A DNA stretch of 40,652 bases, from assembly GCF_002067035.1 (NCBI RefSeq), contig NZ_MVQB01000047.1, positions 1 to 40,652 of the forward strand. Reading direction: 5' to 3'. Position numbers and translations under genes: made by a program. Position 1 is the first letter of the stretch, and each line of letters starts with the position of its first letter. Of the stretch, positions 1 through 40,652 are shown one piece after another. The notes beneath the pieces were generated by a model. That model was not told where the DNA came from. It was given only the letters and a program-made list of their open reading frames with translations, and made no database searches. Source of the stretch: Methanoregula sp. PtaB.Bin085 (GTDB lineage Archaea; Halobacteriota; Methanomicrobia; Methanomicrobiales; Methanospirillaceae).

Positions 1-715
1 GAAGGACTCCGCAAAAAACTCAAATTTGTTACGGTCGTTTCGGCTCTTCGTTCTTTCAGCTGACCACGGGTTGGTTTTGTTGTTGACTATCCAAAGTTCA
101 TGGAGGAATATTTAGAGAAGTACTGAGATTAGGAATGACGAAAAAGGTAATCATCGAAATAATAAAACACAATTAAGCGACACTTCGTCGGAAAAATTTC
201 GCATTCTCAAAAGTTCATACGTATATTCAAAAAATATTTTTTATTAACACGTACTAACGTCGTGAGATTTCATACGTATATGACAAACCAGTGCACGTAA
301 AAGATGGGGAAATTCAGCCAGACAATACAAATGTGATACTCAGACAATGCACACGCCCCAGTGCTCAGAATCATATCAAAACATGCCTATCCTTGCCAGG
401 AACAACAAATGTATGCTGTGAGTAAGTTGGAAGCCATATATGACCGAAAAGAATGTATGTACAAAATTTTTGTTTATATATCCATATACGTACTTCGACG
501 TAAAATTTCATATTTATAAACAAGTTCATGTTTTATATGCACGTATTCATCTTTACACATTTTTGTTGCCGTGTGTTATGATTATACTAAAACATGATGT
601 ATGATCTCTTTGGTGTATTCTAGTATCGCTACAATACATTACTTTTGATTTTAAAAGACCATCTCATAATGGCAAAAAAGATGTGGAATAAGTAAGTCAA
701 AATTCCTTTAAGCGG
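1..715. other. AT-rich non-coding stretch in the element
   Basis: No convincing gene is seen. In forward frame 1, bases 64-126 read as a plausible protein C-terminus (ending EEYLEKY, stop at 124-126), but a TGA at 61-63 lies directly before it, so it may be a decayed gene end. A 13-base direct repeat, TTCATACGTATAT, occurs at 214-226 and 269-281 (55 bp apart). Each copy contains the palindrome ATACGTAT, and a related ATATACGTAC lies at about 484-493. These could be binding sites for an element-encoded regulator. The last 200 bases contain several T/A-rich promoter-like tracts before the gene at 716. Confidence 0.4.
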
Positions 716-1567
716 ATGTTTAAAAATAAATTTTTCAAAATTTTTAATCATAACGATTTTTCTGGTAAAAAGGTTATATTAAATTTAATGAGTCTATATC
801 CACAAGGATTTGATGTTCAGCAAATTTGTCTAAATGGTCATATGATTACAGATTCTTATCAGAATGATCCATCGTCACGCAAACAATTTTGTCCTCTCTG
901 TGGTGCAAAAAAAATAACTTCATGTCCAAAATGTAATTCAAAAATTAAAGGAAGAGAGTATTTCTTAGAAAAGGGAAATTATGGGGTTGATGTAACTTCA
1001 ATTGGAGCAATAGTTCCAACATTTTGTGAAAGTTGTGGAGATCCATTCCCATGGAGCGAGAAAATAAAAGAGGTAGAAACTGATTCAAGAAATATTCCAA
1101 TAATCTTACCTGCAATTCAAGATAGTTTAAAAAGATACAAACAACTCTATCCCCCTCCAGAAAAAACGGCTTTCATAATGATGCGATTTGGAGCAACTGC
1201 CCAACATAGGGAAATTCTCGACGTAATCACAACAGCATTGAAAAATAATAAAATAAGTGGGCTTCGAGCAGATTCCTTGATTTTTCATGAGGATTTGTAT
1301 TACAATATATTGACTTACCTACACGGTTGCGACTTTGGAGTCGCTGTTTTTGAAGTCATTGAAGATCCCGAATATAATCCCAATGTCGCATTTGAAGTTG
1401 GATTTTTAAAAGCACTTGGTAAACCGGTTTGTCTATTAAAAGAGAAATCACTAGAGAAGTTACCGACTGATCTTATTGGTAAAAATTATAACGAATTTGA
1501 TATCAACGACTGCGAAAAATCGATTCAAGATGAATTGAATTATTGGATAATTAGTAATGGATTCTGA
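716..1567 (+). CDS. DUF2321 zinc-finger protein with TIR/NDT-like nucleotide-binding domain
   Basis: A 283-aa protein with two parts. Residues about 34-115 contain three Cys pairs (C59/C62, C70/C73, C104/C107) and the pattern QICLNGH...FCPLCG...FCESCGDPFPW, which matches the DUF2321 zinc-binding family. Residues about 150-260 form a nucleotide-binding fold of the TIR-like/nucleoside deoxyribosyltransferase type: a strand AFIMMRFG, then CDFGVAVFEV, then NPNVAFEVGFLKALGKPV. Glu227 sits where these enzymes keep their catalytic Glu. Such domains often cleave NAD+ or nucleosides in prokaryotic immunity, so a defence role is possible but is inference only. Low GC matches the rest of the element. 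The ATG at 716 has no clear Shine-Dalgarno sequence. The gene stands alone and converges with the following minus-strand pair. Confidence 0.75.
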   Translation: MFKNKFFKIFNHNDFSGKKVILNLMSLYPQGFDVQQICLNGHMITDSYQNDPSSRKQFCPLCGAKKITSCPKCNSKIKGREYFLEKGNYGVDVTSIGAIVPTFCESCGDPFPWSEKIKEVETDSRNIPIILPAIQDSLKRYKQLYPPPEKTAFIMMRFGATAQHREILDVITTALKNNKISGLRADSLIFHEDLYYNILTYLHGCDFGVAVFEVIEDPEYNPNVAFEVGFLKALGKPVCLLKEKSLEKLPTDLIGKNYNEFDINDCEKSIQDELNYWIISNGF

Positions 1568-1608
1568 TGATTGAAGAACAATTATCTGAAAATATCTCTA
1601 ATGCTATT

Positions 1609-2784
1609 CTAACTGTAATTGGTTACATTAACATTTATCGATAAATTATCTGAGACTATTGGAGATACAAGAGCCACTCCTTTATATTTCGGGAATAGTG
1701 GGAGCGGTTCATAGCTTCCAATTAAGACATATTGTTTATCTGAATTTAATATCGTTGAAAATTGTCCATTTTGATCAGTCACTCCTTTAGAAACTAGGGG
1801 ATCATTACCGTATTTGACTGCAAAGACCTCGATAGTTACTCCCTTTATAGGTTTACCATCCCACACACTTCCTGGTGCTTCCGCATACGACGTTATTGTA
1901 ATATTACTCTGATTAAATCCATGTTGTCTCAGCAGAGATGTGTTTTCAGAAATAGGGTACATGTATGCAATTTTTTCACTGTCGTTTTTTGAAATGTAAC
2001 TGGCAAGATCATTAGAACGAACAGGTTTTTCTTGTGTAAGATATCCCAAATCAAAAACCCACCATTGGTCATCGATTTCAATTTCAGGCATCATATGATC
2101 AAGCCCTTCAAAGATAACCATACGAGTGGGAAATTTTGTCGTGTCATTTAATAAGAATGCAATAGATTGGGTGAATTCTCCGCAATTGCCTTTTTGTTGA
2201 ACAATAATCATTTTTTGATAACCGTCGAGGGAGTTCATATAGAACTCATATAAAGGAAGAGAGAAGGGTAGACATCCGGCATTTCTATTGGGTATATAAG
2301 ATCCAACCTTACCATATGTCTTAATTAAAAGTTGATAATATTGTTTTGTTAAAGACCAAGATGCCGTTAGCTTATCATTAGAATGAGTTTCTAGTAGATT
2401 GGTGTATGTTTTCGAATAATAGTCTTGAGTTTTTGCGTATTCAAAATGTAATCCAGATATAAGTGAAATTTGGAAAACTAACCAAATCACTAAGAAAAGA
2501 ATAAACACTTTAATGATCGCCGTCGGTTTATTTTCATTCTTGGAGATGTAGTTGAATCCAACGTATGCCCAGATACATATTATCAATGTGAAAATTGCTG
2601 TAATAATCTGAAAAATTAATGAGATCTCGAAAAATGGGATTGCTACTGCTATCATGTTCGAAAAAAGATATGCAAATAAGAACAAACCAATAACGGGTAA
2701 AAATCGGAACCATTTTTTTTTGTTCTTCTCATCCATCGACAACATTTTTTCTTGTGAAACAATATAGTTAACCGATTTTAACAT
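1609..2784 (-). CDS. membrane-anchored transglutaminase-like protein
   Basis: About 391 aa. Three hydrophobic segments lie near the N-terminus (roughly residues 27-48, 53-75, 90-110), followed by an extracytoplasmic region. That region carries a transglutaminase-like papain fold: Cys in KGNCGEFTQS, then GLDHMMPEIEIDDQWWVFD, supplying the Cys, His and Asp of the triad. The C-terminal ~90 residues (from KPIKGVTIEVFA through VTDQNGQFS) look like a carboxypeptidase-regulatory/Ig-like beta-sandwich. Family knowledge suggests a peptidase or crosslinking activity on surface proteins; the substrate is unknown. The first ATG overlaps the end of the integrase gene by 17 bases. Internal ATGs at residues 14 and 17 are equally good starts, because no well-spaced ribosome site decides between them. 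AT-rich like the rest of the element. Confidence 0.7.
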   Translation of the reverse strand: MLKSVNYIVSQEKMLSMDEKNKKKWFRFLPVIGLFLFAYLFSNMIAVAIPFFEISLIFQIITAIFTLIICIWAYVGFNYISKNENKPTAIIKVFILFLVIWLVFQISLISGLHFEYAKTQDYYSKTYTNLLETHSNDKLTASWSLTKQYYQLLIKTYGKVGSYIPNRNAGCLPFSLPLYEFYMNSLDGYQKMIIVQQKGNCGEFTQSIAFLLNDTTKFPTRMVIFEGLDHMMPEIEIDDQWWVFDLGYLTQEKPVRSNDLASYISKNDSEKIAYMYPISENTSLLRQHGFNQSNITITSYAEAPGSVWDGKPIKGVTIEVFAVKYGNDPLVSKGVTDQNGQFSTILNSDKQYVLIGSYEPLPLFPKYKGVALVSPIVSDNLSINVNVTNYS

Positions 2785-3694
2785 CCCTCCAATGTTCTAT
2801 GTATCTTTTATACACATTTTCCGGAAGGAATTGTTTGTAACTTGTCCAACTGATGGAGCATGTTCCATGTGACATAATAAAATTCTTGTTAGCGTCTATA
2901 AATCCTAACTCGTCACTCTTTTGCTCGAAAAATTTTCTTAAATCTCTTTGCTGAAGATTTCCTGCTGTGTGTTTCATGGTTATTGGATGATGCTTGAACC
3001 ATCTCTGTAAGCCGAGATAATCAAAGACCAAATCGGTATCTGTTTTTCCATCGATTTCCTTCTCAATCAGTGGAATTATCACAGGATGCAACGGCACATA
3101 ATGAGCCATTCGGATCTTATCTTGTTCTGCATTCACTGTTAGAACAGGTGGGTTTTGCTCTAATGCCATCTTGAATTGATTAACTGTTAAGCGCGACGCT
3201 GTTATGGTTCTTTGACCTGAATACGAAAGGAAAAGGATCAAAGACCGATAGTTTAGTTTCTTGGCATCGGATAACACTGAATCATTTTCTATCTCGCCTA
3301 ATGCCTTTTGAATATCTTCCTGAACGATGATACGGGAGGTTAGCAATTTGATTGGATGTCTGTTTTTTGGCTTTTCAAATATTGAATGATAAGATAGAAT
3401 CTTTGAATCCATCTTGAGTTTATAGAGGTAATTAAAGAAAGCGCGCGTGTAATTGAAACACTTTTCCAATGCCGAAATACTCTTACATTTGGATGTGAAG
3501 TATTCTGATAAATTCTCAAGGGTTTGTGTATTGATTACTCCATTAAGAGTTGACCATACCTCCGAACCTACTTTTTTGATGATGTTTACACTATTCCTTG
3601 TGATTCCCCTAGAGCGATACCTAACAAAACTGTTTAATTCCTCACGGGTAAAATAAACAGAATTTGGGTCTTGATTGTCAAGCCTGTCACGCAA
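2768..3694 (-). CDS. tyrosine recombinase/integrase of the element
   Basis: A 308-aa archaeal-type tyrosine recombinase. Visible catalytic positions are Arg162 in SYSGQRTITASRL, a candidate Lys193, the RDLR motif around Arg253 (its first position is Arg where His is usual), His276 in MSHGTCSISW, and a Tyr nucleophile at 295 or 298 in NVYKRYIEHW. The N-terminal third resembles a SAM-like core-binding domain. The called start is a TTG at 3694. The frame stays open upstream through the tRNA fragment to a stop near 3742, without an ATG, so the true N-terminus may be encoded by the attachment site itself, as in SSV-type integrases where att lies inside int. It should catalyse integration and excision at tRNA-Asp. 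Confidence 0.82.
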   Translation of the reverse strand: MRDRLDNQDPNSVYFTREELNSFVRYRSRGITRNSVNIIKKVGSEVWSTLNGVINTQTLENLSEYFTSKCKSISALEKCFNYTRAFFNYLYKLKMDSKILSYHSIFEKPKNRHPIKLLTSRIIVQEDIQKALGEIENDSVLSDAKKLNYRSLILFLSYSGQRTITASRLTVNQFKMALEQNPPVLTVNAEQDKIRMAHYVPLHPVIIPLIEKEIDGKTDTDLVFDYLGLQRWFKHHPITMKHTAGNLQQRDLRKFFEQKSDELGFIDANKNFIMSHGTCSISWTSYKQFLPENVYKRYIEHWRDVKIG

Positions 3695-3724
3695 TCGACT
3701 CGGATTCGAATTCCGACCTGGGCG
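3682..3724 (+). other. 3' fragment of tRNA-Asp(GUC), attachment site
   Basis: The sequence reads as the 3' half of an archaeal tRNA-Asp. It has the anticodon loop CTGTCAC (3684-3690, anticodon GTC), the 3' strand of the anticodon stem GCAAT, and a 4-base variable loop CGAC. The T arm follows as TCGGA-TTCGAAT-TCCGA (3700-3716), then the acceptor strand CCTGGGC and discriminator G (3724). The bases 5' of the anticodon loop (CAAGC) cannot pair with GCAAT beyond two positions, so the tRNA is not complete here. This is the host-derived 3' end displaced by integration; the functional tRNA should lie at the left end of the element. T-runs follow at 3733-3748. Confidence 0.85.
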
Positions 3725-3828
3725 TAAAAGCGTTTTTCTGATTCATTTTTCCAAATCCTCTGTTGTCGTCGACAACGTGCGCTGTCCTTTGCATGACCTT
3801 GTCTCCAGATCGTGGTGCTGCGAAAACG

Positions 3829-4170
3829 TTACCGGATACCGGACAGGAATATCAGCACAAAGAGAATGACACAGCCGAATGCTGCAACGAGCCTCAGTCT
3901 CTCGTGATACGAGGCGAAGAATCCTGCGAGCCCACCCGTGAGAATAAGACCGGAATAGTATACTGCTGCATCCTTCAGCCAATCCCGGGACGCAGCGAAT
4001 GAACCGGTATTGACAATTACGAGAATTACCAGGAGGAGCGGTGGCAGTATTCCGGTGACGATCGCCGTGATCCTGTTCTTCGTGAACCAGCCCGCGGCAG
4101 CAGCAGATACGGGAAATATGGCGACGAGTAATAAATGTCCAAGACTGGTCAGGAATTGCATGGGTTCCAT
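3829..4170 (-). CDS. small membrane protein, four TM segments
   Basis: A 113-aa hydrophobic protein with about four predicted membrane helices: residues ~5-25, ~30-52, ~66-85 and ~90-112. No family is recognised. The ATG at 4170 is preferred over an upstream in-frame start at 4218 because GGGAGAG lies seven bases before it. It is the first host gene right of the integration site and stands alone, reading toward the tRNA fragment. A short hairpin (GTTGTC/GACAAC, 3762-3776) lies downstream. No function is proposed. Confidence 0.6.
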   Translation of the reverse strand: MEPMQFLTSLGHLLLVAIFPVSAAAAGWFTKNRITAIVTGILPPLLLVILVIVNTGSFAASRDWLKDAAVYYSGLILTGGLAGFFASYHERLRLVAAFGCVILFVLIFLSGIR

Positions 4171-4285
4171 GTTCAATCTCTCCCGTACAGCAGTTTGGTC
4201 AGCGTCAGGGGGTACCATCCTGTTTTATGAAGGGCACTCTCCCGGTTTCCGGGTTTTCATAGGATCCGAAAAAGGATGACATTCG

Positions 4286-4969
4286 TTATGCCAGTTTCCA
4301 CGCCGACGTATGCTCGGGATCGAGCACAACCACCATGGCTGCCTTCGACAGGTCGATCGTTGCCGGAACCTCATAGATGAGGAACCCGTCGGCTGCATTG
4401 CTCTGGCCCGGCTGGAGGGACCCGGCAACACCGCCACGCCCGATCTGGTAGTCGTACTGGCCGACCCTGACGCTACTCACCGTCACATCCGATCCTCCAA
4501 CGGAACCGTACGGGTAGGTCTTTCCGTCATAGTGGAGGATGAACTGGCCGGGTGAAGGTACAACGATATTCTCTTTTCCGGTATTTTCGAGCCGGACATA
4601 CACGAAAACGAAGGTATTTCCTTCGCTGGCTTTCCGGGTATTGTAGCCATGCTGGGTGGCAAAGAGGGATTCGCCGGCCTCCTGCTGTGCCCGGGGACTG
4701 TTGTAGGTGGGTGAAGACCACTGGTAGCTCGAGCGGAGTTCTGCCTTGTACACGGTTGCCGTGCCGTTCCGGCCGGCAATGCCGAAGGGAACCTGTTCGT
4801 TCAGGGAAAGGGCGCCCGGATACAGCGTCGGTTCCGGGACAGGAGTGGTGGTCGTGGTGATGATGAGCGGCGCAGGTGTTGTCGGCCGGGGTTCCGGAGT
4901 GGTGCAGCCGCTGACGATGACAAGGAATGCAGCGATACAAAAAAGACTGACGGCAAATACTGGTTTCAT
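4286..4969 (-). CDS. DUF4352-like secreted lipoprotein
   Basis: 227 aa with a lipoprotein signal (hydrophobic run to VSGC, Cys about residue 22), then a Thr/Pro-rich linker to about residue 50. The soluble domain has the pattern GNTFVFVYVRLENTGKEN ... GQSNAADGFLIYEVP ... AWKLA. This is typical of DUF4352-type extracellular beta-sandwich domains. It is a paralogue of the genes at 20365 and 21364, which share the N-x-G, SNAxDG and terminal W-x-L signatures. It is probably an envelope-exposed protein; its ligand is unknown. AT-rich TATA-like sequences lie at 4983-5006 and suggest a very short leader. Confidence 0.7.
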   Translation of the reverse strand: MKPVFAVSLFCIAAFLVIVSGCTTPEPRPTTPAPLIITTTTTPVPEPTLYPGALSLNEQVPFGIAGRNGTATVYKAELRSSYQWSSPTYNSPRAQQEAGESLFATQHGYNTRKASEGNTFVFVYVRLENTGKENIVVPSPGQFILHYDGKTYPYGSVGGSDVTVSSVRVGQYDYQIGRGGVAGSLQPGQSNAADGFLIYEVPATIDLSKAAMVVVLDPEHTSAWKLA

Positions 4970-5041
4970 ACTCTGCCGGTGGATTTATAAGGGTAAAATT
5001 ATTTTGGATCAGTTCCCGAAAAAACCGGACCTTTGCTTCTT

Positions 5042-6469
5042 TTACGGCACCTGGATACCGTAAATGCCGCCGCCTATCCACCACGTATCGTCAACTGGTT
5101 TCATGTACACGAGTTTCGGTACTGCCATGGAACTGTTTGCCGAGGTGTCCGGGAACATCACATGGGTGAACCCCGTCCCGCTCCGGACAGCGTTGATACT
5201 GACCTGCGTTATCTTTGCCCCGTTGGGATCGGTTTCGTTGAAGTAGTTCTTCCCGATCCCTTCCTTCCAGTACGGGTCTGCTAGGATTGTTCCGCTGAAG
5301 TCCTCTGCCCAGACAAAGAGGTCGCCATTGACAAACGATCCTTCCGGGTTGTTGATCTCGGCAAGCGTCTTCTCCTTCCCGTTGGTGTGTGCATAGGTGA
5401 CCGCACGGTTCACCAGGTCGTAGAGTTCCGTGCGGGTATGGTTCCGGACAACAATCCCCGTGAGGTTGCCGTCGCGGAGCTGCTCGTACTCCGGCATGAT
5501 GATCCCCGAGAAGATCCAGTACGTATCGTCCACGGGTTCTGCATAATCGATCCTGGGTGCATAGTATGTCTTCCCGTCTTTTGTCACTGCTGCAACCGTG
5601 TAGGAGAATCCCCCGCCGTTCCGTACCAGGTCGCGCATCTCCCGGATCGTACGTACGCCGTCAGGATCATGGTAATTGATCAGGTTGATGTGCTCGTTTG
5701 CCGTCTGCGGGCTGATGCCGTTTGCAAGGACCGTGCCATTGTAGTCGGCGGCGATCATGCTCAGTTCCCCGTCAATAAACTGCCCTTCCGGATCGTTGAA
5801 GGCCGGCAGGGCTTTTTCCCTGCCGTTTGCCCGGGCATACGCGACACCGTTCTTCACAAACGAGGTCAGGTCGCTGATCGTGTACTTCCGGGTTGCCGGC
5901 CCAATGACGGTCGAGGGATAGACCATGCCGGAGCCGGCGTATCCGCCGGCACCGATGTAATACGTTCCGTCGGCATCGGCAACAACCGAGAGCTTGGGCT
6001 CAATGACGTTGTTGTTGTTTGGGTTCGGGTAATCGTAGCTGACAAACCCGATCCCGTATCCCGCGGTCTCCTGCAGGTTGCGCACAAGGGTGATGCCATA
6101 CCGGTCGGTCATGTTCCCGATATTCGTCCCGACGATCCCGTGCTCGAAGGGTTCGGCAAGAGCGGTTCCGGTGTAGTCTTCGGCGAAAATATAAACACCA
6201 TCCTTCACGAACCCGCCTTCCGGGTTGTTGAAGGCGGCGACAGCCTTTTCCCTCCCGTTTGCACGGGCATGGGCAACTGCGTTCTTCACCAGTACTGTCA
6301 GGTCAGCAGGTGAGATCTTCCCGGCAGGTGCCGCAGGGGTGACCGGTGCTCCCGTCGTGACAACAGGCAGGGCGGCAGAACCATCCTTCTGTACTGGCCG
6401 GCTGCATCCGGCGGCGAGGAGAAGGCAGGCAGCAATCAGCAAAAGAGAGTATACATCCCTCGTTCTCAT
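5042..6469 (-). CDS. lipoprotein with three tandem Cache-type modules
   Basis: About 475 aa. A signal peptide ends in a lipobox (LLAAGC), followed by three copies of a ~130-residue module. Each module starts with a helix containing YAxANGKEK (or AHANGREK), then GxFVxGxLxxxAEDxxGTxLA, and ends near VDDTYWI or VDDTWWIGGGIY. This is the single-Cache (sCache_2-like) ligand-binding fold normally found in chemoreceptors and sensor kinases. Here it has no transmembrane signalling domain, so it may be a stand-alone extracellular binding protein. The start at 6469 (MRTRDVY...) is chosen over 6496 because the signal peptide begins there. It is transcribed divergently from the single-module gene at 6620. 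Confidence 0.75.
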   Translation of the reverse strand: MRTRDVYSLLLIAACLLLAAGCSRPVQKDGSAALPVVTTGAPVTPAAPAGKISPADLTVLVKNAVAHARANGREKAVAAFNNPEGGFVKDGVYIFAEDYTGTALAEPFEHGIVGTNIGNMTDRYGITLVRNLQETAGYGIGFVSYDYPNPNNNNVIEPKLSVVADADGTYYIGAGGYAGSGMVYPSTVIGPATRKYTISDLTSFVKNGVAYARANGREKALPAFNDPEGQFIDGELSMIAADYNGTVLANGISPQTANEHINLINYHDPDGVRTIREMRDLVRNGGGFSYTVAAVTKDGKTYYAPRIDYAEPVDDTYWIFSGIIMPEYEQLRDGNLTGIVVRNHTRTELYDLVNRAVTYAHTNGKEKTLAEINNPEGSFVNGDLFVWAEDFSGTILADPYWKEGIGKNYFNETDPNGAKITQVSINAVRSGTGFTHVMFPDTSANSSMAVPKLVYMKPVDDTWWIGGGIYGIQVP

Positions 6470-6619
6470 GGACGGATCATCTCGGCCCAATCGCATAAAA
6501 ACGTGCCGGATTTCTCCTGAACCTGCCCCGGTACCCTGATGATATCCGTCCGTCAGTGTCGGAAGGTTCTCCCCGGACTACTGAAGGATTTATCGTCTAT
6601 CCGTCGCAATCATTGTGCC

Positions 6620-7213
6620 ATGATACCGAATCTCTGCATGTATGGCTGGGCAGGGTTCCTCATCCTTGCTGTTGTCATCGGTTCCGGATGCACCCAGTCC
6701 GCCCCAGGATCGGCAACAACGACTGTTCCGGTCATGACAGTGGCAGCACCTGAAACGGCTGTGACGGCGATACCAACGCCTTCCCCGCAGACTGCAACGA
6801 AAGAAGAGATGGTTGCGTTTGTGAAGGAAGCCGTTGCGTATGCAAAAGCGAACGGGAAGGAGAAAGCCCTTTCAGAATTTTCCGACAGGAACGGGTCGTT
6901 CTTCCGCGGGGTGCTGTATATTTATGCATATGATTATAATGGCACAACCATCGCCCATCCGGTGAACCCGGAGAAGATCGGGGTCAACCGCCTGCAGGAG
7001 CCGGATGCGGACGGCACCTGGTTCATCACGAATCTGCGGGAGGCGGCCTATAACGGCACGGGTTTTGCAACCTATACCTACGTCAATCCCGTCCACAACA
7101 ATACGGTCGAGAGGAAACTCGGGTACGTGGAGAAGGTGGATGACACCTGGTGGCTCGGTTCCGGCATCTACTACGGGCCTGCGCACACCCCGTCAGTTGT
7201 CCCAACGCTCTGA
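6620..7213 (+). CDS. single-Cache lipoprotein
   Basis: 197 aa from the ATG at 6620, with a signal peptide and lipobox (VIGSGC), a Thr/Pro linker, and one Cache-type module. The module runs from VKEAVAYAKANGKEKAL through VLYIYAYDYNGTTIAHP to VDDTWWLGSGIYYGP. It closely resembles the modules of the divergent triple-Cache gene at 5042-6469, so the two probably arose by duplication. An upstream in-frame start at 6539 would place a long hydrophilic stretch before the signal peptide and is rejected. No clear Shine-Dalgarno sequence is seen; a leaderless transcript is possible. The likely role is binding of a small ligand outside the membrane. Confidence 0.72.
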   Translation: MIPNLCMYGWAGFLILAVVIGSGCTQSAPGSATTTVPVMTVAAPETAVTAIPTPSPQTATKEEMVAFVKEAVAYAKANGKEKALSEFSDRNGSFFRGVLYIYAYDYNGTTIAHPVNPEKIGVNRLQEPDADGTWFITNLREAAYNGTGFATYTYVNPVHNNTVERKLGYVEKVDDTWWLGSGIYYGPAHTPSVVPTL

Positions 7214-7251
7214 AATCCGGAAATACTCCCCCTTTTCGGACAGGCTGCCGG

Positions 7252-7722
7252 TTATTCCACCCGGTATCCCTTTCGTTTCAGGAATGCCGCGATCCATGCT
7301 TCGGCCTCCCCGTCATCTTTCGGCCGTTCTTTCACCACCTGCTCCCAGACGGCCCGGAGGGCCGGGTCATCGGAATGGAGATCGAGCGTCCCGCGTACGG
7401 TCCCCCGGAGGCAACCTTCCGTATCCAGGATCCGCATCACCACGCAGCGGTAGAACTTGCACTGCGGCGGGCTGTCGCGGTGGATCGTGCAGCGGAGGAG
7501 GTTTCCGTCAGGGCGGAGGAAACGGCAGGCATGCGGATGCTGCCCCGGGAACGAATCGTCGAGGAAGATCGCCCGCTTGTCCTCATCGACCTGCGCCCGG
7601 AACGGGGTCCCGGTGGAGACCGATTCGCAGTCGAACGAGAACGGGCCGGTCTGGCGCTCGATCACGATATAATCGCCAAGGAACATGCAGCACGAACCAC
7701 ACTGCCGGCAGGTAAACGTCAT
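7252..7722 (-). CDS. YkgJ-family cysteine cluster protein
   Basis: 156 aa. The N-terminal CRQCGSCC, then HACRFL, CTIHRDSPPQCKFYRC, form the Cys constellation of the YkgJ/zinc- or iron-chelating family (PF03692-type). Members bind a metal or an Fe-S cluster and are widespread in methanogens; the reaction is unknown. Length is normal for the family. The ATG at 7722 follows a possible GTG at 7728, and no strong ribosome site separates them. It is a solitary gene between secreted-protein genes. Confidence 0.75.
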   Translation of the reverse strand: MTFTCRQCGSCCMFLGDYIVIERQTGPFSFDCESVSTGTPFRAQVDEDKRAIFLDDSFPGQHPHACRFLRPDGNLLRCTIHRDSPPQCKFYRCVVMRILDTEGCLRGTVRGTLDLHSDDPALRAVWEQVVKERPKDDGEAEAWIAAFLKRKGYRVE

Positions 7723-7775
7723 GACCACCGGGTACTATGTGCGCCGGATGACTAAAATGAAGAGGGAACCGGTTT

Positions 7776-8408
7776 TCACGCGATAAGGGCCTCTGCCCGC
7801 AGCACCAGTCGTTTCAGGGTCTCGTAATCGGTATTGGTCCCGGACATGGTGATCTTCTCGAATACGTTCTTTTTCGTGAAGATGACGGTATACGTCACCG
7901 GATGTTCGGTATCGAACGGGCTGGTTTCCCGGAACGCGATACTCCGATCCCCGACCTGCGGGAACGGGATCTCGTACCGCGATCCCGGGGTCAGTTTTTG
8001 TTCTTTAAGATCCTCCTTTGCGAGCAGGTATATCCCGTTGATATCTTCGGACCGGAAGATGCTGACCGACTGCCGGATTCTCGTAATCTCGTTATTGTTG
8101 GCATTCCTGCGGTAATAAGAGACATAGTATCCCTGCCGCCAGCCGAGCTCGCGTGCGATCTGAGAAACATCATGGAGCGCCATAACCGTCCGATCCTGAA
8201 GGACATAATCGGAAGGAAGGTCGGATGGCTGGAGCGCCATGTCGGATGACTGTTCCGGTGGTACCCACGTTGGCTGCACGGTCGTGATCACGGTTGTTGG
8301 GACCGGCGTCGCGGCCGGCGTCTGTGGTTCGCCGGACAGGGTATCCAGGCAGCCAGCGGAACAGAGAAGGAATGTCACGACGAGGAATACAGTCCACGGG
8401 TGTTCCAT
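7776..8408 (-). CDS. hypothetical lipoprotein
   Basis: About 210 aa. A signal peptide ends in a lipobox (LLCSAGC), followed by a Pro/Thr/Val-rich linker to about residue 55 and a globular domain. The domain includes LQPSDLPSDYVLQDR, which resembles a short motif seen in other methanogen lipoproteins, and a mixed alpha/beta region ending LKRLVLRAEALI. No catalytic motif is visible and no function is assigned. The ATG at 8408 is preferred (GGTG about 5 bases upstream) over the one at 8420. It is divergent from the gene at 8585. Confidence 0.65.
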   Translation of the reverse strand: MEHPWTVFLVVTFLLCSAGCLDTLSGEPQTPAATPVPTTVITTVQPTWVPPEQSSDMALQPSDLPSDYVLQDRTVMALHDVSQIARELGWRQGYYVSYYRRNANNNEITRIRQSVSIFRSEDINGIYLLAKEDLKEQKLTPGSRYEIPFPQVGDRSIAFRETSPFDTEHPVTYTVIFTKKNVFEKITMSGTNTDYETLKRLVLRAEALIA

Positions 8409-8584
8409 ACCGTACACCATTGCACAGGGTGTTTAAATTGTTACCGGTACCTCCCGGTTCGTATCATGCGGCCTGCCTGTCATCCGGTCCAAAAAAATGA
8501 AATCCGCCTCACCGGAAATCTGATAAATATCTTTTTCATAATCAAGGACAAACCACTACCGGAGAGCAGGCAGGACGTTGTATC

Positions 8585-10297
8585 ATGGGCGACCCAGAAC
8601 TCCGCAGTGATGAAAAAGTGCTTGTAAGGACGCCGGGGGTTTATGTCAAGTCTATCCCCTTCGAGGGTATCCTCACGAACAAGCGGATCATCCTGATCGA
8701 CCGGGCAAAAAACCTCCTTCCCCCCAAGGAAATTCCCCTTGTCACGATACGGGAAGTTGAACCGGGAGAGAACGCGATCCGGGACCAGATCATGACCCTT
8801 TCGGTCATGGCCAAGACCGGGGAAACCCGGCAGATGATCCTGACGTTCTCCCGGCAGGCCGGCGGGAACCGTATCAAGGAGCGGGATGCATGGATAAAAA
8901 TAATCCGGGAGCATGCCTCGTCTTCCTATGACCAGGTCATCCGCAAGGTGATCCCCGTATCAGAACCTGCCCCGAGAAAAGCCGAGCCTGCACCCTCTCC
9001 CCGGTATGAGGTTGTCCACACGCCAGTCCAGCAGACGCCGCCAACTCCGGCCTATGACCGCCTTGCCGGCAGCGGACTTGACGATATCAGCCCTCTCCGG
9101 AGGGTTGTTGCAACCGGTCCGGCAACCCCGGCCCCGGCACCTGCAGCACGGCAGCCCGAACCCCCGGCATCTTCGCTATTCTGTCCGAAATGCGGGAACC
9201 GCGTCCCGGCGGAATCTGTCTTCTGCAACCGCTGCGGATCGCCTGTCGCCAGGACTGCCCCTGCACCTTCTCCAGCGCCGGCAGCGCCTGCCATCCCTTC
9301 CATCCATACCACCCCCGTTTCCCGGATGCCGTCAACCCGGCCGATCGACGAGGAAATCCGGTCTATTGAACCGCTCATCGAGCGCTCCACGGAACGGGTG
9401 CCTGCCGATGCCCTCCGGATCACTCCGATAGAGCCCCGCATGAAGCACCCGCTGTCCTGGGACGACGAAGAAGAATCTGTGTCACCCTTCGAAGAACCCG
9501 CAGCACAGAGTAAACCGCCCGGCCTCAGTCCTGTTCCACCGACAGCCCCGGTCAAATCCTCTGAGGCAGCCGCCCCTTCACCGCTTCCTCAGTACAGTGA
9601 TGCAGGTGACACCCCTCCCCCGCCAAAACCCCCCAGCCGGAGTTACATGCCTGGCAGGCAGACTATCCTCACCGCCGCAGGTGCCGTGGTGGTCATCCTG
9701 ATCGTTGCGGCAGCAGCCTTCTTCGTCCTTCCAATGCTGAACAGCGGCGGGCTGCCCGGTACCGATGGATCAGGGCATGGTACACCCACGCCGACTTCAT
9801 CCTCCTCGACCATCCTGAAACCCGGTACAGTTGTCGTCAAAGAGACGATTACTGCATCAATCCCGCCAAAAGGTATCTATGTCCATATCAATTATCTCGG
9901 AGGTTTCAAGGGCAGTTACGGCGCAACGGATTTCATAACTACGGTCCCGGGTAATTCCGGCGACCGGGTGTGGGAGGTTGAGAACGCGACCAACAGTACG
10001 GTGACTGCATCGTTCGAGAAACTTGACGGTTCCGGTCACCCGATCCTTGTCGAGATCTACCGGGACGGAACACTCCTCTCAAAGGGAAGTACCACGGTGG
10101 GACATGGCTCGGTAAGCCTGTCTGTGGACATGGTGACCGGCACAGCAGCAGAACCCGTAACCAGTGGTATCGGCAGCAGCACCTCAACGGTAACTGCTAC
10201 CATCGCCACCACTCAGACGACCGTAGATGCATCTGTGTACGAAGCAGGACCGGCACCCGCGTCTCCGGCTGCCACGGCAACAACGGCAGCCACGTAA
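8585..10297 (+). CDS. PH-like/zinc-ribbon membrane protein with extracellular domain
   Basis: 570 aa with a clear modular order. Residues ~5-110 are a bacterial PH/GRAM-like domain (VYVKSIPFEGILTNKRIILID, typical of the family), then a Pro/Ala-rich linker. A zinc ribbon follows at ~199-220 (FCPKCGNRVPAES, FCNRCGSPV), then a second long Pro/Ser-rich linker. One TM helix lies at ~357-382, then an extracytoplasmic beta domain, then a Thr/Ala-rich tail. The topology implies a cytoplasmic PH/zinc-ribbon part and an external C-terminal part. The function is unknown; a link between membrane state and an outside partner is conceivable. A T-run follows the stop. Confidence 0.75.
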   Translation: MGDPELRSDEKVLVRTPGVYVKSIPFEGILTNKRIILIDRAKNLLPPKEIPLVTIREVEPGENAIRDQIMTLSVMAKTGETRQMILTFSRQAGGNRIKERDAWIKIIREHASSSYDQVIRKVIPVSEPAPRKAEPAPSPRYEVVHTPVQQTPPTPAYDRLAGSGLDDISPLRRVVATGPATPAPAPAARQPEPPASSLFCPKCGNRVPAESVFCNRCGSPVARTAPAPSPAPAAPAIPSIHTTPVSRMPSTRPIDEEIRSIEPLIERSTERVPADALRITPIEPRMKHPLSWDDEEESVSPFEEPAAQSKPPGLSPVPPTAPVKSSEAAAPSPLPQYSDAGDTPPPPKPPSRSYMPGRQTILTAAGAVVVILIVAAAAFFVLPMLNSGGLPGTDGSGHGTPTPTSSSSTILKPGTVVVKETITASIPPKGIYVHINYLGGFKGSYGATDFITTVPGNSGDRVWEVENATNSTVTASFEKLDGSGHPILVEIYRDGTLLSKGSTTVGHGSVSLSVDMVTGTAAEPVTSGIGSSTSTVTATIATTQTTVDASVYEAGPAPASPAATATTAAT

Positions 10298-10668
10298 TTT
10301 TTTTTTGAACATCCCGTACTGTATTCTGTCTATCTGCCCGAACCGGCATTGATCAGGTTGCGCACGTGTTTCAACCTGACCCTCTCACACGGAATCCGTT
10401 GTTCAGGCCAATCGCTCCTGACTCTCACTTCCCTCCATATTTGTCATTATCCTGGTTATCGCAGAGAGCGCCCGGCCAGGTTGCATATCCACAACCATGG
10501 CTTCAAGCTCGGCAGACTGACCCGGATACCCGTATGCCGGTCGGGGCCCCAAGCGATCCAACTGTTGGCGCGCCCTTGCATATTCTTGGTGTGCCGGATT
10601 CCCAGTACGGAAGATCGCTGACAATCCTGGAAAAAAGAGTATCTGCCGGAACAGCAGAGGAAAAAAGA
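10298..10668. other. intergenic stretch, possible small minus-strand ORF
   Basis: A T-run directly follows the stop of the gene at 8585 (about 10299-10307). The remaining sequence contains a 73-codon minus-strand frame, 10403-10624. It starts with TTG just after AGGA and encodes a hydrophilic peptide with a helical segment (HQEYARARQQLDRL). Its base composition resembles the neighbouring genes, so it could be a small gene or a decayed remnant. No RNA gene or strong hairpin is recognised. Confidence 0.3.
10403..10624 (-). CDS. possible small hypothetical protein
   Basis: A 73-aa frame with a TTG start and an AGGA three bases before it. The product is hydrophilic, has no Cys, and contains an Arg/Gln-rich helix followed by a Pro/Gly/Tyr stretch. 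It lies downstream of the DUF4349 gene on the same strand, 45 bases after that gene's stop. No family is recognised. Support is only length, plausible codons and context, so it may be spurious. Confidence 0.25.
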   Translation of the reverse strand: MSAIFRTGNPAHQEYARARQQLDRLGPRPAYGYPGQSAELEAMVVDMQPGRALSAITRIMTNMEGSESQERLA

Positions 10669-11598
10669 TTATTTCTTTTCAGAAGGTTCTGCCGGCGCGG
10701 TTACCGGCTGCCTGCCTTTTCTCCAGCGGTAGATACCGTACACGACTGCACCGAAGATGATGAGCGGGAGCAGGGTCAGGGCTATGACGATCATTCCGTA
10801 GATCATGCCAAAGAAGCCGGAGATCCCTTCATTGAGTGCGCTGATGAAGGACGGGCCCGACTCCCCGCCCAGCGGCTCGGGCTCCTGCAGGCTGACCGTG
10901 ATGGTCGACAGGTCGATGCGGCTGTTCAGGTACCTGAGCCGGCCCTCAAGCTGGTTCAGTTGTGTCTGAACACGATCGATCTGCTGCTGGATCTCGATGA
11001 CGTCGCTCACGTTGGTCGCCCTCTTCATAATCTGGTTGTACTGGGCCAGCTGGTTCTCGTACGAGGTCTTCTGTGCCTGGAGATCGACATACTCTTCGGT
11101 CACGTCCTGCCCCTGCGTGGAGACCGACTTGACGGTGCCTATTGCCTTGACACCGGCCAGTGTTGCATCAAATTCAGCAGCGGGAACCCGGAGTACGACC
11201 GATCCCGAAAGCCGTTTGTTGTACCCTTCCGATATGCTTGACGAAGAAACATACCCGTTCTTCGATACGACCAGGCTCTTGAGCGCCTCGACCGAACCGG
11301 TTACATCCTTCACTTCGATTGTGACGTACCCGGTCTTGATGATCTTCGTGTCAATGGCGCCACCGGCAACTCCGGATCCTGCAGACTCCACCTTTACGGA
11401 ATCTGTAACAGAGCGACCCTCTTCGCTGACGAAAATGCTGTTCCCGCCTGCACGGGCATCCACACCCTTGTAGTAATCGGGTGCTGCCTGGGGGACCGGG
11501 ACGGATTTCATTGCCCCGTTCGATGATGTGGATGTGCAGCCGGCTGCAAGTACAACCGCGATGCACATGACCACGAGTGCGATGACCTTGTAATTCAT
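10669..11598 (-). CDS. DUF4349 domain lipoprotein
   Basis: 309 aa from the ATG at 11598, where a signal peptide with lipobox (VLAAGC) begins; the longer frame to 11724 has no signal at its start. The central domain has the DUF4349 signature: IIKTGYVTIEV, then KNGYVSSSS, LSGSVVLRVP, and GTVKSVSTQGQDVTEEYVD. A coiled coil follows (AQKTSYENQLAQYNQIM through LNQLEGRLRYLNSRID). A TM helix near the C-terminus (MIYGMIVIALTLLPLIIF) is followed by a basic tail. The family is membrane-bound with the domain outside; its role is not known. It is divergent from the gene at 11827. Confidence 0.82.
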   Translation of the reverse strand: MNYKVIALVVMCIAVVLAAGCTSTSSNGAMKSVPVPQAAPDYYKGVDARAGGNSIFVSEEGRSVTDSVKVESAGSGVAGGAIDTKIIKTGYVTIEVKDVTGSVEALKSLVVSKNGYVSSSSISEGYNKRLSGSVVLRVPAAEFDATLAGVKAIGTVKSVSTQGQDVTEEYVDLQAQKTSYENQLAQYNQIMKRATNVSDVIEIQQQIDRVQTQLNQLEGRLRYLNSRIDLSTITVSLQEPEPLGGESGPSFISALNEGISGFFGMIYGMIVIALTLLPLIIFGAVVYGIYRWRKGRQPVTAPAEPSEKK

Positions 11599-11826
11599 AG
11601 ATAGAGCATCGCTCTTCGGAATATAAAAATAACATCTTGACTGCGAAGATTTTGGGAGTGAAAACCCGGGAAGGCTGCCGGTCCCGCAACTCCTGTTGCT
11701 GTAACCAGAAGGTTCTATCAACAAACCGTCGCGATTTTACACATTTAATATCGTCTCCACCGATCGTCTATGCAGTGTTCCGTTACCAGGTATATCGAAA
11801 AAGAGATTCCCTGAGGTTTCACGAGA

Positions 11827-12924
11827 ATGCCTGACAAAAAAACTATACTCCTGTTTGTATCCTGCTGGCTGCTCCTCGCAGTCCTTACCCTCCCTTCCGG
11901 TGCATCGGCGGCTCCTGTTCCGCAGGTTGCTGTTGATGGGCCCGGATCCTCCGATGTGTTTCCCATCATGGAGAACCAGCCTGCGGTCCGGCAGGCACAC
12001 CTTGTCTACCTCGCCGTCAAGGAAGAGGTCGGGATGCAGGCAACGATCCGGTATATCGCGGCCCGGAATGGATCGACAGGTACCTTATCTGACCTGATGG
12101 TGAAGACCGATACCTCGGTCCACACGCTCGGTTCTGCCGGTTCAGATGCAATGCTCGATGCGGAACTGGAGAACCTTCGAAGGATCACCCGCATGTTCCG
12201 CGAGGAGACCGACCGGCAGATGAATACAGTCGGGGGAAACCCGGTTGCCCTCAGGGCGGACATTGCATCTGCTGTAGCAGGCAGTCCTGAACTGCCACTC
12301 CTGATGGACAGGTACTGGACAATCCGTGAAAATACCGAACTTGCTGATTTTGACCTGCGGGTGAGCCGGGCCCGGGGAACACTTTCAACCCTATCGGAGA
12401 ATGGACATGAAATTGCCCCAGCACAGAAGAAACTCGAGGAGATCGTCACCATGCGTACAGAACTTGCAGCAGCACTCCGGTCCAGGAATGATGCCGGTAT
12501 CGAACTGGCACATAAAAAGATCCACACTGCATCAGTCGAATACGCCCGGATAATCAGCAGCACGAAAAGTACCGCTGCAGGTGATACCCGGACTGCCAGC
12601 ATTATCGACCAGTGCAGCGGTGTGATGACCCGCTCCGGCATGATGAATGTCAACCTGGGGAACAACGGGGTCGATACAGCCCGTGCCGATGAACTGGTCA
12701 TGCAGGGAAAGATCCAGATCCTTGAGGCCCAGAACCGGTCCCGTGTCAACAACAATACCGGCGCAAAGGAAACACTCATGGAATTCCGGAAGACCCTGCA
12801 GGCTCTGCGGGACACGTACCGGATGATCCTTGCACAGGAAGATCTCCCCCAGGCGACAGCCCAGGGTGTCCTCTCCGTGGCACAGTCGCTGGATATTACT
12901 GCAGCCGGAATCGCGGAACTGTAA
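11827..12924 (+). CDS. secreted hypothetical protein, largely helical
   Basis: 365 aa with a cleavable signal peptide (residues 1-~29, ending GASAAPVP). The rest is mostly alpha-helical with heptad-like stretches (KKLEEIVTMRTELAAALRSR). No Cys pairs, zinc site or known domain is seen. GAGG about ten bases before the ATG supports the start. It may be a structural or binding protein outside the membrane. No assignment to a family is possible by eye. Confidence 0.65.
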   Translation: MPDKKTILLFVSCWLLLAVLTLPSGASAAPVPQVAVDGPGSSDVFPIMENQPAVRQAHLVYLAVKEEVGMQATIRYIAARNGSTGTLSDLMVKTDTSVHTLGSAGSDAMLDAELENLRRITRMFREETDRQMNTVGGNPVALRADIASAVAGSPELPLLMDRYWTIRENTELADFDLRVSRARGTLSTLSENGHEIAPAQKKLEEIVTMRTELAAALRSRNDAGIELAHKKIHTASVEYARIISSTKSTAAGDTRTASIIDQCSGVMTRSGMMNVNLGNNGVDTARADELVMQGKIQILEAQNRSRVNNNTGAKETLMEFRKTLQALRDTYRMILAQEDLPQATAQGVLSVAQSLDITAAGIAEL

Positions 12925-13204
12925 TACCCAGATCTGTATGAACTGACGGAGGTCATCGCGAGCCCGTGAGCGAGGGCATGGCAGATAAGGATTGTCCGGC
13001 AACACATTGTATCCGCATCAACGCAGCATTGCGGTAGATACCTGTCTTCATATATCATGGCGGCAGACCTTCCTCCTGCCGCCCCCGGTTACCCGATTCT
13101 TATTTTCCCGGTTCCACGAATCGTGGTTCAGGTTTTTTCCCGCCTGTTTCCAGGCAGGTGATCGCTCTTAAATACGGAAACAGGTGATAATTCAGTGAGA
13201 ATAT
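12925..13204. other. intergenic region with hairpins
   Basis: This gap holds a strong hairpin at 13059-13083 (GGCGGCAG paired with CTGCCGCC, 9-base loop). A second lies at 13114-13126 (CCACG/CGTGG), followed within six bases by a TTTTTT run. The second has the form of a terminator for the upstream plus-strand gene, although the distance from its stop is about 190 bases. A smaller GCCTG/CAGGC hairpin follows near 13141. Confidence 0.4.
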
Positions 13205-13807
13205 ATGGCTGACAACAATGTCCCGAAAAGACCTGAAAATGCGGACGAACTGGAGAAGCAGGGGCTTTCCGAACTGGTCAGGACGCTCCATGAACACATG
13301 GACCCGGAGGTCCGGCAGTATGCAGCATACCTCCTTGGAAAGGCAAAGAATCCCCGGGCCATCCAGCCCCTCATCGAATCTCTTGCGGATTTCGACAAGT
13401 CCGTCCGCGAACAGGCAACGCTTGCCCTCTCCAATATCGGCAAGGCTGCAATCGAACCTCTTGCGGAGGCCATGAAGGAGCCGAAGTGGGAAACCCGGTA
13501 TCGTGCAGCCGAGGCACTGGGAAGGATCGCTGACGAGAAAGCTGTCAGGCCGCTCATTGCCGGTCTCAAGGACAGCCGTGACCATGTCCGGTACATGGCA
13601 GCAAAAGGACTCCACCAGATCGGGGACTCGGACGCGGTCGAACCCCTGATCATCCTCCTGAAAGATGAGAATACCTATGTGCGGACCATGGCAGCTCATA
13701 CCCTCGGTGCCCTCGGGGGAAAGAAAGTGAAAGCTGCCCTTCAGGAGGCACTTGAAACCGAACAGGACGAGAAAGTGAGAGCAGCCCTCTCCTCTGCACT
13801 GGAGTAA
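13205..13807 (+). CDS. HEAT-repeat protein (PBS lyase-like)
   Basis: 200 aa made of about five to six short HEAT repeats of the phycobilisome-lyase type. The recurring pattern is VRxxAAxxLGxIGDxxAVxPLIxxLKD, as in YRAAEALGRIADEKAVRPL and VRYMAAKGLHQIGDSDAVEPL. There is no signal peptide or TM segment, so it is cytoplasmic. Such proteins are scaffolds for protein interactions; the partner is not shown. GTGAGA lies just upstream of the ATG. The ankyrin protein downstream is another repeat scaffold, but is separated by 136 bases. Confidence 0.85.
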   Translation: MADNNVPKRPENADELEKQGLSELVRTLHEHMDPEVRQYAAYLLGKAKNPRAIQPLIESLADFDKSVREQATLALSNIGKAAIEPLAEAMKEPKWETRYRAAEALGRIADEKAVRPLIAGLKDSRDHVRYMAAKGLHQIGDSDAVEPLIILLKDENTYVRTMAAHTLGALGGKKVKAALQEALETEQDEKVRAALSSALE

Positions 13808-13943
13808 TGACGGGACAGCCCGTGCCCCCGCTCCTGTGCAGTCTTTCCGGCCGGCATCTCCTTTCCCGGCACCTTTTTTCCGGCAAAAGAGATCCCTTTT
13901 TTAATAATAGGCATAATATCAGAATTACAGACCCGGAGATCTC

Positions 13944-15188
13944 ATGAGTTTTGACCAGATGCTCTATCGTTCGGAAGATATGCAGCTGATGGAGGCGATA
14001 GAACACAACAATCTTGAATCCGTCCGCATGCATGTCTCCCGGGGTGCTGACATCAACTACAGGGGACAGCACGGTGAGACCCCCCTGATCAAGGCCATGT
14101 TCTGCGATGACTCGCGTATCATCCGCTTTCTTCTCGATGCCGGAGCTGATGTCAACCTTGCCACGGTCAACGGGTACTCCCCGCTCATGTTTGCATGCCT
14201 GCAGAATAATTTCGAGCTGGTCCGTCTGCTTTGCGGGCATCATGCCACGATCTCCTCCCATACCCAGGAAGGCTGGACCCCGCTGATTCTCGCATCCACG
14301 AACTCATCGGTGTTCTTCGAAAACATGGACCACCCGTTCTTCCACAACCTGATCGAGATCGTATTCAAGTACGCCCGCTACCATCCCGATTTCAACCCGG
14401 TCCATATCGTGAACCTGCTCCTCGACTGTGGGGCTGATCCCAACGAGTCGAATATTTTCGGCACAACCCCCCTGATGGCAGCGGCAAGCATGGCAAATTA
14501 CCCGATCATCAAGTCCCTGCTCGCAAAAAAGACGGCTGTTGACCTGCAGGATACGGAAGGGAAGACCGCTCTGATGTACGCGGTGATGGCAACCATCGAC
14601 GAACTGATCGACAGCCTGATCCATATGCGGCTTGTCAGCCACACGGTCACGTTGTCGGACTTCATGACCCCCCAGATGCTTGCCCAGATCCGGCCTCATT
14701 TCGAGCCCCAGAAAGAATTGTGCGTTAATTACCTGATCAATAATGGAGCGGATATCCGTGCGAAGGACAAGCGCGGGATCTCTGTCCTGACCCATGCAGC
14801 CCGGGCAGGGAACCTCAACGTTGTCAAGAACCTTGTCGGCAACGGCGCCAACATCCATGTAAAATCCCCGCGGGGAATCACTGCTCTGTATGCGGCATCG
14901 ATCAATGGTCATAACGATATCGTGGAATTCCTGCTGTCACAGGGTGCCGAGATCGATGTCAAGCTTATCGATGGCGAGACTCCCCTCATGGCTGCGGTCT
15001 GGAGCGGGCAGGTCGAGACGGTGGCGCTTCTCATCCACAGGGGGGCCGACGTGAATGCAAAGAAGTTCACGGCATACAAGCCTTCCGGAGAGTCCAGCCT
15101 CGTCTGGGCAGCCCATCGTGAGCGGACCGAAAAGAACGAAAATTACGATAAGATATTCCAGTTACTCGCCCAGGCCGGAGCGGTCTGA
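13944..15188 (+). CDS. ankyrin-repeat protein
   Basis: 414 aa composed of roughly nine to ten ankyrin repeats. The recurring pattern is GxTPLxxAxxxGxxxxVxxLLxxGADxN, for example GETPLIKAM..FLLDAGADVN, GTTPLMAAA and GITALYAASINGHNDIVEFL. Two longer insertions lie around residues 125-160 and 215-265. No signal peptide is present. GGAG lies seven bases upstream of the ATG. Ankyrin arrays mediate protein-protein contacts; the partner is unknown. The sensor kinase gene begins 66 bases downstream on the same strand and may be co-transcribed. Confidence 0.88.
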   Translation: MSFDQMLYRSEDMQLMEAIEHNNLESVRMHVSRGADINYRGQHGETPLIKAMFCDDSRIIRFLLDAGADVNLATVNGYSPLMFACLQNNFELVRLLCGHHATISSHTQEGWTPLILASTNSSVFFENMDHPFFHNLIEIVFKYARYHPDFNPVHIVNLLLDCGADPNESNIFGTTPLMAAASMANYPIIKSLLAKKTAVDLQDTEGKTALMYAVMATIDELIDSLIHMRLVSHTVTLSDFMTPQMLAQIRPHFEPQKELCVNYLINNGADIRAKDKRGISVLTHAARAGNLNVVKNLVGNGANIHVKSPRGITALYAASINGHNDIVEFLLSQGAEIDVKLIDGETPLMAAVWSGQVETVALLIHRGADVNAKKFTAYKPSGESSLVWAAHRERTEKNENYDKIFQLLAQAGAV

Positions 15189-15254
15189 ACCTGCCGGTAT
15201 GTCAGGGAATGGAACCGCAATTCTGCCTGCCACCAGTATTCCGGGGGACAATCG

Positions 15255-17408
15255 ATGGATCCAGATATCAGGAACAGGACAACCAAACGCTCATTCTCGT
15301 TTTACCTGCTCTGCTCGATGATCATCCTGATCCTGTGTATCGTCGGGTTCCTGACAGTCAATGACTACCTGTACACCAAGGATAATTTCGAGCGTGAATC
15401 CCGTCTCCTGCAGGTACAGACCGAACAGAATATACGCGGGGCGCTCTTCTATAAGGACGCGACATCCACCCTTTTTGACAATATTCTGAATGACAAAATG
15501 GAGAACGGTCTGAGGTCCCTCGTGCAGGAATATGAACGGGCCGGACATGACCCGGACCTCATGAACCTGACCGCGATCCGCGACAAGCTCGGGCCGGATT
15601 ACGATATTTATGTCATTGATGATGCCGGTGTTATTATCAAAACCACGTATGCACCCGAACTGGGTATGGATTTCAAAACCATACCGTCCTTTTACCAGTA
15701 CCTGACCCGGATACGGGGCCAGGAGGGATTCTTTCCCGATCGGATCGTGCGTGAGATCGGGAGTGCCGGCAAATACCGGAAATACGCGTACATGCCCACC
15801 CCTGACCACCGGTATATTCTCGAGCTCGGGTTGCAGGGAAAGAACCTCATCATGATAACACCGGATGCTGACGAACAGAGCACCATTGCCCAGATAACCG
15901 CGGTCAACCCGTATATTGAAAATTTCCGTGTGTTCAATGCGGTGGGACGGAAGACCGATGACAATACGGTTCCCCGGGAGCCCGCACTGACCTACGTCAG
16001 AGAAGCGATCCGGTCACGTTCGAGCATCGAGGTACCCGACCCGGAGAACGCTCGGATCACCCGGTATCTCTTTGTCGATTTATACAACCAGCACTACGGA
16101 TCCGATACCAGCCGGATCGTGGAGATCACGTACAGTACGAGGATGATTGACCAGGCACTTGCCCGTCTTGTGCTGTTCCACATCATCGTTGCGGTTTTTG
16201 CCATCCTCCTCGGGTGTATGCTGGCACTGTTCATCTCCCGGTGGGTAACCCGGCCGATCCAGGAGATCGTATCTGACGCAGACAGTATCGCACACGGGAA
16301 CCTGGATCACCATATCAGGCCCATGGACAACAGCGATTTTGCCGTACTTGGTACGAGTATCAACACGATGGTGGATTCCCTGAATTCCGCGTCGCGCAAG
16401 ATGAAGGACGACGCGATCTTCCAGAAAGAGATGATAACGCAACTGCCGGTCGGGATCTTCATCAAGACCGCCATGGATGGCAGGTATGTGTTCTGGAATA
16501 ATGCCTGTGCCGAACTTTACCGCCTGCCCGCAAAAGATGTGCTCGGCAAGACCGACCGGGAACTTTTCCCTGAGGACCTTATTGCCACAATCGAGAAGGA
16601 GGACCGGCAGATCTTCCTGAACCGGAGCGAGATAAAAAACAAGATCATCTCGAACAAGTACCTGGGGGACCGCATCATCCACATGATCATCGTCCCGATC
16701 TTTGACTCGGGCGGTATACCGCTGTACATCCTCGGGATCTCCAAGGATGTCAGCCACGAGAATATCAATCTCAAGATGGACCTCCTCTTCAGCATCACCC
16801 GGCAGGATATCCTCGAGAACCTGGCCGTTATCATGAGCCACCTTGAACGGGCGCAGCTCAAGAACACGCACGATGATATGCAGAACTTCTTTAACAAGAC
16901 CATCGACTCAATCGAATCCATACGCAACCAGATCGCGTACATGCGTGCCCTCCAGGAACTGGGGCTAGTCTCCCCCAAATGGCAGCTGGTCAGGCAGGCG
17001 TTCAACGATGCGGTCAGGCTCCTTCCCGACAACAACCTTGTCATCCGGGCGGAGGTGGGGGACCTGGAGATCTTTTCAGATCCTCTCCTGCCGAGGGTCT
17101 TTTTCACGCTCCTTGAGAACTCCCTCAGGAATGGAGGGAAAAAGGTATCCTCCATCAGCCTCTCGCTCCGGAAGGAAGACTGCACCCTCTTCATTGTATA
17201 CGAGGACGACGGGTACGGTATCCCGGCACCGGAAAAGGAGAAGGTTTTTTCAACCGGGTATGAAGGCGGTTCCTGGCACGGTTTGTACCTGGTCAGGGAG
17301 ATCCTCGGGTTTACCCGGATCACCATCCGGGAGAATGGTATCTTTGGCGGCGGTGTGCGGTTCGAGATCGAGGTTCCGGCTGACCGGTTCAGGTCCCCCC
17401 GGAATTAG
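15255..17408 (+). CDS. Cache-HAMP-PAS sensor histidine kinase, phosphoacceptor His replaced
   Basis: 717 aa. TM1 at ~16-36, an extracytoplasmic dCache-like sensor at ~40-300, TM2 at ~303-325, HAMP ~325-375, PAS ~392-495, a DHp-like helical region ~500-575, and HATPase_c ~600-712. The ATPase keeps the N box ([10 protein letters not shown]), the G1 box (DDGYGIP) and a [10 protein letters not shown] lid region. In methanogen kinases of this class the phosphoacceptor is the His of an ITRHD motif; here it reads ITRQDIL, with Gln517 (CAG at 16803-16805). The protein may therefore be unable to autophosphorylate in the usual way. GGGGAC upstream supports the start. No response regulator is adjacent. 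Confidence 0.88.
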
Positions 17409-17496
17409 CCCGTACCTTTTTCCGGTGCCTGTATACAATAGAACAAATAGAAGGACATCCCCATACGGATTATCCGATCACGGAGTTGTCAGAACC

Positions 17497-18117
17497 ATGG
17501 CTGAAACCAAACTGTACGTGCTTGAAAAACTACCCTATGATCTCAGTGCGCTTGCGCCGGCGATTTCCGAACAGCAGCTGACGCTACACTACACAAAACA
17601 CCACCAGGCTTACGTTACCGGGGCGAATGCAATCCTCGAGAAACTGGCAAAGGCACGCAGGGAGAACACGGACCTCGACATGAAGGCGACGCTGAAGGAG
17701 TTATCCTTCCATGTCGGGGGCTACCGTCTCCACGCCCTCTTCTGGGAGAACCTTGCCCCGGCAGGAAACGGGGGCGGGGGAGAACCGCAGGGTGCGCTTC
17801 TGAAGGCAATCAATGCAGAATTCGGATCGTCTGCCCGGTTTAAAAAAGAGTTCACCCAGGCTGCGCTGAGTACTGAAGGATCCGGGTGGGCTGTACTGAC
17901 GTACTGCATGAAGACAAACCGTCTCCTCATCATGCAGATCGAAAAGCATAACGTCAATGTGATTCCGGGATACCGTATCCTCATGGCCCTTGATGTATGG
18001 GAACACGCGTATTATCTCGATTATAAAAACGATCGTGCAAAGTTCATCGAATCGTTCTGGACCATCGTGAACTGGGACGAAGTGAACAGGCGCCTTGTCT
18101 CGCACCTGAAACCGTAA
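17497..18117 (+). CDS. sod: superoxide dismutase, Fe/Mn family
   Basis: 206 aa, the normal length for the Fe/Mn family. It converts superoxide to oxygen and hydrogen peroxide in the cytoplasm. The metal ligands are visible: His31 (HYTKHHQAY), His79 ([10 protein letters not shown]), Asp166 and His170 ([10 protein letters not shown]). The frame stays open far upstream through the kinase gene, but the conserved protein starts at the ATG at 17497 ([16 protein letters not shown]). A TGTATACAATAG stretch near 17430 could be its promoter. The metal (Fe or Mn) cannot be decided by eye. It fits a methanogen that meets occasional oxygen. Confidence 0.93.
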
Positions 18118-18156
18118 CAACAAAACGGCTGCCGGCAAAAAGAAACCGGTATTTTT

Positions 18157-18393
18157 TTATCGTGTCAACTGCCTTCCGATACTGACCGTGCGGAACCGGT
18201 TTTTGATGTTATCAGCATAGTAGATACCCGCAGACGATGCAGTCATCAGACCGGTATGGATCCGGGAGGGGACATTCTGGTACTGGTGAATGATACCGGA
18301 ACGGAATTCTATTTCCAGGTTTTTCTTTGCCGCATCGTAACTGACCGAACGGAGGTTGCTGGACTGAACGAGTTGCCTTTCCAAAAAAGTCAC
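18157..18393 (-). CDS. KTSC domain protein
   Basis: 78 aa covering a complete KTSC domain: SSNLRSVSYDAAKKNLEIEF, FRSGIIHQYQNVP, and an IKNRF segment near the C-terminus. This small fold occurs alone or attached to other proteins; its role is not established. The start is a GTG at 18393 with no good ribosome site, and an in-frame TTG follows. It is convergent with the superoxide dismutase gene. Confidence 0.75.
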   Translation of the reverse strand: MTFLERQLVQSSNLRSVSYDAAKKNLEIEFRSGIIHQYQNVPSRIHTGLMTASSAGIYYADNIKNRFRTVSIGRQLTR

Positions 18394-18415
18394 CTATACT
18401 GGTAAGGCGGCTTCC

Positions 18416-18907
18416 ATGATAAATGGGCGTGACAGATTTCGGACAATGACCGGACCTACGGGATCTCCCTTTGAACTCACCTGTTCACGGATCCAACCTT
18501 CAGGTATGCTTACCGTTCCCGGAATATTTTCTGAGTTTTCATCCATCCCGCAGGATAATATGTCCATTAATATCCAATTCGATGACCATCAGCAGTATGG
18601 CGGGAGGCTGTTCAGCCCGGTGAATGATTCCTCGAGAAGAGATCATTTGAAATTCTTCATGCCGATCCTTGCTGCAGATGCCGGAATTGTACGCTGTGTT
18701 TCCACTGCCGGTATACTGGCAGGGGAAAATCCCCGGTTCCCCGGGTATGTGCCCGAATTGGTCAATCCCAAACACCCGGCCGCCAATATCGGACTGGTCC
18801 GGTCAAACGACAGCCTGATCTCTGAATCAACCCGGATCAGCATGGATGTCCGGATCCCGGCACAGGAATACAAGTCAGGAAATAATCCTGCCGTTCCAGG
18901 CCGGTAA
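18416..18907 (+). CDS. hypothetical protein, possibly interrupted
   Basis: 163 aa with no recognised family. The N-terminal part has no signal peptide, and the rest is a mixed soluble sequence (AGENPRFPGYVPELVNP). After the TAA at 18905-18907 the same frame continues as plausible coding sequence for about 55 codons (IIVLPRIVNAIPGYDPL...). This suggests that a longer gene was broken by a stop, or that this is a remnant. No ribosome site is seen before the ATG. The gene is uncertain. Confidence 0.4.
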   Translation: MINGRDRFRTMTGPTGSPFELTCSRIQPSGMLTVPGIFSEFSSIPQDNMSINIQFDDHQQYGGRLFSPVNDSSRRDHLKFFMPILAADAGIVRCVSTAGILAGENPRFPGYVPELVNPKHPAANIGLVRSNDSLISESTRISMDVRIPAQEYKSGNNPAVPGR

Positions 18908-19261
18908 AATATCATTGTACTCCCGAGAATCGTGAATGCGATACCCGGTTACGATCCTCTCAGGCAGATCTTTGCAGGTTCGGGAAGCGATGAATCCGCC
19001 TTCCGCAACAATGCACTTGATCCCGCAGTCAGATCTATCGGAATGGGGGTGAGAGGGAATTTAAAAAAAACTGTTCCCTTGTCACGACGCGAGTAGAAGT
19101 GGAGGCTGTCTGGCTGACGACAGTGTTGCCGGTGCGAGAGGAGGCCGGGTGATGATCGCTGGAATACAATCCATGTACTCAGGCCTGCCTTTGTGCGGAT
19201 GAAATGGCGGGAATCCTTGAAAACAAAACCTAAATAGAGATAACACTAACATCATGTAAGG
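18908..19261. other. intergenic region with in-frame coding-like remnant
   Basis: Bases 18908-19075 keep the reading frame of the preceding ORF and look coding until an AATTTAAAAAAAACT tract. The remaining ~190 bases hold the promoter of the regulator at 19262, with a TAAATAGA TATA-like element about 30 bases before its ATG. No RNA gene is recognised. Confidence 0.4.
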
Positions 19262-19888
19262 ATGCACGACGCTGCTGAGGTTGCCCGCCTGCTCGATATC
19301 CTCGGGAACCGGAACCGCAGGCGGATCATTGAACTGCTGAGGCAGAAGCCCTGTTTTGTCACCGAAATATCCGACACCCTGACCATTTCCCCCAAGGCGG
19401 TCATCGATCATCTTCAGATGATGGAACGGGAAGCTATCCTCGCAAGCCAGATCGATGAGCGGCGGAGGAAGTACTATTACCTGGCAAACGACATCCTTAT
19501 CAATGTCAGTCTCAAGGAAGCACGTATTGTCAGTACGATGCCATCGGAGGATGACGAGGAAAACGAACAGCTGAGGAAGTCTGTCGGCATGCTCGGGCGC
19601 ATGATACGTGCCCACGACCAGATCCTGGAAAACCTTGAACAGATCAATCACGACATTGAAATAAAAATCAACGATATTGCCCGCAACCATAAAGATTTAT
19701 TCAGAAGCGAGCGAGAGATAACTGTGATAATTGCACTCTCCCATGACTCCCTGACGGTTCCGGAACTGGAACAGGCAACGGGAATTCCCGGAGGGGATCT
19801 CAGGCGGATACTCGCCCAGTTCGAACGTCGCGGGCTTGTGAAGAGGGTGCAGGATTCCTATACACTCCGAGGTGTTCATGCAGAATAA
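19262..19888 (+). CDS. ArsR-type winged-helix transcription regulator
   Basis: 208 aa with two DNA-binding-like parts. Residues ~5-85 are an ArsR-family winged helix (LDILGNRNRRRIIELL, CFVTEISDTLTISPKAVIDHL, RRRKYYYLA). A coiled-coil middle part (residues ~95-145, QILENLEQINHDIEIKIND) probably dimerises. Residues ~150-205 form a second winged helix (LTVPELEQATGIPGGDLRRIL, FERRGLVKRV). No metal-binding Cys pair is visible. A TATA-like TAAATAGA lies ~30 bases upstream, suggesting a short leader. Its end overlaps the Hsp20-like gene by 11 bases, so the two are translationally coupled. Confidence 0.85.
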   Translation: MHDAAEVARLLDILGNRNRRRIIELLRQKPCFVTEISDTLTISPKAVIDHLQMMEREAILASQIDERRRKYYYLANDILINVSLKEARIVSTMPSEDDEENEQLRKSVGMLGRMIRAHDQILENLEQINHDIEIKINDIARNHKDLFRSEREITVIIALSHDSLTVPELEQATGIPGGDLRRILAQFERRGLVKRVQDSYTLRGVHAE

Positions 19889-20327
19889 TCCGAATGGCCC
19901 TTACGACGATGTATTCAGCAACCTTGCAAAGATTGTGGAAGACATTGTAAAGAGCATGCCGGAGAGCCAGCATGCCCGGATCATCGGGTATACCATCATC
20001 ACCCGGCAACCTTCATCGGAAGACCCGCAGGTATTCCATTTCAATGCGCCGGACGACGATGACGAGATCCCGTACGAGGTGATGGAGTCCGACGACCAGA
20101 TCTTCATCACCGCGACCCTGCCGGCAGACTTCAGGAATGCCCCGTATGCCGATATCGGGACCGATCATGTCAGAATATTCGTCGATGACCGGTCGGTAAC
20201 CGTGATGCTGGACAGCATGGTCGACCGCATCCACAGCCATTATCGTATTCACCGCGGTATCATGGATATCACGTTAAAAAAGGTGAAAAATCCGGTTCAG
20301 TATACCCCCTCGGGAAATCCGGAATAA
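19878..20327 (+). CDS. Hsp20/alpha-crystallin-like protein
   Basis: 149 aa. The C-terminal half follows the small heat-shock/CS-like fold: DDQIFITATLPADFRNA, VRIFVDDRSVTVML, and YRIHRGIMDITLKKV, where Hsp20 proteins have the final beta strand. The N-terminal 60 residues are acidic and variable. It resembles the Hsp20-like proteins of archaea, some named GvpH. GAGGTG five bases before the ATG at 19878 sets the start. The 11-base overlap with the ArsR-type gene implies joint expression and a stress-response role, which is inference. Confidence 0.75.
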   Translation: MQNNPNGPYDDVFSNLAKIVEDIVKSMPESQHARIIGYTIITRQPSSEDPQVFHFNAPDDDDEIPYEVMESDDQIFITATLPADFRNAPYADIGTDHVRIFVDDRSVTVMLDSMVDRIHSHYRIHRGIMDITLKKVKNPVQYTPSGNPE

Positions 20328-20364
20328 TTCATTTTTTCAGAACTGGTAAGAAAATTGGATTTGA

Positions 20365-21300
20365 TCAGGCCAGCTTCCAGATTCCGCTGTCCTGCGCATT
20401 GAAGGGTATGAGCACATAGGTCTCTTCCGGAACAAGCGACTGCGGGACCTGGTACACGATATAACCGTCGACAGCATTACTGGTCCCCGGGTAGAGGTAG
20501 GCAAGTTCCGTGCCATGCGAGAACCCGAAATCCTCCACGTACTCGTCGCCATTGAGCTTGTGATAATACATCACCTCTTTGACCTCGATGGGGGTTGCCT
20601 CCTCATCCGCACCCTTATCCGGCTTATAATGGCTCGTATCCTCGGTGTACGTTGCGCCGTTGTAATATACGGAGATCTTTCCCGAGTCAGGGAACCAGAC
20701 CCGGTAATCGCCCTTGTTCTGCATCTGGACAAAGACAAAGAGGAATTTATTCCCGGTCCGGGGCTTTTCGACGTAATAACGGTTATCCTTGTCGTTATGC
20801 CATTCATACGTGTCGTTTATCCAGAATCTGTAGACCGTTGCTTCGCTGGCAACGCTGCCTGTACCGAATGCAAACCGTTCCTTCAGTTTCATCGCATTCG
20901 GGAACGGGTCTGGTTTCATGGTCGGTGGTACGGTCGTTGCCTGCGTTGCTACAGATGCAGCAGTTATCACGGGTGTCCTTGTTTCTGCCGTTGTTACCTG
21001 GCGTGGTGTGATGCCCGGGACAGCGCCGGTGCCGAAAAGGTTTGGAATGACAAAAACGTACACAACTGCCGCGATTATGAGGAGAATGATCCCTGCTGCA
21101 AGGATCGTTACCGGCACTTTTTTTCCAGCCGGGGGCGGCAAGGGAAGCGGTGGTGCTCCGGCGGCCGGGTTCTCCGGCAGAGCCGTGGCAGTTGTATTCG
21201 AAGGCGATGCCGGCTGAAGAATCGGTGCACCGCAGTTCTGGCAGAACCTGAGATCTTCGGATAGTGCTGCCCCGCAGGTTGTACAGAATTTTTGTCCCAT
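20365..21300 (-). CDS. zinc-ribbon membrane protein with DUF4352-like domain
   Basis: 311 aa. The N-terminal zinc ribbon (FCTTCGAALS, FCQNCGAPI) is followed by a Pro-rich linker and one TM helix (ILAAGIILLIIAAVVYVFVI, residues ~65-87). After a Thr-rich linker comes an external domain with GNKFLFVFVQMQNKGDYRV, PGTSNAVDGYIVYQVPQ and a terminal IWKLA. The domain is paralogous to those at 4286 and 21364, here anchored by a TM helix instead of a lipid. The ATG at 21300 is preferred over that at 21309 because AGGGATG lies at a good distance. It follows 21364 on the same strand and may share its transcript. Confidence 0.78.
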   Translation of the reverse strand: MGQKFCTTCGAALSEDLRFCQNCGAPILQPASPSNTTATALPENPAAGAPPLPLPPPAGKKVPVTILAAGIILLIIAAVVYVFVIPNLFGTGAVPGITPRQVTTAETRTPVITAASVATQATTVPPTMKPDPFPNAMKLKERFAFGTGSVASEATVYRFWINDTYEWHNDKDNRYYVEKPRTGNKFLFVFVQMQNKGDYRVWFPDSGKISVYYNGATYTEDTSHYKPDKGADEEATPIEVKEVMYYHKLNGDEYVEDFGFSHGTELAYLYPGTSNAVDGYIVYQVPQSLVPEETYVLIPFNAQDSGIWKLA

Positions 21301-21363
21301 GGTTTTCATCCCTGTACTGCATTGATTGGCAATGGATGTCCTGTATAAAGAACGTGAATGGTG

Positions 21364-22107
21364 TTATCCCAGTACCCAGACAGGCTTGCTCTGATCCGGC
21401 AGGCTGATGGTGACAAACGTGTTCTCTGGTCTGATGGATGCCGGAACCTCATAGATGATATACCCTTCAACCGCATTGCTCTCACCCGGGTTGATATATG
21501 CAAGCTTCTGGCCATGGGAGTACCCGTAGTCCTCGACAAGTTCGCTGCTGTAAACCTTCCTGGAGTACTCGATCTCAGCAATACGGGCTATCCTCGGTGT
21601 TGAATCGATGCTGTCCTTGGTGCCCTTCGGCAGCGGGTGGAGGGCATACGGCGAAATGAGGTCATTGCCGCTGATAACGTAGACATTCCCGTATGGCGGG
21701 AGAGGTGCCCGCTCCCTGCCCCGGTTGACCATGGCAAGGAATACGAAGAGGAACGTTTTCCCGGCCGGTGCTATCCGGGTATCATACTGCAGTTCGGCCG
21801 GGTTGTACCAGCGGTAGGTATCTTTGATCCAGATCCGCGTTATCGAAGCCTCGCTTGTCCAGGAAGTGTTCTTTCCAAACGTGAACGCCGCTTTCAGGGG
21901 AAGAGCATCCGGATATCGCGTGTCGCGTGCAGGTGTTGTCGGGAGGGGTGGGGTGGTGGTGACAACGGTTGTTGGTACTGTGGTCGTGATAACCGGGACT
22001 ATTGGTGACGGGGTGGCTGCCGGCGCTGGTTTGCTCTGGTCAGCACACCCGGCACAAAAAAGCAGTGCAAGAACACAGACAACTGGAAGTATCCGAACCG
22101 GTTCCAT
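21364..22107 (-). CDS. DUF4352-like secreted lipoprotein
   Basis: 247 aa with a signal peptide and lipobox (LLFCAGC), a Pro/Thr/Val linker to about residue 65, and a domain containing GKTFLFVFLAMVNRGRERA, PGESNAVEGYIIYEVPASI and a terminal PVWVLG. It is the closest neighbour and paralogue of the gene at 20365. Both carry the middle motif VEDYGYSHGQKLAY or VEDFGFSHGTELAY, which the member at 4286 lacks. It is probably an outside-facing lipid-anchored protein of unknown role. Confidence 0.75.
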   Translation of the reverse strand: MEPVRILPVVCVLALLFCAGCADQSKPAPAATPSPIVPVITTTVPTTVVTTTPPLPTTPARDTRYPDALPLKAAFTFGKNTSWTSEASITRIWIKDTYRWYNPAELQYDTRIAPAGKTFLFVFLAMVNRGRERAPLPPYGNVYVISGNDLISPYALHPLPKGTKDSIDSTPRIARIAEIEYSRKVYSSELVEDYGYSHGQKLAYINPGESNAVEGYIIYEVPASIRPENTFVTISLPDQSKPVWVLG

Positions 22108-22194
22108 ACTTCAACCTTAACGCTCGTGGGTAAATAACGTGCTGGTCATAAAAAAGGATACCTGGATGCAGGAAGCCCCGCGGCACACAGGATA

Positions 22195-24378
22195 TCAGGC
22201 TTTGACCGGCAAATCCGCTGGTGTCCACTGGGAGATGGCTTTTTTCCCGTCCCCCCGCTCGTGGAACTGCCGGAGCGATACGGTAATGTCCCGGGTAAAG
22301 GCGAAGTACCCGATCTGGGTATTCCTGCAGAGTTTCATGGCCATGTCCATCAGACCGCGGGGATCGGGACGGGCCTCGCCAAGCCAGATATGGAAGATAT
22401 TGCCGCCATCGACAATGGGGAAGAATACGTGTTCGACTTCCATGCGTTTTGTGAGCGGGACGTTCGCGCCGGGCGCCACATGGGTACCGTTCGTATAATA
22501 GATCGGCAGGTCGCGGCTCCTGCCCAGCTGCGCAAGCCCCGCTTCCCGGTCACCCTTGACAACGGCCTTTGCAAAGTTGTGGTACCGCCGGTCGAGCAGG
22601 TCAGCGGTGGCAAACCGCTGGCCGGTTGTTTCGGCAGGAGTCCGGGCAAGCGCAATGGTCATGTTGTTCTTTTTCGAGAGTTCCTTCCCGTAGAGTTCCA
22701 TCTCGATCATGGCCCTGACCGCGAGCTTGAAGGCGGCCTTGGATTCATGCATCTGTTTGCCGGTATGGTGCTGGACCATCTCGTTGACCCCGACAACACC
22801 GATAGTATACACCAGACCTTCGAGATCGACCGCCAGTGCCCCGCGTTCTCCGGTATTGGGATCCTTGGGGCGCTGCATGGCAAAGGGCATCCGGCTGTTG
22901 GCCCGGATCAGGTCCATCCAGCGCCGCTTGATCTTGAAGATCTCGACAGCAACATCCATCAGTTTCTTGAGTTCTGCGAAAAGGCGGGCATCGTCTCCCT
23001 CGGCATTGTACGCGGCCCGCGGGCAGTTTACCGAAACGACCTGCCAGGACCCCATGGAGAAGTGGCGGCCGTCTTCGAAGTACAGTTTCTTATCAAAGTC
23101 GGAATCCTTGTCAGCCACGGCAGAGAACTGGTAGGCACAGCACTGGTAACAGGAAATCCCCTTGCCTGCCCCCCGGTACACCGGGAGCTGGTTGTCGTAA
23201 TACGGCGTGCCGAACTTGGATGCAAGTTCGAACGTCATCAGGTAGAGTTCCTGGTATGTAGGGAGATCAGGGTTATTCCGGTTGAACTCCTCGCGTTCAT
23301 TCATGAAATCCGGCTCGATGGAGATCTCCGGTTTGGGGAAGTTGAAGGGCTTTCCCCAGTAGTCACCTTCCAGCATCACTTCCATGATGGCCTTGAAGAG
23401 TAACCGGACCTCGCGCTCGAATTCGCCATAGGTCCGTTTCGGTGCAGATTTGCCATCCCAGATCTTGCCCTTGTAGACACAGGGCTTGTCCTGCCAGAGC
23501 GTCGGAACACCCGGGCAGAGCTGGATGGATGAGAAGACCAGCTGGCCGCCGCGGGCCACCATCATCTGGGTCATCTCGTACACGAACATCTGGACCATCT
23601 GCTTGATCTCCTCGTAGGGCATTCCTTCCATGTAGGGCGCAAGGAAGGTGAGGAAGTTATAGTACCCCTGCCCGCCGGCAAAGTTTGTCTGGGCGGAGCC
23701 GAGGGCCTTGACCGCGTGAAGGATTGCCACTTCTGCCCGCTTTGCAGGCCCGGCAACCGATGCCTTGGTGCCGTTGCCGTCCGGCATAAGGCCGTAATAA
23801 AAGAAGTAGCGGAGATCCCAGTCCTGGCAGAAGGGGCGGGTCCCGAAGTATTCGAGGTCGTGGATATGCATCTCGCCGGAGAGGTGGTGGTCCGCGAGGT
23901 CGGGAGGCAGCTGGAGCAGGTACTGCTCCTTGGAGATCTTGTCTGCCTTTTTCTTGTGAGAGGTCTCGGCATTCTCCTGCAGGTTCGCATTGTCATGCGC
24001 TTCGAAGCCTTTACCCACATCGATCAGGTGCGCGTCATAGACAGGTGTACCGACACGGGTTGAGACATTGCGGTACTGAACCATACCTTTCTCGAGGAGT
24101 GTGATATTGACAATCTCGCGGATGAGGGGTCCGGAGAGTGACTTGAGGCCCATATTCTTGATACGGTTCTCGACATCGAGGGCGATCTCCTGCGCGACCT
24201 CCTCGGTCGCGCCGTCATACCCGTAAAAAGTCTCGACAAGCTTCGTTTCTTTCACAATCTGGTTAACAATCCGCTGGCGGTCCCATTCGACAATGTGGCC
24301 GTCGGTGGTCCGGACGTACGGGAGGGCAGGAACGGCAAGGCCGTCGAAGGTTACCTGTCTGGTTTCCCGTCGGGCCAT
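22195..24378 (-). CDS. nrdD: anaerobic ribonucleoside-triphosphate reductase (class III), C-terminus atypical
   Basis: 727 aa. Class III enzymes reduce NTPs to dNTPs with a thiyl radical made from a glycyl radical. Residues ~18-118 are an ATP-cone (allosteric) domain (VEWDRQRIVNQIVKETKLVE). The barrel follows, with HIHDLEYFGTRPFCQDWD, the active-site stretch KGISCYQCCAYQFS and VNCPRAAYN. After NTQIGYFAFTRDITVSL the protein ends within ~26 residues. The usual CxxC zinc site and the RVxGY glycyl-radical motif are not seen, and no space for them remains before 22107. The start codon overlaps the stop of the NrdH-like gene by one base, so the two are coupled. NrdG is not in the window. Confidence 0.88.
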   Translation of the reverse strand: MARRETRQVTFDGLAVPALPYVRTTDGHIVEWDRQRIVNQIVKETKLVETFYGYDGATEEVAQEIALDVENRIKNMGLKSLSGPLIREIVNITLLEKGMVQYRNVSTRVGTPVYDAHLIDVGKGFEAHDNANLQENAETSHKKKADKISKEQYLLQLPPDLADHHLSGEMHIHDLEYFGTRPFCQDWDLRYFFYYGLMPDGNGTKASVAGPAKRAEVAILHAVKALGSAQTNFAGGQGYYNFLTFLAPYMEGMPYEEIKQMVQMFVYEMTQMMVARGGQLVFSSIQLCPGVPTLWQDKPCVYKGKIWDGKSAPKRTYGEFEREVRLLFKAIMEVMLEGDYWGKPFNFPKPEISIEPDFMNEREEFNRNNPDLPTYQELYLMTFELASKFGTPYYDNQLPVYRGAGKGISCYQCCAYQFSAVADKDSDFDKKLYFEDGRHFSMGSWQVVSVNCPRAAYNAEGDDARLFAELKKLMDVAVEIFKIKRRWMDLIRANSRMPFAMQRPKDPNTGERGALAVDLEGLVYTIGVVGVNEMVQHHTGKQMHESKAAFKLAVRAMIEMELYGKELSKKNNMTIALARTPAETTGQRFATADLLDRRYHNFAKAVVKGDREAGLAQLGRSRDLPIYYTNGTHVAPGANVPLTKRMEVEHVFFPIVDGGNIFHIWLGEARPDPRGLMDMAMKLCRNTQIGYFAFTRDITVSLRQFHERGDGKKAISQWTPADLPVKA

Positions 24379-24647
24379 CAGTCACCTGATATCAGCTTTG
24401 CGAGGTGTCCTTCATCCATTTTCCCGGAAGGGAAGAGGTCGGCAGACGTAAAAAAGTCGTCTTTCTTCTGGAGCACGGGGGCTTCGTTGACAAATACTCC
24501 GTTGATCCGTAATTCCGTCAGGGACTCAGCGCTGGACAGGTCGCGCTCGCTGTACTTGAGCCCGCTCTTTTTCAAAAAACCTTTCAGGAGCTCGCAGTTC
24601 GGACAGTGCTCAAGCGTATAGACAATCAGCTGTGGACCTTTCGGCAC
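24378..24647 (-). CDS. glutaredoxin/NrdH-like redoxin
   Basis: 89 aa from a GTG at 24647, chosen because GGGTG lies seven bases upstream; an upstream TTG at 24674 is less likely. The protein is a thioredoxin-fold redoxin: LIVYTLEHCPNCELLKGFL with a CPNC active site, then INGVFVNEAPVLQ, where the conserved cis-Pro is. It is placed directly upstream of nrdD with overlapping codons, as in methanogen class III systems where a NrdH-type redoxin supplies electrons to NrdD. That supports a role as reductant for the reductase. Confidence 0.82.
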   Translation of the reverse strand: MPKGPQLIVYTLEHCPNCELLKGFLKKSGLKYSERDLSSAESLTELRINGVFVNEAPVLQKKDDFFTSADLFPSGKMDEGHLAKLISGD

Positions 24648-24776
24648 AAAAAACACCCTCTCTCTGTGATCCAATTGGAACTCTGTGAATAAAAAAATCT
24701 TGGTTCATGCATCCGTGATCCCTCCGTCGCTTATAAGCGATTACCATTAGTAGGGGAATGGAATAATAGTACCACA

Positions 24777-25316
24777 ATGGTACGGGCGTTTATTGCACTC
24801 GAACTCCCGCATGAGATCCGGGACCGGCTGAAGGGAGCGCAGGATATCCTTCGCACCTGTCCGGCGCGCCTGACGTTTGTGAATCCCTCACTGATTCATA
24901 TCACCCTGAAGTTCCTTGGAGAGGTGGCTGAGAAGGATATCCCTCGTCTGGAAAGTGCGCTCAGGGCTGTCTCCTTCCAGCCTTTTCCGGTTGTCGTCGG
25001 CACCGTTACGGTGAACAATCCCCGGCGCCCGTTCACGGTCTGGTGTTCCATCCTCGATAATGGCAGGGGCAGGGATCTTTTTAACAAGGTCGAGGATCGT
25101 CTCGAACCGCTCGGCTTTGCGCGGGAAACCCGCGGGTTCACCCCCCATGCCACGCTTGCGCGGATAAAAACACCTGACCCGGCGCTGATGAGTGTCATCC
25201 GATCCATGGAAGAGGCCACATATGGCGATTGCGTTATCAGTGGCATGAAACTCAAAAAGAGCACCCTCACACCGCGGGGTCCCGTGTACGAGGATCTGAT
25301 GGAGGTTGTATGGTAA
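24777..25316 (+). CDS. thpR: RNA 2',3'-cyclic phosphodiesterase (2H family)
   Basis: 179 aa, usual family length. Both catalytic HxTx-type motifs are present: H41ITL in IHITLKFLG and H124ATL in FTPHATLARIK. The enzyme opens 2',3'-cyclic phosphate ends of RNA and is linked to tRNA processing. A CTTATAAGCG TATA box lies at about 24731-24740, divergent from the nrd promoter. Its last codons overlap the start of the CCA enzyme gene by seven bases, so the two are co-translated and both act on tRNA ends. Confidence 0.93.
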   Translation: MVRAFIALELPHEIRDRLKGAQDILRTCPARLTFVNPSLIHITLKFLGEVAEKDIPRLESALRAVSFQPFPVVVGTVTVNNPRRPFTVWCSILDNGRGRDLFNKVEDRLEPLGFARETRGFTPHATLARIKTPDPALMSVIRSMEEATYGDCVISGMKLKKSTLTPRGPVYEDLMEVVW

Positions 25317-26680
25317 AACGGCTCCGTCATGAAGATGTGGTGCTTGCCTCCCTCCGGCCTACGAAAGAGGAACGCGACCACGTCTGCAGCATCGCCCGGC
25401 GCCTGCTGAAAATCATCGCGGAGAGCAAAAAAGCGGAGGGGATGGTGGTGGGTTCCATTGCCCGGAATACGTGGGTGCACGGTGATCGCGACCTTGACGT
25501 CTTCATGCTTTTCGATCCCACCCTTTCCCGCGAGGAACTCGAAGATCAGGGTCTGGCGCTTGCGCGGTCGGTTGCACGGGCCTGCACGGACACGTTCCAT
25601 GAAAAATATGCCGAACACCCGTACATCAACGCGACAATCGACGACGTCGATGTCGACCTTGTCCCATGCTACAACGTCAGCAGCGCAACAAAAATCCAGA
25701 GCGCCGTGGACCGCACACCGTTCCATACCCGATACATCACTGATAAGATCAACGGCCTGATTGACGATGTTCTTCTCCTGAAACGGTTCACGAAAACCGG
25801 GGGGATCTACGGTTCCGACCAGATGACCGAAGGCTTTTCCGGGTATCTCTGTGAACTGCTCGTCCTCCATTACGGCGGTTTTACCCCGCTCCTACAAGCC
25901 GCCGCAACGTGGCGCCCGCAGACCGTGATTGATATCGAACGCCATGCTGCCAGGGAATTCCCCGAACCGCTGGTTGTTATCGATCCCGTTGATCCCAGGA
26001 GGAATGTGGCAGCCGCAGTGTCCCTTGACAAGATGGCGGGCTTTGTCGAACTTGCACGCGGCTATCTCGAATCACCATCCGAGGCTTTCTTTGCGTATCC
26101 CCCCGAGCGATGTATCCTGAAAAAGGAGCTTTCGGCCGTTATCCGTCAGCGGAAGACATTTGTATACGCGATCGTCTTTTCAACGCCCCCGTACATTCCC
26201 GAGGTTGTCGTCCCTCAGCTGAAGCGGAGCCTGCTCTCGGTACGCGAGTTGCTCGAGCGCAACGGGTTTGCCGTCCATCATGCGCATTACCATATGCAGC
26301 CCGAACAGTGCATGTTTCTGTTCGAACTGCTGGTAAAAGAGCTCCCGGCTATACGGCGGCATGCCGGCCCCCCGATCTGGAACAGGGTGAATGCGGACAA
26401 GTTCCGGGAAAAACACGTTGCCGAACGGGCAACAGGCCCCTATATCGACGACGGGAGGTACGAGATGGAAGTTCCGCGGGAATTTACAACCGCCAAAAGC
26501 CTGCTCTCGTCCCGGGAGGTCCTCCTGAATGCAAGCCACGGGAAGCATGTCCGCCAGTCGCTTGAAAACGGGTGGACTGTTCTTGAAGGGCCAGACTGCT
26601 GGCAGAAGGAATTTGCACCGTTTCTTGCAGGATTCTTTGATCGGTTGTCCCCGCTTGTCCGGATACTGCGGAAACGATAG
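25310..26680 (+). CDS. cca: CCA tRNA nucleotidyltransferase, archaeal class I
   Basis: 456 aa, typical for the archaeal class I enzyme, which adds or repairs the CCA 3' end of tRNA. The nucleotidyltransferase core has VVGSIARNTWVHGDRDLDVF: Gly48-Ser49, then Asp61 and Asp63 as metal ligands, with the third carboxylate in DVDVDLVPCY. The rest follows the archaeal family order (SDQMTEGFSGYLCELL, ARGYLESPSEAFF). GGAGGT lies five bases before the ATG at 25310, which overrides the longer frame from 25229. The overlap with thpR indicates an operon for tRNA 3' end maturation and repair. Confidence 0.95.
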   Translation: MVKRLRHEDVVLASLRPTKEERDHVCSIARRLLKIIAESKKAEGMVVGSIARNTWVHGDRDLDVFMLFDPTLSREELEDQGLALARSVARACTDTFHEKYAEHPYINATIDDVDVDLVPCYNVSSATKIQSAVDRTPFHTRYITDKINGLIDDVLLLKRFTKTGGIYGSDQMTEGFSGYLCELLVLHYGGFTPLLQAAATWRPQTVIDIERHAAREFPEPLVVIDPVDPRRNVAAAVSLDKMAGFVELARGYLESPSEAFFAYPPERCILKKELSAVIRQRKTFVYAIVFSTPPYIPEVVVPQLKRSLLSVRELLERNGFAVHHAHYHMQPEQCMFLFELLVKELPAIRRHAGPPIWNRVNADKFREKHVAERATGPYIDDGRYEMEVPREFTTAKSLLSSREVLLNASHGKHVRQSLENGWTVLEGPDCWQKEFAPFLAGFFDRLSPLVRILRKR

Positions 26681-26965
26681 GCGGGTTTCCGGGAAAGCGA
26701 TCTGTTCTTCGTTGTTCTGTCAAAAATAACATTTCAGAATGTCTGATTACCCCCTTGCGCCAGCCCTGCCCCCGTTAGGGGCGGGGGCGCATTGCGATGC
26801 CTCGGCATTACCTAAACCGGAAATTTCTCCGCGATTGTACTATCGCAACCAGGGGATGCGTAGCGGAGGGGGCGAAGTCTGCATAATCCATCAGGACCAT
26901 GCAGATTTGAAGAGCTCGAAGAGTTCTTCAAAGCCCCCGAGAGCGTCAACTTTTTTTTAACCCAA
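26681..26965. other. convergent intergenic region rich in hairpins
   Basis: Between the cca and frhB-like stop codons there are several inverted repeats: GCCCC/GGGGC at 26768-26782, GCGAT/ATCGC at 26831-26846, CTCCGC/GCGGAG at 26827-26832 and 26863-26868, and a 9-bp hairpin at 26909-26929 (GAAGAGCTC with GAGTTCTTC, one G-U). An eight-base T-run follows at 26951-26958. The last pair can act as a terminator for plus-strand transcripts. The remainder could be a structured RNA or simple repeats. The 73-codon frame here is not convincing. Confidence 0.45.
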
Positions 26966-27988
26966 TTACTTCTTGATGTTCTTCTTTATCTTCATCATTG
27001 CCAGCTTCTCGATTGCTGCGATATCAGCACCGGTGCCGGGAATCAGTTTCTGGTTCCTGACGGCGCTGTCCACGAATCCTTTCCCGACAGGATTCCTGAT
27101 GATCAATGTCGTCATCCCGAATGGACTCCCGATCGCACCGGCGGAGATATCCGACATGACTGCAGTGAGATCCGTACAGGAATGGCAGCCGTTCCGGATA
27201 CAGGTCTCCAGCTCGGCCAGCGGGACTGTTGCAGTACTGCCATCCTCTTTGAGGATCTCGAGTTTACCCTTGACATCCAGCTTGCGGATCTCGTGCGGCT
27301 CAAGCTTGTAATGAGTACGGAGTTTCCCGTGAATGAGTGCGGTATAATCGAAGGTTTCCGTACAGAAGAGGCCTATCACGAGGCGGATCGATTTTGCATA
27401 GGGTTTGAGGAGGTCGTTATCGCTTGCGCGGATCCTCCCGAGTGCCTGGACAGCGCAGGGAACCCCGACGACAGCGATATGCCGGAACTTCCGTTCCACA
27501 ACTGCATTCTTGAGCGCTGCAAGAAGAGGCACCCACCAGCTGTACCGGCTCCCTGCCTGCTGAACAAGCACATCCGAGCGGGTGATGACAACCGACGAAG
27601 GTTTTTTCGTCCAGCGATCCTCGGTGACCGTGACAACGGCATCAACCAGCCCCTCATCAAGAGCATTTGCAAGAATTGCAGTCACCGCGCCGCCGCTCTG
27701 CCGGTGCGGGATCTCGAATGCTGCTTTCGCCGGTATAAGTTCGAGGTATGTGCCGAGGGTTTCGGCCGGTTGCTCACCCGTACGGGGACAGGCATCAAAA
27801 CATGCTCCGCAACGCACATTATCCGTCGCCTGTTTGCAGTAACCGGTCGACCGGGGGCTTGTCACCATCTCTCCTTCAGCAAAGGAGAGTGCATCAGCAG
27901 GGCAGACGGCAATACATGCCCCGCAGCCGGAGCATTTCCCGGTGTCCCAGACACTGCTTTTCAAATCGAGATAACTTTTTTCTGCCAT
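26966..27988 (-). CDS. FrhB-like F420 hydrogenase/dehydrogenase beta subunit of glutamate synthase
   Basis: 340 aa. An N-terminal ferredoxin part has CSGCGACIAVCP and CGACFDACP. It is followed by the FrhB/FdhB family: GGAVTAILANAL, VVGVPCAVQALGRI, LVIGLFCTETFDYTAL, CHSCTDLTAVMSDIS and GSPFGMTTLIIR. FrhB-type subunits bind FAD and oxidise reduced coenzyme F420. It is the last gene of the split glutamate synthase operon (five bases after the GXGXG gene, GGAGTGA ribosome site). It therefore probably supplies electrons from F420H2 to glutamate synthase. F420-dependent glutamate synthases have been proposed for methanogens; activity is not shown by sequence alone. Confidence 0.88.
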   Translation of the reverse strand: MAEKSYLDLKSSVWDTGKCSGCGACIAVCPADALSFAEGEMVTSPRSTGYCKQATDNVRCGACFDACPRTGEQPAETLGTYLELIPAKAAFEIPHRQSGGAVTAILANALDEGLVDAVVTVTEDRWTKKPSSVVITRSDVLVQQAGSRYSWWVPLLAALKNAVVERKFRHIAVVGVPCAVQALGRIRASDNDLLKPYAKSIRLVIGLFCTETFDYTALIHGKLRTHYKLEPHEIRKLDVKGKLEILKEDGSTATVPLAELETCIRNGCHSCTDLTAVMSDISAGAIGSPFGMTTLIIRNPVGKGFVDSAVRNQKLIPGTGADIAAIEKLAMMKIKKNIKK

Positions 27989-27993
27989 TTATC

Positions 27994-28737
27994 TCACTCC
28001 CACGTGTACTTGTTCGCAAACGGCCGTGCGCTTGCCGGGATAATCCTCGAATACTCTGCCGCCAGCAGGGGAGCCGGGTCGACCCGGAACGCTTTGGCGA
28101 AATCCTCGAGAATGGGTCTGATCGTCTCTTTCTGTTCTCCGGTGAGGGGCTGCTGTTTTGCGCCAACACCGAGATACCGTTCATCAGCTTTCCCACGGAT
28201 AATTATCTCGCCTCCATGGATGCCGCTGCCGATTCCCCGTTCGCTGACCGGCTCGATCCCGTTCAGGCCGAGAACGATCAGGAGTCCTCCCGCCATATAC
28301 TCGCCAAGGAATGCCCGCGCGGATCCCCCGACGACAAGGATTGGGCGTTTCTCCAGGTATTGTTTCATGTGGATTCCGCCGCGATACCCGATATTGTCTC
28401 GTACATACACGCGTCCGCCCCGCATACTGTGTGCAACTGCATCGCCGGCGCTGCCGTGGATGATGACCTTTCCCTTATCCATGGTGTTTCCCGGCGCATG
28501 GTCCGCATTTCCGTTGACGATAATGGTGGGGCCGCTCATGAACATGGCAAGGTCACCCCCCGGGACGCCGTTGATCGTGATCGTCACTCCTTCGCCCCGC
28601 AGGCCGTCGCCGATAAACCGCTGGCCGAGCACATTGTCAATGATGATCTCCTTTGCCCCGTTCGCCACGGCCGCCCGGATCTTCTGGTTCAGCGGTGTAT
28701 ACTGCAGATCCTTTGCATCGATCTTCACTGCCCTCAT
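27994..28737 (-). CDS. glutamate synthase GXGXG domain subunit
   Basis: 247 aa made of the right-handed beta-helix that forms the C-terminal domain of bacterial GltB. The recurring GxxxG pattern is clear (GRVYVRDNIGYRGGIHM, GGSARAFLGEYMAGG, GDGLRGEGVTITINGVPGG). In archaea this domain is a separate gene. It has a structural role, linking the amidotransferase and FMN parts. It sits two bases after the FMN subunit and five before the FrhB-like gene, inside one operon. Confidence 0.93.
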   Translation of the reverse strand: MRAVKIDAKDLQYTPLNQKIRAAVANGAKEIIIDNVLGQRFIGDGLRGEGVTITINGVPGGDLAMFMSGPTIIVNGNADHAPGNTMDKGKVIIHGSAGDAVAHSMRGGRVYVRDNIGYRGGIHMKQYLEKRPILVVGGSARAFLGEYMAGGLLIVLGLNGIEPVSERGIGSGIHGGEIIIRGKADERYLGVGAKQQPLTGEQKETIRPILEDFAKAFRVDPAPLLAAEYSRIIPASARPFANKYTWE

Positions 28738-28739
28738 GC

Positions 28740-30251
28740 TCAGGCCCCCACCGTCTGCACATCGAGAACATTCAGCAACCCTTCGTCCAGCATGTATCCA
28801 CGGAGCCGGTCCCGGTTGCCCCGCAGGCTTTCAATGCTGTTGATGCCGGCCGCCCCCATCAGTTCGGCCAGCTCATCGGTCCATCCATGGATCAGGTTCT
28901 CGACCTGCACGGCGTTCGTCTCCGGGTCGAGACGGGCAACGAGTTCCGGTTTCTGGGTTGCTATGCCCCACGCGCATGTACCCCGGTAACAGGTGCCGCA
29001 GACCCGGCAGCCCATTGCCACAAGTGCAGACGTTCCGATATAGACAGCATCGGCTCCGAGACAGATGATCTTGGCGACATCGGCACTCTCCCGGATACCG
29101 CCGCTCGCGATGATGGAGACCTCGTTCCGAATCCCCTGCTGGCGAAGTTTTGCATCGACGCTTGCAACGGCCGCTTCGACCGGGATACCCACGTTGTCCC
29201 GGAAGACACGGGGTGCGGCACCGGTACCTCCCCGGAATCCGTCGATAACAACTGCATCCGCGCCGGAACGGGCAATACCCGCGGCGATTGCTGCGGAATT
29301 ATGGACTGCTGCAATCTTCACGAATACAGGCTTCTTCCACTCGGTTGCTTCCTTCAGGCTGCGGACCAGCTGCTTGAGGTCCTCGATACTGTAGATGTCA
29401 TGGTGCGGTGCCGGGCTGATGGCATCGCTGCCTTCCGGAATCATACGGGTGCAGGATACATCTGCACAGACCTTCTCGCCCGGCAGGTGGCCGCCAATAC
29501 CCGGCTTGGCGCCCTGCCCGATCTTGATTTCAATAGCGGCGCCGCGCTCGAGATAGTTGATATCCACGCCGAAACGGCCTGATGCAACCTGCACGATCAT
29601 GTGGTCCTGGTACGGGTAGAGCGATTCGTGGAGCCCGCCTTCCCCGGTTCCCATGAAGGTGCCGATCCTGCTGACGGCTTTTGCCATAGCCGTCTGAGCG
29701 TTCAGGCTGATCGCGCCGTAACTCATGTGCCCTATCATGATCGGGGTCTCGATCTGGAGGTTGGGGGAGAGTTTTGTCCGTAGTTCGATATCGCCATTCG
29801 GCAGTTGTGTAAGGTCAAGCGACGAGGGCTTCTTGCCGATGTAGGTCCGGAGCTCCATGGGCTCGCGGAGGGGATCGATGCTGGGGTTGGTCACCTGGCA
29901 TGCATCAAGGACAAGGTGATCGAAGATGATTGGGTACGGTTTGGCATTGCCCATGCCGGACAGGATGATCTTGCCGGTCCTTGCCTGGTTGAAGACGGCC
30001 TCGCGCACGTCCCGGGTCCAGACAGGATGGCTCCGGTAATCATTGGGTTTTTCCTCGATCTCGATGGCATCCCGCGGGCAGAATGCAATGCACCGGTGAC
30101 AGGCAACGCAGTTCCGAGAATTGATCCGGATAGCGTCGCCTTCGCGGCGAAAGACGCCATACGAGCAGTTGTCGATGCAGCGGCCGCAATTCATGCATTG
30201 TTCCGGATCGATCCTCACCCGGAATTTCAGGGGAGTACTGCCGATGCTCAT
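28740..30251 (-). CDS. gltB: glutamate synthase FMN/Fe-S subunit (archaeal type)
   Basis: 503 aa. Residues ~14-65 are a two-cluster ferredoxin (CMNCGRCIDNC, CVACHRCIAFC), absent from bacterial GltB. The FMN barrel follows: SYGAISLNAQTAMAKA, GTGEGGLHE, EIKIGQGAKPGIGGHLPGEK, then VIDGFRGGTGAAPRVF. The 3Fe-4S loop is CRVCGTCYRGTCAWG. It makes glutamate from 2-oxoglutarate and ammonia delivered by the amidotransferase subunit. Its ATG overlaps the amidotransferase stop by four bases, so the two are coupled. Confidence 0.95.
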   Translation of the reverse strand: MSIGSTPLKFRVRIDPEQCMNCGRCIDNCSYGVFRREGDAIRINSRNCVACHRCIAFCPRDAIEIEEKPNDYRSHPVWTRDVREAVFNQARTGKIILSGMGNAKPYPIIFDHLVLDACQVTNPSIDPLREPMELRTYIGKKPSSLDLTQLPNGDIELRTKLSPNLQIETPIMIGHMSYGAISLNAQTAMAKAVSRIGTFMGTGEGGLHESLYPYQDHMIVQVASGRFGVDINYLERGAAIEIKIGQGAKPGIGGHLPGEKVCADVSCTRMIPEGSDAISPAPHHDIYSIEDLKQLVRSLKEATEWKKPVFVKIAAVHNSAAIAAGIARSGADAVVIDGFRGGTGAAPRVFRDNVGIPVEAAVASVDAKLRQQGIRNEVSIIASGGIRESADVAKIICLGADAVYIGTSALVAMGCRVCGTCYRGTCAWGIATQKPELVARLDPETNAVQVENLIHGWTDELAELMGAAGINSIESLRGNRDRLRGYMLDEGLLNVLDVQTVGA

Positions 30252-31300
30252 GTCCAGACCCTCCCTATCACCGGCTCGCCGGCCCTGGGCATCGCGATGT
30301 TTTCTACACCGGGATCGATCCTCCGAATCGCCGCCTCTTCGCTGGATATGAAGAGCCGGTCGCCACTCTCTCCGGAGACCAGGGGGCGGAGCTTGATCCG
30401 GTCCGTAAACCCGACAAGCGAGTTCTCATTGGCCACGCAGATCGCAAAGGGCCCGTTCATGAGAGCGGAACCGTAGGTAAGACGGAGTGCCCGGTTGAGC
30501 TCCTGCTCCTTCGCCGGCATACGGTCTATTTCTTCCCAGAACGGCGGGGCGAGTGCCCGGACCGCCATCTTCTCCGAGAGCCCGTGCTTCCTCACGAGCA
30601 GGTCGACGAGGTAGGCAACGACTTCCGTGTCGGTATACATCGTGCACTTGTACCCGTAACTTTCTATGTACCGGCGGTTGGTGCCATAGGAGGTGATCTC
30701 GCCGTTGTGGACAACACTCCAGTTGAGGAGGTTGAACGGATGGGCCCCGCCCCACCAGCCGGCTGTGTTCGTCGGGTATCGGTTATGTGCGAGCCAGAGG
30801 TATCCCTTGTAATCCTGGATCCGGTAAAAGTTCGCCACATCCTCTGGCCAGCCTGCTGCTTTGAAGACCCCCAGATTTTTGCCGGAAGAGAAGATCAGCG
30901 CCCCGTTCTTCTCGCTGTTGACTTTCATGACCAGGTGCGTGATTATATCCTCTTCAGGTGTGGTGCTTTTCGGCATGAGGGTCCGGTCCGGCCGGAAGAA
31001 GTACCGCCAGGGGGTGTGGACCTTGCGGAGTCCGGGCTGCTCGTAGGTCTTTATCTGCTCGTCATGGATGATGGTTCCCCACTTCTCCAGCTGGTTATCG
31101 AGTGCGGCCTTGTTCTCCCGGATATTATCGAAGAAAACATGGAGTGCATAGTATTCCTTATAGTCAGGATAGATCCCGTACGCAACATATCCCGCTCCTT
31201 CTCCGCTTCCCCGCTCATCCATTGATGCGAGAGCCTCTTTTATCCTGGAGCCGTCCATCAGCTGGCGACGCCGGTCAATGACACCAATAATACCACACAT
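30248..31300 (-). CDS. glutamate synthase class II glutamine amidotransferase subunit
   Basis: 350 aa beginning MCGIIGVID, so Cys2 becomes the N-terminal nucleophile (Ntn hydrolase). The glutaminase signature residues are visible: AHNRYPTNTAGWWGGAHPF, VVHNGEITSYGTNRR and YTDTEVVAYLVD. It releases ammonia from glutamine for the FMN subunit. It is the first gene of the four-gene operon. A weak ribosome site (GTGAT) precedes the ATG. Upstream are two TGAA-N6-TTCA inverted repeats shared with divergent glnA. Confidence 0.93.
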   Translation of the reverse strand: MCGIIGVIDRRRQLMDGSRIKEALASMDERGSGEGAGYVAYGIYPDYKEYYALHVFFDNIRENKAALDNQLEKWGTIIHDEQIKTYEQPGLRKVHTPWRYFFRPDRTLMPKSTTPEEDIITHLVMKVNSEKNGALIFSSGKNLGVFKAAGWPEDVANFYRIQDYKGYLWLAHNRYPTNTAGWWGGAHPFNLLNWSVVHNGEITSYGTNRRYIESYGYKCTMYTDTEVVAYLVDLLVRKHGLSEKMAVRALAPPFWEEIDRMPAKEQELNRALRLTYGSALMNGPFAICVANENSLVGFTDRIKLRPLVSGESGDRLFISSEEAAIRRIDPGVENIAMPRAGEPVIGRVWT

Positions 31301-31331
31301 ATTATCACAATGGAAACTGATCCAGTACTGT

Positions 31332-31345
31332 TGAACATCTGTTCA
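31332..31345. promoter_or_regulatory. NrpR-type operator 1 (variant), gltB/glnA
   Basis: A perfect inverted repeat, TGAACA-TC-TGTTCA, equal to TGAA-N6-TTCA. The methanogen nitrogen repressor NrpR is known to bind GGAA-N6-TTCC; this has the same geometry with outer G/C replaced by T/A. It lies 32 bases before the amidotransferase start, just downstream of a TATA-like stretch on the minus strand. Confidence 0.7.
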
Positions 31346-31353
31346 TGGCGATA

Positions 31354-31367
31354 TGAACATTCGTTCA
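31354..31367. promoter_or_regulatory. NrpR-type operator 2 (variant), gltB/glnA
   Basis: TGAACATTCGTTCA, again TGAA-N6-TTCA, starting exactly 22 bp after operator 1, i.e. two helical turns on the same DNA face. It overlaps the probable TATA element of the gltB operon (reverse strand of CGATATGAA, about 31350-31358) and lies ~26 bases before the glnA TATA box. Confidence 0.7.
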
Positions 31368-31393
31368 GTTGTGCAGCTACATTGGCTCAATAG

Positions 31394-31402
31394 GTATAAA
31401 TA
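31394..31402 (+). promoter_or_regulatory. glnA TATA box
   Basis: GTATAAATA matches the archaeal TATA box. Transcription would begin about 25 bases downstream (near 31420), giving a leader of only a few bases, or none, before the glnA start codon at 31417 or 31429. Confidence 0.6.
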
Positions 31403-31416
31403 TGATTGGGTGGAAC

Positions 31417-32757
31417 ATGTCTTCCAATATGTCAGCAGACGTAACAAAAACGCTCAAAAAAATCGAGGCAGATAAAGTAAAATTCATCCGCCTCCAGTTT
31501 ACAGATGTCCTTGGAATGCCGAAAAATGCCGCTATCCCGGTGGCACAGGCAGAAAAAGCACTGACGGATGGAACCTGGTTTGACGGGTCCTCGATTGAAG
31601 GGTTCACTCGTATTGAGGAATCCGATATGCTGCTGAAGGCCGATCCGGCATCGTATGCGCTACTGCCGTGGAGAACTGCGGAAGGAGACAGTGTTGCCCG
31701 GTTTGTCTGCGATGTCTATACGTATGGCAATAAACCGTTTGAAGGCGATCCGCGTTATGTTCTCAAGAAAACCATGGCCGAAGCTGCAAAGATGGGTTTT
31801 GTTTTCAATACGGGGCCCGAACTTGAGTTTTTCCTTTTCAATCTTGTCAATGGCAAGCCGACCACAGAATTTCCTGACCTTGGCGGGTATTTTGACCTGG
31901 CGCCAAACGATGCCGGGGAGAATGTCCGGCGTGAAATTGTTCAGTCGCTCACCCAGATGGGTTTTGAGATTGAGATGTCACACCACGAGGTTGCACCGAG
32001 TCAGCATGAGATTAATTTCAAGTATACTGATGCAGTCACGACTGCGGATCGCGTCATTACCCAAAAGTATGCTACACGGGCAATAGCCCTGAGACACGGA
32101 CTCCATGCTTCATTTATGGCAAAACCCATTGCCGGTATAAACGGTAGTGGCATGCACACTCACTGTTCTCTCTCGAAGGGCGGGAAAAATGCTTTCTTTG
32201 ATGCGGATTCTGAGAAAGGTCTCAGTCAGACCGCATTGTACTTCATCGGAGGTCTCCTGAAGCATGCCAAGGCTATCACCCGTCTTGCGAACCCGACCAT
32301 CAACTCGTACAAGCGGCTTGTGCCCGGATATGAAGCACCTTGTTACATATCCTGGAGTACTACAAACCGTTCAGCCCTCATCCGTGTTCCCGCTGCTCGC
32401 GGTAATGGTACCCGGACGGAATTCCGCAGTCCCGATCCGATGTGCAATCCCTACCTGACGTTTGCGTGCATGCTTGCATCCGGTCTCGACGGAATTAAGA
32501 ACAAGATTACTCCTCCCCCCAGCACCGATGTCAATATTTATCATCTTGACCAGAAGACGAGGAAGAAACTTCATATCGATATGCTTCCCGGCAGTCTCAT
32601 GGAGTCGCACCAGGCATTGCTGAAGGATGAGATTCTCTGCAATGCCCTTGGCAGCCACATGGTGGAAACCCTTGACCGTATTGCAACAGCAGAAACCGAT
32701 GCCTTCCGGCTCGCGGTCCACCCGTGGGAGCTGGACCGGTACCTGGCAACCTATTAA
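31417..32757 (+). CDS. glnA: glutamine synthetase type I
   Basis: About 446 aa from 31417 (GGTGG four bases upstream); an ATG at 31429 is the alternative and fits the TATA spacing better. It makes glutamine from glutamate, ammonia and ATP. GS-I signatures are complete: FDGSSIEGF, EFFLF, NGSGMHTHCS, NPTINSYKRLVPGYEAP, and RVPAARGNGTRTEFRSPD. The bacterial adenylylation site is not conserved: the segment reads NIYHLDQ with no NLYDLPPEE context. Regulation is therefore likely by transcription, by 2-oxoglutarate and by GlnK, as known for methanogens. It is transcribed divergently from the glutamate synthase operon, and both share the operator pair. T-rich sequence follows the stop. Confidence 0.96.
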   Translation: MSSNMSADVTKTLKKIEADKVKFIRLQFTDVLGMPKNAAIPVAQAEKALTDGTWFDGSSIEGFTRIEESDMLLKADPASYALLPWRTAEGDSVARFVCDVYTYGNKPFEGDPRYVLKKTMAEAAKMGFVFNTGPELEFFLFNLVNGKPTTEFPDLGGYFDLAPNDAGENVRREIVQSLTQMGFEIEMSHHEVAPSQHEINFKYTDAVTTADRVITQKYATRAIALRHGLHASFMAKPIAGINGSGMHTHCSLSKGGKNAFFDADSEKGLSQTALYFIGGLLKHAKAITRLANPTINSYKRLVPGYEAPCYISWSTTNRSALIRVPAARGNGTRTEFRSPDPMCNPYLTFACMLASGLDGIKNKITPPPSTDVNIYHLDQKTRKKLHIDMLPGSLMESHQALLKDEILCNALGSHMVETLDRIATAETDAFRLAVHPWELDRYLATY

Positions 32758-32959
32758 TTGTAAAAATTTTTTGAACAACCGGTGATTTTCGGACTTGTAA
32801 TCCCGCAAGGATCGCCAGGGCGTTCTGTCTGTATGATTTCATTCTGTACGACATAAGAAAAATATGTCCGTACCGGGCATCACCGTGCCGGAAACCGCAT
32901 GGTGTGTGCGCAGAGTGGAACGGGACTGCCTGAAGCGATCACCGGATAGCGGTGATACA

Positions 32960-34156
32960 ATGACGATGGATACAGGAGTTACCTGCTGGCTGATGGTCTC
33001 GGCACTGCTGGTCATGCTCATGACCCCCGGTGTCGGCCTTTTTTACGGCGGACTTGTACGGAAGAAGAATTTCATCTCCATGATAGCGCTGTCGTTTGTA
33101 AGTCTTGCTCTCGCGAGCATCCACTGGGTGCTGATCGGGTATTCGCTTGCATTCGGGCCAGATATCGGTGGAATTATCGGGGATCTGGATTTCCTGGGGC
33201 TCTCGGGGGTCAGTGCTGATGCCGGTTCCGGTATGTATCCCCAGCTCGTTTTCATGGTATTCCAGCTCTTCTTTGCAGCTGTGACCATCACGATTGTCAC
33301 GTCCGCGGTTGCAGAACGGATCAAGCTCTCGTCCTATATTGTCTTCTGTCTTGCCTGGCTGACCGTTGTCTACTGCCCGCTGGCCCATTGGGCGTGGGGC
33401 GGGGGCTGGGCCCAGCAGATGGGGCTGATCGATTTTGCCGGGGGAACGGTTGTTGAGATTTGCTCCGGTTTTGCCGCACTGGGCCTTGCCTGCGTGATCG
33501 GGCGCCGGGCTGGCTATGGCAAATATGCCCTGGAACCGCATAACATCCCGATCGCGCTTGTCGGTGCCGCCCTGCTCTGGTTCGGCTGGTTTGGTTTCAA
33601 TGCGGGCAGCGCCCTTGCGGTGAACAGCAGTGCAGCGGTTGCTTTTGTCAACACCAATTCGGCGGCTGCAGCAGGTACGCTTACCTGGATGTTTGCAAGC
33701 TGGTACCGCGGTAAGCCGAGTTCGCTCGGCATGGTGAGCGGGGCTATCGCCGGCATGGTTGCCATCACCCCGGCCGCCGGTTTCGTAACGCCGCTTGTCG
33801 CGATTTTTATCGGGGCTGTGGCCGGTGTGCTTTGTTATTTCATGATGCTTGTCAGGATCGGGCAGAAGTTTGACGAGAGTCTCGATGCCTGGGCAATTCA
33901 TGGGATGGGTGGCCTGTGGGGCACCCTTGCCACGGGTCTCTTTGCCGTAGCCGCGTTCGGTGGATATACCGGGTTGTTTGGCGGAAATCCTCACCAGTTC
34001 TTTGTCAATGCACTTGCAGCCGGAGTAGCTGTAGCATACGCGTTCTGCATGACGTATCTGGTAGGATTTGCTATCGATCGTACCCTGGGACTGCGTGTTA
34101 CCGAAGATGAAGAATATGTAGGACTGGATATCTGCCAGCATGGCGAACGGGCATAG
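32960..34156 (+). CDS. amt: ammonium transporter, pore Glu variant
   Basis: About 398 aa with eleven hydrophobic segments. The Amt family moves ammonium across the membrane as a trimer. Signatures: [51 protein letters not shown] and [13 protein letters not shown]. The first pore His of the twin-His pair (H168 in E. coli AmtB) is Glu here (GAG at 33455-33457), while the second His remains. The other Amt in the window keeps both. The start at 32960 (MTMDTG, like MAIDTG in the paralogue) has GGTGAT just upstream. The longer frame from 32864 is not supported. No clear NrpR-type site precedes it; GGAA-N6-TGCC at 32917-32930 is a near miss. Confidence 0.93.
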   Translation: MTMDTGVTCWLMVSALLVMLMTPGVGLFYGGLVRKKNFISMIALSFVSLALASIHWVLIGYSLAFGPDIGGIIGDLDFLGLSGVSADAGSGMYPQLVFMVFQLFFAAVTITIVTSAVAERIKLSSYIVFCLAWLTVVYCPLAHWAWGGGWAQQMGLIDFAGGTVVEICSGFAALGLACVIGRRAGYGKYALEPHNIPIALVGAALLWFGWFGFNAGSALAVNSSAAVAFVNTNSAAAAGTLTWMFASWYRGKPSSLGMVSGAIAGMVAITPAAGFVTPLVAIFIGAVAGVLCYFMMLVRIGQKFDESLDAWAIHGMGGLWGTLATGLFAVAAFGGYTGLFGGNPHQFFVNALAAGVAVAYAFCMTYLVGFAIDRTLGLRVTEDEEYVGLDICQHGERA

Positions 34157-34311
34157 TACCAGTGCGCGATAGTACCTGGTAGTTTCTTTCTCAATTTTTT
34201 TTAAAAACCCTGATCTGCTTATTCCAGATGATTCACGAAGATCCGGCCAGGATTTTGAGTTTTTGTTTCCTGATACCGGATGTAGTTCAATTAGTAATAT
34301 TTTTAAATGTA

Positions 34312-34325
34312 GGAATACAACTTCC
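34312..34325. promoter_or_regulatory. NrpR operator upstream of amt2-glnK
   Basis: GGAATACAACTTCC is an exact match to GGAA-N6-TTCC, immediately downstream of the TATA-like tract. A further TTCC half-site follows directly. The surrounding 22 bases resemble those at 36152-36173. Confidence 0.82.
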
Positions 34326-34396
34326 TTCCTACAACTATACAACACTGTAAACCCGAACTGACAGGAACCAGCACGGGGGCTGATGATTCGGCGATA

Positions 34397-34417
34397 TACC
34401 GGATTTTTCCTCCGGTA
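34397..34417 (+). repeat. hairpin in amt2 leader
   Basis: A perfect 7-bp stem (TACCGGA/TCCGGTA) with a T-rich seven-base loop, about 90 bases upstream of the start codon. It could be a leader structure affecting translation or RNA stability, or a spacer. No T-run follows, so it is not a normal terminator. Confidence 0.4.
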
Positions 34418-34508
34418 AGTATCGTTACCTGGAATCAGTCACCACAGGTCTGGTTGGGGATAATTTAAGATGTGGAAGAATGCAGAACTCAAATTTATGG
34501 TGAAATGA

Positions 34509-36058
<1,550 letters not shown>

Positions 36059-36064
36059 GGACTT

Positions 36065-36087
36065 CCGGAAAATATTCCGGTTTTTTA
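36065..36087 (+). terminator. amt2-glnK terminator
   Basis: Inverted repeat CCGGAA (36065-36070) and TTCCGG (36075-36080), followed directly by TTTTTT, seven bases after the glnK stop. A second T-run (CCTTTTTT) follows within 10 bases. Confidence 0.65.
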
Positions 36088-36137
36088 TTATCCTTTTTTA
36101 CCGTTCTGTTGCATGAAGAAACCATTCCGTGATAGAA

Positions 36138-36149
36138 ATTTATTTATAC
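36138..36149 (+). promoter_or_regulatory. TATA box of the 36.2 kb gene
   Basis: ATTTATTTATAC resembles an archaeal TATA/BRE region and lies directly before the NrpR-type operator. Transcription should start near 36170, about 50 bases before the start codon at 36222. Confidence 0.6.
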
Positions 36150-36152
36150 GCA

Positions 36153-36166
36153 GGAACAATACTTCC
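36153..36166. promoter_or_regulatory. NrpR operator upstream of the 36.2 kb gene
   Basis: GGAACAATACTTCC is an exact GGAA-N6-TTCC. Its position relative to the TATA box is the same as in the amt2 promoter, and similarity extends to the flanks (AGGAA...ACTTCCTTC.TAC). Confidence 0.82.
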
Positions 36167-36221
36167 TTCGTACCTTAGATCTGTACCGCACGTGCAGATC
36201 AGGGAAAGGAAGTGGGGGAAT

Positions 36222-36581
36222 ATGGCTACTGCGCAAAAAACCAGCGGTATCGAACCGATACCGCGCTATATCATGCCGGATGCATCAATTCCGGATTATG
36301 ATGAGATCCTCGAGCAGCTCCAGGAATACCAGCGCTCGCTGATAGGATCGTCATACTACTATATCCGCGTTGAAAACGATCGGATGTTCCTGTGCCGGAT
36401 CCTGCCCGGCGGGGGAAAGATCTTCTACCATGAGATCGTGGATCACGAGAAACACGGGATATCGGAGGATGATCTGGAGGAAGCCGTCTGTCTCGATACC
36501 GGCCAGTTATCCAAAGAAGGATATCACCAGATATCACCGCATATTGAGTCGAAGCTCCGGGTTGTCCTGGACTACCCGTAA
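36222..36581 (+). CDS. uncharacterised protein in the nitrogen regulon
   Basis: 119 aa, no TM helix, no signal peptide and no recognisable domain. The sequence is acidic, with a Tyr-rich strand (SSYYYIRVENDRMFLCRIL) and an acidic helix (SEDDLEEAV), suggesting a small soluble alpha/beta protein. The start at 36222 follows GAAGTGGGGG. The longer frame (36129) would begin upstream of its own promoter and is rejected. A TATA box and an exact GGAA-N6-TTCC site precede it, as at amt2-glnK. It is therefore probably induced by nitrogen limitation. Its function is unknown; a modulator of a nitrogen enzyme is one speculation. Confidence 0.72.
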   Translation: MATAQKTSGIEPIPRYIMPDASIPDYDEILEQLQEYQRSLIGSSYYYIRVENDRMFLCRILPGGGKIFYHEIVDHEKHGISEDDLEEAVCLDTGQLSKEGYHQISPHIESKLRVVLDYP

Positions 36582-36808
36582 CCCGGGTGATAGCCGGATA
36601 ACTACCATGAAATCGCCGACCCTCGGATACCTGCGATCAGCGATGAGAATCGTGAAGATTATCTTCATGACGATCTCTCTTCACCGGACCTGCCGGGTAA
36701 CTATCCTTTTTCCCGGTACATCGAACAAAAATAACGCATACTCTTCACCGATCAGCGGATTTGTCCGTTGAGGTAAGCGTAAGGAACGGGTTTTTCTGGA
36801 GAATTTCC
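36582..36808. other. intergenic, coding-like remnants
   Basis: After the stop of the preceding gene and two further stops (36588-36593), the same frame continues from 36594 to about 36734 as coding-like sequence (AISDENREDYLHDDLSS...). It has no start codon. A 54-codon frame from the ATG at 36607 competes on another frame. Neither is convincing; both may be remains of a gene. Confidence 0.35.
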
Positions 36809-37063
36809 ATGATCTCACAAAATTATCCGGGCGACGGTCCGGTCATGATTGCCGCACAGAAATCTTTTGAGACCGGTAATGCCAGCCACATCCTGGTTCT
36901 GGTACCGGAAGAATCAGGAAATACGGTAAGGAACCTTCTGGAAAAGGCATGCTGCCAATATCGTATCCGAAAGGATTCCCGCGACCCGGCGATAGTATCA
37001 TACTTCAAAACGGTCATCCGTCTTTGTTCCACCTGTACAGGAACAGATCGGGAAAATGGTTAA
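36809..37063 (+). CDS. DUF6448-like protein, probably truncated
   Basis: 84 aa from the ATG at 36809. The segment GDGPVMIAAQKSFETGNASHILVLVPEE resembles the small archaeal/bacterial DUF6448 family (DGPV..AA.KALETGN...ILIWV). It is followed by a helix and YFKTVIRL. The family usually continues with a conserved GEGAPxTGL-type segment; here the sequence ends in CSTCTGTDRENG. This suggests a frameshift or decay at the C-terminus. The family role is unknown. GGAG lies a few bases upstream of the ATG. Confidence 0.5.
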   Translation: MISQNYPGDGPVMIAAQKSFETGNASHILVLVPEESGNTVRNLLEKACCQYRIRKDSRDPAIVSYFKTVIRLCSTCTGTDRENG

Positions 37064-37378
37064 CGCCGCAGATCCGTTGCCCTCTCTGTGGATTGAGACT
37101 GTGTTCTCTGTCCCATGCAGACAGCACTACAGGAATTGTAAAAACATGCGGCATGACGGGAGTAAAAACCCGGGCAGCGGGGAATTATCCGTCATGGCAG
37201 AACATCAGGGAAAACCCGTGAGTATTCATGGGAGCTTGTATAACCGTTTTTTTTAATTCTCCATGTGTTCTGTTATAACCGGTCCCCTTCCTTCGGGATC
37301 AGGATTTCAAAACGGGCCCCTTTGCCCGGTCTCCCTGATGCCGGGCGTTGGAATGAGAGGATCTCTTCAGAAGTTTTA
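37064..37378. other. intergenic region with decayed material
   Basis: Holds an unconvincing 66-codon plus-strand frame (from 37056) that overlaps the end of the preceding ORF, then the minus-strand histidine-kinase C-terminal remnant at 37273-37371. No RNA gene, operator or strong terminator is seen. Confidence 0.4.
37273..37371 (-). pseudogene. C-terminal remnant of a sensor histidine kinase
   Basis: On the minus strand these bases read SEEILSFQRPASG then RPGKGARFEILIPKEGDRL and a stop. The pattern GKGARFEI.IPK..RL is the typical C-terminal end of HATPase domains of methanogen sensor kinases; compare [15 protein letters not shown] in the kinase at 15255. Nothing upstream continues the ATPase domain, because the next gene (37379) begins there. 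It is a fragment left by deletion or rearrangement. Confidence 0.55.
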
Positions 37379-38539
37379 TTACTTTTCCGGTAAGTGTCGC
37401 GGCCGCTCACTGATGGAAAATGCCTCGATAACCTGCAGCGTGATCCGCGTACCGAGCGTTGGCTGGATTGTTTCGAGCCAGAGGAAGAAGCCGACCTTAG
37501 GCGGTGTTGGCCGCTCGAACCTGAAGTGCCCGTCCTTCATCTGGATCATCTTGTGATATTCCTTTTTCTGTTTCGATCGCAGGTAAATAATCAGCTCATA
37601 CCCCGGCAGATCCGTTGCTATAATTGCTTTCGAATAGAGTTTCGGGAAATCCTCCGGTGTGATGGTCCTGCCTTTCACGGTCATACCGTACGTATCGCAG
37701 ACAGCTTTGATTGCCGGAGGGAATATGCCGCCGTAGAGCACTTTTTTCACCAGTTGCCCGGTCTGGTCCGTGATGGCCGGCCGGATCCGCCCGGTTGCCC
37801 GGGAGATCTCGGAAAAGAGCCGGTTCCTGACCTCATCGTGATATCGTTTGTAATCAAACGGGTGTTTCATCGGGATATCGGTGGCCCGGATCAGCTTGGG
37901 ATGGTTCTGCGGCAGATTGTAGATGATACGCGGCCGGTAATGTTTTACCAGCGACTTGATCTGTTCGCAGGAGCTGGTGTGGATAATTGCATTTGTCCGG
38001 TCTTTTGCCAGTCGCTTGACAACGGTGTAATTGGACAGATCGAATGATGAAACCAGCAGGAACGGCGTGACCTTCTGGCCGTAGAGGTACCCGAGCAGTT
38101 TTTTCTTGTACGCGATCTCGATTTCAAACTCTTTCAGGTCCGAGGGGGAAGTGACAACTTCAGCAAACGCAACATGGTTGTCCGAATCGACGAGCAGCAT
38201 GTCGAACTCGGCGAGGTCCTGCCCGTTTCCCCGTATCGTGATATCCCCGTACTTCGAGTAGAACAATCCGTTCTGCCCGATCTTCACGTTCTCCCGCCGG
38301 TCCGGCGCATCGGCCCCTTTCATCGCAAGGTATTTGATCGTATCGGACCTTTTCGAGATGTCGAGGAACATCTCGTACACGATCGCCTCGAACCATCGTC
38401 CCTCTGCAGTCCGCATCGGTTCAATGTCAGGGGAAAAGAGTTTTTTTCTTTCATGTTTGTTCATGTGCCGCGTAGCATTGATGGCGATTGCCGCAGTCGG
38501 TTTGAAATGCCGGAAATTTGTATTGAGCCACGGGATCAT
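37379..38539 (-). CDS. conserved hypothetical protein, nuclease-like core possible
   Basis: 386 aa from the ATG at 38539 (a TTG at 38554 is upstream). It is soluble, without TM helices. The segment LAEFDMLLVDSDNHVAFAEVVTSPSD has the D-x(n)-E-x-hydrophobic layout of PD-(D/E)xK-like folds, though the usual Lys is not seen. A basic helix-rich region (IAYKKKLLGYLYGQK) follows, then VTPFLLVSSFDLS. The C-terminal part is alpha/beta. The protein is basic, consistent with nucleic acid binding. No family name is assigned; it could be an inactive nuclease fold or unrelated. It is solitary, next to decayed sequence. Confidence 0.65.
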   Translation of the reverse strand: MIPWLNTNFRHFKPTAAIAINATRHMNKHERKKLFSPDIEPMRTAEGRWFEAIVYEMFLDISKRSDTIKYLAMKGADAPDRRENVKIGQNGLFYSKYGDITIRGNGQDLAEFDMLLVDSDNHVAFAEVVTSPSDLKEFEIEIAYKKKLLGYLYGQKVTPFLLVSSFDLSNYTVVKRLAKDRTNAIIHTSSCEQIKSLVKHYRPRIIYNLPQNHPKLIRATDIPMKHPFDYKRYHDEVRNRLFSEISRATGRIRPAITDQTGQLVKKVLYGGIFPPAIKAVCDTYGMTVKGRTITPEDFPKLYSKAIIATDLPGYELIIYLRSKQKKEYHKMIQMKDGHFRFERPTPPKVGFFLWLETIQPTLGTRITLQVIEAFSISERPRHLPEK

Positions 38540-38690
38540 GATGTGTGTACACAAACTGCGCCGTAATAGTAATTAACAATCTGCACAAAAACCCGGGTCT
38601 CCCAGGACCGGACACTTTAAAAGAAAAAAAATATGGCCGGGGGAACTCCCGGCACAGACATAACGTACCAGTATGTCAGTAATGGTCGTT

Positions 38691-40280
38691 TCAGTCAAGC
38701 AGGGCGCCCATGGCCTCGTCATACCGTGCAGCCATAACATATGGGATGCCCGATACTTCGGATGCTTCCTCGGTCAGTGCCATCAGATCGTCGCGGCTGA
38801 TGGTGGAGAGCCGGAAGTTCCTGCTGCCAGCCATAAGCTGCTGGAGGCCGGTGCGGAACTTGGATGCATGGGTGTAAATACCAACTGCACCCATCGGGAT
38901 CTCCTTCATCTTGTTCCCATATTTCTCCTTGAGTTCTTCGTAGGCAACGAAGATCTCCGGAATGCTGCTGCCGTACTTGGATACGGACTTCGGGAGTTCT
39001 CCGTCCTTGATCCACTTCTCGATGTTCTTGCCCACGAATCCGGGGATCATGAGGGCACGGCCCATGCAGACCGCCTTGAAGTACGGGCTGCCCATAGCAA
39101 GTGCCTTGAAGACACCGGGCTCATCCGAGAACCCGCCGGCCATGGCGAGGTCGGGGACGCGGTATCCTTTCTTCTCGAGCTTCTGGGCGAAATCGTAGGT
39201 GAGCGACTGCAGGTAGAATGTCGGGATACCCCACTCGTTCATCATCGGCCACGGGCTCATGCCGGTACCGCCAGGAGCGCCGTCGATGGTCAGGAGGTCG
39301 ATCCTGGCTTCGGAACAGTACCGGAGGGCCATCGCGAGCTCTACCATGGAGTACGCACCGGTCTTGAGCGTGACACGCTTGAACCCGATGTCGCGGAGCC
39401 GGTCGATCTCCTCAAGGAATCCTTCCTTGGTGACAAAGCCAAGGCGCGAGTGGCGCTCGAACTCCTTGATGGCGCCGGCCTTGAACGCAGCCTGGTTCTC
39501 CTTCACGGTCGGATCGGGAAGGACAATGTAGCCGCGCTTCTTGAGCTCGATGGCGCGCTCAAGGGTCTTGACCTTGATCTCGCCGCCGATGCACTTTGCG
39601 CCCTGTCCCCACTTGAGCTCGATGGTGTCGAGGTTGTGTTTTGAAGCAACGTACTCGGCAACGCCGAGGCGGGTGTCCTCGACGTTCATCTGGACAAGGA
39701 TCTCGCCGTACTTGTTGTGGAATTTCTTATAGGTGTTGATCCGGCGATCCATCTCGGGAGATTCCTTGACCTTGTGCTTGGCGTCAAGCTTGAGGCCCGG
39801 GTCGATACCACAGACGTTCTCACCGCAGACAAGCGTAATACCGGAGATTGCTGCACCTACTGCGAAGTGCTCCCAGTTTGCCCGTGCGATCTCCGTTGAG
39901 CCGAGTGCGCCAGTGAAAATCGGAAGTTTCATGCGCACTTTCTTGTCCCAGCCGTATTCGGTCTCGGTGTCCACGGAAGAGAAAACCGCTGAGTCCGGAC
40001 CGATCTCGGTTCCTTCGGGAAGTCCCTTTGCTCCTTCAGCATATCCCTGGATATTCAGGTGCGAATAATCGATCGGGTAGTTCTTGTCGGCACCGGCCGT
40101 GATCTCCCCGAACGGGCCGGGGTAGAGAACCTCGCGGCCGCGGAATGATGATAACCAGATCTCACAGCTGCCCTTGCAGCCGTCCATACACCGGGTACAG
40201 ATACCGGAACACGGCACAACACTCCGTGACCTGTTGACAGTCCCCGTTGCTTCATTTGCATTTGGCTGTCGCAGATTCAT
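38691..40280 (-). CDS. FMN-binding glutamate synthase family protein, Cys-rich N-terminus
   Basis: 529 aa. The N-terminal region has PCSGICTRCMDGCKGSCEIW, a likely Fe-S or metal site. An FMN-barrel related to GltB follows: FTGALGSTEIARANWEH, LKWGQGAKCIGGEI, TIDGAPGGTGMSPWPMMNEWG and VCMGRALMIPG. The 3Fe-4S loop (CxxxxxCxxxxC) of true glutamate synthases is not present, and no amidotransferase or GXGXG subunit lies beside it. It is therefore a methanogen paralogue with another or unknown reaction, perhaps an oxidoreductase acting on a glutamate-like or amide substrate. GGAGTG precedes the ATG. A perfect inverted repeat lies upstream. Confidence 0.9.
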   Translation of the reverse strand: MNLRQPNANEATGTVNRSRSVVPCSGICTRCMDGCKGSCEIWLSSFRGREVLYPGPFGEITAGADKNYPIDYSHLNIQGYAEGAKGLPEGTEIGPDSAVFSSVDTETEYGWDKKVRMKLPIFTGALGSTEIARANWEHFAVGAAISGITLVCGENVCGIDPGLKLDAKHKVKESPEMDRRINTYKKFHNKYGEILVQMNVEDTRLGVAEYVASKHNLDTIELKWGQGAKCIGGEIKVKTLERAIELKKRGYIVLPDPTVKENQAAFKAGAIKEFERHSRLGFVTKEGFLEEIDRLRDIGFKRVTLKTGAYSMVELAMALRYCSEARIDLLTIDGAPGGTGMSPWPMMNEWGIPTFYLQSLTYDFAQKLEKKGYRVPDLAMAGGFSDEPGVFKALAMGSPYFKAVCMGRALMIPGFVGKNIEKWIKDGELPKSVSKYGSSIPEIFVAYEELKEKYGNKMKEIPMGAVGIYTHASKFRTGLQQLMAGSRNFRLSTISRDDLMALTEEASEVSGIPYVMAARYDEAMGALLD

Positions 40281-40630
40281 GAAAACACTCCATGGAAATC
40301 GTACAATTTCCCTCGATAATACGAAGGTTTCGTCTGAGCGATAATACTTCTCAAACTAAAATTTATTAAAACTCGTTCGGTAATAAGCGCTTGCTTTCCA
40401 CCCTATTATAAGCGTTTCGATTTGAATAGGTATTGGAAGCTGATTTTTTTACAATTTTCTTTCAAAATCGGTAAAAAAATTAAAATTGTATGCTGCAAAA
40501 CTCAGGAAAACATTGGTATTTCCTATGGCAGTGAAAGCCGAAGGAGAATCCCGGTGGTTCTTCTTCAACAGACGACAGGTAGTGTCTCTATATTGCTGTA
40601 AAATCAGCAGCCTCAGTATCCAAGGATATC
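40281..40630. promoter_or_regulatory. long, structured upstream region of the FMN-protein gene
   Basis: A perfect inverted repeat, GGAAAT-N6-ATTTCC, lies at 40294-40311 just upstream of the ribosome site. Two copies of CGATAATAC follow (40314-40322, 40339-40347; 25 bp apart). A minus-strand TATA-like AATAAATTT is at about 40360-40370. A plus-strand TATA-like ATTATAAG lies near 40405-40412. A 9-bp inverted repeat, TACAATTTT (40450-40458) and AAAATTGTA (40482-40490), lies in an A/T-rich leader. The pieces suggest divergent promoters with a regulator and a possible RNA structure. Confidence 0.5.
40294..40311. repeat. perfect inverted repeat upstream of the FMN protein
   Basis: GGAAAT followed by six bases (CGTACA) and ATTTCC: 6-base arms and a 6-base spacer. 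It differs from the NrpR motif, in which the inner bases of GGAA-N6-TTCC face each other directly. It lies between the probable transcription start and the ribosome site of the gene at 38691, so it could be an operator or RNA element. Confidence 0.55.
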
Positions 40631-40652
40631 ATGTCACTCTTCACAGATAAAT
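40631..40652 (+). CDS. possible start of a gene running off the window
   Basis: An ATG at 40631, with AAGGAT a few bases upstream, opens a frame MSLFTDK that continues past the end of the window. A TATA-like TCTATATT lies ~45 bases upstream. Too short to identify. Confidence 0.35.

Follow-up and report, generated by a model that had tools for sequence, protein, structure and literature searches.

The regulon of the repressor NrpR in methanogens comprises nif, glnA, glnK-amtB, molybdate transporters and a Na+-alanine symporter, and the published operator consensus is GGAA-N6-TTCC (PMC2723118). NrpR leaves the operator upon binding of 2-oxoglutarate (PMC11957540). The M. mazei protein sP36, a small soluble protein of 61 aa induced at low nitrogen, is required for the binding of GlnK1 to AmtB1 and represents a means of Amt/GlnK control in archaea without GlnD; within the phylum, its homologues are reported only from Methanosarcinia and Halobacteria, while some bacteria harbor them as well (PMC10714827). 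For sP26, a 23-aa protein of nitrogen-limited M. mazei cells, an interaction with GlnA1 was reported (PMC11957540). Small dedicated partner proteins are also represented by the cyanobacterial GS inactivating factors, one of them with an RNA switch, as described where they are cited in PMC11957540.

The window analysed here, a stretch of 40,652 nucleotides from Methanoregula sp. PtaB.Bin085, encodes a protein of 119 aa, termed P0001, between glnK and a second GOGAT-like gene. As for the members of the NrpR regulon, its promoter contains GGAA-N6-TTCC, NrpR genes are present in the genome and the neighbouring glnA and amt2-glnK share the site, whereas none of the published targets compared corresponds to P0001. 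Unlike the amt members of the regulon tested, P0001 has a conserved hairpin in its leader. The protein can be likened to sP36 as a small protein in an Amt/GlnK context, with an induction that is predicted only, but differs from it in length (119 versus 61 aa) and in range, the P0001 family having been found only in Methanomicrobiales. No relative was found in the genomes sampled from the Methanosarcina lineage. To sP26 (23 aa) no relation was seen. The cyanobacterial factors, compared by their description in the citing source, act as inhibitors of GS and are repressed when nitrogen is limiting, whereas P0001 is predicted to be induced.

Gene and promoter layout

The coding sequence of P0001 extends on the forward strand from an ATG at 36222 to 36581 including the stop (codons 36222 to 36578); the product has a computed mass of 13.7 kDa and a pI of 4.8. 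An alternative, longer frame with a GTG start at 36129 was dropped, because homology and ribosome-binding sites begin at 36222. Read directly from the forward strand, a BRE-like TAGAAA (36133 to 36138) and the TATA box TTTATTTATA (36139 to 36148) are followed, after four bases, by the predicted NrpR-type operator GGAACAATACTTCC (36153 to 36166, forward strand), an exact match to GGAA-N6-TTCC. Judged from the TATA spacing, transcription probably starts at about 36170, approximately 26 nt from the centre of the TATA box and within a TTCGTA block (36167 to 36172, forward strand) that hardly varies among 21 leaders. The promoter of amt2-glnK is arranged in the same way (TTTAAA at 34302 to 34307, operator GGAATACAACTTCC at 34312 to 34325), and both sites run on as TTCCTTC[G/C]TAC. 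The own TATA box, the exact operator in the geometry of amt2-glnK and the similar flanks described by the sequence-only reading are therefore all present in the sequence.

The gene adjoins glnK, as had been noted earlier: glnK (P-II; PF00543, 1.7e-30) occupies 35729 to 36058 on the forward strand, upstream of P0001, and at least 20 homologues are likewise located within approximately 2 kb of a glnK. On the same strand, amt2 (34509 to 35714; PF00909, 6e-132) is found under the twin NrpR-type promoter and glnA (31429 to 32757; PF00120, 3.2e-129) behind an exact GGAA-N6-TTCC at 31412 to 31425. With a TATA box at about 31394 and an operator ending just before the ATG at 31429, glnA appears to have almost no leader, its operator overlapping the start site. 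On the reverse strand, the second Glu_synthase-domain gene (38691 to 40280) codes for 529 aa and matches that domain in part; it is distinct from the full GltB-type gene at 28740 to 30251. Also on the reverse strand, a 391-aa ORF (37379 to 38554) without any Pfam, NCBIfam or PDB match is shared, at 70–88% conservation, by the nitrogen islands of at least 13 genomes, whether these contain P0001 or not, and is a second uncharacterised member of this island. The forward-strand segment 36809 to 37063 codes for the first 76 residues of a DUF6448 protein that seems to be cut short in the window; in G105 and related loci, the P0001 homologue is directly followed by an intact DUF6448 gene.

Five exact GGAA-N6-TTCC sites are found in the window compared to 1.2 expected, a number reached in none of 100 shuffles. 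Three of them are located at promoters (glnA, 31412; amt2, 34312; P0001, 36153), while those at 18303 and 27484 are without a TATA box in register. A pattern search for the composite W6-N4-GGAA-N6-TTCC across the 2.9-Mb genome yielded four matches, with just 34302 and 36143 in the window. These two, belonging to amt2 and P0001, are the sole matches at plausible promoters; the third lies inside a 482-aa coding sequence and the fourth has no same-strand gene downstream. The genome contains two NrpR genes (PF01995; C27:187720 and C60:203606), and one P-II gene was found, which is the glnK of the window.

Conservation of the promoter in homologues

Among the 42 homologues with readable upstream DNA, a TATA-like block, the operator and [TA]TC were found upstream of 31 when limited operator mismatch was permitted, in comparison to 1 of 249 other ORFs from the same loci (p = 2e-31, a value overstated because related sequences are treated as independent). 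Strict matches to the composite promoter were obtained for 21/42 homologues and 1/249 control ORFs. Homologues thus exist and mostly keep an NrpR-type operator, two points on which the sequence-only reading had staked its proposal. In most homologues the operator is preceded by the TAGAAA-TATA block (e.g. G081, G029, L033 and G523), and the composite promoter is also present at homologues with 25–40% identity. The amt genes of the homologue loci, serving as positive control, have the same composite site. Since 19 of the 26 homologues not placed in the nitrogen island possess the promoter, the operator moves together with the gene and does not simply result from its location. Taken from these sequence comparisons, control of P0001 by NrpR is highly likely.

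No recognisable own operator was found at five homologues (G121b, G175, G168, G002 and G035). Some operator-less members closely follow other genes and may be co-transcribed with them; G121b begins shortly after a P-II-like gene. In three diverged loci (L070, L072 and L075 in G073, G125 and G097), which were not counted among the 31, a palindrome AGAAGG...CCTTCC replaces GGAA-N6-TTCC right after the TATA box, perhaps reflecting a shifted repressor specificity. Chance alone, an arbitrary ORF next to glnK that happens to have an operator-like site, might be imagined given that the consensus fixes only eight bases, but this explanation, whose probability is practically nil, is refuted by the genome-wide rarity of the composite site, the promoter in 31/42 homologues, the occurrence of homologues in 62 genomes and a dN/dS of about 0.1.

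Protein family and structure model

Of 232 Methanomicrobiales genomes, 62 contain the P0001 family according to a profile search; a single-sequence search of 199 genomes from the order detected relatives in 45. Outside the order, no relative was found in 393 genomes of the phylum, nor on the viral contigs searched. Identity within the family ranges from 73% down to about 25%. Close pairs show a dN/dS of about 0.1, indicating purifying selection; the frame is thus translated and maintained. The most conserved positions are I41-G42, Y46, L57-C58-R59, E71, I80, D84, S105, I108-E109 and K111-L112. Five genomes (G121, G161, G514, G520 and G521) have two matching places each, while G109 retains a decayed fragment near glnK.

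The initial impression that the protein belongs to no recognised family was borne out, as P0001 gave no significant match in Pfam, NCBIfam, PHROGs or the PDB sequences. Likewise, 38 family members were without significant match in Pfam, NCBIfam and PDB, and neither P0001 nor any of the 38 matched PF00543 (P-II). As judged from its sequences, P0001 is a real, conserved and undescribed family, supported beyond what the first inspection offered and assigned by its operator to a known regulon.

AlphaFold2 models, built from an alignment of four sequences, reached a pLDDT of 70.6 for the full protein and of 79.3 (pTM 0.72) for residues 23 to 119. The predicted core is composed of a helix, three strands, a helix, a short strand and a helix (alpha-beta-beta-beta-alpha-beta-alpha), preceded by a flexible N-terminus. 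Comparison of the full model with PDB folds gave nothing usable (best Foldseek E 0.4, best VIA-align Z 3.0), and the core model (pLDDT 79) yielded a best Foldseek E of 0.5 and a best VIA-align Z of 2.7; this blank is no proof of a new fold. No obvious binding site was seen in the model. P0001 could serve nitrogen scavenging as an enzyme or as a binding protein for a metabolite, for example 2-oxoglutarate, glutamine or a nitrogen source; in favour of this, the conserved polar residues E71, D84, S105, K111 and R113 and the LCR motif at 57 to 59 might be cited. This role is improbable given the lack of a catalytic motif and of any family or fold match, the replacement of C58 in several members and a core of just 97 residues.

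Genomic neighbourhood

Most close homologues are encoded in an island of glnA, amt, glnK, gltB, the second Glu_synthase-domain gene and the 391-aa ORF, usually adjoining glnK. The distant homologues of G002, which belongs to another family of the order, and G175 adjoin glnA-amt-glnK as well. In other genera, the homologue is found among unrelated genes, with differing neighbours in g2, g4 and f3 genomes, so that there the operator alone is conserved and not the neighbourhood. In five genomes of the same genus (G149, G017, G152, G064 and G059), the island is otherwise present while P0001 is absent, which makes the gene an optional accessory that assimilation does not require.

These distributions bear on the possibility that P0001 is a low-nitrogen-induced protein which merely shares the regulator and has its task outside the assimilation enzymes, such as slowing growth or translation, or sparing nitrogen in starving cells. 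The conservation of only the operator across genera would fit such a protein, as would the fact that many relatives dispense with it although their nitrogen island is complete. The location of many close homologues and of the distant G002 and G175 in the glnA-amt-glnK island speaks against it; moreover, neither fold nor sequence connects P0001 with hibernation factors, the weak structural matches (Z 2–3) not being meaningful. This alternative is considered to have a rather low probability.

The slot between glnK and the 391-aa ORF, which is the place of P0001 in relatives, is occupied by a second, divergent P-II gene in three loci without P0001 (L156, L157 and L158 of G152, G064 and G059). A replacement of P0001 by a second P-II was considered and rejected, as P-II counts across the order give no clear opposition. 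NifD above the cut-off was found in 39/232 genomes, 13 of which have the P0001 family compared to approximately 10 expected. In the window's genome no NifD exceeded the cut-off, and only CfbC/CfbD-like genes were found. P0001 is therefore not regarded as tied to nitrogenase, and a nitrogenase accessory role was discarded as the main reading.

A hairpin in the 5' leader

Between operator and ATG, the P0001 leader contains an RNA hairpin (36173 to 36204, forward strand) with compensatory changes. The sequence-only reading had delimited the feature as 36138 to 36581; the gene within it is real, but this span includes the promoter, and the hairpin had been missed. The lower stem is formed by 36173 to 36176 and 36201 to 36204, the upper, covarying stem by 36178 to 36186 and 36192 to 36200. 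In an alignment of 21 close leaders, generated by MAFFT without use of the structure, 82% of the upper-stem cells are paired and eight of the nine pairs show changes on both sides; folding of the alignment recovered the same stem unaided. Covariation of the upper stem amounts to 0.531, or 0.575 in a core of eight pairs; shuffles gave 0.288 ± 0.030, and sliding of the partner gave no more than 0.136. Since the sequence of the arms changes while the pairing stays, the element is assigned to RNA structure in the mRNA leader. For the same reason, a second DNA-level operator was rejected as its origin.

The minimum free energy z of the window copy is -4.4, with values mostly between -2 and -5.6 in the close group, while ten amt leaders behind the same operator type have a mean z of -0.3. 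A covariance model, the training of which included the window copy, retrieved the window locus with an E of 1e-7 and the next site of the genome with 1.28. No Rfam match at E <= 1 was obtained within 36050 to 36300. The leaders of distant homologues (g2 and f3) fold no better than shuffles and have short or no hairpins, so the hairpin is claimed for the close group and isolated others.

A strongly covarying hairpin with constant spacing to the operator might also suggest that RNA is the main product, the leader or a small RNA derived from it regulating other mRNAs and the protein being secondary; nitrogen-regulated small RNAs occur in M. mazei (sRNA154, as cited in PMC9765008). The strong purifying selection on the reading frame and the position of the ribosome-binding site after the hairpin make this very improbable, and the hairpin sequence varies, unlike the seed of an antisense RNA.

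Proposed role

P0001 is very probably a real and unstudied part of the handling of scarce nitrogen in Methanomicrobiales, because relatives retain the switch even when the gene itself is found at another place. In our main reading, to which we assign a probability of about 50%, the sequence data point to a protein that is repressed by NrpR, induced when nitrogen is limiting and accessory to ammonium assimilation, with a further level of control at the RNA. The placement in the ammonium-assimilation set is based on co-regulation, on the proximity to glnK and on the example set by the nitrogen-regulated small helper proteins of Methanosarcina. By analogy, P0001 may plausibly be a partner of GlnK, Amt, GS or GOGAT, taking the part played by sP36 or sP26 in Methanosarcina. 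A counterpart of sP36 in Methanomicrobiales is plausible, since Methanosarcinia and Halobacteria are the sole lineages of the phylum with reported sP36 homologues; the more specific assignment as an sP36-like adaptor, drawn from the same analogy, is tentative.

For the accessory protein, we infer the following course, including NrpR binding, induction, protein partner and the role of the hairpin. In ammonium-rich cells, NrpR would occupy GGAACAATACTTCC between TATA box and start site and block transcription. Upon nitrogen limitation, 2-oxoglutarate would rise and NrpR would leave, giving rise to a short mRNA with a 5'-terminal hairpin. From this mRNA, the acidic 13.7-kDa protein with its flexible N-terminus and alpha-beta-beta-beta-alpha-beta-alpha core would be produced, which would most likely act as an assimilation accessory by binding GlnK, Amt, GS or GOGAT enzymes, similar to sP36 or sP26. 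It is a speculative extension that P0001 is an order-specific nitrogen-control protein with two layers of regulation (NrpR and structured leader) and an independently evolved counterpart of sP36/sP26. If true, the structured leader would tune translation or mRNA life, possibly via P0001 itself or a nitrogen metabolite.

Methanomicrobiales are major methanogens of wetlands and digesters, and to our knowledge nitrogen regulation in this order has barely been studied. The leader hairpin suggests RNA-level control in the archaeal nitrogen response, and an NrpR-controlled gene of a novel family would offer an entry point to the tuning of GlnK, Amt, GS and GOGAT without the helper proteins of Methanosarcina.
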